Source: an uncultured Bacteroidota bacterium (GTDB lineage Bacteria; Bacteroidota; Bacteroidia; Bacteroidales; F082). Taken from it: a stretch of 64,000 bases of DNA. This document shows positions 1-64,000 of the stretch, one piece after another (position 1 is the stretch's first letter; each line of letters starts with the position of its first letter). The notes beneath the pieces are model-generated. The model was not told the origin of the DNA and did not search any database. It was given only the letters and a program-made list of their open reading frames with translations. The stretch spans positions 1 to 64,000 of the forward strand of contig CAJBPB010000291.1 in the NCBI GenBank assembly GCA_903957365.1, written 5' to 3'. Made by a program: the position numbers and the translations under genes.

Positions 1-60
1 ATATCTCGTTAAAATCATATTTATGTTTAACTTTACACATTAAATGTTAAACATACTTAT

Positions 61-309
61 ATGTCAACCGCAGAATTTACACTCTTACTATCTGAAAATG
101 CTTATTTTGCTATTTACACAGACTCTGTTTATTATCCAGACTCAGATAATTGGGTAAAGCTTAAACTTAACCACGATACAATATTTTTGACTGATAATAA
201 AGAATGTGTTGAGAAATTATTAATTAGAAAACTGACTAAAGACTCCCTTATTCTTTACAATCTTAATTATGAAACAGAATATCGTTTAAGAAGAAGAGGA
301 AAAAAATAG
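61..309 (+). CDS. Small hypothetical protein, lipocalin-like C-terminus
   Basis: This 82-residue ORF opens with ATG, and an in-frame stop at 28-30 shows it is not simply a cut-off longer frame. There is no signal peptide. The second half alternates short hydrophobic stretches with charged turns (around DTIFLTDN, KLTKDSLILY) and ends in a basic RLRRRGKK tail. That resembles the last strands of small lipocalin-like proteins common in Bacteroidota. It may therefore be the surviving end of a longer gene. The family guess rests on pattern only, and no function is assigned. Confidence 0.4.
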   Translation: MSTAEFTLLLSENAYFAIYTDSVYYPDSDNWVKLKLNHDTIFLTDNKECVEKLLIRKLTKDSLILYNLNYETEYRLRRRGKK

Positions 310-344
310 AGAACAGCCGCAGCACCATATCGACATGTAAAAGT

Positions 345-406
345 GACACGTGTTATATAAAATATATTTGCACGTATCGTGTCTTTTTTTGTATATTTGC
401 ACGTAT
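345..406 (+). promoter_or_regulatory. Promoter and candidate operator of the toxin-antitoxin pair
   Basis: A Bacteroidota-type promoter is visible: TTTG at 367-370, a 21-nt spacer and TATATTTG at 392-399. The 15-mer TATATTTGCACGTAT occurs twice, at 363-377 and 392-406. An inverted repeat GACACG (345-350) / CGTGTC (378-383) lies across the upstream copy. Overlapping repeats at the promoter are what an autoregulated toxin-antitoxin operon would need, but binding is inference. Confidence 0.55.
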
Positions 407-432
407 GAATTTATTTAACAAAGTATTGTGCC

Positions 433-681
433 ATGAATACAAAATTGACATTGACCATTGAGCAAACAATTATCGAAAGGGCAAAGAAATATGCCGATCT
501 TAAAGGTCGTAGCTTATCGAACATTGTTGAGAACTACCTAAAAGCAATAACAAAAGAAGATACTATTGAAAGTATTGAACTGACCCCGATTGTAAAATCA
601 TTAAAAGGTACATTTAAGGCTCCCAAAAATATGGACTACAAAAAAGAACTTTCCAAAAGACTTACAGAGAAATATCTTTAG
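433..681 (+). CDS. DUF6364-type antitoxin
   Basis: An 82-residue protein whose N-terminal half (TKLTLTIEQTIIERAKKYA, then GRSLSNIVENYL) has the strand-helix-helix pattern of ribbon-helix-helix antitoxins annotated as DUF6364. The C-terminal half is charged and Lys-rich, as expected for the segment that wraps the toxin. It sits three bases upstream of a PIN-domain gene, the usual antitoxin-toxin order. The repeated sites in the promoter suggest that it represses its own operon. The family assignment is by pattern, and the role follows from the pairing. Confidence 0.75.
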   Translation: MNTKLTLTIEQTIIERAKKYADLKGRSLSNIVENYLKAITKEDTIESIELTPIVKSLKGTFKAPKNMDYKKELSKRLTEKYL

Positions 682-684
682 CAA

Positions 685-1110
685 ATGAAAAGAGTTCTTA
701 TTGATACAGACGTAATTTTAGACTTCTTTTTTGACAGAGAACCATTTTCTGACGATGCTGCAAAAGTTTTATCACTTTGTGAATCCAGAGAGATTAAAGG
801 ATTCATCACATCAGTGATAATAAGCAATGTATACTATCTTTTAAGGCAAACTTCTACTCATGAGAAAGTTATCGAAAAACTAACACAATTAGTAACGATT
901 ACAGAAGTACTTACAACCGATAAAGATGTAATCCTGAAAGCGCTGAACTCTGGTTTTAGGGATTTCGAAGACGCATTACAGAACTATTCGGCAGAATTAA
1001 ATGGACAAATTGATTTAATTATCACGAGAAACGTCAAAGATTTTAAAAACAGCTCTCTTGGAATAATGACTCCAGGAAATTATTTAAAGTCAATAATTAC
1101 CAAGCGCTAA
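685..1110 (+). CDS. PIN-domain toxin (VapC-like ribonuclease)
   Basis: A 141-residue single-domain PIN protein. PIN toxins are Mg-dependent ribonucleases with a cluster of acidic residues. The N-terminal strand VLIDTDVILDF supplies Asp7 and Asp9, FRDFEDALQ (residues 91-99) matches the central acidic helix, and IDLIITRNVKDF (109-120) is the C-terminal acidic strand. The acidic residue usually found on the second conserved helix is not obvious, since Asn48 is in that region. The length fits the family. The gene is translationally close to its antitoxin (3-nt gap), supporting a type II toxin-antitoxin pair. The RNA target is not predictable. Confidence 0.8.
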   Translation: MKRVLIDTDVILDFFFDREPFSDDAAKVLSLCESREIKGFITSVIISNVYYLLRQTSTHEKVIEKLTQLVTITEVLTTDKDVILKALNSGFRDFEDALQNYSAELNGQIDLIITRNVKDFKNSSLGIMTPGNYLKSIITKR

Positions 1111-1208
1111 CATCAAGCTATCTGCAGGTTGAGTTTTTATGATCCTTTGATATGAAATCAGTATTTGAAAAGCAGCACTTCGTAGGATTCATCGCTTAAA
1201 TCACACAA

Positions 1209-1248
1209 CTTTAGCTCACTTTAGCTCACTTTAGTTCACTCCGCACTT
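1209..1248. repeat. Decamer tandem repeat (TTAGYTCACT type)
   Basis: TTAGCTCACT occurs at 1211-1220 and 1221-1230, followed by TTAGTTCACT at 1231-1240 and a decayed CCGCACTTTT. The array ends just outside the stop codon of the minus-strand gene that follows. Related arrays occur at 5784-5820 and 44141-44180. Confidence 0.8.
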
Positions 1249-1251
1249 TTT

Positions 1252-2226
1252 TTACCAGCCCAAAATATAAGCAAACATCAAAGGAGCTACAATGGTAGCA
1301 TCCGATTCGACGATGAATTTTGGTGTGTGGATATCGAGTTTACCCCAGGTAATTTTTTCGTTTGGAACGGCACCTGAGTATGATCCATAGCTTGTGGTAG
1401 AATCGGAAATCTGGCAGAAATATGCCCAGAATGGAACATCGGTCCATTCCAGATCCTGGTACATCATCGGAACCACACAAATGGGGAAATCACCTGCGAT
1501 ACCTCCGCCGATCTGGAAGAAACCAATCCCTCTCCCACCTGAGTTATGGCGGTACCAATCTGATAACCAAATCATATAATCAATTCCACTTTTCATCGTG
1601 GTCGATCTCAACTGGTTTTTGATGCAGTAGGAAGCAAAAATATTACCCATGGTCGAATCTTCCCAGCCTGGTACGATGATAGGCAGGTTTTTTTCAGCAG
1701 CAGCCAGCATCCATGAGTGTTTCGGGTCAATTTCGTAATATTGTTCCAACACACCCGAATTGATCATTTTATACATAAACTCATGTGGAAAATAACGTTC
1801 GCCTTTGTTATCGGCATCTTTCCAGAGTTCGTAAATATGTTTTTGTAAACGACGGAAAGCTTCTTCTTCAGGAATACAGGTATCGGTCACACGATTATAA
1901 CCATCTTCCAGCAAATCCCATTCGTCTTTCGGACTCAGATCGCGGTAGTTAGGCACCCGTTTGTAGTGAGAGTGGGCTACCAGATTCATCAGATCTTCTT
2001 CGAGGTTGGCGCCTGTGCAGGTAATAATCTGCACCTTATCGTTGCGGATCATTTCGGCCAGAGAAATACCCAATTCTGCGGTACTCATCGCTCCGGCAAG
2101 GGTAATCATCATTTTTCCACCTTCGAGAAGATGTGTTTCGTAGGCTTTGGCAGCATCGACAAGCGCAGCGGCATTGAAGTGGCGGTAATGGTGCAATACA
2201 AACTGCGAAATGGGTCCTTTTGTCAT
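1252..2226 (-). CDS. Deoxyhypusine synthase-like protein
   Basis: A 324-residue protein of the deoxyhypusine/homospermidine synthase superfamily, which transfers the aminobutyl group of spermidine using NAD. The C-terminal block SGAVPNEKITWGK, followed by ESDATIVAPLMFA, matches the region carrying the catalytic lysine of deoxyhypusine synthase (the Lys of WGK). Other family blocks are LAGAMSTAELG near residue 45, TCTGANLEED near 70 and IGGGIAGDFPI near 245. Bacteria have no eIF5A, so the substrate is probably another amine or protein. Homospermidine synthesis is possible. It is a single gene with its own promoter. Family membership is strong and the reaction is uncertain. Confidence 0.85.
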   Translation of the reverse strand: MTKGPISQFVLHHYRHFNAAALVDAAKAYETHLLEGGKMMITLAGAMSTAELGISLAEMIRNDKVQIITCTGANLEEDLMNLVAHSHYKRVPNYRDLSPKDEWDLLEDGYNRVTDTCIPEEEAFRRLQKHIYELWKDADNKGERYFPHEFMYKMINSGVLEQYYEIDPKHSWMLAAAEKNLPIIVPGWEDSTMGNIFASYCIKNQLRSTTMKSGIDYMIWLSDWYRHNSGGRGIGFFQIGGGIAGDFPICVVPMMYQDLEWTDVPFWAYFCQISDSTTSYGSYSGAVPNEKITWGKLDIHTPKFIVESDATIVAPLMFAYILGW

Positions 2227-2243
2227 GGTAATTGAATTTTTTG

Positions 2244-2251
2244 CAAAAATA
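2244..2251 (-). promoter_or_regulatory. Probable -7 element of the deoxyhypusine synthase-like gene
   Basis: The minus strand reads TATTTTTG here, matching the Bacteroidota TAnnTTTG -7 box and ending 17 nt before the start codon. No good -33 TTTG was found at the right spacing, so this is tentative. The 2252-2508 spacer shows nothing else recognisable. Confidence 0.4.
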
Positions 2252-2508
2252 GGAAATTAGTTATAAGGAATTACCGTATCCTGAAAGCTGTAATATTTAG
2301 GGACATTGATTCATCCTAAAGTCTGAGTCAGCACCATAAAGTTCATTGAGAAAGCAGGTCACAGCATTTAGAATTGTGAAAAGTCAGGATAGATTTACAA
2401 ACCTTGTGATTTTCAGTTGGATTTGCAACATTCAATCACATAAACAGCATTTTAAAGGAAATGAAAAGACTTCATTAAACCAGAAAAATTTTGATTTCAG
2501 CAAACCAT

Positions 2509-3489
2509 TTACCGCGTCAGAAGGAATTTCATCGTATAAATTTTATCTCCCGACCGAATACGTGTGTAATATAAACCGTTTTCAATGCCGGTAAGTTCAA
2601 ATGAAATTCTGGAACTGAAAACACCATCCAGTATGGCTGATCTGATGAGAGCGCCGTTCGTATTATAAATCTCAAGGGTTGGATTAACGGAATTTGCCAG
2701 TCCTGAAATGGTTAAATTCCCTTTGGTCGGATTTGGATAAATACTCAGCTGATCAGAGACAATATCAATCATTCCGACCTGATTATTATACAGGATGCCA
2801 ATTTCAGTGAGGTTGAGCGCTCTGTCATAGATACGTAATTTACCAATATTTCCATCCAGACATTGATTGATGTTGAAATCGGAGCCAACCGCATCCTGCT
2901 CCTGTCCTGCGATAAGTCCATTCGGTTCAATCAGCAAAGGTATTGAATACACGTTGGTAGCAGTTGCTCTGAGTGTGCCGTTTTTATAAAGCATGGCATT
3001 GGAACCTTCCCGCACATACACCACAAAATACCATTGTGAAAGCAGGATTGAATCGGTGTTTGTGAGATAGTAGTCGTCCTGCAAATACATCTGCCATTCT
3101 CCTCCGGGACCGGAGATGTATTTCTGGTAATATATTCCGAAGTTATCACCACCGGATTTCGTGTTGTTTTCGCCTGACAACATGGTATTGTAATGACTGC
3201 CGCTTCCGGTATGAAACTGGTTAAACCTTACCCACAATGCAACACTAAAGTCCTGCAATTGATTCATTACATTGTTCGGTAACGACATATAGGAGATTAC
3301 ATCGTATGGGATAAAAAGTGTGCCTTGTGTGGTTGCGTTTCCTGCAAGTGTGGCATCATATCCATTACCACTCGAATCGATCGTGCTTCCGGCAAACGCA
3401 TAATAGGCTTTTAATCCCTCAGTAACCTGGGTAAATCCATTCAGAGAAACCCAAAGAAAAAATAACAGAATAATTGATTTTATTTTCAT
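2509..3489 (-). CDS. Secreted LamG-domain protein with T9SS sorting domain
   Basis: The start is placed at the internal ATG giving MKIKSIILLFFLWVSLNGF, a clear signal peptide. The longer frame adds 18 residues before it. Residues ~25-235 form a concanavalin-like LamG/pentraxin domain, with the typical opening GLKAYYAFAG, then DSSGNGYDA and later GNIGKLRIYDRALNLTEI. The C-terminal ~75 residues (LSIYPNPTKGNLTI ... GLYYTRIRSGDKIYTMKFLL) are a type A T9SS sorting domain. The protein should therefore be exported through the outer membrane and shed or anchored. The ligand is unknown, though LamG domains often bind glycans. It is monocistronic. Confidence 0.85.
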   Translation of the reverse strand: MKIKSIILLFFLWVSLNGFTQVTEGLKAYYAFAGSTIDSSGNGYDATLAGNATTQGTLFIPYDVISYMSLPNNVMNQLQDFSVALWVRFNQFHTGSGSHYNTMLSGENNTKSGGDNFGIYYQKYISGPGGEWQMYLQDDYYLTNTDSILLSQWYFVVYVREGSNAMLYKNGTLRATATNVYSIPLLIEPNGLIAGQEQDAVGSDFNINQCLDGNIGKLRIYDRALNLTEIGILYNNQVGMIDIVSDQLSIYPNPTKGNLTISGLANSVNPTLEIYNTNGALIRSAILDGVFSSRISFELTGIENGLYYTRIRSGDKIYTMKFLLTR

Positions 3490-3822
3490 GGCTTCTTGTT
3501 TTAGGTTCGCCATAAAAATAGGAAAATACTTGTTTTTTGTCAAGTAAAACGTTCATATTGAGTGATTAAAATAATTCAGAAAATTTGAAACCTTGATAAA
3601 AAAGTATGTCTCAGGGATGCCTTTGATTATCATATGGGCCAGCCAAAATCATATGCTTACGCGGCTGATTTTATCCTTTTCTCTTTCAGAGTATGCCTAT
3701 TGAAAATCAGTTTTGCACTTTATACAAAATAGTAAACCCTCCAAAAACCCGCTTTACCAAAGTGTATTGCGCATGCACAAATATTTCCTGCATAGTGCGG
3801 ATGATTGCTCCTGGAAATTATT
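3490..3822. other. Spacer with no gene recognised
   Basis: This spacer lies between cysN/C and the LamG gene and is about 330 bases long. Short ORFs in it overlap cysN/C in the antisense direction and have no family features. No RNA gene or clear terminator was seen. Confidence 0.5.
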
Positions 3823-5739
3823 TTATCTGAGTAAAATCTTTTTTTCTTCCAGATATGCCATGATTATTTCCACATCAGATTCTTTTCTGGAGGCATCGAA
3901 GGTAAGCTGAGGCGATTCGGGAATCTCATACACTTCATCCAAACCCGGAAGATGACGCAATTCCCCTTTCTCCACCTTGAGATATAATTCAGGTTTGTTG
4001 TTACGGCAAAAGTGTATTCCGGCGCTCATCAAAACCAGATGGAATCGTTCATTTCCAATAATTTCACTTATTTGCTGACGGATAGATTCTGTTGGCGAAA
4101 TGAAAGACGCCACAACGATTATTCCCTGATCGTTCAGCATTTTGCAAACATGGGCCACACGCCGCAGATGTTCGGCACGGTCAGCAGGTGAATAATCAAG
4201 TTCGCGGGATAATCCGGCTCTTACAGTACTACCCTCAAGTAACACAACCGTGGCGCCGCTGTCGAACAATCGTCGTTCGAGATTGTACGCGAGTACGTTT
4301 TTACCACTTCCATGTAGTCCTGTAATCCAAATGGTTACACCTTTTTGCTGGTATCTTTTTTCCAACTCTTCGTGTCCGATCAGGCTCTGTCCGCTGTCGA
4401 TCATCCTGCGTGTTTCGGGATCGGTGATGCGTGAAGGGATGTCGTTGGTGTTCAGTTTGTCGATGATCATACCAACCGCTGAAGTGTTGTGCGTGATGGG
4501 ATCGATCAGGATAAAAGCGCCGGTACTGTGGTTTTTGTGATAAGGATCAAAAAACAAAGGTTTGTTCGTTGTGATGACGACCCGGCCAATTTCATTCAAC
4601 GAAAATGCTTTACAATCAGATTGTTGCAAGGTGTTTACATCCACCCTGTATTTTATTGAGTCGATGCGGGCACGGGAAGTGTTTGCACTGTGTTTGATAA
4701 AAAACTGGGTGTTGGGATCCATTTTCTTTTCGTCCATCCACACGAGCATGGCCTCAAACTGACGCTCAAACCGTGGCTGATTATCAGGGTGAACAAGCAT
4801 ATCACCACGTGAAATATCAATTTCATCTTTCAGTGTCAGTGTAACTGCTTGTGGTGGAAAAGCATATTCAGCAGTGCCATCGGCTGTGATAATTTCGGTT
4901 ACGACTGATTTCTTGCGCGAAGGTAATACCATCAGTTCATCACCCTTTCGTACGATTCCTGAAGCGATTTTGCCTGAGAATCCTCTGAAATCAAGGCTTG
5001 GCCGCAGGACATATTGAATAGGGAACCGCAGATCCTCAAAGTTCCGGTCAGAAACAACGTGTACGGTTTCCAGAAACTCCAACAGACATTTACCATGATA
5101 CCAGGGCATATTGTCAGAGTTTTCGACAACGTTTTCGCCTTTCAGTGCCGATAGTGGAATGAAAGTGATATCAGGGATTGAAAGTGTGGTGGTAAATAAC
5201 TTATAGTCGGCACATATCTGGTCGAATACGGTTTCGCTGTATTCCATCAGGTCCATTTTATTCACCGCGACAACCACGTGTTTTATACCGAGTAATGAAA
5301 CAAGAAAAGTGTGGCGTTTGGTCTGGGTAATCACACCCTTACGTGCATCAATCAGGATGATGGCCAGGTTTGCTGTGCTGGCGCCGGTGACCATATTGCG
5401 TGTATATTGTTCGTGGCCGGGCGTATCGGCGATAATGAATTTTCTTTTGCTTGTCGAAAAATAACGATAGGCCACATCAATGGTGATCCCTTGTTCGCGT
5501 TCAGCTTTTAAACCATCCAGAAGCAAGGCATAGTCGATGGCCTCGCCGGCATGGCCCATGCGTTTGCTGTCGCGTTCAAGGGCGGAAAGCTGGTCTTCGT
5601 AAATCTTTTTACTATCGAATAACAAGCGTCCGATCAGGGTTGATTTGCCGTCATCAACCGATCCGGCTGTAAGTAAACGGAGTAAGTCTTTCCGTTGATC
5701 CTGATCGAGAAAATGGTTTATATCGAGATTTGTGTTCAT
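3823..5739 (-). CDS. cysN/cysC: Sulfate adenylyltransferase large subunit fused to an APS-kinase-like domain
   Basis: A 638-residue CysNC fusion. The GTPase half couples GTP hydrolysis to adenylylation of sulfate with CysD. Its motifs are GSVDDGKST at 26-34, DTPGH at 106-110 and NKMD at 161-164. The C-terminal ~170 residues have the APS kinase fold, which phosphorylates APS to PAPS, but key motifs are altered. The P-loop reads GLHGSGKN at 474-481, with Asn where Ser/Thr is expected. The usual LDGDN block reads LEGST at 501-505. The kinase half may be inactive or altered. The gene lies 80 nt downstream of cysD on the same strand, so co-transcription is likely. Confidence 0.93.
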
Positions 5740-5783
5740 ATTTAATGTTTCAGGTTCAATATTGTTTCAGAAGTATCATTGTA

Positions 5784-5820
5784 ACTTTAGTTCACTCCGC
5801 ACTTTAGTTCACTTTGCACT
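5784..5820. repeat. Short tandem repeat between cysD and cysN
   Basis: Two ~17-bp units beginning ACTTTAGTTC, with ACTCCGC and ACTTTGC endings, fill the first bases after the cysD stop. They are built from the same decamer as the arrays at 1209-1248 and 44141-44180. Confidence 0.75.
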
Positions 5821-6740
5821 CAAAAATAGCCTTCTCTTTTTTTCTGTTCCATGCTACCCTCCTGGTCAAAATCGATCACACGGGTGGTACGTTCACTTTT
5901 GGTAACTGTCATCATCTCCTCCACAATTTTTTCAATTGTATCAGCCTCTGATTCGATGGCTCCGGTGAGCGGATAACAGCCTAGTGTTCTGAATCTTACC
6001 ATCCGCATCTGCGCTTTTGCAATCATATCGGCGGGCATGCGGTTGTCATCCACCATGATGAGGTTACCATCAACTTCAACAATCGGTCTTTCTTTGGCAT
6101 AATAAAGCGGTACAATCGGTATTTTTTCGAGACGAATATATTGCCAGATATCGAGTTCTGTCCAGTTACTGATGGGGAAAACACGGATGGATTCACCTTT
6201 GTGAACGCGGGTATTGTAGATATCCCATAATTCAGGACGTTGGTTTTTTGGATCCCATTGATGAAACTTGTCACGGAAACTGAAGATCCGTTCCTTTGCC
6301 CGTGATTTTTCTTCGTCGCGGCGCGCACCCCCGAAAGCTGCATCAAAACGATGTTTATCCAGTGCCTGAAGCAGTGCCTGAGTTTTCATCACATCGGTAT
6401 GCACTTTGCTACCATGGGTGAATGGTCCGATTCCAGCTTCAAAACCTTCGATATTGTGCTCTACAATCAAGTCCCAGTTGTTCTCTCTGGTATATTTTTC
6501 ACGAAACCCGATCATTTCCTGGAACTTCCATTTGCTATCGATGTGCATGAGTGGAAAAGGAACCTTACCGGGATAAAATGCTTTTTCGGCCAGCCGGACC
6601 ATTACACTTGAGTCCTTGCCAATTGAGTAAAGCATGACAGGTTTTTCAAACTCGGAGGCAACTTCACGGATGATATGAATGGCTTCAGCCTCCAGCTCGC
6701 GGAGGTTATTGATGGAATAATTATTCAGTTGTTCGGCCAC
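5820..6740 (-). CDS. cysD: Sulfate adenylyltransferase subunit 2
   Basis: A 306-residue CysD, the catalytic subunit of ATP sulfurylase (ATP + sulfate to APS + PPi). The PP-loop SIGKDSSVM lies near residues 40-48, followed by the family blocks [34 protein letters not shown] and [15 protein letters not shown]. The C-terminus KKREGYF is typical of the family. The start codon is GTG, chosen because [16 protein letters not shown] aligns with the usual N-terminus and no nearer ATG exists. It pairs with the downstream CysN/C, and cysQ lies just upstream on the same strand. Together they form a sulfate-assimilation cluster acting in the cytoplasm. Confidence 0.95.
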
Positions 6741-6843
6741 GATGGTAATTTTTGTGCAAATAACGCAAAAAAACGCTTATGTTGACGAAAATTTCGATGA
6801 AAATGCTTTCACTATGGATTACAAATATCTTTAAATCAAATGG

Positions 6844-7644
6844 TTAAAATCCTTTGCGATAGGCAATGAAAGAAGGATTAAGCAGGTTTATTTTGTTATA
6901 AGATAATTCCACGGATGGGTTTCCGGCAAGCAACAATTTACCACCGGCCTTGTTAACGATGGCATGTCCGGCAGCGGTGTCCCATTCCGAGGTTGGACCA
7001 AATCGCGGATAGCAATCGGCCACACCTTCGGCAATCATGCACAGTTTTAATGAACTGCCTTTCGAAATGAAATTGATTTCGTTATATTGTGATTGAAGAT
7101 TCGCGATAAAATTTTTAGTTTCGGGGTGTTGGTGCGATCTGCTTGATACCAATGTGAATCCAGTATGCTTATCCTGAAGAGGTAATTTTGTCGATTTCTT
7201 GATAAGATTATCAATTGATTCACAATCAATCAATTGTTTCTCTGCCTTTTCAATTTTGAACGCTTCCCTCCTGTTACAGAAATAAAGCAAATCGATGGTT
7301 GGTGCATAAATTATGCCAATGACAGGGATATTGTTCTCGATAAGCGCAATGTTGACAGTAAATTCACCATTACGATTTACAAATTCCTTTGTGCCATCGA
7401 GAGGATCGACCAGCCAGTATTGTTTCCAGTGTTGCCTGATTTCGTGGTCAATCATCTCCCCTTCCTCGCTTATGACGGGCAGATCAGTCGATTTCATTGC
7501 TTCCCTGATGATATCATCGGCACGGCGGTCGGCAAGTGTGAGCGGACTTTTATCTTCCTTGAAATCAACATCAAAATTGGTTTGATAGACTTCGAGAATG
7601 GCTTTGCCGGCTAAGATGGAAGCTTTGATGGCTTTTAATAGCAT
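6844..7644 (-). CDS. cysQ: 3'(2'),5'-bisphosphate nucleotidase
   Basis: A CysQ-type inositol-phosphatase-fold enzyme that removes the 3' phosphate of PAP, the by-product of PAPS use. Visible metal-binding motifs are PVISEEGE, VDPLDGTKEFVNRNGEFTVNIALIE and, near the C-terminus, GPTSEWDTAAGHAIV. The start is placed at the ATG giving MLLKAIKASILAGKAI (266 aa). A 15-residue longer frame would begin in the tail of the tRNA terminator and has no homology. CysQ beside cysDN is the classical arrangement. Its presence suggests that PAPS is made somewhere in the cell despite the odd kinase domain of CysNC. Confidence 0.92.
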   Translation of the reverse strand: MLLKAIKASILAGKAILEVYQTNFDVDFKEDKSPLTLADRRADDIIREAMKSTDLPVISEEGEMIDHEIRQHWKQYWLVDPLDGTKEFVNRNGEFTVNIALIENNIPVIGIIYAPTIDLLYFCNRREAFKIEKAEKQLIDCESIDNLIKKSTKLPLQDKHTGFTLVSSRSHQHPETKNFIANLQSQYNEINFISKGSSLKLCMIAEGVADCYPRFGPTSEWDTAAGHAIVNKAGGKLLLAGNPSVELSYNKINLLNPSFIAYRKGF

Positions 7645-7685
7645 AACTTTAGTTATAAGGTTTACAGGTGTTTCAGGTTTTAGAA

Positions 7686-7714
7686 ACAAAAAAAGTGTGA
7701 TTGCTCACACTTTT
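7686..7714 (-). terminator. Rho-independent terminator after tRNA-Cys
   Basis: A perfect stem of AAAAGTGTGA (7691-7700) and TCACACTTTT (7705-7714) with a TTGC loop is followed on the minus strand by a T-rich tail. It lies 15 bases past the tRNA 3' end. Confidence 0.8.
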
Positions 7715-7729
7715 AATTGAAATGTTTTG

Positions 7730-7800
7730 AGGTTTCGAGCGGATTCGAACCGCTGTACACGGTTTTGCAGACCGCTGCCTAACCACTCGGCCACGAAACC
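7730..7800 (-). tRNA. tRNA-Cys (anticodon GCA)
   Basis: A 71-nt cloverleaf reads on the minus strand. The acceptor stem GGTTTCG pairs with CGAAACC, the D-arm has AGTGGTTAGGCA, and the anticodon loop CTGCAAA sits in the stem CGGT/ACCG. The T-arm carries GGTTCGAATCC, and the discriminator base is U. No CCA is encoded. It is preceded by a strong promoter and followed by a hairpin terminator, so it is its own transcription unit. Confidence 0.95.
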
Positions 7801-7818
7801 CTGAGTGTTTTGGGAGTG

Positions 7819-7849
7819 CAAAGATAATTTGTTTCAGCTAATTCACAAA
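7819..7849 (-). promoter_or_regulatory. Bacteroidota-type promoter of tRNA-Cys
   Basis: On the minus strand, TTTG (7846-7849) is followed by a 19-nt spacer and TATCTTTG (7819-7826), an ideal match to the Bacteroidota -33/-7 consensus. It lies 18 nt before the first tRNA base. Confidence 0.75.
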
Positions 7850-8037
7850 TTCTTTTGTTCTACTTTTTCGTTTAATTCGCGTAAACAGTTCGGACATAAG
7901 CAACTATTGTATTTTTCTTCAATTTGCTGAAGCACCAGAAGCGATGTACTCACTTCGTAACACCAGCATTTTGCTGATTTACTGCAATGAAACGTAGCGC
8001 CGCAGCGTGGGCAGATATCCGGGTCAATTATTTTCAT
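7843..8037 (-). CDS. Cysteine-rich CWC family protein
   Basis: A 64-residue protein with paired cysteines: CPRC near residue 9, CSKSAKCWCYEV at 18-29 and CLCPNC near 46-51. The CWC motif and spacing match the small cysteine-rich CWC family, presumed metal-binding. It overlaps the folB stop by four bases, so the two are translationally coupled. The function is unknown. Confidence 0.75.
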   Translation of the reverse strand: MKIIDPDICPRCGATFHCSKSAKCWCYEVSTSLLVLQQIEEKYNSCLCPNCLRELNEKVEQKNL

Positions 8038-8384
8038 GCTTCGAGTGTTACACTTACGAAATCCATTTTGCCTCCCAATGGTGGATTCATCTTGCGTACT
8101 TTGATGGTGGCGTGTTTCACCGCCGGAAAATGTGATTTCACAGCATCTAAAATTCTTCTGCCAACATGCTCAAGTAACTTCGAATTTACCATCATCTCTT
8201 TTTTAACAACCTGATATACTGTGAGATAATTTACAGTGTCATGTAATGCATCTGATTGTTCTGCGGTTGATGTATCAACATCCAGAAACAAATCAACGAT
8301 GAAACGTGTACCTATCATCTGCTCCTCAGCGAAGCAGCCATGATACGCATGAAACTCCATACCTTCAATTGAGATTTGAGCCAT
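8034..8384 (-). CDS. folB: Dihydroneopterin aldolase
   Basis: A 116-residue FolB, which cleaves 7,8-dihydroneopterin to 6-hydroxymethyl-dihydropterin and glycolaldehyde in folate synthesis. Typical blocks are ISIEGMEFHAYHGCFAEEQ at the N-terminus (with the substrate-loop YHG), GTRFIVDLFLDVD, DTVNYLTVYQVVKKEM and LLEHVGRRILDAV, ending with the strand ATIKVRKMNPPLGGKMDFVSV. The length is normal. It lies downstream of gltX on the same strand (42-nt gap) and overlaps the CWC gene. Confidence 0.93.
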   Translation of the reverse strand: MAQISIEGMEFHAYHGCFAEEQMIGTRFIVDLFLDVDTSTAEQSDALHDTVNYLTVYQVVKKEMMVNSKLLEHVGRRILDAVKSHFPAVKHATIKVRKMNPPLGGKMDFVSVTLEA

Positions 8385-8426
8385 ATTTTTATATTGAATT
8401 GAATATCTGATTTGGAAAATAAATTT

Positions 8427-9938
8427 TTAAATCTTTTTAATTCCGTTTTTAATCCGTGAAATTGCTTCCTCTTTCCCAACAATCTCCATAATATCACCCA
8501 TATGTGGCCCTTTTGCTGTGCCTACAAGCAACAACCTTAAAGCATTCATGATTGCGCCCATACCGAATTGGTTTTCTTCTAACCATGCTTTAATCGCCTG
8601 ATCGATAACCGGTGCTTCGAACGGTTCAATCGTTGCCAGCAGATTTGCCAGACTATTCATCTGTCCGGCGCTTTGTGCGTTCCAGCGCTTTTTAACAACC
8701 TGTTCATCATAACTTTGCGGTGCTTCGAAAAAGAAATATGTCTCGTTCCAGATGTCTTTTACAAACTGAACTCTTTCTTTTACCAGTGATACAATTTTCA
8801 ACAGTTTATCGTCAGCTATCTGAATGTCTTTTGCTTTAAGAATAAGCTTAAATTCTTCTGCGACAGCTTCATCCGATTTTTTGATAAGGTATTGATGGTT
8901 GAACCATTTTGTTTTTTCAGGATCGAATTTCGAACCCGACTTCCCTACCCTATCCAATGAAAATGCCTCAATCAGCTCGTCCATACTGAATATCTCCTGT
9001 TCAGTACCTGGATTCCAGCCCAGCAAGGCCAGCATGTTTACGAAGGCATCGGGATAATAACCCGATTCTCTGTAACCAGTGTATTTCTCGCCACTCACCG
9101 GATCAATCCAGTCGATAGGGAAAACCGGAAATCCGAGGCGATCACCATCGCGTTTACTTAGTTTCCCATTTCCATCAGGTTTCAGAAGCAAAGGCAAATG
9201 TGCAAATTCGGGAGATTCCCAGCCAAATGCCTGATACAATAAAATATGCAGCGGCAATGATGGTAACCATTCTTCGCCTCGAATGACATGGCTTATTTCC
9301 ATCAAATGGTCGTCAACGATGTTTGCAAGATGATAAGTAGGCATACCATCCGATTTGAACAGGACTTTGTCGTCGAGTGATTCAGTCTGTACAACCACTT
9401 TTCCACGAATGATATCATGCATCACCACTTCTGTATGCTCAGGAATAAGAAACCGGACTACATGAGGCACCTCTTCCTGTAAAAGTTTTTCGACTTCCTG
9501 TTTGCTTAAGGTCAGGCTATTACGTAAGTATTTTCTGCTTTCAGCATTGTAAGTAAAAATTTTCTTAACGGCTTCTGCTTCCTTACGGTTTTGCTCCAGA
9601 TCGTCAGGTGTGTCGAAAGCGTAGTAAGCGTTTCCGGAGGCAATTAACTGATCGCTGTATTGCCTGTAGAGTTCTTTACGTTCGCTCTGGCGATATGGCG
9701 CATGCGGACCACCCACAGTAACACTTTCGTCGAACGTTATGCCACACCATGCCAGAGACTCGATTATATAGTTTTCAGCACCTTCAACAAAGCGTGCCTG
9801 ATCCGTATCTTCAACACGTAAAATCATGGTTCCATTGTTTTTACGGGCAAACAAATAGTTATACAGTGCGGTTCTCACACCACCGATATGTAGCGGGCCG
9901 GTTGGGCTTGGAGCAAAACGTACGCGAATATTTTTCAT
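8427..9938 (-). CDS. gltX: Glutamyl-tRNA synthetase
   Basis: A class I aminoacyl-tRNA synthetase of ~503 residues that charges tRNA-Glu. The HIGH motif appears as FAPSPTGPLHIGGVRTALYN directly at the N-terminus, and the KMSKS-equivalent is KLSKRDGDRLGFPVF. The chosen ATG gives MKNIRVRFAPSPTG. The longer frame would run back through the terminator hairpin of the M1 gene and add 22 unrelated residues. The C-terminal half is the anticodon-binding helical domain. A TATCTTTG -7 box lies just upstream. Confidence 0.96.
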   Translation of the reverse strand: MKNIRVRFAPSPTGPLHIGGVRTALYNYLFARKNNGTMILRVEDTDQARFVEGAENYIIESLAWCGITFDESVTVGGPHAPYRQSERKELYRQYSDQLIASGNAYYAFDTPDDLEQNRKEAEAVKKIFTYNAESRKYLRNSLTLSKQEVEKLLQEEVPHVVRFLIPEHTEVVMHDIIRGKVVVQTESLDDKVLFKSDGMPTYHLANIVDDHLMEISHVIRGEEWLPSLPLHILLYQAFGWESPEFAHLPLLLKPDGNGKLSKRDGDRLGFPVFPIDWIDPVSGEKYTGYRESGYYPDAFVNMLALLGWNPGTEQEIFSMDELIEAFSLDRVGKSGSKFDPEKTKWFNHQYLIKKSDEAVAEEFKLILKAKDIQIADDKLLKIVSLVKERVQFVKDIWNETYFFFEAPQSYDEQVVKKRWNAQSAGQMNSLANLLATIEPFEAPVIDQAIKAWLEENQFGMGAIMNALRLLLVGTAKGPHMGDIMEIVGKEEAISRIKNGIKKI

Positions 9939-9953
9939 AATCTGGAATTTGTG

Positions 9954-9987
9954 CAAAGATACAACTTTGGCCAACTCCCTGAAACAA
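9954..9987 (-). promoter_or_regulatory. gltX promoter
   Basis: On the minus strand TATCTTTG (9954-9961) lies 15 nt before the gltX ATG, with a TTG at 9985-9987 at a slightly long 23-nt spacing. The -33 region touches the terminator stem of the upstream M1 gene. Confidence 0.55.
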
Positions 9988-10016
9988 CAAAGGCTTCTGT
10001 ACACAGAAGCCTTTGT
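9987..10016 (-). terminator. Terminator downstream of the M1 aminopeptidase gene
   Basis: A perfect 14-bp stem, ACAAAGGCTTCTGT (9987-10000) with ACAGAAGCCTTTGT (10003-10016), lies 22 bases past the M1 stop. The minus-strand tail is TTGTTTC, only moderately T-rich. Confidence 0.7.
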
Positions 10017-10038
10017 TTTAATCAGTCTTTTTGAAATT

Positions 10039-12006
10039 TTATTTGATGAATCTTTTACTCAGGTGCTGCTTATCATCTGAGATATTGATCAGATAGGCAC
10101 CGGCTTTCAGCCAGCTTACATCTACCTGTTTACTGGCTTCGGTAAATGATTGCTCAGACAATACTCTGCCTGACAAATCACAGATTTGGGCTTTGCGTTC
10201 ACGTCCATCAGGATTTAACAGGTAAATGTTAATTACCTCATTGGCTGGATTCGGACCAAATGCGAAATAGTTTGGATTGTTCGTCTCTTCAATAATTACC
10301 GTTATGGTGTTTACTCTTTCAAATGTCCAGTTATCCGGGTCAACTGACATGGAGACAACCTGTTTAGGAACTTCAACAGCAAAATTCTGGATGTTGGCAT
10401 TTTGATATAATCTGATAACCGTATCTGTACCATCTTCAAAATTGAGTTTGTAATCCATTGTCATTTTGAAAAGAGGGGTTGTAGAAGAAACGGATTGAGT
10501 AACAGTCATATTCATCGTGTTTTCGAACATATACCATGAAATATCATATTTCGGATAGCCTTCGCCAAAGTACCACTGGTTAAAGAAATCTTCGAGATCG
10601 AGGCCTGAAACCTGTTCAGCAACCATTTTGTAATCCAGACCTGTGGCGGTGCTGTCAGTAAATGTTTCCTGAAAAGTGTGCATTACATCGAAGAAAACAG
10701 TATCGTTATTAATTTCATGGCGTAACAAATGAATGATTGCCGCGCCTTTGTCATAGGAAAGTCTCCCGTTGAAAATTCTCCAGACATCGTCTGGAGTTAC
10801 ATCTTCTTCCGGAATAAAAACACTTCCACCAGTAGCGGACATCACATTGTTTTGCGTACCAACCATGAAATTTTGTCCGGCATTCCAGCCATTCAGTTTT
10901 TCCTGTGAAAGATAATTTGAATAGGTCGCGAATCCTTCGTTGATCCAGATGTCGCTCCAGGTAGCACAGGTTACATTGTCGCCGAACCACATATGACCCA
11001 ATTCGTGGGCAACCAGATTGAACGACCATCCACCGATCGTGGTCATCGTCTGGTGTTCCATTCCACCACCAAGTTCGGTGATACAATGTCCGTATTTTTC
11101 TTCTTTGAAGGGATAAAGAATGTACAATTCGGATAAGAGTTCAATCATCGGAATCACGGCATCAATCCCTGTTTTGTAGGTATTGAGATAATTAGGATGG
11201 TCATAAATATAATTCTGAACCAAAATAGAATCACCTTCCATTTCGGCTGGTTTGGCATAAATACTATAATCCTGATAATCAGCTACAGCAAATGAGATTA
11301 AGTAATAATCGATGGGATAATTAGTTTTCCATTCGTATCTGACTTTGTTGTTACCCATATCAGTCACATTGGTAAGTAAACCATTTGAACCTGCCAGATT
11401 GGTATTGGATGTTGTGAGAAAAATCCAGGCGGAATCGGCTTTATCAGTTAACACCTGTTTGCATGGCCACCAGTCTTTCGCATCGAATGGTTCAGAAAGT
11501 GTCCAGGTTACTTCTTTGTCCCACTGACTGTTATAGTCGTTTGTTATCCCTGAAAAGAAACCACCGGTCGGAGGTGTACCTCCATAAGTAATGGTTGCGA
11601 CAAAAGTCTGTCCCATGGTCATCATCTCAACCGGAAGTATTACGTTGTTACCCTCTCTTACCCAATTTTGCTGATCCTGTCCATTGAATCTAACGTTTTC
11701 GAGACTCAGGTCAGCAAGTAATTCAAAAGCAAATGTTTCAAAAGGTTCGATCAGAACTTTACCATGGATTGTGACTTCGCCACTTACATCGATCGAGGTA
11801 TTTGAAACTTCTATATCCAGAAAATAAAAGGTAACATCGTAATCGTGAACAAAATCACTCTGCCAGTCGTTGCGGTATGCAAATGAAGGATCGGCGACCT
11901 GTTCAGGATAATGACGACAGTATCGTTCATGTATTTCTGCTTTATTTTGCTGTCCGAAAGTTACCACAGAAAGCAAAAGGAAAAGTGCTGTAAAAAGGTT
12001 TTTCAT
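10039..12006 (-). CDS. Secreted M1-family aminopeptidase with T9SS domain
   Basis: A 655-residue zinc metallopeptidase. MKNLFTALFLLLSVVTFGQ is the signal peptide. The gluzincin motif HELGH is at 334-338 with the third zinc ligand Glu357 in NEGFATY. The exopeptidase loop reads GGGMEH (313-318) rather than the common GAMEN. The final ~80 residues (FGPNPANEVINIYLLN ... GAYLINISDDKQHLSKRFIK) are a type A T9SS sorting domain. It should act at or outside the cell surface, removing N-terminal residues from peptides. It is monocistronic with a terminator behind it. Confidence 0.93.
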   Translation of the reverse strand: MKNLFTALFLLLSVVTFGQQNKAEIHERYCRHYPEQVADPSFAYRNDWQSDFVHDYDVTFYFLDIEVSNTSIDVSGEVTIHGKVLIEPFETFAFELLADLSLENVRFNGQDQQNWVREGNNVILPVEMMTMGQTFVATITYGGTPPTGGFFSGITNDYNSQWDKEVTWTLSEPFDAKDWWPCKQVLTDKADSAWIFLTTSNTNLAGSNGLLTNVTDMGNNKVRYEWKTNYPIDYYLISFAVADYQDYSIYAKPAEMEGDSILVQNYIYDHPNYLNTYKTGIDAVIPMIELLSELYILYPFKEEKYGHCITELGGGMEHQTMTTIGGWSFNLVAHELGHMWFGDNVTCATWSDIWINEGFATYSNYLSQEKLNGWNAGQNFMVGTQNNVMSATGGSVFIPEEDVTPDDVWRIFNGRLSYDKGAAIIHLLRHEINNDTVFFDVMHTFQETFTDSTATGLDYKMVAEQVSGLDLEDFFNQWYFGEGYPKYDISWYMFENTMNMTVTQSVSSTTPLFKMTMDYKLNFEDGTDTVIRLYQNANIQNFAVEVPKQVVSMSVDPDNWTFERVNTITVIIEETNNPNYFAFGPNPANEVINIYLLNPDGRERKAQICDLSGRVLSEQSFTEASKQVDVSWLKAGAYLINISDDKQHLSKRFIK

Positions 12007-12050
12007 TATGTTATGTACTAAGTTTATAATTCTGTTTGCTGATGCTTATG

Positions 12051-12058
12051 TATATTTG
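12051..12058 (+). promoter_or_regulatory. -7 element upstream of the DUF4175 gene
   Basis: TATATTTG matches the Bacteroidota -7 box and lies 66 nt before the chosen ATG. No well-spaced -33 box is evident. An AT-rich hairpin (stem 12073-12082/12089-12098) would lie in the 5' leader. Confidence 0.45.
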
Positions 12059-12124
12059 TGCGCTAAAGTAACAATCATTCAACAATTTTTGAATGATTTT
12101 AAAAAAAAAGCTTCGAACTGATTG

Positions 12125-15100
12125 ATGTCCTCAGCTATAATGAAACTTGTAGGTAAGGTAGAAACCTACATTCGTAAATACTATATGAATCAACTGATTA
12201 AAGGATTAATCCTATCCTTTTTTCTGGTTGTAACCGGCTATTTATTTCTTAATCTCATCGAATATTTTGCCTGGATGTCTTCCGCTTTCCGGATGTTAAT
12301 GTTTTATACTTTTGTCTTATTCCTGCTTTATGTGCTGATAGGTTTCGTTTTGATACCTGTTCTGAATCTGATATATTACCGAAAAAAAATGACGGTAGAG
12401 AAAGCTGCTGTTTTTATCGGTAAGTATTTCCCTGAAATTGAAGACCGTTTACTCAATACGCTTCAACTGGGCGGGACAAATGAATCTGATTTGAAAACCA
12501 ATGCGCTATTGGCTGCGACAATCGAACAGCGAACTATGAAACTGTCCGTTTTCAATTTCGATAATGCGGTAAATATGCGGGAGAATTTCCGTTTTATTCC
12601 TTATATATCGATTCTGTTTCTGGTTTTTGTGGGAATGTGGATTTTCAGTCCTTCATTTTTTACGGAACCATCGAACAGGTTTATACATTATAATCAGCAC
12701 TTTGCGAAACCTTTACCATTTTCAGTAAAAGTTTTGAATACGGAATGGAGTGTTATGCAATATGATGATTTCAAAGTGGAAATGGAAGTGTTGGGTGAAG
12801 AGATTCCGGAAAAGTTTTTTGTCTTTTACAATGGAAACCGGCATTTGATGGATAAGCATAATACGAATAGTTTCAGTTTTAATTTTATTCGTGTTGCTGA
12901 AAATATTCCCTTTTTTGTTGAATCGGAGGAGTTCAAAAGTGTTGAATACCAGGTTATTGTAAATCCTAAACCAGTGTTATTATCGTATCAGGTTGAAGTT
13001 ATTTACCCTTCTTACCTATCACGTGATTCTGAAATATTGAAAGAGACAAATTTTATGAGTGTTCCTGTTGGTACTAGACTAAATTGGGAGTTCTTTACAC
13101 GCGATTGTCAGGGGATTATGATTCATCTGGATTCAGTTCCAATTAGTCTGGAATCTGATAAGGATCAGTTTGAATATACTTTTCAAGTGTTTCAAAACCT
13201 GCAGTTTACTGTAAGTGCTTATAATCAGTTTCACTCCGAAAAACAAGGTATGGATGTCATTGTGGAAATCATCAATGATAACTACCCTGAAATTAATGTT
13301 TCGCTTGAAACAGAAAATATGGGTAAGAAAACCTATTTCAGTGGTATTATTTCCGACGATTATGGTTTTTCAGGTCTGAAATTTGAATATCGTGTGTACA
13401 GTTCGGATGAAATAAGTAGTGGGGGAATTATTGAAATTCCATTTGATAAAAGAGAATTACAACAGCAATTTTATTTCTCATGGACTGTTGATAGTCTGGT
13501 AATAGCAGATAATTCAAGAATAGAGGCAAATTTCATTGTTTCGGATAATGATCAGATATCAGGACCAAAATCACGGAAATCTGAAGTGTTTCAATTAACC
13601 GTTCTGACTGATTCGGAGCTCGATTCAATTGTGAAAGAAGATGAAAAATTGATTGCTGATCAATTGGAAAAATTACGATTGGAAAACAATCTGTTGAAAA
13701 TGGAATATGAAACTTTTGCGAAATCACTTATGATGAAGGAAAAGTTAGATTGGAAAGACAAAAATCAACTTCAGAGTTTACTTGATAAACAACAAAAAAT
13801 ACAGTTGGATTTTGAAAATCTCAAAGAGAAACAAAATAAAGTGAATGAGTTTAATCGTGAGAATAAATCAGAAAACGAGCAGCTCGTAAAAAAACAGGAA
13901 GAAATTCAAAAGCTGTTTGATGAGGTAATCCCTGAAGAGCTGAAAAAAATGATGGAAGAATTAAAAGCGCTATTAAAGGAAACCGATAAGGACAAAGTAA
14001 AGGAAATGCTCGATAAGTTTAAAGAGAACACGGCGGAGGTCGAGAAAATGCTTGATCGTGATCTTGCCTTGCTGAATCAGTTGAAAGTTGAAAAGGATCT
14101 TACCGAATTAATCCAGAAATTGAAAGCGTTAGCTGAAGAAGCAAAAAAACTCGGTGATAGTTTGCAGACCGGCGATAAAAATAAAGAAGAGTCAATTGAT
14201 GCGCTCGAAAAAAATCTGGAGGATTTCAAAAAACTCACTGACAATCTTGATACTATACAGAAAATAAATAAGCAACTTGAGCAACCGCTTCAGCTATCTC
14301 CGACCGAGGAAAAAGAGAACTCGATAAACCAGAAGATGCAGGAATCGACCGAGGAAATGAAAGACGGTAATGAAAAGACCGCTGGAGAAAAGCAAGAGGA
14401 AGCTGCTGAAGAAATGGAAGAAATGGCTGATCAGCTTGCCATGGAAATGGAAGAGAGTATGGAGGAACAACAGGCCGAAGATGCGCAGCAATTAAGAAAT
14501 CTGCTCGAAAATGTATTACGTGCTTCACTTGAGCAGGAAACACTTTTAAACCGAACACGTTCCATTGATGATGATGACCCTGGGTTTAACGAAATTGTTG
14601 TAAAACAAAAAGGATTGAAGGATGGGTTTGTTGTCGTCGAGGATTCGTTGACAGCACTTGCCAAAAGACAGGTTGCAATACAGCAGTTTGTATTCGATGA
14701 GTTGAATAATGTTAAAAAGCAATTTGGGTTTTCCTTAAAAGCATTGAATGAGAGAAGTCGGGAAAGCGTTTTGGAAAGCAATCAATATACAATAATGGGA
14801 TTGAACAATCTGGCCCTGATGTTATCCGAAGCTTTGAATGAAATGGAAGAGGAGATGGGAAAACAAAACTCAGTAGGAGGGAAGGGAAAACCAAAACCAG
14901 GTAAAGGGTCGGGGAAAAGTCTGAAAAGTATGCGACAACTTCAGGAGTCGTTAGGCAAGCAAATGAAGGAAAAAGGTGACCAGAAAGGAAAAAGTTCAAA
15001 TCAGGGCATGTCGAGTGAAGAGTTTGCGAAGATGGCTGCGCAGCAGGAAGCTATCCGGCAGCAGTTGCAGGATTATCTGAATGAACTTAAGAAGGAAGGT

Positions 15101-15436
15101 AATCTGGGTGAAGGTGGCCTTCAAAATGCGATCAAAGAGATGGAGAAGATTGAGGAAGACCTTGTGAATAAGCGTTTAAATAGTGAGATGATCGAAAGAC
15201 AACAGGATATTTTAAGTAGGTTGCTTGAATCAGAGAAAGCCGAAAAGGAAAGGGATCAGGAAGAAAGAAGAGAGTCGAACGAATTCAAAGGTTTAAACAA
15301 AGGTAACCTTGGTGATAAAAACACGTACAAACGCATTGATAAGGAGCAAAGTGATCTCTTGTTAAAAGTACCGGTTGAATTGCGTCCATATTATAAATCA
15401 AAGGCGAATACGTATTTTATGCGAATAAATAAGTGA
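12125..15436 (+). CDS. DUF4175 family membrane protein
   Basis: A large protein (~1103 aa) with membrane helices near residues 22-45, 55-80 and 160-176. A beta-rich extracytoplasmic region follows to about residue 500. Next is a very long, Glu/Lys-rich coiled-coil region (about 500-900) containing dense runs such as EEMEEMADQLAMEMEESMEE, and a C-terminal Gly/Lys-rich linker with more coiled coil. This is the layout of Bacteroidota DUF4175 proteins of unknown function. ATG 12125 is preferred over the TTG one codon earlier. The gene leads a run with the RsbW-like gene, ybeY and mnmG, an arrangement I associate with this phylum. Confidence 0.8.
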   Translation: MSSAIMKLVGKVETYIRKYYMNQLIKGLILSFFLVVTGYLFLNLIEYFAWMSSAFRMLMFYTFVLFLLYVLIGFVLIPVLNLIYYRKKMTVEKAAVFIGKYFPEIEDRLLNTLQLGGTNESDLKTNALLAATIEQRTMKLSVFNFDNAVNMRENFRFIPYISILFLVFVGMWIFSPSFFTEPSNRFIHYNQHFAKPLPFSVKVLNTEWSVMQYDDFKVEMEVLGEEIPEKFFVFYNGNRHLMDKHNTNSFSFNFIRVAENIPFFVESEEFKSVEYQVIVNPKPVLLSYQVEVIYPSYLSRDSEILKETNFMSVPVGTRLNWEFFTRDCQGIMIHLDSVPISLESDKDQFEYTFQVFQNLQFTVSAYNQFHSEKQGMDVIVEIINDNYPEINVSLETENMGKKTYFSGIISDDYGFSGLKFEYRVYSSDEISSGGIIEIPFDKRELQQQFYFSWTVDSLVIADNSRIEANFIVSDNDQISGPKSRKSEVFQLTVLTDSELDSIVKEDEKLIADQLEKLRLENNLLKMEYETFAKSLMMKEKLDWKDKNQLQSLLDKQQKIQLDFENLKEKQNKVNEFNRENKSENEQLVKKQEEIQKLFDEVIPEELKKMMEELKALLKETDKDKVKEMLDKFKENTAEVEKMLDRDLALLNQLKVEKDLTELIQKLKALAEEAKKLGDSLQTGDKNKEESIDALEKNLEDFKKLTDNLDTIQKINKQLEQPLQLSPTEEKENSINQKMQESTEEMKDGNEKTAGEKQEEAAEEMEEMADQLAMEMEESMEEQQAEDAQQLRNLLENVLRASLEQETLLNRTRSIDDDDPGFNEIVVKQKGLKDGFVVVEDSLTALAKRQVAIQQFVFDELNNVKKQFGFSLKALNERSRESVLESNQYTIMGLNNLALMLSEALNEMEEEMGKQNSVGGKGKPKPGKGSGKSLKSMRQLQESLGKQMKEKGDQKGKSSNQGMSSEEFAKMAAQQEAIRQQLQDYLNELKKEGNLGEGGLQNAIKEMEKIEEDLVNKRLNSEMIERQQDILSRLLESEKAEKERDQEERRESNEFKGLNKGNLGDKNTYKRIDKEQSDLLLKVPVELRPYYKSKANTYFMRINK

Positions 15437-15441
15437 TAAGG

Positions 15442-15906
15442 ATGGGAACTTCTATTAAAAGATTGAATTTGACACAAAATAATTTTTCAGAATTGGAATT
15501 ATTAATCGAAGAATTATCAGGCTACCTTTATATTAATGATTCTTATTTTTCAGGTGTAAACGTAGCTGTAGAACAGTTTTATCAATGGACATTTACTGAA
15601 TGTGGAGCACGTATTTCAACGGTAACCTTTGATATAAATTTAGATCGGATTACAATCGGCTGGATTTTTGACAAGGAAATGTTTGGTATGATAAAAAGTG
15701 CTTTTTCGGGAGAAATTAGTAAAGCCTGTGATATTGTGCTACAAATTATCGACCGGATTGATTTTGATGATGATTCAGCCACAATTCAATTTCAATTCCT
15801 GCTTACAAATAATTTCGAGAAGGTGTATGTATCCCGAGCCACGGTTTTAACCGATTATTATCACAAAAATCGCGTCACTGATAACGTTCACCATGATATA
15901 TTTTGA
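15442..15906 (+). CDS. Degenerate RsbW-like (HATPase) protein
   Basis: A ~154-residue protein. YLYINDSYFSGVNVAVEQFY aligns by eye with the N-box region of anti-sigma-factor-type HATPases, where other Bacteroidota carry a clear Asn-Asn-Ala motif. Here the catalytic asparagines and the following His-Gly-Asn are missing. The second half (GWIFDKEMF ... DIVLQIIDRIDFD ... FQFLLTN) keeps the strand pattern of the domain. It therefore looks like an ATP-binding regulator that no longer binds ATP. ATG 15442 is preferred to GTG 15433, which overlaps the DUF4175 stop. It overlaps ybeY by 14 bases. Confidence 0.6.
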   Translation: MGTSIKRLNLTQNNFSELELLIEELSGYLYINDSYFSGVNVAVEQFYQWTFTECGARISTVTFDINLDRITIGWIFDKEMFGMIKSAFSGEISKACDIVLQIIDRIDFDDDSATIQFQFLLTNNFEKVYVSRATVLTDYYHKNRVTDNVHHDIF

Positions 15907-16309
15907 TTCGGAAGATATTGATATACCGCAATTTGTCAATGATCAAACCAAAGAATGGATCAGCACCACTATACAAAGTTTTGATAAAAGAGTAGGGGAG
16001 TTGCGTTTTGTATTCTGTTCGGATGAATTTCTTTATCAAATGAATGTTAAGTATCTGAATCACAATACTTACACCGATATCATTACCTTCGATACTTCTG
16101 AAAATCCAAAGTTTGTTTCAGGAGAACTTTTTGTAAGTTTGGATAGAGTACGAGAAAACGCTGAGAACAATGCTAAAACCATTGAAAATGAGGTGTTTAG
16201 AGTCATTATTCATGGTATTTTGCATTTGCTTGGGTTTAAAGATAAGAAGGAGTCTGACATTATTGAGATGAGGTCACAAGAAGAAAAATGTCTATCTTTG
16301 CTTCCTTGA
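15893..16309 (+). CDS. ybeY: Endoribonuclease YbeY (16S rRNA maturation)
   Basis: A 138-residue metalloprotein needed for 16S rRNA 3'-end processing and ribosome quality control. The zinc motif HGILHLLGFKD (residues 104-114) matches the HGxLHLxGxD family signature; the last usual His is replaced by the local KKESD sequence. YLNHNTYTDIITFDTSE supplies the conserved TDVLSF-like block. Length and position before mnmG are normal. The missing third His should be compared across relatives, but Bacteroidota copies commonly vary at that site. Confidence 0.9.
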   Translation: MIYFDSEDIDIPQFVNDQTKEWISTTIQSFDKRVGELRFVFCSDEFLYQMNVKYLNHNTYTDIITFDTSENPKFVSGELFVSLDRVRENAENNAKTIENEVFRVIIHGILHLLGFKDKKESDIIEMRSQEEKCLSLLP

Positions 16310-16337
16310 AGTATTGTCTTCCTGTAAGTTACAAAAC

Positions 16338-16353
16338 TGTTTCACGTGAAACA
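16338..16353. promoter_or_regulatory. parS: parS centromere site
   Basis: TGTTTCACGTGAAACA is a perfect 16-bp palindrome identical to the widely conserved ParB-binding parS consensus. It ends six bases before the mnmG ATG. ParB bound here would load SMC and position the origin region. No parA/parB gene is in the window. Confidence 0.85.
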
Positions 16354-16359
16354 TACTAA

Positions 16360-18234
16360 ATGATATTTGAGAATTACGATGTTATAGTTGTAGGTGCTGG
16401 TCATGCCGGTTCTGAAGCTGCAGCGGCTGCTGCCAATCTTGGTAGCAAAGTTTTGCTGATCACAATGAATCTTCAGTCAATCGCACAAATGTCGTGCAAC
16501 CCCGCGATGGGTGGCATTGCAAAAGGGCAGATTGTACGTGAGATTGATGCTTTAGGTGGATATTCGGGCATTGTATCGGATCGGTCTATGATCCAGTTCA
16601 GAATGCTGAATAAATCGAAAGGTCCGGCCATGTGGAGTCCGCGGGCACAAAATGATCGGATGGTTTTTTCATCTGAGTGGCGCCAAATGTTAGAGAATAC
16701 AAAGAACGTCGATTTCTGGCAAGATACGGTTGTCGGACTTGTAGTGAAAGATAGAAGGGTGGTTGGTGTGCATACAGCAATGGGACTCAATATTTCGTGC
16801 AAATCTGTTGTTTTGACCAATGGTACATTTCTGAATGGAAAAATTCATATTGGTGAAAAATCTTTTGGTGGTGGTCGAATGGGTGATAAAGCCAGTACGG
16901 GAATAACCGAACAATTGGTTGAACTTGGATTTCGTTCAGAAAGGATGAAAACCGGAACACCTGTTAGGGTGGATGGTCGCACAATTGATTTTAGTAAAAT
17001 GATTGAGCAACCTGGCGATGAGGATGTGAGAGGTTTCTCTTTTTACGAAAAACCGGTATTATTGAAACAACGCAGTTGTTGGCTTACATATACATCAAAA
17101 CGTGTTCATGAAACACTTAAAACAGGGTTTCATTTATCGCCAATGTTTGCAGGCAGAATCGAAGGTACAGGTCCCAGATATTGTCCGAGTATCGAAGATA
17201 AGATTAATCGCTTTTCTGATAAAGACGCGCATCAGCTTTTCGTTGAGCCTGAAGGATGGAATACAGTTGAATATTATGTAAATGGTTTTAGTTCATCTTT
17301 ACCTGAAGATGTTCAATTTAAAGCATTACGCCAGATCTCAGGATTTGAAAATGCTAAAATATTTCGTCCTGGTTATGCAATAGAATATGACTATTTTCCT
17401 CCTGAACAATTACAATATACGCTTGAGACAAAGCTCATTTCTAATTTGTATTTTGCCGGACAGATTAATGGTACAACAGGATATGAGGAAGCAGCAGCAC
17501 AAGGTTTAATGGCTGGAATCAATGCACATTTAAAAGTGTATGATGAAAATCCTTTTATCCTTGGAAGGGCTGAAGCATATATTGGGGTTCTTATTGATGA
17601 TTTAATCACAAAAGGTGTGGATGAACCATACCGTATGTTTACTTCGAGAGCGGAGTTCAGGATTTTACTACGACAGGATAATGCGGATTTGCGATTGACA
17701 GAAAGATCCTTTAAAATTGGTCTTGCATCGGCCGATCGGTATGAAAAGTTTCTTGCAAAACAAAAGCGTATTGACGATTTAATTTCTTTTTTAAGAACAG
17801 AAAGTATTTCGCCTGATTTTGTAAACGGAATGTTGGCATCAAAAGATACACCCGGAATAACCCAAAAGCAAAAACTTGCAACCATATTATTGCGTCCCCA
17901 GGTTCAGCTATCTGATCTTATGCCTATGGTTCCATTTCTTAACGAAACATATAACACCATGGATGTTTTTGACAAGGAAATTGTCGATGCTGCTGAAATT
18001 TTGCTTAAATATGAAGGATATATTATAAAAGAAAAAGAACTGGCGGACAAAATTAATAGATTAGAGGATGTATATCTAAAACCAGAATTTGACTATTCCA
18101 GTCTTAAATCCCTCTCCTATGAGGCAAGGGAAAAACTAACAAAAGTTAAACCAGTATCTTTGGGACAAGCCTCCCGGATTAGTGGTATTTCACCGGCTGA
18201 TATCTCTGTATTAGCCATATTCTTAGGTAGATAG
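16360..18234 (+). CDS. mnmG: tRNA uridine 5-carboxymethylaminomethyl modification enzyme MnmG
   Basis: A 624-residue FAD protein (GidA) that works with MnmE to install the cmnm5 group on U34 of tRNAs. The N-terminal Rossmann motif [21 protein letters not shown] binds [15 protein letters not shown] and [15 protein letters not shown] are family signatures, and the central [23 protein letters not shown] block and C-terminal [18 protein letters not shown] are diagnostic. The length is normal. It is flanked by a perfect parS upstream and a parS-like site downstream. In many bacteria mnmG lies close to oriC, which fits. Confidence 0.97.
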
Positions 18235-18240
18235 CTAAAT

Positions 18241-18256
18241 CGTTTCACGTGGAACA
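18241..18256. promoter_or_regulatory. parS: Second parS-like site
   Basis: CGTTTCACGTGGAACA matches the parS consensus at 14 of 16 positions, including the central TTTCACGTG. It lies seven bases past the mnmG stop and contains the GTG start codon of the next gene (18249-18251). Confidence 0.65.
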
Positions 18257-19145
18257 AATCGAAAACATTGTATTATCAAAATGTCCCTGGTGTGATTCAC
18301 CTGACATTAGGCAAGGTAGTAAAATTCATGATTATTTTCTTACCAGGGAAGAATTTTCATTATTTTCATGTAATTCTTGTGGATTGGTTTTTACTAATCC
18401 ACGACCAAAACTTGAAAATTTAGGCCTTTATTACCAATCGGATAAATATTATAGTCATACAAGTAGTCAGGTTGGCATCATTCCGTTTATATACCGGAAA
18501 GTGAAAGAGATAAATCTGAAGACAAAATTTAAACAGGTGACTACGGGTTCGGTCATTAATAAAGTTTTGGATATAGGTTGCGGAACGGGTGATTTTTTAA
18601 ATGTTTGTAAGAAATCAGGCAAGGAGATCCATGGTATTGAACCAGACAGTAAAGCTCGTAATTTAGCAAAGGAAATACTTAAAGTCGAGATTCTTCATCC
18701 TGATCAAAGTGAGAAAATTCCTGATGAAAGTTTTGATTTAATTACCATGTGGCATGTATTGGAACATGTCCCTGATCTTAAAAAACAGATTTCGGAACTT
18801 TCCCGAATTATCAAAAAGGGAGGAAAAGTAGTTATTGCCTTGCCAGTTTATGAATCTTACGATGCTGAAGTGTATAAAGAGAAATGGGCAGCATGGGATG
18901 TGCCCAGACATTTATATCATTTTAATAAAGCTGTGATAAACAAAATGATGCTTGCAAATGATTTTAAACCAGGAAATGTTTATCCTATGAAGTGGGATTC
19001 GTTTTATGTCTCTATGTTAAGTGAACAATATCTTAAATCTGCATTTGGTATTGTTAAAGCATTTTTTGTTGGTTTTTTATCTAATATTAAAGCCAGAAAT
19101 AGTGGCAATTATTCAAGTTTGGTTTATACTTTTATTAAAATGTAG
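18249..19145 (+). CDS. Class I SAM-dependent methyltransferase with N-terminal zinc ribbon
   Basis: A 298-residue protein. An N-terminal ribbon with CPWC (residues 12-15) and CNSCGLVF (about 40-47) is followed by a Rossmann methyltransferase. Its SAM motif VLDIGCGTGDFL lies near residue 105, with the downstream FDLITMWHVLEHVPD and GGKVVIALP blocks. This is the layout of Methyltransf_23-type enzymes often found with polysaccharide genes. The substrate is not predictable. The GTG start is the only reasonable one, because the ribbon begins 11 residues later. It lies inside the parS-like palindrome. Confidence 0.85.
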   Translation: MEQIENIVLSKCPWCDSPDIRQGSKIHDYFLTREEFSLFSCNSCGLVFTNPRPKLENLGLYYQSDKYYSHTSSQVGIIPFIYRKVKEINLKTKFKQVTTGSVINKVLDIGCGTGDFLNVCKKSGKEIHGIEPDSKARNLAKEILKVEILHPDQSEKIPDESFDLITMWHVLEHVPDLKKQISELSRIIKKGGKVVIALPVYESYDAEVYKEKWAAWDVPRHLYHFNKAVINKMMLANDFKPGNVYPMKWDSFYVSMLSEQYLKSAFGIVKAFFVGFLSNIKARNSGNYSSLVYTFIKM

Positions 19146-19447
19146 TCCTAAAATAATTTAAATTACTGTAAATCAATACAATAGAATAATTTACTACTTT
19201 TGATATTTTATAATTATTTGTATTTCAGTATATTGCTTTAATCCTTGGCATATTGCTTAGCCAAATTATTTTCTTTTTTATTTATTGATTACACTATCTT
19301 TGAATAAAGCATATTTAGCTTAATTTAGAGCACTGTTGGGTCATTATGGATATGTGATGTATTGAGTCAGTTGATCCTTCATTAAATCACATACCCTTTT
19401 TACACAACACGGGAAAGTTATAAATAGCAGTAATTCAGCAATATAGA
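19146..19447. promoter_or_regulatory. AT-rich spacer with two -7-like boxes
   Basis: This ~300-base gap contains no ORF or RNA gene that I can support. TACTTTTG (19195-19202) and TATCTTTG (19295-19302) both match TAnnTTTG and could start transcripts for the NtrY-like kinase gene. Neither has a convincing -33 box. Confidence 0.4.
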
Positions 19448-22400
19448 ATGATTTATTCTAATTCAGCTCAGTTTATTAGGAAAAACAAGTGGTTATTCAC
19501 CCTTGTTTTGATGCTGGGTTTCTTATTTTATCTGTCATCCTATTTTCAATCTTCAAACAGTCAGGGTGAAATAGTAGCTGGAAAGATTGAGCGCGTTTAT
19601 CTGGAGACCGAAAAAAGCTTTGACCAGCCATCCGAAGAAATCTCAGTTTTACTTTCAAAGCTTTCACAAAACCAGCTTTTTAATATTAATTGGTTAAAGG
19701 AAACTCCTGAAGAATTAGGTTTCCTTATATTAATAAAAAAAAATGATTCCCTTATTTTCTGGAATAGTAATCTTGTGGATGCACCTGATCTGGTAGCCAA
19801 TTCTAATAATCCGATTGATACTGTTTTACTGCTTAACAATGGATATTATCAGACACATATTTTTCGTACAAATGATTATGATGTTTATTTGTTGAGTCTT
19901 GTTTATTCTGATTTTGCTTATCAGAATGCCTACCTGGAAAATAAATTCTCAGATAGATTTTGCTCTGAATCAAGTCGTTTTACGTTTTTATCCACGGTAA
20001 ATGGCGAATTTTTGATACGTAATCACCTTGGTGAACCGATATTTTCTATCGTGGAAGATACGAATAAACCCGCGAATATTACGTACTTTATTTTATTGCT
20101 GTTTGTTTTAATTATCTGGATATCAATAATTAATATTCTGCTTATTCGATTTATAGAGGTTTTATTTATTAAAAGAAGTAACTTTATTGGCACTGTTTTG
20201 GCAGTTCTGGGTCTGGTAATAATGCGGATTTTCCCTGAAATCATTAATGCCTTTCCTGTTTTGTATTCATCGGATCTTTTTAACGCCAGTTTTTTTAGCT
20301 TTGGATCTCTGTTTCCAAGTTTAGGTGACTTGATTCTTAATGTGCAGTTAGGATTATTTATCGCTGTAGTTATTGCAAAAAACACAAGAATACAATCAGA
20401 AAGGTCTGGTAATCTATGGATTTTAGCTATTTTATTTCTAATATTTGCCATCATTGCCTGTCTTGATCTGAACCTGTATTTTGTAGAACAAATTCTTTTT
20501 CATTCATCTATACCGTTAACATTCAATTCGTTATATGGTTTTAACTTACTAAGTTATATCCTGTTATTTGTATTGATGCTACTCAGTATTTCTTTTTTTG
20601 TTGTCATTTACCGGTTAAGCAAATTGGTTTATGAGATTTCAAAATCGAAACGGATTCTATCTATCATTATTCTTTCAGAAATTATACTGAATCAATTACT
20701 TATAAGTTATTTCATTGAAGTTGGTTTTTTACCTTCGATCTTTCTGGTTTTTTATTTCTTTATGTTTTTCTTATTTCAAATAAAACCAACCATTCAGAAC
20801 AGATTTGTTTTTTTTATTATGACGATGGCTTTGTTTTCTGCGATGTTAACAATGATGTTTTACAAAGTCAATCAAAGTAAATCAGATACCAGTCAGATGT
20901 TAACTGCTTATAAACTTGGACTTGAAAAGGATCCGATGTTTGAGTTTTTATATGCTGATCTGGTCGGAAAAATTGCCCGGGATACGCTTTTACCAGACAT
21001 CATAAATTCGAACGATTCGGGCAGTGAAAACACGGATCAGTTGGTTTACAACTATTTAAAGGAAAATTACCTGGTAGGATATTTTGAACGGTACAATACC
21101 GAAATAACCATTTGCGGTCAAACCGAAAACCTGAATATTCAGCCTGAAAACTATGTGATTAATTGTAACGAGTATTTTGAGAACATCATTGAAACATTTG
21201 GAAAAAAGACTGATTATCCCAGTCTTTTCTATATTGAGGATAATTCTCAAGGAACCTACTATATTGCACAACTCACTGTGCCAATGGTAGATAGTTCAGA
21301 AAATACATCAGTTATTTTTTTAGAATTTTATTTTAAATACATCCCCGAAGGATTAGGATATCCTGAACTTCTGGTAGACGAAAGAAAAGGGTTCTCGGGC
21401 GATTTTTCAAGTTTTTCCTTCGCGAAGTACAAGGGAGAAATTCTGGTGTATAAGTTTGGAGATTTTCTATATCCTTCCAGATTAAATGACTTCGGTATTT
21501 CGCTTCAGGAGTTTACAGATAAATCTGATTTCAGGCATTTTACATATTCTATTGATGATGAAAAAACACTCATCGTCAGTAAACCTGTATTGAATATGAC
21601 CGAAATAATCGCGCCTTTTTCTTTGTTTTTCTTTTTACTGTTGCTTTGTTCCTTGTTGATTTATGTTTTTATTTTCATGAAAGAGGGTGAGTTACGCACG
21701 GCAGTTAACTTCAGATTGAAACTCCAGATTTTCATCTTTACTGCGCTTACCTTTTCATTTGCATTCATCGGCGCAACCTCTATCGCTTATATCCGTGGTG
21801 TTTATACACAAAAAAATGTAGCTTTTTTAAATGAACGTACACAGTCGATATTGATCGAGTTACAGCAAAAACTTAAAAATGAAAGAATTGATGATGAAGA
21901 AATTCAGGAATATCTGCATCAGTTGCTGCTTAAATTCTCTTTGATTTTCTTTTCGGATATAAATCTATATTCCATTGATGGTAAATTACTTGGATCGTCT
22001 AGACCTGAAATATTTGCCAATGGATTGGTATCACGTAATATGAATCAGGAAGCTTTCCGGATGATGCACTTTGAACGTTCATTGTTTTATCTGCAGCAGG
22101 AAAGTATAGGGAAAGGAAGCTATTATTCATCCTATATTCCTTTTCGTGATGCAGATGGAAATCCTTCAGCCTACATCAATTTACCTTATTTCGCCCGTGA
22201 AACTGAATTGAGGGATGAAATATCAGGATTTGTGCTGGCTTATATGAACATTTTTCTTGCTTTGACAGCGATTTCGGTTGCTTTTGCACTTGTTTTGTCA
22301 CGCAGATTAACAAAACCATTGATGATGATTCAGGACAAAATGAAAACTGTCCGGATCGACAAGGTTAACGAAAAAATTCAGTGGGATAGCAAAGATGAAT

Positions 22401-23149
22401 TGGGACAACTGGTGAGCCAGTACAACCAACTAATCGATGAACTTGCGCTTAGCGCAGGCTTATTGGCTCGTTCTGAACGTGAAACAGCCTGGCGCGAGAT
22501 GGCACAGCAAGTGGCGCATGAAATTAAAAACCCATTGACACCCATGCGTTTAAGTGTGCAGTATCTGAAAAGGGCCTGGGATGAGAATGATCCGGATGTC
22601 GCTGATAAACTGCATCGAACCACACGAACATTGATCGAACAGATCGATACCTTGTCAGAGATTGCTTCCGCATTTTCTGACTTCGCCAAAATGCCTGTCA
22701 ATAAACCCGAACGGATTGATTTATTTGTTGTGCTTCAAAATGTGGTGACACTTTTTGAAAATGAAGCACATGTAGATATTAAACTAATCAATAAAACAGC
22801 TGGCGAAACTTTTGTATTTGCAGATACAAAAAACCTGAACCGGGCTTTTAATAATCTGATTAAGAATTCGATACAGGCAGTAGGAAACAAACCCGACGGA
22901 TTTGTGGAGGTTACTATGGACCTTTATAGAAACTTCTGCCGGATTTCGATCAGTGACAATGGTATCGGGATGACAGACGAAGAAAAAGACAAGATTTTTA
23001 CGCCAAAATTTACAACGAAATCGAGTGGAATGGGTATTGGATTATCCATTGTTCACAATATTATCAGCGCTTCAAAAGGAAAAATTACATTCGAATCGGG
23101 ACATGGGAAGGGCACCACTTTTACCATCCTTCTGCCAATTGTAAAGTAA
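19448..23149 (+). CDS. NtrY-like transmembrane sensor histidine kinase
   Basis: A very large (1233 aa) membrane histidine kinase. It has an N-terminal helix, an extracytoplasmic segment, a cluster of about seven hydrophobic helices (roughly 205-460), a second extracytoplasmic region to ~700, and more helices. Next are a HAMP-like linker after FVLAYMNIFLALTAISVAF, the phosphoacceptor helix AHEIKNPLTPMRL (His1024) and a full HATPase (NNLIKNSIQA at ~1133, DNGIGM, GMGIGLSIV). NtrY-like kinases with this HEIKNPLTP box are common in Bacteroidota. The stimulus is unknown, and no cognate regulator is adjacent. Confidence 0.9.
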   Translation: MIYSNSAQFIRKNKWLFTLVLMLGFLFYLSSYFQSSNSQGEIVAGKIERVYLETEKSFDQPSEEISVLLSKLSQNQLFNINWLKETPEELGFLILIKKNDSLIFWNSNLVDAPDLVANSNNPIDTVLLLNNGYYQTHIFRTNDYDVYLLSLVYSDFAYQNAYLENKFSDRFCSESSRFTFLSTVNGEFLIRNHLGEPIFSIVEDTNKPANITYFILLLFVLIIWISIINILLIRFIEVLFIKRSNFIGTVLAVLGLVIMRIFPEIINAFPVLYSSDLFNASFFSFGSLFPSLGDLILNVQLGLFIAVVIAKNTRIQSERSGNLWILAILFLIFAIIACLDLNLYFVEQILFHSSIPLTFNSLYGFNLLSYILLFVLMLLSISFFVVIYRLSKLVYEISKSKRILSIIILSEIILNQLLISYFIEVGFLPSIFLVFYFFMFFLFQIKPTIQNRFVFFIMTMALFSAMLTMMFYKVNQSKSDTSQMLTAYKLGLEKDPMFEFLYADLVGKIARDTLLPDIINSNDSGSENTDQLVYNYLKENYLVGYFERYNTEITICGQTENLNIQPENYVINCNEYFENIIETFGKKTDYPSLFYIEDNSQGTYYIAQLTVPMVDSSENTSVIFLEFYFKYIPEGLGYPELLVDERKGFSGDFSSFSFAKYKGEILVYKFGDFLYPSRLNDFGISLQEFTDKSDFRHFTYSIDDEKTLIVSKPVLNMTEIIAPFSLFFFLLLLCSLLIYVFIFMKEGELRTAVNFRLKLQIFIFTALTFSFAFIGATSIAYIRGVYTQKNVAFLNERTQSILIELQQKLKNERIDDEEIQEYLHQLLLKFSLIFFSDINLYSIDGKLLGSSRPEIFANGLVSRNMNQEAFRMMHFERSLFYLQQESIGKGSYYSSYIPFRDADGNPSAYINLPYFARETELRDEISGFVLAYMNIFLALTAISVAFALVLSRRLTKPLMMIQDKMKTVRIDKVNEKIQWDSKDELGQLVSQYNQLIDELALSAGLLARSERETAWREMAQQVAHEIKNPLTPMRLSVQYLKRAWDENDPDVADKLHRTTRTLIEQIDTLSEIASAFSDFAKMPVNKPERIDLFVVLQNVVTLFENEAHVDIKLINKTAGETFVFADTKNLNRAFNNLIKNSIQAVGNKPDGFVEVTMDLYRNFCRISISDNGIGMTDEEKDKIFTPKFTTKSSGMGIGLSIVHNIISASKGKITFESGHGKGTTFTILLPIVK

Positions 23150-23166
23150 TTTCAAACGATATTATT

Positions 23167-24291
23167 TCAACCGCTATACTTACTGAAAATCTTTGGAAGT
23201 CTGATTTTTCTTTTAGGTTTCGCAATTGATGGAGCTTCTTCACCCATCAAAAAGCCATAAACTTCCGTGTTAGGGGTAAGCTCAAGAAGTTTTTTGATAA
23301 TTGCTGCCATCGGAATAAAAAGAATCATTCCTACCACACCCCACAATAAACTTCCGATCAGCAAAGCCACCAATGAAACAATAGGATTGATATTCACATT
23401 CGAACCAACAATTTTCGGTGTCAGATAATTCCCTTCAATTGACTGAATTACCGTGAAAGCAACAAAAACAGCCAATGGATAAAACAAACTGTCTTTCGTG
23501 AGTAAAGCGAATAAAATTGGCAAAATCGAGCCAATCATCGGACCAACATAAGGCACTACATTCATCATCGCCGCAAAGATTCCAAAGAAAAGTGCATGTT
23601 TAATACCCAAAGCCGAAAGTGCGATAACGTTCATAACAGCCAGAATTGCCATCACTTTGACCATGCCTGTGATGTATTTCTGGATAACACTTCTTAAATC
23701 GGTAACCACTTCAATAACACGATTTTGTGGATGATTATTAAACAAACGAACAGCAAATACCGTAAAATGGTCGCGATACAGCAAAAACATAAATATATAA
23801 ACCGGAACTAAAATGAGGAGTCCGAGACTACCAAGTGTACTGAATGCGGCGGATGAAATTTTTGTGGCATTCTCTTTCAAAAACAGGAAAAATTTGTCAT
23901 TGATCGACCTGAAACTTAACGCATCTTTCATCCCAAGATTTTCTTCTAAAAAGAACGAAATATCGTTTACAAAGGTTTTAAACTGTGATTCAACACCAGA
24001 TAAATCCTGAGAAAAACTACTGATTTGTCCGCCTAAAAACCATCCAATGGCAACAAAAACAATAATCGAAATGAGCAGAATGATGAATATTGACAATACT
24101 CGCGGAATTTTGAACGAGTCGAGTTTATTGACAGCTGGTACAAGAAGCATCGCCAGAAAACCACCAGCAACCAAAGGCATCAATAATGATTTTGCATAAA
24201 TCAATAATAAAATAATGCCTGTTGTGAGTACTACTACTGCTGCCGCTGTCATAGTTTTACTGTATGTTACGGGTTTCTGTAATTCTTGCAT
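23167..24291 (-). CDS. AI-2E family transporter (permease)
   Basis: A 374-residue multi-pass inner membrane protein. Paired hydrophobic helices at the N-terminus (residues ~15-75), a long amphipathic extracytoplasmic segment, then four to five helices. The conserved FFGIFAAMMNVVPYVGPMIG block and the terminal ...GMILFIPMAAIIKKLLELTP segment are typical of the AI-2E/PerM exporter family. Substrates in the family range from AI-2 to Na+/H+, so the name does not fix the cargo here. It converges on the NtrY-like kinase with an 18-base gap. Confidence 0.9.
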   Translation of the reverse strand: MQELQKPVTYSKTMTAAAVVVLTTGIILLLIYAKSLLMPLVAGGFLAMLLVPAVNKLDSFKIPRVLSIFIILLISIIVFVAIGWFLGGQISSFSQDLSGVESQFKTFVNDISFFLEENLGMKDALSFRSINDKFFLFLKENATKISSAAFSTLGSLGLLILVPVYIFMFLLYRDHFTVFAVRLFNNHPQNRVIEVVTDLRSVIQKYITGMVKVMAILAVMNVIALSALGIKHALFFGIFAAMMNVVPYVGPMIGSILPILFALLTKDSLFYPLAVFVAFTVIQSIEGNYLTPKIVGSNVNINPIVSLVALLIGSLLWGVVGMILFIPMAAIIKKLLELTPNTEVYGFLMGEEAPSIAKPKRKIRLPKIFSKYSG

Positions 24292-24451
24292 GGTTATGAT
24301 TTTTAAGGTAATTAGGAGAACAAAAATGATTGTTTTTCAACACTTTTCCAAAAAAATATTTTGAAAAAATACTACTAAATTTGTATAATACTGCTGCAAT
24401 AACCTGATTATGATTTATTTTTGAACATTGGTTAATCAAAAACCTGAAATT

Positions 24452-26308
24452 ATGAACCTAAAAATTAATCCACCAGTGAAGAAGTGGTCTTTTCGATTCA
24501 GGATCATATTGATCGTTTTGGTAATTTTGATAGGTTCGATCTCATTTTTTACCTATCAGAATCTGAACAACCTAATTGCTGAAGCGATTCATAAGAGCTA
24601 TAATAAACATGCCATGAGCGATGTTTATGAACTGTCATTCGGGAAGTTATCGGTTAATCTTTTTTCCGGAAATATCCGTCTGAGCGATCTTCGTATTCAG
24701 CCTGTTGCGAATCCCGTGAAGAAATATCCGTATATCAACAGTTCATTCGCTTTAAAAGGTGGAAAATTAAAACTTCTAAAGGTAAATATACTCGATTTAT
24801 TAACCCAAAGCAAACTCCAGTTAGAGGATATTGAAATCTCAAATCCTGATATTTATGTTTCAATCAACAGTGAACATCCTGTTATGCTGCCTTTTTCTGA
24901 TTCGATGGCAGTTGACACAACTAAATCAGTGAATAAAAAGCAATTTGTGACCTCATTTTTATTGCAGAATTTTATTCTCCGTGGAGTAAAAATTGAAGTG
25001 ATTGATAGTTTCAAGAGGTCGCATTACCAGATGAATGACCTGAATGTGTCGTTAAAAGCGCTCTTTCTGGATGAAAAATTTGGTATAAGCAAAATCAACT
25101 CTTCTCATATAAACATCGATTTTGCTGGTTTTTCAACAACTTCAGATACGATCGGATTGAAAATGGTAAAAGTTAATGCATTCAGTCTGAACATTGATTT
25201 TGCTGCTTTCACAAGAACAATTGACACGTTTCACTTTTCATTCGACGATTTCAGATCCGAAATAATAGGGTGGGAGACACACACAAAAGACAGTTTGTAC
25301 CATGCAGGTGCTGACACAATCAGACTGAATTACAAAGAGAAATCATTGAAAATTAAAAATGTATATTTCCAGCCAAATATTGAAATGAAAGCTGTGGCAG
25401 CGACTTTTCCGTTCCAGAAGGAGATATTTTCAATAGCGGCTGATCAAATTGAAATGAACCAGGTTAATTTCGATAGTCTGATTTTTAAGCAACATTTGCT
25501 TGTTGATCTGATAAATATTGATTCAGCCGATGTGACTATTTTTAAGAATAAAACCAAACCACTCAATTTGAAGCGTTTTCCTGAATATTTTGGACAGCAA
25601 CTTTCCGCCATCACAATACCCATCACAGTTAAAGAAGTGAATACAGGAAATGCAAGCCTGGTTTACACTGAAATTAAGGAAGACGGAAATCAGGCCACTG
25701 TCAGAATAAATGATTTGAATGGTAAATTATCAAATATTACCAATCTGCTGCCCGAAAGTGAATTTGAAATACAGGCGGATGCCACAATCGAAAATGCGGC
25801 AAAAGTGCATTTGCACATGACTTTCGATTATGATCAACCAGAATTCGAATATGAAGCGACTGTAAAGTCTTTCGATCTGGGTGATTTAAATACTATGATT
25901 CAGGCATTTAGTCCGGCCAAAATTAAAAGTGGAAAGGTGGATGCAATCACCTTTGATGGAAAAGCAACACGAACAAAAGCTTCTGGTAAAATGACTTTTC
26001 TTTACCATGATCTGGTTGTTGAGATGCAACTTAAAAAGCAGGCAATATGGAAAAATTCGGTAATCAGTTTTGCAGCAAATACGGTATTACCATCCAATAA
26101 TCCTGCAAAGCCTGAAGAACCCCATAAAACGGTAGTTTTTCAAATTGACAGGGACATGAATAAAGGATTTATGAATGTCATTATGAAATCACTTTTTGGA
26201 GGATTGAAAGAAACTGTTTTACCAAATAAAATCAATCAACAAGCCCACAAAGCCAGAATGAAGGAATACCACAGCAAGTTAAAAGCTGAAAGGAAAAAAA
26301 ATAGATAG
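24452..26308 (+). CDS. AsmA/DUF748-like membrane-anchored protein
   Basis: A ~618-residue protein with one N-terminal membrane helix (FRIILIVLVILIGSISFFTY). A long repetitive beta-strand region follows, with recurring phrases such as SFGKLSVNLFSGNIRLSDLRI, VKVNAFSLNIDF and SFDLGDLNTMIQ. This resembles AsmA-like/DUF748 proteins, which span the periplasm and are implicated in lipid traffic. The ATG at 24452 is preferred to a TTG eight codons upstream. The C-terminus is basic (KLKAERKKNR). Family placement is by pattern, and the exact role is not known. Confidence 0.65.
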   Translation: MNLKINPPVKKWSFRFRIILIVLVILIGSISFFTYQNLNNLIAEAIHKSYNKHAMSDVYELSFGKLSVNLFSGNIRLSDLRIQPVANPVKKYPYINSSFALKGGKLKLLKVNILDLLTQSKLQLEDIEISNPDIYVSINSEHPVMLPFSDSMAVDTTKSVNKKQFVTSFLLQNFILRGVKIEVIDSFKRSHYQMNDLNVSLKALFLDEKFGISKINSSHINIDFAGFSTTSDTIGLKMVKVNAFSLNIDFAAFTRTIDTFHFSFDDFRSEIIGWETHTKDSLYHAGADTIRLNYKEKSLKIKNVYFQPNIEMKAVAATFPFQKEIFSIAADQIEMNQVNFDSLIFKQHLLVDLINIDSADVTIFKNKTKPLNLKRFPEYFGQQLSAITIPITVKEVNTGNASLVYTEIKEDGNQATVRINDLNGKLSNITNLLPESEFEIQADATIENAAKVHLHMTFDYDQPEFEYEATVKSFDLGDLNTMIQAFSPAKIKSGKVDAITFDGKATRTKASGKMTFLYHDLVVEMQLKKQAIWKNSVISFAANTVLPSNNPAKPEEPHKTVVFQIDRDMNKGFMNVIMKSLFGGLKETVLPNKINQQAHKARMKEYHSKLKAERKKNR

Positions 26309-26403
26309 GATGATTTTTGTGTTTATAATCAGGTTCAAAGAGCGATTGTTTTCCAGACTTGATCTTAAAAAAAAGCGTCCGTTTAAGGATTATTCTATTA
26401 TTG

Positions 26404-26411
26404 TATCTTTG
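26404..26411 (+). promoter_or_regulatory. -7 element nearly touching the flippase start codon
   Basis: TATCTTTG ends eight nucleotides before the ATG. A transcript starting at the usual distance would be leaderless or almost so. Confidence 0.5.
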
Positions 26412-26419
26412 AAGCGTTT

Positions 26420-27880
26420 ATGGCATCAAATCCCTTAAAAAGTCTGGCAGGTCAAACCATGGTATATGGCATGGGAACCATCGTTCCCCGGCTGCTGAAT
26501 TATCTGCTCGTTCCTTACTACACCAGGGTTTTCGAACAAGGCGTTTATGGCCAGATTACCGAATTGTATGCCTTTGTGGCTTTCCTGCTGGTGTTACTGA
26601 CCTACGGCATGGAAACCACTTTTTTTCGCTTTGCACAAAAACACGAGGTAAACAAAGTATTCAATAATATTTTCTCTTTGATTATTGTTACAACCGGCAT
26701 TTTTATCCTGGTAATTTCTGTCAGTTTCGGAGCATTGGCTGGTTTGATTCAATACAGCGGAAACAGTGAATATGTGCTGTTCATCGGTTTGATTGTTGCA
26801 CTGGATGCGGCAACCGCAGTTCCGTTTGCTTTACTTCGGAAGCAAAATATGGCGCGCAAATTTGCCATCATAAAACTGGTAAATGTTGTAGTGAATGTTT
26901 CGCTCAACCTGATGTTTCTCACCGTATTTCCAAAATTTTCATTGCAATTGGCTATTGATATTTTCGGACCGGAATCAACTTTATTGGTTTGGGTATTTAT
27001 TATCAATCTGGTTTCGAGCGCATTGAGTTTGATCATGCTCCTTCCCAGAATGAGAAAATACACATGGGAACTTGATCTTGCTTTTTTAAAACCCATCATA
27101 AAATATGCTTTACCGGTTTTAATTGTGGGTATCGCAGGCATGGTAAACGAAGTAATTGATAAGATTTTACTGAAATATTTGCTTCCCGATTCTTCCACTG
27201 CCATGATGCAGTTGGGTGTTTATGGAGCAAATTATAAGCTTGGTGTTCTAATGACACTTTTTATTCAGATGTTCAGGTATGCCGCCGAGCCCTTCTTCTT
27301 TGCGCAGGCTGACAAAGCCGATTCCAAAATCTTATTTGCCAGGGTGATGAATTATTTTGTCATTTTCGGACTGATGATTTTTCTGATGGTTACATTGTAT
27401 CTCGATGTCTTTAAATTACTGATTGGTAAAAGTTATCGCGAAGGCCTCACCATCGTTCCCATTGTGTTGATTGCCAACTTGTTTTATGGGATCTTTTTCA
27501 ATCTTTCAATCTGGTATAAACTCACCGATCGCACAGGCGATGCCGCTTACGTTTCAATCGGTGGCGCTGTAATCACCATTATACTGAACATCATACTTAT
27601 TCCTTTTATAGGGTATCTGGGTGCGGCATGGGCACATCTTGCCTGTTATTTCTTTATGATGGTCGTCTCCTATAGCTGGGGCAATAAAGTATATCCGATT
27701 CCATACCAGGTTGGTCGAATTGCTGCTTATATTTCGGTTTCACTGATGATTTATTACGTGTCCAATGCCCTGGTATCTGCAAATCCCTGGCTTCGATATT
27801 CTATAAATTCCATTTTGTTTGCAGCATTTATCGGTGTTGCATTCTTTATCGAACGTAAGTATCAGTTAAAGGCTTCATAA
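26420..27880 (+). CDS. Polysaccharide/lipid-linked oligosaccharide flippase (MOP superfamily)
   Basis: A 486-residue protein with about 12-14 hydrophobic helices, beginning with the family-typical LKSLAGQTMVYGMGTIVPRLLNYLLVPYYTRVF. The last helices show VSLMIYYVSNAL and SINSILFAAFIGVAFFIERKYQ. Members flip undecaprenyl-linked glycans or related lipids across the inner membrane. It lies upstream of dut and a sugar nucleotidyltransferase on the same strand, in keeping with envelope glycan synthesis. The substrate is unknown. Confidence 0.88.
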   Translation: MASNPLKSLAGQTMVYGMGTIVPRLLNYLLVPYYTRVFEQGVYGQITELYAFVAFLLVLLTYGMETTFFRFAQKHEVNKVFNNIFSLIIVTTGIFILVISVSFGALAGLIQYSGNSEYVLFIGLIVALDAATAVPFALLRKQNMARKFAIIKLVNVVVNVSLNLMFLTVFPKFSLQLAIDIFGPESTLLVWVFIINLVSSALSLIMLLPRMRKYTWELDLAFLKPIIKYALPVLIVGIAGMVNEVIDKILLKYLLPDSSTAMMQLGVYGANYKLGVLMTLFIQMFRYAAEPFFFAQADKADSKILFARVMNYFVIFGLMIFLMVTLYLDVFKLLIGKSYREGLTIVPIVLIANLFYGIFFNLSIWYKLTDRTGDAAYVSIGGAVITIILNIILIPFIGYLGAAWAHLACYFFMMVVSYSWGNKVYPIPYQVGRIAAYISVSLMIYYVSNALVSANPWLRYSINSILFAAFIGVAFFIERKYQLKAS

Positions 27881-27964
27881 TAAGCGTTTTGAATCCGAAT
27901 AACTGGCTATGAATGAATTATTGAATTATTCAGTAATTTTGCGGTCATTCAATCCCGAAAACAG

Positions 27965-28396
27965 ATGAAAATTAAGATAGTAAACAAGTCAGACCACGAT
28001 TCACCAGCATATGAAACAATAGCTTCGGCCGGTATGGATCTGAAGGCTTTTATTTCTGATCCGGTAACTTTGTTGCCATTGCAGCGTGCCTTAATTCCTA
28101 CCGGACTTTTTATTGAACTTCCGGTTGGTTATGAAGCACAGGTAAGACCCAGAAGTGGTCTGGCTATCAAACACGGAATCACAGTATTGAATACTCCCGG
28201 AACCATTGACGCCGATTACCGGGGTGAGATAAAAGTTATTATGGTGAATCTTTCTGATACAACCTATACGTTCAATAATGGTGATCGTATTGCACAGATG
28301 ATTGTCTCGGCTCACGAAAAAGCCGAATGGATCGAAGTGGATGATCTGAACCAAACTTCGCGCGGTTCCGGTGGTTTCGGTCATACAGGGCAGTAA
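27965..28396 (+). CDS. dut: dUTP diphosphatase
   Basis: A 143-residue trimeric-type dUTPase (dUTP to dUMP + PPi). All five motifs are visible: [33 protein letters not shown] with the catalytic Asp, GDRIAQMIV, and the C-terminal P-loop-like [10 protein letters not shown]. The length is normal. A TAATTTTG -7 box (27934-27941) lies 23 nt upstream. Confidence 0.97.
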
Positions 28397-28506
28397 AGTG
28401 AAAAGTTAAATAACCAAAATATTGACAATAAATAGAAATACAGGGAGTTATAAGTTACAATGTTCAACCGGCTATTAACTTCCAGCAGAAAATAATCAGA
28501 CAAATT

Positions 28507-29514
28507 ATGAATATCATCGTCCCAATGGCAGGCCTCGGAAAACGCCTTCGCCCCCATACACTTACAACACCAAAACCTCTGTTGCCCATTGCCGGAAAAC
28601 CCATTGTGCAGCGACTCATCGAAGACATTGCCAAGGTTATTGACGAAAAAATTGATGAGATTGCTTTTGTGATAGGTGAGTTTGGAAAGGATGTTGAAGA
28701 TCAGCTGATTGCTATTGCTGAATCGGTTGGCGCAACAGGTAAAATATATTATCAGCTGGAAGCCCTGGGTACTGCCCATGCAATTTTGTGTGCCGAGCCC
28801 GCTTTACATGGAAAAGTTGTTGTGGCTTATGCTGATACATTGTTTCGTGCTGATTTCAAATTGTCGGACGACAAAGAAGGAATTATCTGGGTGAGTAAAG
28901 TCGAAAATCCTGAGCAGTTTGGCGTTGTGAAACTGAATGAGGACGGAAGTATTGAAGGATTTTATGAAAAACCAAAGGATTTTGTTTCTGATGAAGCAAT
29001 CATTGGAATCTATTATTTCCGTGATGGCGAATATCTTCGCGCAGAACTGCAATATCTTCTCGATAAAAAAATTACAACTGGTGGTGAATATGGCATCACT
29101 GATGGACTGCAGAATATGATGCAGAAAGGAACAAAATTCCATACAGAAACAGTTACAGAATGGCTCGATTGTGGGAATAAAGATGCTGTACTCGATACCA
29201 ACCGGCGAATGCTTGAGATATTGGGTGAAGAAGAAAGCATGATCTCATTGGAGGCTGAAGTGGATGATGCCCTGATTATTGAACCCTGTTTTATTGCTCC
29301 TGGTGCTGTGGTAATGAATTCGGTTATTGGCCCATTTGTTTCAATAGGCTCAAAAACTGTAATTTATAACTCTATTATCAGGAATACTGTCGTGCAGGAA
29401 AACAGTAAAATTGAAAATAAATTGATTGAAAACAGCCTGATTGGTAATTTTACCAGCATCGATGGCAGTTTTGATGAGTTGAGTCTGGGTGATTACAGCC
29501 AAATTACTTTGTAA
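28507..29514 (+). CDS. Sugar-phosphate nucleotidyltransferase
   Basis: A 335-residue enzyme. The N-terminal nucleotidyltransferase domain opens with IVPMAGLGKRLRPHTLTTPKPLLPI, the signature for NTP binding and catalysis, and a Mg-binding VAYADTLF is near residue 105. The C-terminal ~90 residues (AEVDDALIIEPCFIAPGAVVMNSVIGPFVSIG...) form a short left-handed beta-helix of hexapeptide repeats. It activates a sugar 1-phosphate (glucose-, mannose- or GlcNAc-type) to an NDP-sugar; which one cannot be told. Likely operonic with the TPR lipoprotein 15 bases downstream. Confidence 0.88.
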   Translation: MNIIVPMAGLGKRLRPHTLTTPKPLLPIAGKPIVQRLIEDIAKVIDEKIDEIAFVIGEFGKDVEDQLIAIAESVGATGKIYYQLEALGTAHAILCAEPALHGKVVVAYADTLFRADFKLSDDKEGIIWVSKVENPEQFGVVKLNEDGSIEGFYEKPKDFVSDEAIIGIYYFRDGEYLRAELQYLLDKKITTGGEYGITDGLQNMMQKGTKFHTETVTEWLDCGNKDAVLDTNRRMLEILGEEESMISLEAEVDDALIIEPCFIAPGAVVMNSVIGPFVSIGSKTVIYNSIIRNTVVQENSKIENKLIENSLIGNFTSIDGSFDELSLGDYSQITL

Positions 29515-29529
29515 GGAAATCAAATCATA

Positions 29530-31275
29530 ATGAAAAATCAACACAGGTTTATAGCTATTTTCCTCTTACTAATTGCAATTGCATTCGGTTGCCAAAGTGC
29601 AAAAAAAACGGTTTCTAATACAAAAGTTCAGGAGACTTCAGGCTCTGTGATATCACCCGAACGAATGAATGCGCAGTTTTACGCATTGGGTTTAAAAGAA
29701 CGAATGGCAGGCAATAATGCAAAAGCCATTGTTTATTTTCAACAGGCATTAGAGTCAAAAACGGATGACCATGCGAGTATGTATGAACTGAGTGAACTTT
29801 TTGCCCGCGAAAATCGTATCGACGAAGCCCTTGTCATGATGAAAAACGCTATTTCCCTGGCGCCGGATAATACCTGGTACAAAATACGTATTGCACAGAT
29901 TTACAAGTTTATGGGTGATTATGAAGCCTATTCCGATGTGTATCGTCAGTTGCTTATTCAGCATCCTGACAACACTGAATATTATGGAGAATTGTCTTCC
30001 GCATTAATGCTTCTCGAAAAATATGATGAAGCCATCGGAGTTTTTAATCAGATTGAAACCCAAATTGGGGTGAATGAAGCCTTGAGTTTGCAAAAACAAC
30101 AGATATACAATACGCTTGGTAAACCTGAAAAAGCTACCGCTGAGATCGAGAAATTAGCCGCAGCCTATCCGTTTGAACCTCGCTATCAGGCAATATTGGC
30201 TGAGATTTATATGAATCGGGGTCAAAAACTAAAAGCGCTTGAAGCGTATAATAAAATAAATGAACTCGATCCCAACGACCCTTATATACACATTTCATTA
30301 TCAGAGTATTACCGGCAGGAAGGCGATATCGAAAAAGCATATGAAGAGTTGCTTATCGCTCTGGCAAATCCTGAACTGGATATTGACATGAAGGTTCAGG
30401 TGCTTGTTTTTTGGTTCGAAGGTGCCGAAGTAAATCCTGATCTCAAAGAAAAAGCCATTGGTATTGCTGAGGTTTTGATCCAGACGCATCCCGACAGCCC
30501 CAAAGGTTATCAGATACTTGGAGATGTGCTGATGGACAACAAAGATTTTGAGAGCGCCAACGCTAATTATCTGCAGGCGATCGAGATTGACAGCAGTAAT
30601 TATGTTTTATGGGAGAATTTATTGTTTACAGATATTAACCTGCAGGATTTTGTTTCGCTGGAAGACCACAGCAGGCGTTGCCTGAATTTATTTCCAGTAC
30701 AGCCATTGCCTTACCTGTTCAATGGTATTGGATGTTATCAGAATGAGAAATACCCTGAAGCGCTCAAATCTCTTGAGGATGGCCGCAAATTTGTTGTGAA
30801 TAACGATAATCTTTTAGGTGAATTCTATAATTATACCGGCGAAGTACAGCAAAAACTAGGCAATTTCACAGCATCTTCTTTGGCTTATGACAAGGCACTT
30901 ATTATCAATCCCAAGAACTCGGTGGTATTGAATAATTATGCCTATTATCTGTCGTTACGTGGCGAACAGTTGGAAAAAGCGCTCGAAATGGCTCAAAAAG
31001 CTACTGAACTTGACCCGGCAAATAATTCAAATATTGATACCTATGCCTGGGTCTATTATAAATTGGGACGTTATGAAGATGCCTTACGCTGGTTAGAAAA
31101 AGCGATCAACGGCACCGAAAATCCAAGCGGAACAATTTTCGAACATTACGGTGATATTCTCTATAAACTGAACCGAAAGGAAGAAGCTCTTTCATGGTGG
31201 CAAAAAGCAAAAGATGCCGGTGAAGCTTCCAAACTGATCGACAAGAAAATTTCTGATAAAATGCTATATGAGTAA
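29530..31275 (+). CDS. TPR-repeat lipoprotein
   Basis: A 581-residue lipoprotein. The signal ends in a lipobox, IAIAFGC, with the lipidated Cys at about residue 21. The remainder is about 12 tetratricopeptide repeats (e.g. AKAIVYFQQALESKTDDHA, KALEAYNKINELDPNDP, ASSLAYDKALIINPKNS), which form protein-protein scaffolds. It leads a run with the DUF4292 lipoprotein and the EnvC-like protein, all envelope-directed. This order is one I associate with Bacteroidota genomes. The partner is unknown. Confidence 0.85.
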   Translation: MKNQHRFIAIFLLLIAIAFGCQSAKKTVSNTKVQETSGSVISPERMNAQFYALGLKERMAGNNAKAIVYFQQALESKTDDHASMYELSELFARENRIDEALVMMKNAISLAPDNTWYKIRIAQIYKFMGDYEAYSDVYRQLLIQHPDNTEYYGELSSALMLLEKYDEAIGVFNQIETQIGVNEALSLQKQQIYNTLGKPEKATAEIEKLAAAYPFEPRYQAILAEIYMNRGQKLKALEAYNKINELDPNDPYIHISLSEYYRQEGDIEKAYEELLIALANPELDIDMKVQVLVFWFEGAEVNPDLKEKAIGIAEVLIQTHPDSPKGYQILGDVLMDNKDFESANANYLQAIEIDSSNYVLWENLLFTDINLQDFVSLEDHSRRCLNLFPVQPLPYLFNGIGCYQNEKYPEALKSLEDGRKFVVNNDNLLGEFYNYTGEVQQKLGNFTASSLAYDKALIINPKNSVVLNNYAYYLSLRGEQLEKALEMAQKATELDPANNSNIDTYAWVYYKLGRYEDALRWLEKAINGTENPSGTIFEHYGDILYKLNRKEEALSWWQKAKDAGEASKLIDKKISDKMLYE

Positions 31276-31365
31276 GTTATTCGTTAAAATTCAATCAATA
31301 CGGAACTTTAACTTATCCCAATTATCATAAGATCTGGTTTTTATAAAAAAAGAAACAATAAAAAA

Positions 31366-32298
31366 ATGGCAGAATCAGACAAAGAAAACCGACTGAGAAA
31401 TCTTTCAATTCGAAAAACACTTCATAGGCAAGCCATTTGCATTGCCAATGTAGTAAGCATTTCTTTCGCGGATTTTCGCATTGGCAGATTCATATTTATC
31501 ACTGGTATTCTGCTGCTGACCACACTCTTTTCACAAAGTTGTACGACAAAACGTAGCGTGATCCGGCAACCTTTGCGGGAAGAAGGAGAGACATATCTGC
31601 TTGAAAGACTGAATGAAAGTGAAGTGAAGTTTGACTGGCTGAATGCGCGTTGTAATATCGTTGTCGTTGATGCGAAAAAAAGTAAAACGGAGTTTAGCGG
31701 TCAGATACGAATCCAGTACGATAGCGCAATATGGATCTCTTTGTCACCTGCTCTGGGTATCGAAGTGGCCCGCCTGATGATAACCACCGACTCGATCAAG
31801 TTTATAAACCGACTGAATAAATCCTATTTTGTTGGCGATTACGATTTTATCAGTGAAATATTTCAAACGACAATCGATTTTGATATTCTTCAGTCACTTA
31901 TCGTGGGTAATGACCTGCATAGTTATGAAAACAGTTCATTCAGGGCTTCGATTGATGCACTTGAATACAAACTTCAAAGCACACATCGTTTGAAAAAAAG
32001 AAAGTTTCTGAAGAAAGACGATACACCGAATATTCTCGTGCAAAGTATCTGGTTGAATCCCGATAGCTATAAAATTACAAGGGTAAACATGAAGGAATTT
32101 GGTGAAGAAAACAAGCGGCTTCAAACCGAATATAGTAGTTTCAAACCAATTGAAAGTCAGTTGTTTCCAACAGTTTTGAAAATTGACCTTCAATCTGAAA
32201 AAAGACTTGCAATTCAAATTGATTTTGCAAAAATTGAGGTGGGAGCCATACAGGCTTTCCCCTTTAAAATACCAGGTAATTACGTAAAAATGAAGTAA
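31366..32298 (+). CDS. DUF4292 family lipoprotein
   Basis: A 310-residue protein. A hydrophobic segment FIFITGILLLTTLFSQSC ends in a likely lipidated Cys. It is preceded by an unusually long basic N-terminus of about 40 residues, so the true start may be internal with a non-ATG codon. The mature part carries the DUF4292 pattern (LNARCNIVV, FSGQIRIQYDSAIWISLSPALGIEVARLMIT, then DYDFISEIF), a LolA/LppX-like half barrel proposed to bind lipid. It lies between the TPR lipoprotein and the EnvC-like gene, nine bases upstream of the latter. Confidence 0.8.
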   Translation: MAESDKENRLRNLSIRKTLHRQAICIANVVSISFADFRIGRFIFITGILLLTTLFSQSCTTKRSVIRQPLREEGETYLLERLNESEVKFDWLNARCNIVVVDAKKSKTEFSGQIRIQYDSAIWISLSPALGIEVARLMITTDSIKFINRLNKSYFVGDYDFISEIFQTTIDFDILQSLIVGNDLHSYENSSFRASIDALEYKLQSTHRLKKRKFLKKDDTPNILVQSIWLNPDSYKITRVNMKEFGEENKRLQTEYSSFKPIESQLFPTVLKIDLQSEKRLAIQIDFAKIEVGAIQAFPFKIPGNYVKMK

Positions 32299-32307
32299 TT
32301 TTAACTG

Positions 32308-33531
32308 ATGAATAATACGTTGCGTCATCTGTTTGTTTTGCTGGTTCTACTGTTTACCCATTGGCAACTGTTTGCCCAGGATAAAAAGAAAGAACTGGAA
32401 GATGATATCCGGCGTATCGAAGAAGAAATTACTTTTACAAATCAACTTCTCGACGAAACAAACAAGAATAAGGAGCTTACAATGAATGAGTTGCAAATTT
32501 TGCAATCTCAAATAACCAAACGTGAGAATCTTATTGCAACCATTCAGAAACAATTGATCCGCATCGACAATGAACTTGTTAAAAGCGAAAAAGAGATTGA
32601 TAAAGTTACCAAAGAACTTACTTTACTTCGCGAAGAATATGCTAGGATGATCCTTTTTGCTTACCGTAACCGCGGTAATTACAATACACTGATGTTCCTT
32701 TTTGCTTCCGAGGATTTTAACCAGGCTTATCACCGGCTGAAATATCTGCAACAATATGCAGTATATCGCCAGACACAGATCAAACGTATTGAGCAGGCAC
32801 AGCAACTGCTTCTCGAAACGGTTAATCGGCTGGAAACTGAAAAAGCACAAAAAATTTCCTTGTTCGATTCCGAAAAACGTGAACAGATTTCATTGAGTAC
32901 TGAACGGTTGCAAAAAGACAAATCTGTGCAGCAGCTTTCCAGAAAAGAGAGCCAGCTGCGACAGACAATTCGTCAGAAAGAGCGCGAAGCACAGCAGTTA
33001 CAGCGCGCGATTGAAGATATTATCGCCGAAGAAATGCGAAGAGCGAACGAGCGCGAAGGAATCAAAAATCCAGGACCGGATAAATTGATGGAACTCACGC
33101 CTGAAGAGCTTGCGTTGTCAAATTCTTTTACCCTGAACAAGGGAAAATTGCCCTGGCCAACCGAACGTGGTGTAATTTCGGCTCAGTTTGGCGAACATCC
33201 GCACCCTGTTTTGAAAAAAGTGAAGACAAAAAATAACGGAATCGATATCGCGACTTCTAAAATGAGCGATGCCCGTTGTATTTATGAGGGAATTGTAGTA
33301 AGTGTAAACCGCATTACAGCAACCAACAATGCGGTAATCGTCAGGCACGGTAACTATTTTTCAGTGTATTCTAACCTTGAAGAAGTGTATGTGAAAAGAG
33401 GTGATAAACTAAAAATCAAAGAGTTAATAGGAAGAATACATACAGACAAGAGTGAGTCTAAAACAGAATTGCATTTCGAACTTTGGCAGGGAAGACAAAT
33501 CGTAAATCCTGAATTCTGGCTGGCAAGGTAA
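32308..33531 (+). CDS. EnvC-like murein hydrolase activator (degenerate M23 domain)
   Basis: A 407-residue secreted protein. The signal peptide (LFVLLVLLFTHWQLFAQ) is followed by a long coiled coil (about 25-255) and a C-terminal LytM/M23 domain. The domain keeps the fold signature (NNGIDIATS, GNYFSVYSNLEEVYVKRGD, ELHFELWQG), but the first zinc His is Asn (in NNGIDIA) and the His of the YSHL block is also Asn. This matches EnvC-type proteins, which have lost peptidase activity and instead activate peptidoglycan amidases during division. The role is inferred from the family. Confidence 0.87.
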   Translation: MNNTLRHLFVLLVLLFTHWQLFAQDKKKELEDDIRRIEEEITFTNQLLDETNKNKELTMNELQILQSQITKRENLIATIQKQLIRIDNELVKSEKEIDKVTKELTLLREEYARMILFAYRNRGNYNTLMFLFASEDFNQAYHRLKYLQQYAVYRQTQIKRIEQAQQLLLETVNRLETEKAQKISLFDSEKREQISLSTERLQKDKSVQQLSRKESQLRQTIRQKEREAQQLQRAIEDIIAEEMRRANEREGIKNPGPDKLMELTPEELALSNSFTLNKGKLPWPTERGVISAQFGEHPHPVLKKVKTKNNGIDIATSKMSDARCIYEGIVVSVNRITATNNAVIVRHGNYFSVYSNLEEVYVKRGDKLKIKELIGRIHTDKSESKTELHFELWQGRQIVNPEFWLAR

Positions 33532-33574
33532 AAAGGAAGACAGATTATTTTTACCAGTAAACCAAGCCCAAATT

Positions 33575-35866
33575 TTACTGTTTCAATATTTTACCAGATG
33601 AAATAACTTTCCCGTGCCTGATGACAGAATAGAAGTAAGTGCCATTTGCACAGGAATTTCCTTCCTGATTATTACCAGACCAGGAAATATTGAATTGATG
33701 TTCAACCGGATGCACTGCCTGGCTGAAAACAAGTTGTCCCAGTTTGTTTCTGATCTCAAATAAAAAGGGATCAAAACCTGCCTGTCTAATTTGAAATTGT
33801 GTATATTCAGTAAATGGATTGGGTGTGCAATGTATCTGTATTCCAGCTTTATGCGATTCCTGAATGGCGCTTGGATCATACACCTGCATCGAGACAATCA
33901 CATTTTTATTTTCCCCTTCTGTCGCATCAATGCTGATTTCAGCGGCATAATTTCCAACGGCCAGCCCACCCGTGTTAAACTTAAGGTTGATGATACTGCT
34001 TTCATTTGCCGCGATGGTCACCGTGTCCGGATTTATCATTAGCCAATCATTTGCACTATCGGTTGTAAGACGAATGAAGTTGGAAACCGGTGCTGGGTTG
34101 GAAATTTGTAAGGAAGTATCTGTCAATGTATTAACAATTAATATCATAGAAATGCTATCCGTATTTAAAACAATTTCCGGTTGATAAACTTGGAGGTTAA
34201 CAGTGACAGCTTTAAAAAATATTTCGTTTGCGAAAAGTTGAATGTTTGTATGATAAAATCCTTCAGTGAGTCCATCAGCATTGACAGTGACTTCAAATAA
34301 ACTGGAATCGGATGCGGCAATGACAATTGAATCAGTATTTAAAGAAATCCATGTTGGCTGTTCAGGAATAATCAACTCCATCAAAATCGTATCATTTCCA
34401 ATATTTTTCACTGAAAATATTTCATTTGTATCAGAATCTGCCTGAAGCACAAAATTTAAAGTGTCTATGGTCAATTCCAGGTCGATGGGTTGTTGCAGAA
34501 GCATCAGCGAATTGTAGAGATTCAGTCTGCCACCACTGACTGTAATGCCTTCAAGATCAGTGAGAGGATCAGTTCCATTAAGAAGGAATTGTTTTATTTC
34601 AAGTATTTTAGCTGCAGGGTTAATTTGATATGCCAACATAAAAGTTGAGTCAGCTGCAGCAAATAGCATTGCAATGGCACCTGCAACGTGGGGGCAAGCC
34701 ATGCTTGTTCCTGTTTTAACTCCGTATGTATTGTTTAAGGTGGTTGAGTAAATCTGTGTACCCGGTGCTCCCAGATCAATAGAGTTAGCCCCGTAACCTG
34801 CGCTGCTGAATTTTTTGTCCTGATTTGTGGTATTTGTAACGGTAATTAACCAGGGTGTCTCAAAAGCGGTTGGAATATCACCAGCCTCATCCACATTTAC
34901 ATTTGCATTGGCCGTGGCTCCGGCATTTAATATTCCCAAAGCGCCCAAACTGTCATACATCGATTCCCAGACGGGATATTCATCCGGTTGTCCGTTGTTG
35001 ATGCCAAATGAAGAGTTGGTTGCGACAATAAACGCACCTTTCTGTCCATTCGTTTCGTCATAAAGCGCGCGCATCTCGTATGCATAGGAATATGCCCTAA
35101 TCACAATAGATTCGAGCGTTGAAGAGCCTGCGATGGGTAACACTTTTACATTCCAGTTGACACCGGTTACACCTGTTTCGTTGTTTCCACGCGCACCAAT
35201 GGTTCCCGAAACATGGGCGCCATGCGCGTGTTCTGGTATCGTTCCTGAGTTATTATAGGCGTTCCAGCCATCATAATCATCGGTATATCCATTTTCGTCA
35301 TCATCGATGCCATTGCCACGGATTTCATTTCTGTTTTTGAAGTGATTCAGGTCATTATGCCCAAGCGAACTTCCGCCATCAATCACGGCAACAACAATGG
35401 TGTCTCCTAAAATCGTAACACCGCCTGTTGTGATATCCCATGCCCTTAACGCATCAATGTCTGCACCCGCAACCGCGCCATTTTCACCGGTATTGTGCAT
35501 ATCCCACTGCTGATTAAAATCGGGATCATTGGGTTGATATTCAATATTTTCACGTAGTTCAACATAGTGATTGTATTGTGCCCTGTGCACTTGAGGTGCT
35601 GCCCTCAGGGACGATAATAAACTTTTTGCATTGGTTTTTACCGGATTAAAATTTACGAGAAAAATATTCAGTCTTTTTGAAAGAACTTCTTTTATTTGAA
35701 ATTCAAATGGAGAGAATGATTTTTCAAGTTGTTGAATATCATTTGATTGATGGAGCTGTATGATCATTTCGCCAGAAATTACCTCACCAGATTGCTGGGC
35801 ATTCAGATGAATGACAGGTAGTATGGCTATAATGCAGGAGATTATAATAATAAGTTTTTTATTCAT
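33575..35866 (-). CDS. Secreted subtilisin-like (S8) protease with T9SS domain
   Basis: Start set at the ATG giving MNKKLIIIISCIIAILPVIHLNA, a clear signal peptide; the longer frame adds 48 unrelated residues. The catalytic triad is visible: Asp163 in VVAVIDGGSS, His215 in HGAHVSGT and Ser in GVKTGTSMACPHVAG. After the protease come two Ig-like repeats (LDLTIDTL.. and QVYQPEIVLNTDS..). A C-terminal sorting domain follows (CTPNPFTEYTQFQI ... GTYFYSVIRHGKVISSGKILK). It should be delivered to the surface by T9SS and degrade proteins. It is divergent from the LuxR-type regulator gene. Confidence 0.92.
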   Translation of the reverse strand: MNKKLIIIISCIIAILPVIHLNAQQSGEVISGEMIIQLHQSNDIQQLEKSFSPFEFQIKEVLSKRLNIFLVNFNPVKTNAKSLLSSLRAAPQVHRAQYNHYVELRENIEYQPNDPDFNQQWDMHNTGENGAVAGADIDALRAWDITTGGVTILGDTIVVAVIDGGSSLGHNDLNHFKNRNEIRGNGIDDDENGYTDDYDGWNAYNNSGTIPEHAHGAHVSGTIGARGNNETGVTGVNWNVKVLPIAGSSTLESIVIRAYSYAYEMRALYDETNGQKGAFIVATNSSFGINNGQPDEYPVWESMYDSLGALGILNAGATANANVNVDEAGDIPTAFETPWLITVTNTTNQDKKFSSAGYGANSIDLGAPGTQIYSTTLNNTYGVKTGTSMACPHVAGAIAMLFAAADSTFMLAYQINPAAKILEIKQFLLNGTDPLTDLEGITVSGGRLNLYNSLMLLQQPIDLELTIDTLNFVLQADSDTNEIFSVKNIGNDTILMELIIPEQPTWISLNTDSIVIAASDSSLFEVTVNADGLTEGFYHTNIQLFANEIFFKAVTVNLQVYQPEIVLNTDSISMILIVNTLTDTSLQISNPAPVSNFIRLTTDSANDWLMINPDTVTIAANESSIINLKFNTGGLAVGNYAAEISIDATEGENKNVIVSMQVYDPSAIQESHKAGIQIHCTPNPFTEYTQFQIRQAGFDPFLFEIRNKLGQLVFSQAVHPVEHQFNISWSGNNQEGNSCANGTYFYSVIRHGKVISSGKILKQ

Positions 35867-35961
35867 TGTCTTTTGTCTGAATTGAGATGACCAAAATAAT
35901 GGAATATTTCGCAAGAATGCAAAGATGGTAAAAAATGAGTACATTTTCCTTTTGGTTTCCT

Positions 35962-35982
35962 CTTCCAACTTGCAACTTCTCA
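35962..35982. repeat. Heptamer repeat near the regulator gene
   Basis: CTTCCAA, CTTGCAA and CTTCTCA follow each other without a gap. They resemble the arrays at 44110-44130 (complement) and 46779-46806. Confidence 0.55.
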
Positions 35983-36016
35983 CAAAAAACAATCTTCTCC
36001 CAACAAACAAAATACG

Positions 36017-36024
36017 TACCTTTG
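36017..36024 (+). promoter_or_regulatory. -7 element of the LuxR-type regulator gene
   Basis: TACCTTTG matches TAnnTTTG and ends 24 nt before the ATG at 36049. This also supports the internal start. Confidence 0.5.
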
Positions 36025-36048
36025 CTGTTAATCAATAAACACAAACAG

Positions 36049-36693
36049 ATGAATCCGGTAATTCGTGTGATCATTGTGGATGACCATGAGATATTTCGTG
36101 TAGGATTACGATTGATTATCAATAAATTAGGTTATGCAAAAGTGGTGGGTGAAGCCGCTGACGGGGCCGAATTTCTTGAATTACTCGAACAGGAAGAAAC
36201 GGATCTCGTTTTGATGGATATTCAAATGCCTGTCATGAACGGCGCCGAAGCCACCCGAATAGCACTCGAAAAATTCCCTAATCTGAAAATTATTGCCCTT
36301 TCTGTTTATACCGACGACGAACATATCCGCATGATGATGGAAGCAGGCGTGAAAGGTTTTTTAATTAAAAATATTCGTAAAGAAGTATTGGACAGGGCAT
36401 TACAGGCTGTTTATATTGGTAAAACGTATTATAGCGAAGAGCTTTGGGATTATTTCACAAAGGCGGTAGTGCGTGAAACAAAGCATGAAGATCAGATTTA
36501 TTTCACGCCACGCGAACTTGATGTACTCCGGTTACTGGCCGAGGGCCTGAATAGCAAACAAATTGGTAATCGTTTGTTTGTGAGTGAACGCACGGTCGTT
36601 GGTCACAAATCAAACCTCATGGCCAAAACCGGATGTAAAAATACCGTAGGTCTGCTTACCTATGCATTGCATAACAAGCTTATAATAATTTAG
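36049..36693 (+). CDS. NarL/FixJ-type response regulator (REC-LuxR HTH)
   Basis: A ~214-residue regulator. The receiver has VIIVDDHEIFRVG (acidic pair), the phosphoacceptor in LVLMDIQMP and the Lys in GFLIKN. The C-terminal LuxR helix-turn-helix reads FTPRELDVLRLLAEGLNSKQIGNRLFVSERTVVGHKSNLMAKTG. The internal ATG is chosen because the upstream extension (38 aa) has no homology and contains the heptamer repeat and the promoter. It lies at the head of the hydrogenase locus and could be its transcriptional activator, with one of the two kinases downstream as partner. Confidence 0.9.
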   Translation: MNPVIRVIIVDDHEIFRVGLRLIINKLGYAKVVGEAADGAEFLELLEQEETDLVLMDIQMPVMNGAEATRIALEKFPNLKIIALSVYTDDEHIRMMMEAGVKGFLIKNIRKEVLDRALQAVYIGKTYYSEELWDYFTKAVVRETKHEDQIYFTPRELDVLRLLAEGLNSKQIGNRLFVSERTVVGHKSNLMAKTGCKNTVGLLTYALHNKLIII

Positions 36694-36821
36694 TTAAAAT
36701 ATTTATTTCCTTTGTTTACGCTTTATTTGCGTAATATTACTGTATCAACCTTCCTGATAGTCATGGTTTATTCATTGTGAAAACAGTAACAATGAACCTA
36801 ACATCATTCAAATATCCTAAG

Positions 36822-36829
36822 TACTTTTG
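36822..36829 (+). promoter_or_regulatory. -7 element upstream of the stand-alone receiver gene
   Basis: TACTTTTG matches TAnnTTTG and lies 52 nt before the ATG at 36882. No convincing -33 box was seen. It could start the hydrogenase operon. Confidence 0.45.
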
Positions 36830-36881
36830 CTCATTGATTGTTAATAAAATCACAAGAGTATAAATCTAAAAATTTCGGGCA

Positions 36882-37397
36882 ATGAAAAAAGGTAAAATTT
36901 TGGTGGTGGACGATGACATGGACGTGATCACCTTGTTAGAGCAAATTCTCACATTCGAAGGCTATGAAGTTCTTTCTGCTTTCAATAAAAAAGAAGGTTT
37001 AAAACTGGCCCTCAGTAACAAACCTGATCTTGCCATCCTCGACGTGATGATGACAACACAGTATGAAGGTTTCGAGATGGCGCGCGAATTCATCGACAAT
37101 CCTGAATTAAAAGGCATTCCTACCCTTATGGAAACCTCCATCGAAGTGCTTATGACAACCAAACCAAGTGTGCAGGCCATGGCCCGTGAGTTTCGTAACG
37201 ATCCCAACTACAAAGAATTACAGGTGATCCTGATCCGTGATATCGTTACCGGAAACTCAGGCATCGACTACCGAGCTGAAGACGGACGTTCAGTATGGGT
37301 ACCTGTTGATGGTTTTGTGCGTAAACCCGTTGACCGGGCTCGTATCATCGCTGAAGTTGACCGCATTCTGGCTAAGAAAGCTCCTTCTGTTTCCTGA
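36882..37397 (+). CDS. Stand-alone receiver protein with an insertion
   Basis: A 171-residue single-domain response regulator. ILVVDDDMDV and LAILDVMM supply the acidic pocket and phosphoacceptor, and VDGFVRKPV the conserved Lys. Between them lies an extra ~45-residue segment (roughly 88-135, including MAREFRNDPNYKELQVILIRD and GIDYRAEDGRSVW) not found in ordinary ~120-residue receivers. There is no output domain. It precedes hydC by 90 bases and is probably co-regulated with the hydrogenase. It may relay phosphate from the H-domain kinase. Confidence 0.8.
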   Translation: MKKGKILVVDDDMDVITLLEQILTFEGYEVLSAFNKKEGLKLALSNKPDLAILDVMMTTQYEGFEMAREFIDNPELKGIPTLMETSIEVLMTTKPSVQAMAREFRNDPNYKELQVILIRDIVTGNSGIDYRAEDGRSVWVPVDGFVRKPVDRARIIAEVDRILAKKAPSVS

Positions 37398-37431
37398 TTA
37401 ATTAACAGGGACTTAGTCAAATTTCCAAACT

Positions 37432-37445
37432 GATTTTCGAAAATC
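37432..37445. promoter_or_regulatory. Palindrome upstream of hydC, possible operator
   Basis: GATTTTCGAAAATC is a perfect 14-bp palindrome 41 nt before the hydC ATG. AAACTG and CAGTTT flank it as an outer inverted pair. It could be a regulator-binding site or a hairpin in the leader. Confidence 0.35.
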
Positions 37446-37486
37446 CATTGGCAGTTTCAATCAGTCAACAATTAAATTAATTTACT

Positions 37487-37951
37487 ATGAAAAGTAAAGT
37501 TGAAGAAATATTACAACAATATCCAAATGCAGGCCGCGACAGTTTGATCCCGATACTGCAATCTGTTCAGGAATCGCTTGGATTTCTTTCGGAAGAATCT
37601 GTAGTGCAGGTGAGCAAATTTTTAAAAATGCCGGCAAGTAAAATCTTTGGTGTAGCCACATTTTACAACCAGTTCCGTTTTACACAACCTGGCAAATACC
37701 ATGTTATGGTTTGTCGTGGAACGGCTTGTCACGTATTGGGTTCAGCCACTGTACTCGAAGAAATAGAAAAATACCTCAAGGTGAAGCCCGGAATGACCAC
37801 CAAAGACAAAATATTCAGTCTGGAGGTGGTCGCTTGTATTGGCGCCTGTGGATTGGCTCCTGTGATAAGTATCAATGGTGAATTTCATGCGAAAGTTACC
37901 ACCGAATCCATTCAATCAATTTTTGAAACCTACAGAAACAGGGAGGTATAA
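37487..37951 (+). CDS. hydC: Hydrogenase subunit HydC (NuoE-like, [2Fe-2S])
   Basis: A 154-residue thioredoxin-fold protein homologous to complex I NuoE. The [2Fe-2S] ligands are in CRGTACHV and VVACIGACGLAP. In electron-bifurcating hydrogenases this subunit forms the NADH-module core with HydB. Typical N-terminal helices (LIPILQSVQESLGFLSEE) and SKIFGVATFYNQF confirm the family. It is followed two bases later by hydB; the end of hydC also provides a strong Shine-Dalgarno-like GGGAGGT, unusual for this phylum. Confidence 0.95.
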   Translation: MKSKVEEILQQYPNAGRDSLIPILQSVQESLGFLSEESVVQVSKFLKMPASKIFGVATFYNQFRFTQPGKYHVMVCRGTACHVLGSATVLEEIEKYLKVKPGMTTKDKIFSLEVVACIGACGLAPVISINGEFHAKVTTESIQSIFETYRNREV

Positions 37952-37953
37952 CC

Positions 37954-39894
37954 ATGGTCGCTGACAAAACATATTTAATCGAAAACGTACTGAAAAACAG
38001 TGCGAAAACCGAGATGGAACCTTTGGTTGCCGAACAGTTACAATTACTTCGCAAAGACAAAAACACAAAACCCATTGTGTATGTCGGAGCCGGAACATGC
38101 GGTTTAGGTGCCGGTGCCGGTGAGACAATCAAACAGGTTGGCTTTTTTCTGAAAGACAAAGGCATCGATGCTGATGTTATTCCGGTTGGCTGTATCGGTT
38201 TATGTTCTTCCGAACCTTTGATGGATATCAAATTACCCGGTAGAAAACGTATTTCTTTCGAAAAGGTAAGTGGTGACAAAGTTGCCGGCATTCTGGAGAG
38301 TGTTTTTTCGGAAAATTTGCCGAATCATCCATTGCTGGGTCAGTTTGAATCGCAGCAACATGAAAAAAGCTGGGAAAATGTTCCTGCAATAGAAAACCAT
38401 CGTTTTTTCAAACCACAGGTCCGCATTGTGCTCGAAAACTGCGGATTGATCAATCCTGTGAGTATTGAAGAATATATTGCCCGTGATGGTTATAAAGCGT
38501 ATCTGAACACATTAAAGGTATTCAGTCGTTTTGAAATGTGTGATTTCATTGAAAAAAGCGGATTGCGCGGTCGCGGTGGCGGCGGTTTCCCGACTGGTAA
38601 GAAATGGAAATTTGCCCTCGGAACGGAAGCTGAACAACGTTATTTGATTTGTAATGCCGATGAAGGCGACCCGGGAGCGTTTATGGATCGCGCTGTAATT
38701 GAAGGCGACCCGCACAAACTGCTTGAAGGTATGGCCATTGCAGCTTATGCGATAGGCGCAACCAAAGCCTATGTTTATATCCGGGCCGAATATCCGCTCG
38801 CCATTGAACGGCTTGTCATTGCAATCAAACAGGCCAAAGATTATGGTCTGATTGGTAAAAATATTTTCGATTCGGGAATCGATCTCGATATTGTAATCAA
38901 AAAAGGTGCCGGCGCTTTTGTTTGCGGTGAGGAAACAGCTCTCATCCATAGTATTGAAGGCAAACGCGGAATGCCACGTCCTCGACCGCCCTTCCCCGCC
39001 GTAAGTGGTTTGTTTGGAAAACCAACCATCATCAACAACGTTGAAACCTTATCTAATCTGCCATCCATTGTTCGTAAAGGTGCCGATTGGTTCAGCAGTA
39101 TGGGAACCAAAACAAGCAAAGGAACCAAAGTATTCGCACTATCTGGCAAAATTGCAACCACCGGATTGGTTGAAATCCCAATGGGGACAACCGTTCGTGA
39201 CATCATCTTTAAAATCGCCGGCGGTATCGTGAACGGTAAAAAGTTCAAAGCAGTCCAGATGGGTGGCCCGTCAGGTGGTTGTGTTACGGATGCCAATCTT
39301 GATATTGAAATTGACTATGAAAACCTTATCGCAGTTGGTGCCATGATGGGCTCTGGCGGTATGGTTGTCATGGACGAAGATACCTGTATGGTGGATGTTG
39401 CCAAGTTTTTTATGGATTTCATTCAGCGCGAAAGTTGCGGAAAATGTATCCCTTGCCGTGAAGGAACACGTCGTATGCTCGAGATTCTCGAAAGCATCAC
39501 AACTAAACCAAAAAACCTTGAAACCCACGAACCTCTGGCCCGTTTCAAAGGCGTAATGCAGATTGAAAGTCTGGGAAAAGTGATCAAAGACACTTCGCTC
39601 TGCGGCCTCGGACAAACAGCGCCAAACCCTGTACTCAGTACCTTACAATGGTTCCGTGAAGAATATGAAGAACATGTGTTCGATAAGAAATGCCGTGCCG
39701 GTGTTTGTAAAAACCTCCGCGATTACACCATTATCGTTGAGAAATGTACAGGTTGTACGGTATGTGCAAAAAAATGCCCGACAAACGCCATCATCGGTGG
39801 ACGCAAACAACCACATTTTATCATTCCTGAAAAATGTATCAGTTGTGGAGCCTGTTTCGAAGCATGTAATTTTGACGCTATAAAAGTCAGTTAA
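37954..39894 (+). CDS. hydB: Hydrogenase subunit HydB (NuoF-like flavoprotein)
   Basis: A 646-residue fusion. It has an N-terminal thioredoxin-like [2Fe-2S] domain (TCGLGAGAGE, GCIGLCSSEP) and the FMN/NADH NuoF domain (GLRGRGGGGFPTGKKW, NADEGDPGAFMDR, GAGAFVCGEETALIHSIEGKRGMPRPRPPFPA). The [4Fe-4S] motif ESCGKCIPCREGTRRM is at 493-508, and two C-terminal ferredoxin clusters lie at about 598-646 (CTGCTVCAKKCP, CISCGACFEAC). In Thermotoga-type enzymes this subunit binds NAD(H) and supports electron bifurcation/confurcation. The architecture matches that class. Confidence 0.96.
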   Translation: MVADKTYLIENVLKNSAKTEMEPLVAEQLQLLRKDKNTKPIVYVGAGTCGLGAGAGETIKQVGFFLKDKGIDADVIPVGCIGLCSSEPLMDIKLPGRKRISFEKVSGDKVAGILESVFSENLPNHPLLGQFESQQHEKSWENVPAIENHRFFKPQVRIVLENCGLINPVSIEEYIARDGYKAYLNTLKVFSRFEMCDFIEKSGLRGRGGGGFPTGKKWKFALGTEAEQRYLICNADEGDPGAFMDRAVIEGDPHKLLEGMAIAAYAIGATKAYVYIRAEYPLAIERLVIAIKQAKDYGLIGKNIFDSGIDLDIVIKKGAGAFVCGEETALIHSIEGKRGMPRPRPPFPAVSGLFGKPTIINNVETLSNLPSIVRKGADWFSSMGTKTSKGTKVFALSGKIATTGLVEIPMGTTVRDIIFKIAGGIVNGKKFKAVQMGGPSGGCVTDANLDIEIDYENLIAVGAMMGSGGMVVMDEDTCMVDVAKFFMDFIQRESCGKCIPCREGTRRMLEILESITTKPKNLETHEPLARFKGVMQIESLGKVIKDTSLCGLGQTAPNPVLSTLQWFREEYEEHVFDKKCRAGVCKNLRDYTIIVEKCTGCTVCAKKCPTNAIIGGRKQPHFIIPEKCISCGACFEACNFDAIKVS

Positions 39895-39922
39895 TCATTG
39901 TATTATATAAAATACAGAAACT

Positions 39923-41644
39923 ATGAATCTGAATATTGAAGTAAATAATAACGTACTGACCGCCATGCCTGGCGATACCATACTCGATGCGCTCAACCGT
40001 CACGGGATGAATGTTCCGACACTTTGCCATCTGAAAGGTCTGATGCCAAGCGGCGCATGCCGTATGTGCGTGGTGGAAGTGGAAGGACGTAAAAACCTGG
40101 TAACATCCTGCTCTGAACCGGTGATGGATGGAATGAAAATTCAGACACACTCTGCCAGGGTAATTGAATCCCGTAAAACAATTGTCGAATTGTTGCTTTC
40201 AAATCACCCTGATGATTGCTTGTATTGTGAGCGTAACGGAAGCTGTGAATTACAAAAACTTGCCGAAGACCTTAATGTACGTGAAAGGCGCATCAGTGGC
40301 AATAAAAATAATTACAAACTGGATGTCTCAAGTGCGAGTATCGTACGCGATCCGGCCAAATGTATTTTGTGCGGAAGGTGTGTGCGTGTCTGTGAGGAAA
40401 TCGAAGGTGTTTCGGCGATTGAATTTGTCGGTCGCGGAAGCAAAACCTTTATCGACACATCATTCAACCACGGATTGAATGTTTCAACCTGTGTTAACTG
40501 CGGACAGTGTATCATGGTTTGCCCGACAGGCGCCTTGAAAGAAAAGCCACATATCGACGAAATAAAGACAAAACTAGCCGATCCCACAAAAACTGTTGTA
40601 ATCCAATATGCGCCATCTATCACGATTTCACTCGCCGAAGAGTTTGGTTTTAAACCAGGCCAGAATATAGGGGGAATAATGAATGCAGCCTTGCGCCGGA
40701 TTGGATTTAACTTTGTTTTTGATACTTCGTTTTCAGCCGATTTAACGATCATGGAAGAGGCATCCGAATTGGTTCACCGTATCACAACTGGTGGAACATT
40801 GCCGATGATTACCAGCTGTTGTCCGGGCTGGGTTAAATACGCTGAAGAATTTCAACATGATATTTTACCCAATTTATCAAGCTGCAAATCGCCACAGCAA
40901 ATGATGGGCGCAATAATAAAGAGCTATTTCGCTGAAGCGGAAGGTATTAATCCGGCAGATATATATTCTGTATCGGTAATGCCTTGCACAGCCAAGAAAT
41001 TCGAGCAACAGCGCGAAGAGATGACACAAAATGGAATCTCTGATGTAGATGCTGTACTGACAACCCGTGAACTGGCCAGATTGATTCGTTTATTTGGTAT
41101 TGATATGGATAAAATCAGTCCCGAGCTGGCTGATTCACCTTTGGGAACACGCTCTTCTGCCGGAAAAATCTTTGGTGTTTCAGGCGGTGTTATGGAAGCT
41201 GCTATCCGATCAGCACACTATTTCATAACTGGTAAGGAATTGATTAAATTTCAGGTGAACGCAGTGCGTGGCCTTGCCGGAAGAAAAGAAGCCAAAGTAA
41301 TGATCAATGGTCTTGAAATTGGTGTTGCTGTAGTGAGTGGATTAAAAAATGCCGAAATCCTGATGGAAGAAGTCAGAAACGGACGCAAAGACATTCATTT
41401 CATCGAAGTGATGGCTTGTCCGGGTGGATGCATCAATGGTGGCGGACAACCTATCGGGACAAATGAGGAATCACTGCGTGCACGCATGAAAAGTTTGTAT
41501 GAAATTGACGAACACGATGCAATAAAAGTTTCGCACAAGAATCCGTATATCATTGAGCTTTATGATAAGTTCCTTGGTAAACCGCTTGGGCATAAGAGCC
41601 ATCACCTGTTGCACACCAATTATCAGGAGAGGGATGTGAATTGA
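39923..41644 (+). CDS. hydA: [FeFe]-hydrogenase catalytic subunit HydA (group A, bifurcating type)
   Basis: A 573-residue catalytic subunit that makes or consumes H2. N-terminal modules: a [2Fe-2S] domain (CHLKGLMPSGACRMC), the His/Cys [4Fe-4S] site HPDDCLYCERNGSC (95-108) and two ferredoxin clusters (147-200). The H-cluster motifs are intact: L1 TSCCPGW at 297-303, L2 MPCTAKK at 353-359, and L3 MACPGGC at 497-503 followed by INGGGQP. All cluster cysteines and the proton-transfer cysteine are present, so it should be active. Association with hydB/hydC indicates the NADH- plus ferredoxin-dependent A3 type. Confidence 0.96.
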   Translation: MNLNIEVNNNVLTAMPGDTILDALNRHGMNVPTLCHLKGLMPSGACRMCVVEVEGRKNLVTSCSEPVMDGMKIQTHSARVIESRKTIVELLLSNHPDDCLYCERNGSCELQKLAEDLNVRERRISGNKNNYKLDVSSASIVRDPAKCILCGRCVRVCEEIEGVSAIEFVGRGSKTFIDTSFNHGLNVSTCVNCGQCIMVCPTGALKEKPHIDEIKTKLADPTKTVVIQYAPSITISLAEEFGFKPGQNIGGIMNAALRRIGFNFVFDTSFSADLTIMEEASELVHRITTGGTLPMITSCCPGWVKYAEEFQHDILPNLSSCKSPQQMMGAIIKSYFAEAEGINPADIYSVSVMPCTAKKFEQQREEMTQNGISDVDAVLTTRELARLIRLFGIDMDKISPELADSPLGTRSSAGKIFGVSGGVMEAAIRSAHYFITGKELIKFQVNAVRGLAGRKEAKVMINGLEIGVAVVSGLKNAEILMEEVRNGRKDIHFIEVMACPGGCINGGGQPIGTNEESLRARMKSLYEIDEHDAIKVSHKNPYIIELYDKFLGKPLGHKSHHLLHTNYQERDVN

Positions 41645-41704
41645 TACAATTTTGGTTAGTTGTATATAAAAATCTGTTAAGTAGTACTACATCTGAAGCA
41701 AAAC

Positions 41705-43687
41705 ATGGCGCATAACAAAAAACATAAGCAATTGGTTTTTACGGTTAAAGATCGGTGTCGTGTTTGCTTCACTTGTGTACGTGAATGTCCGGTAAAAGCA
41801 ATTAAAATGATCAACGGTCAGGCCGAAGTGATTTCTGAACGCTGCATCGGATGTGGTAATTGTGTGCGTGTCTGCCGGCAAAATGCGAAGGTGTTTTTAA
41901 GGCAAATCGATGAAGTGAAAGATTTACTTAACAGTAACAACCGGGTTATCGCTTGTATCGCACCAAGTTTTCCGGCCGAATTTACCGAAATTGAGGATTA
42001 CAAAGTGTTTGTTGGCATGGTAAAAGCCTTAGGGTTTGAGCTTGTTACCGAAGTTGCTTTTGGTGCCGATATGGTAGCCGTTGCCTATAAAGATTTATAC
42101 AACAACAATGAAAATAAGGGCATCATTTCTTCTGATTGTCCTGCGGTGGTATATTATGTTGAACAATACCAGCCCGAACTTATTCCAAATCTTGCCCCAT
42201 TGGTTTCGCCTATGGTGGCTGCTGCACGTTTTCTGAAAGTGAAATATGGTGATGATGTTCAGATAGTGTTTGTCGGACCATGTATCGCGAAAAAATCAGA
42301 ATCGGACGAAATTGACTATGCCCTGACATTTAATGAGTTAAGAGAATTATTCAGCGATTTTAACATCGATCCGCTACAGGTTGCAGTACGTGATTTTGAT
42401 CCGCCACATGCTGGTATGGGAGCCATTTTCCCAGTCAGTCATGGATTATTGCAAAACATGGATGTGAAACATGATATCACAAAAGGAGATGTGATAGTAG
42501 CTGAAGGACGGGTGAATTTTAAGGATGCCCTGAGTGAGTTTTCGAATGGAGAATTGCAGGCACGTCATCTCGAATTGCTTTGTTGCGAAGGTTGCATCAT
42601 GGGTCCGGGCATGTCGGCAAACGGTAAAAAATACATACGTCGTTCATGTATTTCGACCTATGTTTCTCAAAAACTGGAAAATATTGATGTTCTGGATTGG
42701 GAAAACAATATGCTAGCTGCAAAGCAAATCGATTTGTCCACAAATTTTGAGGCTATGGACAGGCGCACCCAAAATCCGTCTTCACAAAAAGTAGCTGAAG
42801 TATTGCTGAGTATGGGCAAAGATTCTGCCGATGATTACCTCGACTGCGGAGCCTGCGGTTACGACAGTTGTGTCGAACATGCGATTGCTGTAGTACAGGG
42901 ACTGGCCGAAAATGAAATGTGCCTGCCTTATACAATTGAGAAACTTCATGATTCCATCGAAAAAATAAACTCATCCAACAGCGAACTGGCCAACGCCAGA
43001 GAAGCACTCAAGCAATCTGAAAAACTAGCTCACATGGGCCAGCTTTCAGCAGGAATTGCGCATGAACTGAACAATCCGCTGGGTGTTATCACTATGTACA
43101 GTAATTTATTACTCGATGAGGTAAAAGATGACCAGACAAGAAGTGATCTCACGCTGATTGTTGAACAGGCTGACCGATGCAGAAAAATCGTTGGCGGATT
43201 ACTCAATTTTGCCCGTAAAAATCAGGTAAGACTGATCGAAACTGATCTAGAGAAGTTTGTTACAAAAAGTATTCAATCGATAATTCTGACTGACGATGTT
43301 GTGGTGAAGATTGATGTCGATTTGACAGACCCGTTTGTTTTCCTCGATCCCGACCAGATGATGCAGGTGCTCACCAACCTCGAAAAAAATGCAGTGGAAG
43401 CCATGCCGGATGGCGGTGAAATAATCATCAGCCTGAAAGAGCATGGTGACGAAGTTGAAATATCTATCAGCGATACCGGAACAGGTATATCACAAGACAA
43501 TATGGATAAAGTTTTCACACCATTCTTCACCACAAAAGAAGTTGGTAAAGGAACCGGACTCGGATTGCCTCTTTGTTACGGAATCGTGAAAATGCACAAA
43601 GGAAAAATAAATATTATTTCAAATGACGATCTTCAGAAGGGGCCAACAGGAACCTCTTTTGTGATAAGATTACCAAGAAATCCCTGA
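41705..43687 (+). CDS. Sensor histidine kinase fused to a hydrogenase-like H-domain
   Basis: A 660-residue soluble fusion. In order: two ferredoxin clusters (CRVCFTCVRECP, CIGCGNCVRVC; 18-58) and an [FeFe]-hydrogenase-like domain (~70-370). A Fes-type Fe-S segment (DCGACGYDSC, ~388) follows, then a short coiled coil and a histidine kinase (AHELNNPLGVITMY; N-box LEKNAVEA; GKGTGLGLPLCYG). The H-domain keeps an L2-like VGPCIAKKSE and L3-like CCEGC, but L1 reads SSDCPAV, with Asp replacing the proton-transfer Cys. It is probably an H2 or redox sensor rather than a turnover enzyme. Its partner receiver follows 24 bases downstream. Confidence 0.88.
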   Translation: MAHNKKHKQLVFTVKDRCRVCFTCVRECPVKAIKMINGQAEVISERCIGCGNCVRVCRQNAKVFLRQIDEVKDLLNSNNRVIACIAPSFPAEFTEIEDYKVFVGMVKALGFELVTEVAFGADMVAVAYKDLYNNNENKGIISSDCPAVVYYVEQYQPELIPNLAPLVSPMVAAARFLKVKYGDDVQIVFVGPCIAKKSESDEIDYALTFNELRELFSDFNIDPLQVAVRDFDPPHAGMGAIFPVSHGLLQNMDVKHDITKGDVIVAEGRVNFKDALSEFSNGELQARHLELLCCEGCIMGPGMSANGKKYIRRSCISTYVSQKLENIDVLDWENNMLAAKQIDLSTNFEAMDRRTQNPSSQKVAEVLLSMGKDSADDYLDCGACGYDSCVEHAIAVVQGLAENEMCLPYTIEKLHDSIEKINSSNSELANAREALKQSEKLAHMGQLSAGIAHELNNPLGVITMYSNLLLDEVKDDQTRSDLTLIVEQADRCRKIVGGLLNFARKNQVRLIETDLEKFVTKSIQSIILTDDVVVKIDVDLTDPFVFLDPDQMMQVLTNLEKNAVEAMPDGGEIIISLKEHGDEVEISISDTGTGISQDNMDKVFTPFFTTKEVGKGTGLGLPLCYGIVKMHKGKINIISNDDLQKGPTGTSFVIRLPRNP

Positions 43688-43710
43688 TAACTAATTAAAT
43701 ATAGATTAAA

Positions 43711-44106
43711 ATGTCGAACCAGAAAAAATTGATTTTAATTGCCGACGATGATGCCGATTATCTTTTTCAAATGGAAGCTATGGTACGTAACCTGGGCTTC
43801 GATGTGAAAACTGCCGATGGTCAACACGAAGCTGAGCGTATGCTCGATACAATTAAACCCGATTTGGCCATCTTCGATCTGATGATGGAAAATGAAGACA
43901 GTGGTTTTTTATTGGCTTACAAGGCAAAGCGAAAGTTTCCTGATATGCCTATCATCATTGCGTCAGCGGCAACAGCCGAAACAGGATTCAGCTTTGATAT
44001 GCATAATACTGATGATCGCAACTGGATCAAGGCAGACCTCTATCTTGAAAAAGGAATCCGTAGCGACCAGCTTCACCGCGAGATTAATAAGCTGTTGAAG
44101 TTGTAG
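43711..44106 (+). CDS. Stand-alone receiver (response regulator)
   Basis: A 131-residue single-domain receiver: LILIADDDADYLF for the acidic pair, LAIFDLMM for the phosphoacceptor Asp and ADLYLEKGI near the end in place of the usual Lys-Pro. There is no DNA-binding domain. Placed directly between the H-domain kinase and the REC-kinase, it is a natural phospho-shuttle between them. Confidence 0.85.
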   Translation: MSNQKKLILIADDDADYLFQMEAMVRNLGFDVKTADGQHEAERMLDTIKPDLAIFDLMMENEDSGFLLAYKAKRKFPDMPIIIASAATAETGFSFDMHNTDDRNWIKADLYLEKGIRSDQLHREINKLLKL

Positions 44107-44109
44107 GAG

Positions 44110-44180
44110 TTGGAAGTTGGAAGTCGGAAGACGATTTAACTTTAACTCACTTTAGTTCACTCTAGTTCACTTTAGTTCAC
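44110..44180. repeat. Heptamer and decamer tandem repeats
   Basis: TTGGAAG twice and TCGGAAG once (44110-44130) are followed by four decamers of the TTTAGTTCAC type (44141-44180). The array ends seven bases before the start codon of the REC-kinase. Confidence 0.8.
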
Positions 44181-44187
44181 TTATAAG

Positions 44188-45309
44188 ATGGCAACATTAC
44201 AGATTTTGGTTGTTGACGATGAACCCGGCATCAGGTCGGGAATCAATCGGATTTTAACGAGTTATACTGTCGGATTCCCTTTTTTGGAAGAGGATTTCGA
44301 TTTCATACTCACCGATGCTGCCAGCGGGGAGGATGCCATTGACATCCTTAACAGCCAGCCGGTGGATATAGTACTGCTCGACAACAAATTACCCGGCATG
44401 GACGGTACGGAGGTACTCGCCTATATCAAAAAGCAAAAATTTGATGTGGCGGTGATGATGATCACTTCTTACGCCTCGCTTGATCTGGCAATCAAAGCCA
44501 CACGCGATGGCGCTTACAGTTTCATGCCCAAGCCTTTTACGCCCCAGGAGTTGCGTTCTGGTATCGAAAATCTTTCGAAACACCTTTACCTCAAGCGGAT
44601 GACACGCAAAATGCAGGAAGAAGGCAAACAGATTCGTTTTCAGTTTCTTTCGGTGATGTCTCACGAATTGAAATCACCAATCAATGCGGTGGAAGGTTAT
44701 CTTAAAATGATGCAGGAGCGGCAGTTTGGTGATAAAGTGGATGATTATGAGAAAATGATCGACCGTTCGCTGGCCCGTTTGCGCGGCATGCGCAACCTGA
44801 TCATGGATCTGCTCGATCTCACAAAAATTGAATCGGGTAAAAAGCAACGGAAACTTCGTGAAACTGATCTTTCAGAAGTGGCACGTATGTCGATGGACAC
44901 ACTTGAACCCTATGCCATTCAGCGCAGTGTGCGAATGAAGCTAAGCGTAACCGGCAGCCCGATGCTGCTGGCCGATCCCGATGAAATGGAAATTGTTTTT
45001 AACAATCTTGTTTCCAACGCAGTAAAATACAATAAAGATGGTGGAAAAGTAAAGGTTATCATCGAAGACCAGGGTAAAGATGTTGTGATTAAAGTTTCTG
45101 ACACAGGAATAGGAATCAGTAAAGAAGATCAGGAACAGATTTTTGAAGATTTTGTGAGAATAAAAAGTAGTCAGACCAAAGAAATTACAGGAAGCGGGCT
45201 CGGATTGTCAATCACAAAAAAAATGGTAGCCCAATACAATGGTTCCATCTCGGTTGATAGCATCGCCGACGAAGGAACTACATTTACAATAACTTTGCCG
45301 AGGCAATAA
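44188..45309 (+). CDS. Receiver-histidine kinase hybrid
   Basis: A 373-residue cytoplasmic protein. The N-terminal receiver (ILVVDDEPGIR, IVLLDNKLPGMDG, SFMPKPFT) is joined to a histidine kinase (FLSVMSHELKSPINAVEGYL, NNLVSNAVKYNKDGG, DTGIGISKEDQEQIFEDF, GSGLGLSITKKM). REC-HK proteins usually change kinase activity when their receiver is phosphorylated by an upstream kinase. Between the H-domain kinase and hydG, it is likely part of a hydrogen-responsive phosphorelay ending at a DNA-binding regulator such as the one at 36049. The relay order is inference. Confidence 0.9.
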   Translation: MATLQILVVDDEPGIRSGINRILTSYTVGFPFLEEDFDFILTDAASGEDAIDILNSQPVDIVLLDNKLPGMDGTEVLAYIKKQKFDVAVMMITSYASLDLAIKATRDGAYSFMPKPFTPQELRSGIENLSKHLYLKRMTRKMQEEGKQIRFQFLSVMSHELKSPINAVEGYLKMMQERQFGDKVDDYEKMIDRSLARLRGMRNLIMDLLDLTKIESGKKQRKLRETDLSEVARMSMDTLEPYAIQRSVRMKLSVTGSPMLLADPDEMEIVFNNLVSNAVKYNKDGGKVKVIIEDQGKDVVIKVSDTGIGISKEDQEQIFEDFVRIKSSQTKEITGSGLGLSITKKMVAQYNGSISVDSIADEGTTFTITLPRQ

Positions 45310-45322
45310 AAACCAATAATAC

Positions 45323-46750
45323 GTGAAATTTACTCCAGAACAATATAAACTACCGGATGTTTCGATGCAGCCTTTCCTCGATGATGAGGAGATATGGTCA
45401 TTCATCCATGCTGCCAGACCAAGCCTTGAACAAGTCGAAGCGGTTATTGCCAGATCACTGGCAAAAAACAGGCTGAACCTTGCCGAAACTGCTATTTTAG
45501 TGAACGCCACTGATCCCGAAATGATCGAAATGATTAAGGCCGGAGCACGTGCGCTGAAAGAAAAAGTATATGGAAAGCGTATTGTGCTTTTTGCTCCGCT
45601 TTATGTCGGAAATTACTGCTCAAACAACTGCCGCTATTGTGGGTTCAAGGCATCGAATAAAAAAGCAATCCGAAAAACGCTTACAAAAGATGAACTTATC
45701 GCCAATGTAAAGGCTTTGGAAGAGCATGGGCAAAAACGACTTATTCTCGTTTTTGGTGAACATCACACCTATTCTCCCGAATTTATTGCCGAGACGGTTA
45801 AAACGGTCTATGACGTAAAAAAAGACCATGGTGAAATCCGGCGTATCAATATCAATGCGGCTCCACTGGATATTGAGGGTTTCAAAACAGTAAAAGAATC
45901 CAATATCGGAACCTATCAGGTTTTCCAGGAAACCTACCATCATCCTACTTATAAAGTGTGTCATCCATCTGGAAAAAAATCCGATTATGATTATCGTCTC
46001 ACTTCGCTCGACAGAGCAATGGAAGCCGGAATCGATGATGTGGGTATTGGTGCGTTATTTGGTTTATACGACTGGCGTTTTGAAGTGCTTTCATTGCTCC
46101 GTCATGTCAATCATCTCGAAGCCTGCTACAATGTTGGTCCGCATACCATTTCGTTTCCACGCATTCAGGATGCATCTGAATATGATCTTGATGATAGTAA
46201 TCATGTTACAGATGAGGAGTTTACGCGATTGGTCGCCATTTTGCGACTTGCAGTTCCATACACAGGATTGATACTCACAGCCCGCGAATCGGAAGCAACC
46301 CGCAAGGAGGTATTGTCGTATGGTTGTTCACAAATTGATGCCGGAACCAAACTTGAAATTGGCGCTTACGCCGAAAATCCTGATGTAAATCAGAATCTGA
46401 ATAAAGAACAGTTCAAAATCAATGATGACCGCACTCTGGCGCAGGTAATCGATGAACTCCTCGAAGCTGATTATATTCCATCCTTTTGCACGGCTTGCTA
46501 CCGCAAAGGAAGAACAGGTCAGCATTTTATGGAGTTCAGTGTGCCCGGATTCATTAAAAAATTCTGTACCCCCAACGCCATGCTTACCCTTGCTGAATAT
46601 ATCATGGATTATGCAAGTGATTCAACGGCTGTTAAAGGCTGGCAGGTGATTGAACGCAATCTTGCCGATATGGATGACGAAGGGTATAAAGCTGAATTGA
46701 TGAACCGAATTGAAAGAATTAAACAAGGCGAGCATGATTTGTATTTTTGA
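45323..46750 (+). CDS. hydG: [FeFe]-hydrogenase maturase HydG (radical SAM tyrosine lyase)
   Basis: A 475-residue radical SAM enzyme that cleaves tyrosine to make the CO and CN ligands of the H-cluster. The SAM cluster motif CSNNCRYC lies at 99-106. The C-terminal CX2CX22C motif (Cys389, Cys392, Cys415; CTACYRKGRTGQHF...) is exact, distinguishing HydG from ThiH. The start codon is GTG, 13 bases after the upstream stop; the next ATG is 14 codons inside a conserved stretch. Together with hydF and hydE it completes the maturation set. Confidence 0.96.
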   Translation: MKFTPEQYKLPDVSMQPFLDDEEIWSFIHAARPSLEQVEAVIARSLAKNRLNLAETAILVNATDPEMIEMIKAGARALKEKVYGKRIVLFAPLYVGNYCSNNCRYCGFKASNKKAIRKTLTKDELIANVKALEEHGQKRLILVFGEHHTYSPEFIAETVKTVYDVKKDHGEIRRININAAPLDIEGFKTVKESNIGTYQVFQETYHHPTYKVCHPSGKKSDYDYRLTSLDRAMEAGIDDVGIGALFGLYDWRFEVLSLLRHVNHLEACYNVGPHTISFPRIQDASEYDLDDSNHVTDEEFTRLVAILRLAVPYTGLILTARESEATRKEVLSYGCSQIDAGTKLEIGAYAENPDVNQNLNKEQFKINDDRTLAQVIDELLEADYIPSFCTACYRKGRTGQHFMEFSVPGFIKKFCTPNAMLTLAEYIMDYASDSTAVKGWQVIERNLADMDDEGYKAELMNRIERIKQGEHDLYF

Positions 46751-46778
46751 AATAGGAAGATGGTAACTGGACTTCCCA

Positions 46779-46806
46779 CTTCTAACTTCTAACTTCTAAC
46801 TTCTAA
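46779..46806. repeat. Heptamer tandem repeat upstream of hydF
   Basis: Four exact copies of CTTCTAA end five bases before the hydF ATG. They fill the region where the ribosome would bind. Confidence 0.85.
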
Positions 46807-46811
46807 CAACC

Positions 46812-48011
46812 ATGTCAAAAGGAAAAGACCAAAAACCACATATCGGCATCTTCGGCCGCCGTAACAATGGAAAAAGTTCCATCATCAATACCATTGTGAA
46901 ACAGGATATTGCTATTGTTTCGGATCAGGCTGGGACAACAACCGATCCTGTGAAAAAATCTATTGAGATATTTGGCATTGGTCCGGCAATTATTGTCGAT
47001 ACTGCCGGAATAGATGACAGCGGTGAACTGGGCGAAAAACGTGTTCAGAAGTCACTCGATACAATTAAAACCATCGACTGTGCCATGTTGGTTATTGTGA
47101 ATAACGAATTTGGTTTTTATGAAAAGCAGCTGATCATGCAGTTCCGCGATCATGGCATCCCGTATCTGATTGTGCATAACAAAGCTGATATTCAGCCGGT
47201 TGATGATATTACTCTGGAGAAAATCAAAGATTTCAGTCAGGCAAAGGTCATGGATTTCAGTGTAAATCAGCCCGAAAGACTTCCTGTGCTCATCGAGGCT
47301 TTGAGGAAAACCATTCCTGAAACAACCTATCAGAAAAGTTCATTGCTCGGAACGATCATTAAAAAGGATCAGGTTATCTTACTCGTTACGCCCATCGACT
47401 CGGAAGCGCCGGATGGGCGTATGATTCTGCCGCAGGTGATGGCCATCCGCGATGTGCTCGATAACGATTGCATTTGTATCGTTCTCAAAGAAACCAATCT
47501 GAAACAATATTTCGACCAGAATATGCCACGTCCGCATCTGGTTGTTACAGACAGTCAGGCATTTGGCTTTGTAAACAGCATTGTTCCTGCTGATATTCCA
47601 CTGACCAGTTTCAGTATTGTTTTTGCCCATCTGCGTGGTGATTTTGAGAATTATCTCGTTGGAACTCCTGAACTTTCGAAACTGGAGGATGGCGACCGGG
47701 TATTGATTCTTGAATCATGCGCCCATCAGGTGAGTTGCGAAGATATCGGAAGACATAAACTGCCAAAATGGATTAAAGAATTCACAGGTAAAGAGCTCAC
47801 TTTCGATATAGTTTCCGGACTAAATCATGTTACCGATATGCATACCTACAAACTTGTCATTCAGTGCGGTGGTTGTGTTGTAACACGAAAGCAGCTGCTA
47901 AACCGTTTGAAACCGGCGGTGGATGCCAAAATACCGGTAAGCAATTACGGAATGACGATTGCCTATGTCAATGGGATTTTCGACCGTGTTACCCAACCAT
48001 TTTCAGTGTAA
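46812..48011 (+). CDS. hydF: [FeFe]-hydrogenase maturation GTPase HydF
   Basis: A 399-residue scaffold GTPase that assembles the diiron subcluster and hands it to apo-HydA. The GTPase motifs are GIFGRRNNGKSS, TTTDPVKKS, DTAGI and NKAD. The C-terminal [4Fe-4S] site is CAH (near residue 303) plus QCGGC (near 356); the His often found before the last CxxC is Gln here. The gene is followed by hydE after three bases. Confidence 0.95.
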   Translation: MSKGKDQKPHIGIFGRRNNGKSSIINTIVKQDIAIVSDQAGTTTDPVKKSIEIFGIGPAIIVDTAGIDDSGELGEKRVQKSLDTIKTIDCAMLVIVNNEFGFYEKQLIMQFRDHGIPYLIVHNKADIQPVDDITLEKIKDFSQAKVMDFSVNQPERLPVLIEALRKTIPETTYQKSSLLGTIIKKDQVILLVTPIDSEAPDGRMILPQVMAIRDVLDNDCICIVLKETNLKQYFDQNMPRPHLVVTDSQAFGFVNSIVPADIPLTSFSIVFAHLRGDFENYLVGTPELSKLEDGDRVLILESCAHQVSCEDIGRHKLPKWIKEFTGKELTFDIVSGLNHVTDMHTYKLVIQCGGCVVTRKQLLNRLKPAVDAKIPVSNYGMTIAYVNGIFDRVTQPFSV

Positions 48012-48014
48012 AGT

Positions 48015-48785
48015 ATGCTAACAACCATACATAAAATCCTCACACAGGAAACGCTTTCCAAAAGTGATCTTGTTACCTTGCTTTCGGTGAAATCGCCTGA
48101 AGCAACCCGGATGATACTCGATAAGGCGTATCAGGTAAAGACGGAAACTGTTGGTCGTAAGGTATATTTGCGCGGGCTGATTGAACTGACGAATATTTGT
48201 GCTAAAAACTGTTTATATTGCGGTATAAGAGCTGCAAATACAAAAGTTGAACGTTATACGCTTTCCACGGATGAGGTGCTGCAGGCGGCTGAATTTGCCT
48301 GGAAAAACGGATTCGGTTCTTTGGTTATTCAGACCGGTGAACAAGTCAGCAAAGCATTTACAAATACTGTAGAAGATTTACTGGTGAGAATCCATGAAAA
48401 AACAAACCATGAACTTACCATCACACTTTCGTGCGGTGAGCAGGATTTAGAAGTGTATAAACGCTGGAAAAATGCCGGTGCTGACAGGTTTTTGCTGCGT
48501 ATCGAAACAACAAACAGAGCGTTGTATTACAAGATTCATCCTCAGGATGAGAATCACTCATTTGAAAAGCGTATCGAAGCCCTTAAAAATTTGCAGCTTG
48601 CAGGTTTTCAGGCTGGTACAGGTGTCATGATTGGTCTTCCTGAACAAACAATTGAAGATCTGGCTGATGATCTGATCTTCTTCAAAACCATGGATATCGA
48701 TATGATCGGAATGGGACCGTTTATCGAACATGCTGACACGCCTTTATACGATAAAACACATTTACTATGGCCGGCTGACGAGCGT
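48015..48785 (+). CDS. hydE: HydE maturase, exon 1 (split by group II intron)
   Basis: The first 257 codons of HydE, the radical SAM enzyme that acts on the HydG-derived iron complex during H-cluster assembly. The cluster motif CAKNCLYC is at 62-69, followed by GSLVIQTGEQ, LTITLSCGEQ and MIGLPEQTIEDLADDLIFFKTMDIDMIGMGPFIEHADTPL. The unspliced frame reads two more codons into a stop inside the intron. Exon 2 supplies the last ~105 residues, and the spliced protein would be 362 aa, normal for HydE. Confidence 0.92.
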
Positions 48786-49306
48786 GTGTGACTTGAACAA
48801 CAATCATTTGATTGATGGTGCTTTAAAGCAGATGAGAGTAGGCCTCTCAGCAACGATTTTCAGGAGTAGTTGCTAAACCACCTTATGCTGCAGGATTAGG
48901 AAACGGTTTTGTGGTGAGCGATAAGGAAAAACAGGAACTAAGATTCCTGTAGGTAAGTGTAAGTGAGTTGAACGCGAGTGAACCAATGATGAAGCCTCGT
49001 AAAAGCAATAAAAGATGTCGAAAGCAGGTAGTTACGTTTGTACCTGCGATAAGAGTGTATCGGACACCTGATTACAGGGTACACGGCATCCGGGGTTAAG
49101 TTGGCAAGACACTTACGCAGGCTGTTTTAAGGAACAAGTGAACTCTGTATCGTTCTGTAAAATCGCAAGAGGAAGCAGACACCAAAGGATGTGGGTGAGA
49201 TATAGGGGGCAGACTTAGTCGTAGTAGTAATGAAGTGCAGTAATGAGCATGGAGCAAAGGGCTAAGCATGTTAGGTTTCAAAATAATTTACAACCGATAA
49301 AAAGGA

Positions 49307-50530
49307 ATGATTGATTACTATGAGACAAAATCACAGCCAATAACCAAAATAATGGTTTGGCAGGCATATAAGGAAGTAAAATCCAATGCCGGAAGTGAAG
49401 GAATAGACAAAATGAGTTGGGAATATCTGGCAAAGAACCAGAGTACCGAACTCTATAAGCTATGGAATCGCTTAAGTTCAGGAAGTTATTACCCAAAAGC
49501 CGTCAAGCAGGTATCTATACCGAAGAAAGATGGAGGAGTCCGCAATTTAGGAATACCAACCATTTTAGATCGTATAGCACAACAAGTAGTCAGGGTTCAC
49601 CTTGAAAGGATAGTAGAACCGTTGTTTCATGCAAGTTCATATGGGTATCGCCCAAAACGGAGCTGTCACGATGCCGTAAAACAAGCAAATACAAATTCAT
49701 TCGATCATGATTTTGCCATTGACTTGGATATAAAAGGCTTCTTCGACACCATCGACCATGAATTGCTATTGAAAGCGGTACGTCATTATTGTCCCGACAA
49801 GTGGATTTTGATGTATGTAGAGAGATGGTTACAAGCAGGTGTAATACAGCAAGATGGCGAATTCATACCATCAGTAACGGGTACACCACAGGGCGGCGTA
49901 ATCAGCCCACTGTTAGCAAACATTTTCTTACATATTGTTTTCGATAAATGGATGGATAAGCATCACCCTGAGAAACCATTTGAGCGGTATGCTGATGACA
50001 TCGTTGTGCATTGCAAAACAGAACGACAAGCGCAATTCATGCTAATACAAATACGTCAACGCATGGAAGCGTGTAAGTTAATATTGCATGCAGAGAAAAG
50101 TAAGATTGTTAATTTAAGAGGATTTTCGACAAAGAAATATCCCAAAGGATTTGACTTTTTAGGCTTCACAATACGACCACGAGCGTACACAGGCAAAGGC
50201 AAAACGAAAGCCATGCCCGGTATTTTTGTGAGTCAAAAATCGAAAACAAGCATCATGCAGAAGATCAAAAAGATGAACATACACAAAAGGCGCAAGACTT
50301 TGGAAGAAATTGCCAGAGAAATCAATCCGGTGATAAGAGGAATAATCAACTATTATCACAAATTTTGGGAATACGATATGCGTCTTGTATGGAATCAACT
50401 GAATACACGACTACTAAAATGGGTAAAATGGGAAAAGGACTTGTATAAGAAATCATCGGTGAAATATCTGAAAACCAAATACAAGGAACAACCCAACTTA
50501 TTTGCCCATTGGTTATTGGTACATCCTTGA
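49307..50530 (+). CDS. ltrA: Group II intron reverse transcriptase/maturase
   Basis: A 407-residue intron-encoded protein. RT blocks include IPKKDGGVRNLGIPTILDRIAQQ, YGYRPKRSCHDAV, DLDIKGFFDTIDH, TGTPQGGVISPLLAN (191-205) and the catalytic YADD (228-231). The C-terminal ~90 residues (REINPVIRGIINYYHKFW) are the maturase (GIIM) domain, which promotes splicing. There is no HNH endonuclease domain, so target cleavage on the second strand would have to come from elsewhere. A GGAA-like Shine-Dalgarno (AAAAAGGA) overlaps the start. It must be translated from the unspliced hydE transcript. Confidence 0.96.
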   Translation: MIDYYETKSQPITKIMVWQAYKEVKSNAGSEGIDKMSWEYLAKNQSTELYKLWNRLSSGSYYPKAVKQVSIPKKDGGVRNLGIPTILDRIAQQVVRVHLERIVEPLFHASSYGYRPKRSCHDAVKQANTNSFDHDFAIDLDIKGFFDTIDHELLLKAVRHYCPDKWILMYVERWLQAGVIQQDGEFIPSVTGTPQGGVISPLLANIFLHIVFDKWMDKHHPEKPFERYADDIVVHCKTERQAQFMLIQIRQRMEACKLILHAEKSKIVNLRGFSTKKYPKGFDFLGFTIRPRAYTGKGKTKAMPGIFVSQKSKTSIMQKIKKMNIHKRRKTLEEIAREINPVIRGIINYYHKFWEYDMRLVWNQLNTRLLKWVKWEKDLYKKSSVKYLKTKYKEQPNLFAHWLLVHP

Positions 50531-50564
50531 AATTATTTAATTTTGAGTGATTTATTAACATGAA

Positions 50565-50598
50565 GAGCCGTGTGAAGGGAGACTTTCAAGCACGGTTC
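50565..50598 (+). ncRNA. Group II intron domain V
   Basis: A 34-nt hairpin beginning GAGCCG and ending CACGGTTC, with the AGC catalytic triad near its 5' side and a GAGA-type tetraloop region (AGGGAGACTTT). Domain VI follows to 50638. Confidence 0.88.
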
Positions 50599-50638
50599 CG
50601 TGAGAATGTAGGGGTGAAATTCCCTTACATGACTCGAT

Positions 50639-50956
50639 TTCCGGATTAGTTTACTGATGCTTTCGCTGGCCAGGATTACCATGCCTGATATCAATCTGGC
50701 ATCATCCACCGCACTCGAAACACTCGATTCGCTTGGCCGGCAAAAAGGATTACTTGCAGGTGCCAATGTGGTGATGCCTAATTTGACCCCGGTTACAAGC
50801 CGGAAAAAATATTTGCTGTACAACAACAAACCCAATCTTGACAAAGATGCCGCCCTGAGTGCTGACACCTTACAAAAAATCATTGCTGAAATCGGCGAAG
50901 TAATCGGATTCAATGAAGCCGGGAGCTCACTCCATTTCAAAAACCGGATTGGTTAA
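50639..50956 (+). CDS. hydE: HydE maturase, exon 2
   Basis: The C-terminal 105 codons of HydE, reading FRISLLMLSLARITMPDINL, then STALETLDSLGRQKG, AGANVVMPNLTP and the terminal FNEAGSSLHFKNRIG. These match the end of the HydE barrel (the GANVIMPNxTP block is characteristic). An ATG at 50657 could start a separate fragment, but such a fragment lacks the radical SAM cluster. The reading frame is intact, so the gene is interrupted rather than decayed. Confidence 0.9.
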   Translation, partial: FRISLLMLSLARITMPDINLASSTALETLDSLGRQKGLLAGANVVMPNLTPVTSRKKYLLYNNKPNLDKDAALSADTLQKIIAEIGEVIGFNEAGSSLHFKNRIG

Positions 50957-51009
50957 AGGTCAGAGATTCACAATTTATTTGTCTGTCTGTAAACTCAGTG
51001 TCCGGGCTG

Positions 51010-51131
51010 TAAAGTTCGCTGCAGGTGCATGCACAAAACCAAAAAACTGAATTTACTTTTGGTAAATACTATAAGCTGGCTTGTCGAAGCATGTATTTTT
51101 GGCTCAAGAATAACGATGACTGCGGACTTTA
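51010..51131 (+). repeat. MITE-like repeat, copy 1
   Basis: A 122-bp element with terminal inverted repeats TAAAGTTCGC / GCGGACTTTA. It contains a small hairpin (ATTTAC 51051-51056 with GTAAAT 51062-51067) and a 24-nt core at 51096-51119. A related copy lies in opposite orientation at 57074-57172, with 23 of 24 core bases identical. Confidence 0.7.
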
Positions 51132-51190
51132 AAAACAGAGACTAATTAAACTTTATTACATTTACCATCATATTGACAACTCGTCTGTTA

Positions 51191-51198
51191 TATATTTG
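51191..51198 (+). promoter_or_regulatory. -7 element of the GTPase module
   Basis: TATATTTG matches TAnnTTTG, 33 nt before the first gene of the module. A TTG at 51173-51175 is closer than the usual -33 spacing. Confidence 0.5.
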
Positions 51199-51231
51199 TA
51201 TTAAATGAAATAATGAAAACCTGATTGCCTT

Positions 51232-51774
51232 ATGACAAAGGAAACAGAAAATATAAGCAAAATACGCGACATTCTCTTTGGTAATAACCTCACTGAACTG
51301 GAAAAGCGAGTTGCCAAAACCGAAGTTTTCCTGAGAGATGAGATTACTTCTCTTGACGAAAAACTTGGTAATCGTTTTGATGAATTGAAATCTGCTGCAA
51401 AAGAATCCTTCACAACGCTTGATTCGCGGTTACAGACAGAGAAAGAGAAACGTGAAGCGGAAATTGTCCAGATACGTGAGGAATTCTCACAGGTCAGGCA
51501 GTCTGTCCGGCAGCTCGATGAGAAATTTTCCGGCGAATTGGGTACAATAAAACAATGGCTTACTGAACAACAGGATAGCTTGTCAAAGCAGCATCAAAAA
51601 ACAATCAATGATCTGAAATCCCAGCTGTTCGGACAAGTGGACGACCTGCGGCAATCCAAAGTGGAACGTAGTGCTCTGGCGGTTTTACTTTCAGAAATCG
51701 CAATGCAACTGGTCGAAAAAGAGCCATCATCTTCCGAAAGTGATGTTCCGGAAACTACTGATTCTGTTGAATAA
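51232..51774 (+). CDS. Coiled-coil protein of the GTPase module
   Basis: A 180-residue hydrophilic protein, predicted coiled coil from about residue 15 to 135 (ELEKRVAKTEVFLRDEI, LDEKLGNRFDELK, QVRQSVRQLDEKF). A conserved-looking segment KVERSALAVLLSEIAMQLVEKE follows, then an acidic tail. There is no signal or membrane segment. The ALAVLLSEIAMQL patch seems to mark a family that recurs beside small-GTPase genes, though this is recollection rather than a search. Its stop overlaps the next start (TAATG), so translation is coupled. The role is unknown and could be an effector or scaffold. Confidence 0.75.
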   Translation: MTKETENISKIRDILFGNNLTELEKRVAKTEVFLRDEITSLDEKLGNRFDELKSAAKESFTTLDSRLQTEKEKREAEIVQIREEFSQVRQSVRQLDEKFSGELGTIKQWLTEQQDSLSKQHQKTINDLKSQLFGQVDDLRQSKVERSALAVLLSEIAMQLVEKEPSSSESDVPETTDSVE

Positions 51775-53504
51775 TGCTGGAGACTAAGGACCAAAATAAG
51801 GATAGTATTCTTGAGTTGGGCAAACTCAACGAATTGCGTCTTCTCCTTACCGGCCTCGATCAGAAGGATCTTGAACGTTTACACAAGCTAATACATGATC
51901 CACAGGAATTTGCTGAGGAAATCAGTGAATGGTTACCCTATTCATTACGCAAACTGATTGAAAGAGGAGAAATAAAAGTCGAGGCGCTTGAGCCGTTTAT
52001 CATCGAGGCTATGCACAAAAGTGTGCAGAAAGATCCGCATAAATTATCTGATGTTTTATTTCCTGTGATGGTTCCGGCGATCCGCAAGGCCGTCGCCGAA
52101 GACATGAAAAAGCTTATCGCGTCGGTAAATGCCACGCTCGAATCAGGTTTATCGCCGCGTAGTCTGAAATGGCGCTTACAGGCATTGTTCAGTAAACGTT
52201 CGTTTGCCGAAATCGTGCTTGCCAATACCTATGTTTACCACGTCAGGCAGGTGTTTTTTATACACCGTGCTACAGGTATCTTACTCCATCAGGAGATTGA
52301 CAATGAGAATGTTGAGCTTGAATCGGATATGGTTTCAGGGATGCTTACCGCAATCCGTGATTTTGTGCACGATTCTTTCACTGGAAGTTCCACAGGTTCA
52401 TTGGAAGAAATACAGGTCGGTGAGTTAAAAATCCTGATTGAACAGGGACCTTATGCCATTGTTGCTGCCATTGTGGAAGGACAACCACCTGCTGAATACC
52501 GATCGACTTTGATGGAAACAGTGGAAGCGCTGCATTTTAATCATGCGATGGATCTCGAAAAATTTGAAGGATATACCGAAGTGTTTGTCCATGCATCCAG
52601 GTTTTTGCGTAATTGTCTTATTAAACAGCGAAAAGAGAAAAAAAGCAGTATTCCCTGGCCATCTATCGTTCTGCTTTTTGTTTTGCTGGCTGCGGGGTCC
52701 TTTTTCATCTATGTGCATTTCGAGCAGAAAAGCCGCTTCATCCATTTCGTTGAAGAACTTGAATCATTGCCGGGTTACCATCTCACAAATATTGAAATTA
52801 ACAATAATTCGGTAGTTGTAAAGGGTTTAAATGATTATCAGTCTGATTCATACGCATATTTGCTTGAGAAATATCAACTCGACAGTATAAAAGTAAAATG
52901 TGCATTTGAGCCATATATTTCGCTCGAAAATGATGTTGTTATCAAAAGAGCCGAGAAGTTGCTTGTGCCACCGCAGAGTGTAAGTATGCATTATGCAAAT
53001 GGTGTTTTATTTTTGAAAGGAGAGGCCCCCGAAGATTGGATTAACCTGGTATTGAAAAAAGCATCCTCGGTTTATGGCGTTAATGAAACTGATATTAGCG
53101 GCCTGAACTCAAAAGTGACAGAAGAAATTCCTGATTTGCATTGGATTATCCCGGCGATTGAAAAAAATAGTTTCAAATTCGAAATGAACATTGTGTCGTT
53201 GGATGAAATTCAAAAAAAACAATTTGATTCTCTGGTAGATGCAGCGGTTCACCTGACGGATTATAACCATTTGTATGGAAAAAAAATGACCATTTATGTG
53301 CGATCCTATACAAGCCGTTCAGGTAATGCTTCAGCCAATCTTCAGGTGGCAAAGCGTCGCGCTGAGGGTTTTATCGGTTTGTTACTAGAGGCGGGATTAC
53401 AAAACGACCTGCTTGAAGCACAAGTACTTTTTGCAGAAGATATTGATAAACAGGTACTTTTGCGATCGGTTAGTTTTGAAGTGTTTGAAAAAAGCCAAAA
53501 ATAA
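51774..53504 (+). CDS. Membrane protein: longin/roadblock-like N-terminus, OmpA-like C-terminus
   Basis: A 576-residue single-pass protein. An N-terminal cytoplasmic helical part (1-165) is followed by a segment (165-285) with the pattern FFIHRATGILLHQ ... MVSGMLTAIRDFVHDSF ... KILIEQGPYAIVAAIVEG. This resembles longin/roadblock-type domains that act on small GTPases. One membrane helix (IPWPSIVLLFVLLAAGSFF, ~297-315) leads to an extracytoplasmic region. It ends in an OmpA-like alpha/beta domain (ANLQVAKRRAEGFIGLLLEAGL, the peptidoglycan-binding helix region). It could link the envelope to the adjacent GTPase. The N-terminal fold call is inference. Confidence 0.7.
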   Translation: MLETKDQNKDSILELGKLNELRLLLTGLDQKDLERLHKLIHDPQEFAEEISEWLPYSLRKLIERGEIKVEALEPFIIEAMHKSVQKDPHKLSDVLFPVMVPAIRKAVAEDMKKLIASVNATLESGLSPRSLKWRLQALFSKRSFAEIVLANTYVYHVRQVFFIHRATGILLHQEIDNENVELESDMVSGMLTAIRDFVHDSFTGSSTGSLEEIQVGELKILIEQGPYAIVAAIVEGQPPAEYRSTLMETVEALHFNHAMDLEKFEGYTEVFVHASRFLRNCLIKQRKEKKSSIPWPSIVLLFVLLAAGSFFIYVHFEQKSRFIHFVEELESLPGYHLTNIEINNNSVVVKGLNDYQSDSYAYLLEKYQLDSIKVKCAFEPYISLENDVVIKRAEKLLVPPQSVSMHYANGVLFLKGEAPEDWINLVLKKASSVYGVNETDISGLNSKVTEEIPDLHWIIPAIEKNSFKFEMNIVSLDEIQKKQFDSLVDAAVHLTDYNHLYGKKMTIYVRSYTSRSGNASANLQVAKRRAEGFIGLLLEAGLQNDLLEAQVLFAEDIDKQVLLRSVSFEVFEKSQK

Positions 53505-53507
53505 TAT

Positions 53508-54017
53508 ATGCTAAAGAAAAAAATTGCCATGCTGGGCGCTTTCGCCGTCGGTAAAACGAGTCTGGTGCAACGATATGTAAACAGCATCTTCAGCGAAAAG
53601 TACCAAACCACGATCGGGGTAAAAATTGACCAGAAAATCGTTCAGGTTGATGAAACCGAAGTCACATTAATGTTGTGGGATCTGTATGGCGATGATGATT
53701 TTATGAAAATGAAATCATCCTATCTCATTGGTTCATCAGGCTATTTGCTGGTGGCTGATGGTACCAGGGCCGAAACCATTGATGTAGCTGTTAAACTGCA
53801 TGAAATGGCTTCCGTTGCAACAAAAAACGCTCCTTTCATTTTGCTTGTCAATAAAAGTGATCTTACCGAAACATGGGAAATTCAATCTGAAACGATCAAC
53901 CGTCTCAAACAAAAAGGCTGGCATGTCATTATTACAAGTGCAAAAGAAAATGTGATGGTTGAAGAAGCTTTTGCGTTGCTTACAAAACGCATACTCGATA
54001 AACCTTCATTTCAGTAA
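53508..54017 (+). CDS. Ras/Rab-like small GTPase
   Basis: A 169-residue GTPase with the whole Ras-superfamily set. G1 is GAFAVGKTS, switch I is YQTTIGVKI with the Thr corresponding to Ras Thr35, switch II is LWDLYGDDD, G4 is NKSD and G5 is TSAKE. Switch II lacks the Gln that helps hydrolysis in Ras and reads GDD instead, so a partner may be needed to stimulate hydrolysis. There is no C-terminal lipid motif. It lies three bases after the OmpA-like gene and upstream of the broken kinase. Bacterial Rab-like GTPases are known, mostly with unknown jobs. Confidence 0.9.
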   Translation: MLKKKIAMLGAFAVGKTSLVQRYVNSIFSEKYQTTIGVKIDQKIVQVDETEVTLMLWDLYGDDDFMKMKSSYLIGSSGYLLVADGTRAETIDVAVKLHEMASVATKNAPFILLVNKSDLTETWEIQSETINRLKQKGWHVIITSAKENVMVEEAFALLTKRILDKPSFQ

Positions 54018-54053
54018 AAATAATTACAGCAGATATCATTAACGATAAATACT

Positions 54054-55361
54054 ATGATCAGGGAATTATCCGCTCCAATCATCCGATATATTTTGAACGA
54101 AATACCACCTTATGTGGGTCTGGTTGTATTGCAGGCCGATGAAGAAGGATTGCTGAATAAATGGTATGGACCACTGGATAAGTACTTTGAAGGTAAACCA
54201 GTGATCGGACAACCCATTGAGGAATTTGCGCCGTTTTTACTGGGGATGATTCCACCGCTTGTCAACCCAATGGTTATTTCACACTTGCGGATCAATGAAA
54301 AAACCTATGTTGAGATACATCTTTTAAATGACGATGATAACCTGACCTGGATTTTTCTGATTGATCAGACACGTCAGGTTGAAATGATTCATCCTATCAT
54401 TCAACGATTTAACGAAGAGAAACTCAGTGGCATCGCCGACAGAAAACAATCATCAGCAAGAGGTACATTGTCAGCGCTTTACCTGCTTGATTATATGAGT
54501 TTCGAAAAGGAAAAACATGGTTATAAAATGCTTGGGATGGCGCCACCCTGGTTTGGTGATACCAATGCGAAGCTTTATTTTAATGGTAAAACAGCGGACT
54601 TGATTGAAACATTTCCGTTTATCGAAGTATTTCAAATTGAAGCCGAAGAAACCTGGAATGCCAGACAGGATGGGAAACTCGTTAGCGGATTATGGGAGGA
54701 AAGCAGGGTGGATGGAGGAAAAATATACCTTCAGGCACTGGCATTACGACACGAAAAAAGGAATTATCTGCTGATCAAACCGCTGAGCCAGCAAACGGAT
54801 CTGAATGATGGTTTTATACAAAAAGCCAGAGAACAGAAACTTACGCTCGATCAGCTGGCCAGTACCGAAAAGCGCTTAAAAGAACTGTTAAGTTTCAAGG
54901 ATCAGTTCGTTTCAATTATTTCTCATGATCTGCGTTCGCCCATAGGCGCGGTCATTGGTCTGGCCGATCTTTTGCTTTCGGATGACAGACTACTCGAAAA
55001 GGTTGATACAGGACAGTTGGAGTTACTAACCGACATCAAAAGTGAAATGCTTCGCCTGCTCGATTACAACGACAAACTTTACCAATGGTCGAACCTTGAG
55101 CTTGGTAATTTTAAAATATCGTCCAGAAAAATCGTTCCGGAGCATCTCGCCAATTATGTTGAAAAGATGCAGACAGTTAAAATGCAGGAGAAAAACATCC
55201 GTTTTTTAAAGGAAATAGATCCTGGTTTTCAACTTGATGCCGATGAAACTTTACTCGGACATGCTATCAATAATCTGGTTGGAAACGCTGTTAAATTTAC
55301 CCCGGAAGGAGGTAATGGCACTAACATAGAGATAAATTATAAAAATGATTATCTTTGGTAA
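54054..55361 (+). pseudogene. Histidine kinase of the GTPase module, 5' part, truncated by an IS
   Basis: An intact frame to residue ~420, after which IS sequence adds 16 foreign codons and a stop. Residues 1-130 form a PAS-like N-terminal domain (YVGLVVLQADEEGLLNKWYG ... WIFLIDQTRQVEM), and 130-250 a possible second sensor region. HisKA follows with FKDQFVSIISHDLRSPIGAV, then the N-box NNLVGNAVKFTPEGG. The G1/G2 boxes that bind ATP are on the far side of the IS. Removing the IS and one target copy rejoins the frame exactly (...PEGG-TIVLRF...) to a 504-residue kinase. In this strain it is probably inactive. Confidence 0.88.
55303..55312. repeat. Target-site duplication, left copy
   Basis: CGGAAGGAGG directly abuts the left inverted repeat; the identical right copy is at 56811-56820. 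Confidence 0.9.
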
Positions 55362-56810
55362 AATTTTAAAACGATGACACCAAATTTATCATTATTCAAG
55401 AGCAATCAATTAAGAGAATTCCTACGGATTGATTATTTAAAGAGTTTATGGAGTGTATTCCCATTTGAAGTTATTAATAATTATGATAAAAAAGATAGGA
55501 GAGACAGAGTTTATTCAACAGAAAACACAATTATGACGATGGTGTATTCTTCCACTCTGGCTGACAAAACCCTGGAGAATGCAGTAGATATCTTTAAGCA
55601 AATTCATGATAACCAGATTGATCTTGTTTTAAAAAACGCTAATGAGGCTATGGAACAAGAAAAGGCAAATGACTTAGAAGATTTAACAATAAGAAGAGGA
55701 CCAAAGAAAAAGTACAAATTAAAAGTTTCAAAGAGTAAAATCATTGAAATATCAGAAAATACTGCAGCATATTCAAAAGCAAGAAAACGTGTAAGTTTTG
55801 AATTATTGCAGAATGTTTTCTACAAAACCAGAGAAGATTCTAATCTAAATGTGTATTGGTATGGTATGGAAACATTTTTGACTGATGGAACATATGTTCA
55901 GATGCAAGATTCAAAGGAACTTAGGGAAATTTACGATGTGGTAAGTGTAAATGCAAATTATAAAGAAGCATATCCACAAGGATTATTGCAATCAATAATA
56001 CGACAAGGCAGTGGTATAATCCACGATTACGCATTAGCCAACCGGCATGTTTCGGAATTATCTCTTATTTATAAACTCATACATAGTATACCTGCCAAAG
56101 GATTATTATTAGCAGATGATTTATATAATTCATTCGCTGTGTTTGCTTTAGCAAGGAAGAATGATTTTGATATTATTGTTCCTGGAAAACGCTTAAGAAA
56201 TTATAAAGTAATAAGGCAAATTGCTGATGGAGATGAAATTGTAGAGTTAACAGGGAACGAATATCCCAAATGGTTGTCCAAAGAAGAAGTACTACCTGAA
56301 AAATTATTGCTAAGGCGATTATCATTTATGTCACTTGATGGAGCGGAAACAATGGTGATATACACAACCATATTAAATGAAAAAATCCTTAAATCAGAAA
56401 TAATATTAAAATATTTTACCCGATGGGATATAGAAATTACAATACGTGAAGTAAAAACAATAATGGAGATCAATGTATTAAGAGGAAAAACAGACGATAT
56501 AGTCAGAAAAGAGCTTGCCGCGGCATTAATAGCATATAACCTTATCCGCAAAATTATTGCGCAGTCCACAGAAGGGACTGCTTTTTCCCCCAAAAGGGAT
56601 ATCATTCAAGAGTTCTTTGAGAGTAATAAGGAACTTTATATTGACAGAAAAGGTAGAGTTTACAAACGATGGTCTTCAGGTAGATATGGAAAAATTGAAA
56701 AAGAAAATATTAAGGAAGATAATCCTCCAAAGACCAGGAAGACATTATCCTAGAGAAACAAAGAAAGGTGCTTATAAAAAATATAAATAATACCTATGTT
56801 AGTGCCATTA
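55313..56810 (+). mobile_element. IS4-type insertion sequence
   Basis: A 1498-bp element bounded by perfect 17-bp terminal inverted repeats beginning TAATGGCACTAACATAG (55313-55329, complement at 56794-56810). It is flanked by 10-bp direct duplications of target DNA and carries one transposase gene. The exact duplications and intact transposase show that insertion was recent and the element may be active. It splits the histidine kinase gene. Confidence 0.93.
55374..56753 (+). CDS. IS4-family DDE transposase
   Basis: A 459-residue transposase. The DDE residues are visible: Asp in FLTDGTYVQMQ, Asp in LLLADDLYNS, and Glu in the YREK-like block TRWDIEITIREVKTIMEIN. A Lys/Arg-rich N-terminal part (IRRGPKKKYKLKV) is likely DNA binding. 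The 10-bp target duplication agrees with IS4-group elements. The frame is complete between the inverted repeats. The subgroup is not fixed. Confidence 0.9.
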   Translation: MTPNLSLFKSNQLREFLRIDYLKSLWSVFPFEVINNYDKKDRRDRVYSTENTIMTMVYSSTLADKTLENAVDIFKQIHDNQIDLVLKNANEAMEQEKANDLEDLTIRRGPKKKYKLKVSKSKIIEISENTAAYSKARKRVSFELLQNVFYKTREDSNLNVYWYGMETFLTDGTYVQMQDSKELREIYDVVSVNANYKEAYPQGLLQSIIRQGSGIIHDYALANRHVSELSLIYKLIHSIPAKGLLLADDLYNSFAVFALARKNDFDIIVPGKRLRNYKVIRQIADGDEIVELTGNEYPKWLSKEEVLPEKLLLRRLSFMSLDGAETMVIYTTILNEKILKSEIILKYFTRWDIEITIREVKTIMEINVLRGKTDDIVRKELAAALIAYNLIRKIIAQSTEGTAFSPKRDIIQEFFESNKELYIDRKGRVYKRWSSGRYGKIEKENIKEDNPPKTRKTLS

Positions 56811-56820
56811 CGGAAGGAGG
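56811..56820. repeat. Target-site duplication, right copy
   Basis: CGGAAGGAGG immediately follows the right inverted repeat of the IS element. Confidence 0.9.
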
Positions 56821-57076
56821 TACAATTGTTTTGCGATTCTCGGACAACCAGACCGGGAGACAAATTATAGTTAAAGATTCCGGACTTGGCATGGACAAGG
56901 AAACCTGTGAAAAACTCTTTTCAGGATTTACACGAAATACTACCACCGGAACTTCTGGTGAAAAAGGCACGGGACTGGGACTGGGCATCGTAAAAAAAAT
57001 TCTTGATGCACACGGCTATGCAATAAGTGTTGAATCTACAATCGGTGCAGGAACTACATTTAGTGTCAGTCTATAA
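56821..57076 (+). pseudogene. Histidine kinase 3' fragment (G-box ATPase part)
   Basis: It encodes TIVLRFSDNQTG, the G1 box KDSGLGMDKE, the G2 region GEKGTGLGLGIVKKILDAHG and the terminal GAGTTFSVSL. This is the end of the HATPase domain of the interrupted kinase. An in-frame start lies within IS sequence (from 56768), so a fragment could be made, but it lacks the dimerisation and phosphoacceptor helices. The stop codon is the first TAA of repeat copy 2. Confidence 0.88.
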
Positions 57077-57172
57077 AGTCCGCTCTCATCGTTATGCTTG
57101 AGCCAAAAATGCTCATTTACGAAAAGTAAACTCCGCTTTTAGGCTCCTGCGCATGCCTCGACAGCGAACTTT
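57074..57172 (-). repeat. MITE-like repeat, copy 2 (inverted)
   Basis: A 99-bp element with TAAAGTCCGC / GCGAACTTT ends and the same inner hairpin (ATTTAC 57115-57120, GTAAAC 57126-57131). The core at 57086-57109 is the complement of the core of copy 1. It overlaps the kinase stop codon and ends ~95 bases before the GH3 stop. Confidence 0.7.
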
Positions 57173-57266
57173 CTATCTCTGACACAGAATTTATAGACAA
57201 AATATTTACAATCCGATTGGTGGATTGATTGAGCTGAAAAGATGGACCAAATTCAATCCGGTTCTT

Positions 57267-59591
57267 CTAGTAAACTTTCGTTTCATCCACCATAAAATCA
57301 GTCGATAGCGCACCTGTTTGCAGGGTAAAACTGCCTTTTTCGACGATCCATTGGTTTGTAGCATTGATGAATGCCAGTTGGCTTACAGGTATTTCAAAAC
57401 TAACACGCTTACTCTCACCAGGCTGTAACAGTATTTTTTCAAAAGCCCTTAATCTTTTCACCGGTGGCGTTATACTTGCGTAATGGTCCGAAATATAAAT
57501 CTGTACAACTTCCTTGCCTGAGACATTCGATTTATTTGCAATAGTGAGGCTGCACTGGATGTTTTCGTCTGTTTTATAGTTTGTTTTGTCAATACGCAGG
57601 TCACTGTATGTGAAATCGGAGTAACTCATTCCAAAGCCGAATTCATACTGTGGATTGAAAGTAGTTCCTTCAGGCGCCCCGGCAGTTTTAACTTCCTCAG
57701 TAGCCTTGTGATAATAGGGTTCAAGGCTGTTCGCAAACCGCGGATAGGTGTAAGGTAATTTGCCTGAAGGATTTTCGTCACCGTAAAGAACTTTTGCAAT
57801 GGCCAAACCTCCAAAATTACCCGGAAGGTAAGTGTGAACGATTGCTTTTGCTAATGGTTCTATCATGCTGATGATGCGGGGCCGGCCTTCGACAAGCACA
57901 AAAATGATGGGTTTGCCGCTTTTTTCAGCCAGTTTAACAAGATTCTGCTGGTTTTGTGAGATATTCAAATCGTTCAGATTTCCGGGTGTTTCGGTGTAGC
58001 TGTTTTCTCCGATACACATTACAATCACATCAGACTGTGTTGCCATTTTTGAAAAAACAGCGGGATCATCTGCAATTTCATTGCGGTAATCACCTGTTCC
58101 AAACCGAACCCCTTCGCAAAGTTTTACGTTTTCCGGATCGGTTGCATTGGTTTGCATCGCTTCATAAATAGTCTGGAATTCAGTCGTATATTCCTCTGAA
58201 ATATCACCTTGCCATGAATAACTCCAGCCACCATTCATCGGACGTATTTTATTTGCAGCAGGACCAGCCACCAGTATGCGGCTTTTTCTGGAAAGAGGTA
58301 AAATACTTTGTTCGTTTTTTAAAAGTGTAATCGACTCAATGGTAGTATTCAATGCTGACTCTGCGAATTTCTCAGAACCAAAATCGGGATAGTCTTTGCA
58401 ATATGTCATGGGTGTTTCAAATAATCCCAGTTGTATTTTAACACGCAAAATCCTGGAAACAGCATCATCAATTCTTGATATCGCTACTTTACCTTCTTTT
58501 ACCAGTTCAACCAGATAATCAGCAAAGTCGAAGTTATTGGGAACCATCGACATATCTATACCGGCATTAATGGCCATGGCTACCGCGTCTTTATGATTTT
58601 CAGCCACATGGTGACGCAGATATAAAAATTCAATATCCTGCCAGTCGGAAACAGCGAACCCTTCGAATTTGAGTTCGGTTTTTAATAAACCGGTAAGCAG
58701 CATTTTATCAGCATGAACAGGCGTTCCGTTGATTTCACCTGAATTTACCATCAGGCTGTGTGCTCCGGCACTGACGCCGGCAGCAAAAGAAGGAACATGG
58801 TATTCGCGGAGCATATTTTCGGGAATCCATGCCGGGGTGCGGTCTTTTCCACTCAATGGCTGCGAATATCCCAGAAAATGCTTCAGGCAGGCAGCAACAT
58901 GATTTTTGTCAAGCATTTGATTTCCTGTACCTTCATAACCTTTGATAAGCTGGGTTCCCATTTTAGAAACAAGAAATGGGTCTTCGCCAAACGTTTCCCA
59001 TTGACGTGGCCAGCGCGGGTCGAGGCCAAGATCAAGTACAGGGGAAAAGGTCCAGGGCACACCGCTCGCCCTCGTTTCGTATGCCGTGATTTCTCCGGCA
59101 GTCTTTAGCAATTCAGGGTTCCAGGTTGCAGCCATGCCTATTTGTTGCGGAAAAAGCGTTGCACCTGCCACATAAGATGCTCCATGTATCATATCCAGAC
59201 CATAAAGCATGGGAATTTTCAACCGGGAATGTTTCAGGGCATATTCCTGAATCAATCCAACAATACGATTCCATTCCTCCGGCGTTCGTGCGCGGTTATT
59301 GGGCGTGTTTAACACCGACCCGATCTGGTATTTATTAAATGCCTTATAAAGCATTGCAGTGTCAATCTCAACAGGTGTATCGCCGCTTTTTGTGTTTTGA
59401 CCCTTTACAAGAACGTCCAGCGTAACCTGTGTCATTTGGCCAACTTTTTCTTCCAGCGTCATGGCCGAAACCAATCTGGCAACTTGTAAGGCAACTCTGT
59501 TTTCGCTTTCTGATACAACTGTTTTGGGCGAAGGTGCCGAGCAGCCAGTCACCAGTGAAATGACAAGTAAAAGACCAATTATTGTTTTCAT
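57267..59591 (-). CDS. bglX: GH3 beta-glucosidase lipoprotein
   Basis: A 774-residue exported hydrolase that releases glucose from beta-glucan oligomers. The lipobox LVTGC is at the end of the signal. The GH3 N-domain has MTLEEKVGQM, IPMLYGLDMIHGA and the nucleophile Asp in GFAVSDWQDIEF. The C-domain has GPAANKI and IVMCIGENSYTETPGNLNDL, and a fibronectin-III-like end (GKEVVQIYISDHYASITPPVKRLRAFEKILLQPGES) is present. The length is normal for BglX-type enzymes. It is the distal gene of the SusC-SusD-GH16-GH3 locus. Confidence 0.93.
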   Translation of the reverse strand: MKTIIGLLLVISLVTGCSAPSPKTVVSESENRVALQVARLVSAMTLEEKVGQMTQVTLDVLVKGQNTKSGDTPVEIDTAMLYKAFNKYQIGSVLNTPNNRARTPEEWNRIVGLIQEYALKHSRLKIPMLYGLDMIHGASYVAGATLFPQQIGMAATWNPELLKTAGEITAYETRASGVPWTFSPVLDLGLDPRWPRQWETFGEDPFLVSKMGTQLIKGYEGTGNQMLDKNHVAACLKHFLGYSQPLSGKDRTPAWIPENMLREYHVPSFAAGVSAGAHSLMVNSGEINGTPVHADKMLLTGLLKTELKFEGFAVSDWQDIEFLYLRHHVAENHKDAVAMAINAGIDMSMVPNNFDFADYLVELVKEGKVAISRIDDAVSRILRVKIQLGLFETPMTYCKDYPDFGSEKFAESALNTTIESITLLKNEQSILPLSRKSRILVAGPAANKIRPMNGGWSYSWQGDISEEYTTEFQTIYEAMQTNATDPENVKLCEGVRFGTGDYRNEIADDPAVFSKMATQSDVIVMCIGENSYTETPGNLNDLNISQNQQNLVKLAEKSGKPIIFVLVEGRPRIISMIEPLAKAIVHTYLPGNFGGLAIAKVLYGDENPSGKLPYTYPRFANSLEPYYHKATEEVKTAGAPEGTTFNPQYEFGFGMSYSDFTYSDLRIDKTNYKTDENIQCSLTIANKSNVSGKEVVQIYISDHYASITPPVKRLRAFEKILLQPGESKRVSFEIPVSQLAFINATNQWIVEKGSFTLQTGALSTDFMVDETKVY

Positions 59592-59738
59592 CTTTAGATA
59601 TATTTACAATTTTCAGGAACAATATTAGCGGTACACAAATAAAAATATTTATGCAACATATTGACAATAAAATAATTAACGAATTAGCGTTGGTTCTGGT
59701 TAAATATAGATTTTAACCCTTAAATCAGTGAGCTAAGT

Positions 59739-60926
59739 TTATTGAAAAACCCTTACATAATCAACAAACATGGTTTGAGGAAATGTAGTTGATGCATCGG
59801 GATAACCGGGCCAGTTGCCTCCGACAGCCACATTCATGATAAAAAACTGTGGAAGTTTAAAGGCGGCAAACTCAATACTTGTTGAGGTAACTTCATAAAA
59901 CTTTTTATAATCGACATACCATGTTATGGCATCTTCAGTCCAGATAATACTGAAAACATGGTAAAGGTCGTGGTAACTCTGGCCATTGGGTAATGTATAG
60001 TTTCCCCCCTTATATTGGTGTCCGTTCTGATCGTAGTGAGCGGTTCCGTAAGTCTTTCTCAGATCATGACCGAGGTATTCCATGATATCAATTTCGCCGC
60101 ATTTAGGCCAGCCAACGGAACTGATGTTACTGCCAAGCATCCATAACGCAGGCCAGATTCCTTGTCCGTAGGGCATTTTGGCACGAATATCAATTCTGCC
60201 ATAGGTAAATTCCTGTTTTCCTTGTGAAACCATGCGCGCTGACCTGTAGTTTTCAGGGAAGGGTTCGGTTGCTTTGATGTTAAGCTTACCATCCAGAACG
60301 AAGGAATTCTCAGAGGTATTGGTGTAAGTCTGAAGTTCATTGTTTCCCCAGCCACCGGCTCCTAAGTTATAATTCCAATTGTCAGTATTGATGGTTGTTC
60401 CGTCAAATTCATCGTTCCACACAAGGGTCATTCCAGGGTACGAAATGGGTGTAATCGGGCCGTCTTCAGCCACTTCAATTTCATATTCATCATCATTCTT
60501 AATAGTTATGAATGCTTTGCTCACTCCAAGAGTGGCATTGGTTACATCACTGATGGTGATGGTAAAAGTTTCGTCCAGTTCCAGATCATCGTCCCCGATA
60601 AGAACCACACTGAATGTTTTATAAAGTTCTCCGGGAGCAAAGACGAGTACTGAGCCATTTTCTGCGGTAAAATCCTCACCACCAAAAGCTGTTCCGTCTG
60701 AAGTTGACCATTTGAAACTTACTTCAACCGTTGATTTTGCCGATAGGTTTACCGAAACGGTAGCTTTCGCATTTGTTCCATCACCTTCATTAAGGATCGC
60801 AGTTCCTGATATCGATATTTTTGGAACAACAACCTCAGGTGGTGTCTCTGTTTTGCTACAGGCAGAATGCATTGTTAGCTGGAATAAAATAAGGATGGCG
60901 ATGACAGACCTGAATTTTAATTGCAT
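59739..60926 (-). CDS. GH16 endo-beta-glucanase (laminarinase-like) with Calx-beta domain
   Basis: A 395-residue lipoprotein (signal to SAC at ~21-23). Residues 35-148 are a Calx-beta domain (EGDGTNAKATVSVNL, FTITISD). The C-terminal ~230 residues are GH16, with the catalytic motif EIDIMEY (Glu278, Asp280, Glu283) and typical WNDEFDG, GIWPALWML and FFIMNVAVGGNWPGYP. The beta-bulge form of the motif (ExDxxE) is that of laminarinases, agarases and related enzymes. Given the neighbouring GH3, beta-1,3-glucan is the most likely target. Confidence 0.9.
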   Translation of the reverse strand: MQLKFRSVIAILILFQLTMHSACSKTETPPEVVVPKISISGTAILNEGDGTNAKATVSVNLSAKSTVEVSFKWSTSDGTAFGGEDFTAENGSVLVFAPGELYKTFSVVLIGDDDLELDETFTITISDVTNATLGVSKAFITIKNDDEYEIEVAEDGPITPISYPGMTLVWNDEFDGTTINTDNWNYNLGAGGWGNNELQTYTNTSENSFVLDGKLNIKATEPFPENYRSARMVSQGKQEFTYGRIDIRAKMPYGQGIWPALWMLGSNISSVGWPKCGEIDIMEYLGHDLRKTYGTAHYDQNGHQYKGGNYTLPNGQSYHDLYHVFSIIWTEDAITWYVDYKKFYEVTSTSIEFAAFKLPQFFIMNVAVGGNWPGYPDASTTFPQTMFVDYVRVFQ

Positions 60927-61000
60927 TTTTTAAAATTTATGAGGGATTTTTTGATGGTATTTTTGATTCAGTTTCATTTCTTCAGCGGAAGTTTTAAGTA

Positions 61001-61028
61001 AAACCGACCGTCAGCTGACGGTCGGTTT
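61001..61028 (-). terminator. Terminator downstream of the SusD gene
   Basis: A perfect 28-bp palindrome (centre AGCT) lies 35 bases after the SusD stop, followed by TTTT on the minus strand. It separates susD from the GH16 gene, so some read-through or a second promoter is needed for the enzymes. Confidence 0.75.
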
Positions 61029-61063
61029 CTTTCACTCACCAAATCAAATAAAACGTATGAAAA

Positions 61064-62524
61064 TCAATAATTAGGATTCTGTACCAGTTTTGTATTGTTA
61101 AGTTCTTCGAGAGGAATAGGAAGAATTTCGTGTGTACCAGCAACAAAACCTTTGAAAGCGAGGGCCTGGGCTGCTTTACCAGTACGAACAAGATCGAAGA
61201 AACGGTGTCCTTCGGTAGCCAGTTCCAGACGGCGTTCTTTGTAAATATTATCGAGTGTGGCAGGTACTGAAGGTAAACCAACACGTGCACGAACTGCATC
61301 AAGCCATTGCTGGGCGCGACCGGCATCACCGGCACGGACAAGCGCTTCAGCTTCCATCAGATAGGTGTCGGCCAGACGAATCTCGATATAGTTGTAAGGC
61401 CACATCAATACAGGCTCGCCATTGCCTGATGATTTAAATTCTTCCATTGGCGCCCATTTTTGAATGAAGTAACCTGTATTCTGGTAGCCTTTTTCATAAC
61501 TGGCAACACCAGCTACATCTAAACTATCAATGTTCGCGATGGTAGCTTTGTATCTTGGATCAGGTTTGAGCAGGTTCACAAGGTCCAGTGTAACCGGATT
61601 GAATCCCCAGCCGGCACTGTAAGTTGGGCCAACATAAGCACGCGGGCCGCACATTTGTGTGAAAATCATCCCTTCTCCGGCTGGTGGCCATGGTCCCCAA
61701 TAGCCTACTGCTGCTGAAGTATGGGTGATTTCAAAAATAGATTCAGCGTTGAACTTATTGTCAGGACGGAAAATATCACCAAAGCTTGGGAGCAATTGAT
61801 AGTTAGATGAAGTGTTCACCTGCTCAAATAAATCAGCGGCTTCCATCATACGGCTTTCATTGTTCTGGAAAAGAATTACTTTTCCAAGCAAGGCAACGGC
61901 TGCCATTCTGGTAACACGACCATTTTCTCCGGAAGGAACCACTTCAGGAAGATCAGGAATGGCTTCATTCAGGTCTTTTTCAATTTGTGCGTATACATCT
62001 TCAGGTTTTGCCTGTGTTACATTGAAAAAGTCAGCCGGAGCCAGCAAGGAAGTGAAAAGTGGAACATTCTTGAAAAGACGAACCAGATCAAAATAGTAAT
62101 AAGCACGCAGGAACTTTGTTTCAGCAAAGAAACGGGCTTTCAAAGCGGCATCCATCGGAATGGCATCAAGCTTCGACAACAAGGTGTTTGTACGGTTGAT
62201 TCCGATAAAGTTACGTCCCCAGAAATCAGCCTGCGGGCCAACGGCCGGCTCAAGTGTGTATGAATTCCAGGCTTCCCAGGTTGCTCGGTCAGCATAAGCA
62301 CCACCGCCTGCATAGCAGTCGTCGGATGCTGTGTTTAACAAACCTATCTTACTTGCATAGTCTTTTACCACTTCAGCGCCCAATGGGTCGTAACACGAAA
62401 CAAGACCAGTAAATGCTTCAGCCGCATTTAGGTAATAGTTAGCTTCAAGCCAGTCTTTGTTACAGGAGATCAGGATGGTTGACCCTAAAATCACTGCTCC
62501 GATATATAAAATATTCTTTTTCAT
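61064..62524 (-). CDS. susD: SusD/RagB-family outer-membrane glycan-binding lipoprotein
   Basis: A 486-residue surface lipoprotein that captures glycans for the SusC transporter. The lipobox is ISCNKDWLE, and the family helical TPR scaffold is seen, e.g. ETKFLRAYYYFDLVRLFKNVPL, AVALLGKVILFQ and the C-terminal YIEIRLADTYLMEAEALVRAG block, then ERRLELATEGHRFFDLVRTGK. The length is normal. It follows susC with a 20-base gap. Ligand type is inferred from the GH16/GH3 partners. Confidence 0.94.
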   Translation of the reverse strand: MKKNILYIGAVILGSTILISCNKDWLEANYYLNAAEAFTGLVSCYDPLGAEVVKDYASKIGLLNTASDDCYAGGGAYADRATWEAWNSYTLEPAVGPQADFWGRNFIGINRTNTLLSKLDAIPMDAALKARFFAETKFLRAYYYFDLVRLFKNVPLFTSLLAPADFFNVTQAKPEDVYAQIEKDLNEAIPDLPEVVPSGENGRVTRMAAVALLGKVILFQNNESRMMEAADLFEQVNTSSNYQLLPSFGDIFRPDNKFNAESIFEITHTSAAVGYWGPWPPAGEGMIFTQMCGPRAYVGPTYSAGWGFNPVTLDLVNLLKPDPRYKATIANIDSLDVAGVASYEKGYQNTGYFIQKWAPMEEFKSSGNGEPVLMWPYNYIEIRLADTYLMEAEALVRAGDAGRAQQWLDAVRARVGLPSVPATLDNIYKERRLELATEGHRFFDLVRTGKAAQALAFKGFVAGTHEILPIPLEELNNTKLVQNPNY

Positions 62525-62544
62525 GATCTTATGATTTTAAGTTT

Positions 62545-64000
62545 TTAAATAGTTACATTAATTCCAGCCATAAATGAACGGGCTTGCGGGTAAACACCAC
62601 GGTCGATACCAAAACTACCACCACCAATTTCAGGATCATAACCTTTGTATTTGGTGAAGGTTGCAAGGTTGTTCGAACTTACATAGAAACGTAGGTTTTG
62701 CAAACCTATTTTGTTTATGAGTGATTTTGGAAGTGTGTAGCCAATCTGCAAAGTCTTGATTCTGAAATAGGCTCCGCTGGTCAACTGAAAAGAGGAAGGA
62801 TTGCTGAAGTTTTTATTTGGGTCACCGTTGACAATACGTGGAAAGGTTTCAGAATGATTGGTTTCTGTCCAGCGATCCATTGCTTCTGTAGACCAGTTGG
62901 CTGCCTGAATATCCAAACGGTGTAATCCGTTGTATATTTCGTTACCTGCAACACCTTGTCCGAAAACAAGCAAATCAAAGTTTTTATAACTGCCTGAAGC
63001 AGTAAAACCATAAGTCCAGGTTGGAGTAGGGTCGCCAATGAAAGTACGGTCGTCAGCAGTAATTTTACCATCACCATCTAAGTCCGCATAACGGAAATCA
63101 CCAGGTTTGGCATTGGGTTGAATCATATTGCCTTCAGCATCTTTGTGGTGTTGCACTTCGGCAATGGATTGGAAAATATCCAGTATTTCAAATCCATAAA
63201 ATGCACCAATCGGATGACCAACAGTCATACGGCTGAGCTCATACGCACTTGACTGGAAGCTGGCACCGGTTCTGAATTCTACTGTTCCAAGATCAGTAAT
63301 TTCATTTTTCAGATAAGAAACATTACCCTTGATATCGAATATTACATCACCCAATTGTTTGTGGTAACCCAATTCCAGTTCAACGCCCTTGTTCGTCATG
63401 GAGGCAACGTTACCGGTTGGAGAACCGTTTGCGCCGACATATCCTGGTAAAATAATAGGTTGAAGCATTCCTGTGGTATTTTTACTGTAAAGGTCAAATA
63501 CAACACGGAAATCCTCAAACATTGTAGCTTCAAATCCTATGTTAGCCTGACTTGTTTCTTCCCATTTTAAATCAGGATTCGATGGAGCGTTCGGGCTGTA
63601 ACCGATAATAAGGCCATCATATCCAAAAGTATAATCGCGACCACCACCGACAGTTGAAAGATACTGGAAATCACCAATGTTATCGTTACCGGTAACACCA
63701 TAAGAACCACGGATTTTTACGAAACTGACCACATCATTCACAGGCCAGAAACTCTCTCTTGAAAGTACCCAACCCACAGAGGCTGAAGGGAAATAACCAT
63801 ATTTGTTATTCCCACCAAACCTTGATGAACCGTCGCGACGTATAATACCGGTAAACATATATTTTTCGCTGTAATTGTATGTGATTCTTCCAAAGATAGA
63901 ACTTACTTTATGGTCAGCATTTTCGTAACCGCCACCAATTTTAGCGCTGTCCGGAATTTTATAATTCATCGAAGCGTCATAAAAATTATTAACCGGAAGA
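62545..64000 (-). CDS. susC: SusC/RagA-family TonB-dependent transporter (5' end outside window)
   Basis: The C-terminal ~485 residues of an outer-membrane SusC barrel; the frame is open to the window end, with LPVNNFYDA preceding the first in-window Met, so this is a partial gene. Beta-barrel strand repeats are clear (YMFTGIIRRDGSSRFGGNNKYGYFPSASVGWVLS, FLKIRGSYG-like VKIRGSYGVTGN), as is the family end, LRFYVSSNNLATFTKYKGYDPEIGG ... FMAGINVTI. It imports oligosaccharides with TonB energy, in a pair with SusD. Confidence 0.94.
   Translation of the reverse strand, partial: LPVNNFYDASMNYKIPDSAKIGGGYENADHKVSSIFGRITYNYSEKYMFTGIIRRDGSSRFGGNNKYGYFPSASVGWVLSRESFWPVNDVVSFVKIRGSYGVTGNDNIGDFQYLSTVGGGRDYTFGYDGLIIGYSPNAPSNPDLKWEETSQANIGFEATMFEDFRVVFDLYSKNTTGMLQPIILPGYVGANGSPTGNVASMTNKGVELELGYHKQLGDVIFDIKGNVSYLKNEITDLGTVEFRTGASFQSSAYELSRMTVGHPIGAFYGFEILDIFQSIAEVQHHKDAEGNMIQPNAKPGDFRYADLDGDGKITADDRTFIGDPTPTWTYGFTASGSYKNFDLLVFGQGVAGNEIYNGLHRLDIQAANWSTEAMDRWTETNHSETFPRIVNGDPNKNFSNPSSFQLTSGAYFRIKTLQIGYTLPKSLINKIGLQNLRFYVSSNNLATFTKYKGYDPEIGGGSFGIDRGVYPQARSFMAGINVTI

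Follow-up and report, generated by a model that had tools for sequence, protein, structure and literature searches.

Introns in conserved bacterial genes, such as recA and groEL, are known but uncommon. The intron of the heat-shock operon is that in groEL of Azotobacter. The majority of bacterial group II introns occur outside housekeeping genes, but some are found within them, the cited cases being the heat-shock operon and recA of Geobacillus kaustophilus (PMC4424553, its references 138 and 139); residence in housekeeping genes is tied particularly to cyanobacteria and to the CL/ML lineages (PMC4424553). The original prediction likewise held that these introns usually avoid conserved housekeeping genes. 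The intron described here is like those of recA and groEL in being a mobile-type group II intron in a conserved chromosomal gene whose expression needs splicing. It differs in its host gene, hydE, in its host phylum, Bacteroidota, and in having relatives that home to attC-like sites.

Group IIC-attC introns insert into the bottom strand of attC at TTGT/T, opposite to the cassettes, with an IBS1 of 3-4 bp (PMC7923331). The clade of the hydE intron shares with them attC-like sites (those of its relatives), a reverse transcriptase (RT) without an endonuclease (En) domain, and insertion before a T, but it lies at ACGT|T or CCGT|T in the direction of the cassettes, has an IBS1-EBS1 pairing of 6-8 bp at most sites and carries an AGC triad in domain V (DV). 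A few group IIB introns also occur at attC sites, one of them cassette-oriented (PMC7923331). These integron-associated introns, UHB.I2 and H.ha.F1/F2 (PMC7923331), are likewise non-IIC and adjoin attC, UHB.I2 being the cassette-oriented one; however, UHB.I2 encodes a CL1 RT and its ends (UUGCG..GU) are atypical, and H.ha.F1/F2 are truncated class E copies. The group II intron Ll.LtrB, which resides in a conjugative relaxase gene (PMC6003770), likewise has to be spliced out before its protein-coding host gene can be expressed, but that gene belongs to a conjugative plasmid, and the expression cost shown for Ll.LtrB is for hydE an analogy only. An intact intron in the only hydE found, a gene needed by every [FeFe] hydrogenase, offers a natural test of host tolerance and of the cost shown for Ll.LtrB (PMC6003770). 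A literature search, mostly of papers outside subscription, found no description of hydE interrupted by a group II intron.

Structure and boundaries of the hydE intron

The product of hydE is required to build the [FeFe] hydrogenase active site. In the stretch of DNA analysed (the window, 64,000 nucleotides from an uncultured Bacteroidota bacterium), the gene is divided by an intact, apparently spliceable group II intron in its sense strand. The features of the divided gene are as follows.

48015 to 48785, + strand: hydE exon 1, codons 1-257, with the CxxxCxxC radical SAM motif (TIGR03956, E 7.5e-74, profile 2-240)
48778 to 48785, + strand: IBS1 in hydE exon 1, ACGAGCGT, pairing at 8 of 8 positions with EBS1 (two G-U)
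48786 to 50638, + strand: group II intron, 1853 nt, GTGTG...AT (Rfam matches, boundaries common to relatives, conserved structure)
48834 to 48954, + strand: conserved core of the 5' ribozyme domains (Rfam RF01999, group-II-D1D4-2, 100.8 bits, E 1.5e-19)
49024 to 49047, + strand: EBS1 hairpin, stem GCAGGTA/TACCTGC, loop GTTACGTTTG (most of the stem's pairs show compensatory change across 12 introns)
49034 to 49040, + strand: EBS1, ACGTTTG, to which T49041 may add an eighth pair (best of 507 windows; pairing and covariation)
49307 to 50530, + strand: intron-encoded RT/maturase, full length, 407 aa, YADD (TIGR04416, 410.8 bits, E 4.8e-123)
50565 to 50598, + strand: domain V with AGC triad (Rfam match and comparative fold)
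50601 to 50638, + strand: domain VI and 3' end, with unpaired branch-point A 50632 (covarying stem around an invariant bulged A)
50639 to 50956, + strand: hydE exon 2, codons 258-362 and stop (TIGR03956, E 1.2e-25, profile 245/247-333)

Joined, the exons have the radical SAM motif and near-full coverage of the HydE profile TIGR03956 (2-240 and 245-333 of 340 positions) that identify a HydE. Compared with the structures of Thermotoga maritima HydE, exon 1 matches with an E of 3e-54 as far as residue 240, and exon 2 picks up at residue 246. The exons meet exactly in frame at R257|F258, and the spliced protein of 362 aa aligns to the HydE of a sister species with no gaps and 76.5% identity. Unspliced reading runs into a stop one codon into the intron (..DERV*), and automatic gene calling would give two broken hydE pieces, an annotation trap.

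The intron starts with GTGTGAC at 48786 and ends with ..GACTCGAT at 50638, that is, with a 5' GUGYG and a 3' AY at a sharp boundary with unrelated flanks. Both ends are common to relatives located in unrelated sites: the 12 relatives that reach the 5' end start with GTGTG[A/T]C immediately after CGT, and the 3' ends of relatives read CGAT (CGAC in L109) preceding a T. The first base of exon 2 is a T, a putative IBS3, and all 14 close relatives in which the 3' end can be read have this +1 T. The sister species G002 carries a 5'-truncated copy of the intron in which similarity ends at the same 3' place and is followed by unrelated flank. Thus, the relatives and this fossil fix the intron ends independently of the hydE frame, with which they agree. 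Shifted splice sites (a start at 48784 within GTGTGTG, or a 3' end one base further on) were considered and rejected, as the relatives fix both ends and the frame would otherwise be broken. Loci L079, L081 and L024 are 5'-truncated fossils from this intron clade, and all three end in CGAT|TA next to unrelated sequence.

The Rfam Intron_gpII model (DV/DVI) matches positions 50563-50638 (57.3 bits, E 1.3e-8). RNAalifold predicts 136 pairs in the 5' part of 12 introns, with at least one compensatory change in 80 of them. The hydE intron forms 133 of these 136 pairs and 27 of 27 in DV-DVI (160 of 163 in total); the 133 come from the same alignment that predicted the structure and so indicate a non-degenerate copy, support for the fold itself being given by the compensatory changes. 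Branch-point A 50632 is the seventh base from the 3' end, and the adjoining DVI stem pairs covary (GAG/CTC to GGG/CCC).

EBS1 was located by an unbiased scan of every window of the 5' part against exon positions -6 to -1, for 13 introns paired with their sites. Of 507 windows, the one at 49034 (ACGTTT), which falls in the loop of the covarying hairpin at 49024-49047, ranks top with a mean pairing of 5.77 out of 6, and is also top for excess over permuted exons. The intron has a structured domain I with an EBS1 loop that pairs to the IBS1 of the 5' exon. Exon and loop have changed together in L102 (CCTACGT/ACGTAGG), L103 (ATAGCCGT/ACGGTTAT) and L109 (ATAAACGT/ACGTTTAT). In the empty window, 93 of 124,276 positions match as well as the hydE IBS1. 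Three IBS2 windows were scanned for EBS2 with no signal above background, and EBS3 is not findable by covariation because the +1 T is invariant.

The original prediction had proposed an intron at 48786-50638 with GTGTG and AT ends, a domain V, a branch A and its own maturase, lying in the sense strand and rejoining HydE exactly in frame. Each of these elements is found where it was placed, and the spliced protein is gap-free against the sister HydE. Two checks that it had suggested also turned out in its favour: RNA covariance models for both group-II-D1D4-2 and Intron_gpII matched within the intron, and EBS1/IBS1 pairing is present at the end of exon 1 and covaries in relatives.

Relatives of the intron and their insertion sites

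The RT/maturase is encoded in domain IV, as in mobile bacterial group II introns, and matches PF00078 (RVT_1) and PF08388 (GIIM); no En domain is reported among its profile matches. It has 15 close relatives in named Bacteroidota genomes (63-74% identity in the best segment), and the RT tree places the hydE intron within a Bacteroidota-only clade of 15 rows with 100/100 support. Assignment to group IIC, IIC-attC included, fails: an 8-bp IBS1-EBS1 pairing is possible, the hydE site has no hairpin and the relatives are cassette-oriented at CGT|T. The host genome contains a second RT-like ORF (L007, G000:C20:2149-2655), which is weakly related (30 bits to TIGR04416).

Of the 12 relatives whose 5' site can be read, nine (L097, L098, L100, L101, L104, L105, L106, L110 and L111) are inserted at CGT|T within cassette recombination sites of attC-like type, where long imperfect palindromes have the intron at their 3' end. 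The layout runs from a TAAC or CAAC box through complementary arms, such as GCACCTACCC ... GGGTAGCTGC, to AAACGT|TA, and in several cases a downstream ORF on the same strand starts 26-50 bases on. This is the anatomy of an attC cassette site, with the intron in the R' box and in cassette orientation; the sites were recognised by eye and by folding, the folding z-score not being significant for every site. The integron integrase profile (TIGR02249) has no match over cut-off in eight of eight relatives' genomes; the sites are therefore called attC-like, and complete integrons are not claimed. The remaining three relatives (L102, L103 and L109) occupy other sites with matching new EBS1 sequences. 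No relative is known to interrupt a conserved gene, the ORFs that span the sites being short except for one of 212 aa at L104 and an antisense one of 179 aa at L100. A Cyclobacterium plantarum contig carries the same intron twice (L104 and L105), about 6 kb apart, each copy at a different attC-like repeat.

The hydE insertion site forms no hairpin (folding z 0.17). Tried as a match to the attC consensus, it was rejected, scoring 4.3 on a weight matrix versus about 20 for attC sites, with 271 of 124,262 positions scoring equally. Thus, likeness to attC sites is claimed only for the IBS1-EBS1 pairing and CGT|T. A search of the host genome for the attC-end motif found none, a weak result since the other counts are near chance. 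Given the attC-like sites of the relatives, the hydE location is read as ectopic; in the simplest history, a member of an attC-homing lineage probably jumped ectopically into a coding gene, hydE. The case would show how such an intron can move from cassette sites into coding sequence, and the attC-associated relatives suggest a lineage that behaves unlike group IIC-attC.

The less expected finding is the attC preference of the whole clade; the hydE intron itself is of a known kind, and what is unusual is its place. The evidence leaves us evenly divided over the broad reading in which a Bacteroidota-wide, non-IIC, En-less clade targets attC-like sites at their 3' (R') box, cassette-oriented (CGT|T) and separately from IIC-attC, and one member has invaded the H-cluster maturase gene, present in a single copy, where splicing maintains it, so that [FeFe] hydrogenase maturation would depend on a selfish ribozyme.

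Hydrogenase maturation and intron splicing

The following hyd genes precede hydE on the same strand.

39923 to 41644, + strand: [FeFe] hydrogenase catalytic subunit HydA (PF02906, 317.6 bits)
45323 to 46750, + strand: hydG (TIGR03955, 503 bits)
46812 to 48011, + strand: hydF (TIGR03918, 472 bits)

The host genome is a draft of 4.44 Mb in 385 contigs (96.2% complete, 3.9% contamination). One copy of the intron was found in it, and no second hydE, although one could be missing from so fragmented a draft. The [FeFe] hydrogenase large-subunit domain scores over cut-off in six host-genome regions, two of them just upstream in the window. Among 60 family genomes (host included), 33 have hydE over the family cut-off, each as one uninterrupted match, and a split hydE (two matches) occurs in the host only. 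The original prediction, which had named a second intact hydE as evidence against itself and sister genomes as a place to look for an uninterrupted gene, holds on both counts within this draft and the relatives with hydE over cut-off.

The dN/dS of spliced hydE is about 0.06 against G001 and about 0.07 against G002, versus 0.09 between G001 and G002, a sign of strong purifying selection, with exon 1 and exon 2 both constrained; the ratios are rough because dS is near or above saturation. They indicate, roughly, a hydE that was functional into the recent past at least; they carry no implication for the age of the intron, and the selection may predate a recent insertion.

We consider it likely that a mobile En-less intron from an attC-homing Bacteroidota lineage sits ectopically in the single hydE and is spliced out, and that H-cluster assembly depends on this splicing. 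What can be read from the sequence is the intron anatomy, its boundaries, EBS1, the in-frame exons, the single copy and the lineage's usual sites. The intron would have entered the coding sequence through EBS1-IBS1 pairing (two G-U) and the +1 T. Its RNA would fold within the hyd transcript, aided by its own RT/maturase, and branch A 50632 would attack the 5' splice site in a branching pathway. Joining of the exons at R257|F258 (junction GACGAGCGT/TTCCGGATT) would yield an mRNA for full-length HydE, 1853 nt shorter, with GCTGACGAGCGT directly joined to TTCCGGATTAGTT. H-cluster assembly of all the [FeFe] hydrogenases of the genome would then depend on splicing of the hydE intron. As the intron is intact and lies in the only hydE copy found, the hydrogen enzymes probably depend on its self-removal from the mRNA. 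The intron would probably impose a constant cost on expression and not act as a regulated switch; by analogy with Ll.LtrB, it may, once excised, reopen joined exons and so reduce hydE mRNA (PMC6003770). The "control point" of the original prediction was not borne out, since there is no sign of regulated splicing and dependency is not control.

The insertion might instead be recent and hydE effectively knocked out, through poor splicing at a wobble-paired ectopic site, with maturation lost or performed by another hydE. We judge this unlikely. The hydE site is indeed unlike the usual attC target and its EBS1 pairing includes two G-U, but that pairing is predicted to be stronger at hydE (-7.5 kcal/mol) than at a typical attC-type site (-4.6 kcal/mol). 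A precedent for the loss of hydE from this position comes from G003, the closest sister by HydG (92.6%), which has no hydE after hydF (ending at 3891; L194, G003:C124) and whose only hydE is divergent, 47% identical and on another contig; by these sequences, hydE has been lost or replaced at the post-hydF position at least once in the genus. The host genome is also only 96% complete; however, no second hydE was found in it, hydA, hydG and hydF are intact, and exons, ribozyme and RT are all without decay.

An assembly or strain-mixture artefact, with a dominant genotype carrying an intact hydE, could arise in a draft of 385 contigs with 3.9% contamination, but is very improbable: both joins coincide exactly with group II splice sites, IBS1 and EBS1 match and the exons are in frame, the contig is 84 kb long, and repeat-driven chimerism is unlikely because the intron is single-copy. 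Equally far-fetched is a HydE of two polypeptides made without splicing (a 258-aa exon 1 ORF and exon 2 from the ATG at 50657), for while each fragment is an open reading frame and has a possible start, the start at 50657 drops the first six conserved residues of the exon 2 part, and the arrangement is unnecessary given an intact intron. Removal of the intron by splicing remains the preferred reading.

The wider neighbourhood of the gene has other features. Three successive genes at 37487-41644, on the same strand as hydGFE, resemble a trimeric NAD-linked (possibly bifurcating) [FeFe] hydrogenase. They are followed by an ORF at 41705-43687 with ferredoxin and [FeFe] hydrogenase-like domains and a C-terminal histidine-kinase-like region, and then by response regulator genes; this ORF, upstream of hydGFE, may encode an H2 sensor. 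Downstream of the hyd cluster, an ORF at 55374-56753 encodes an IS4-family transposase (NF033592).
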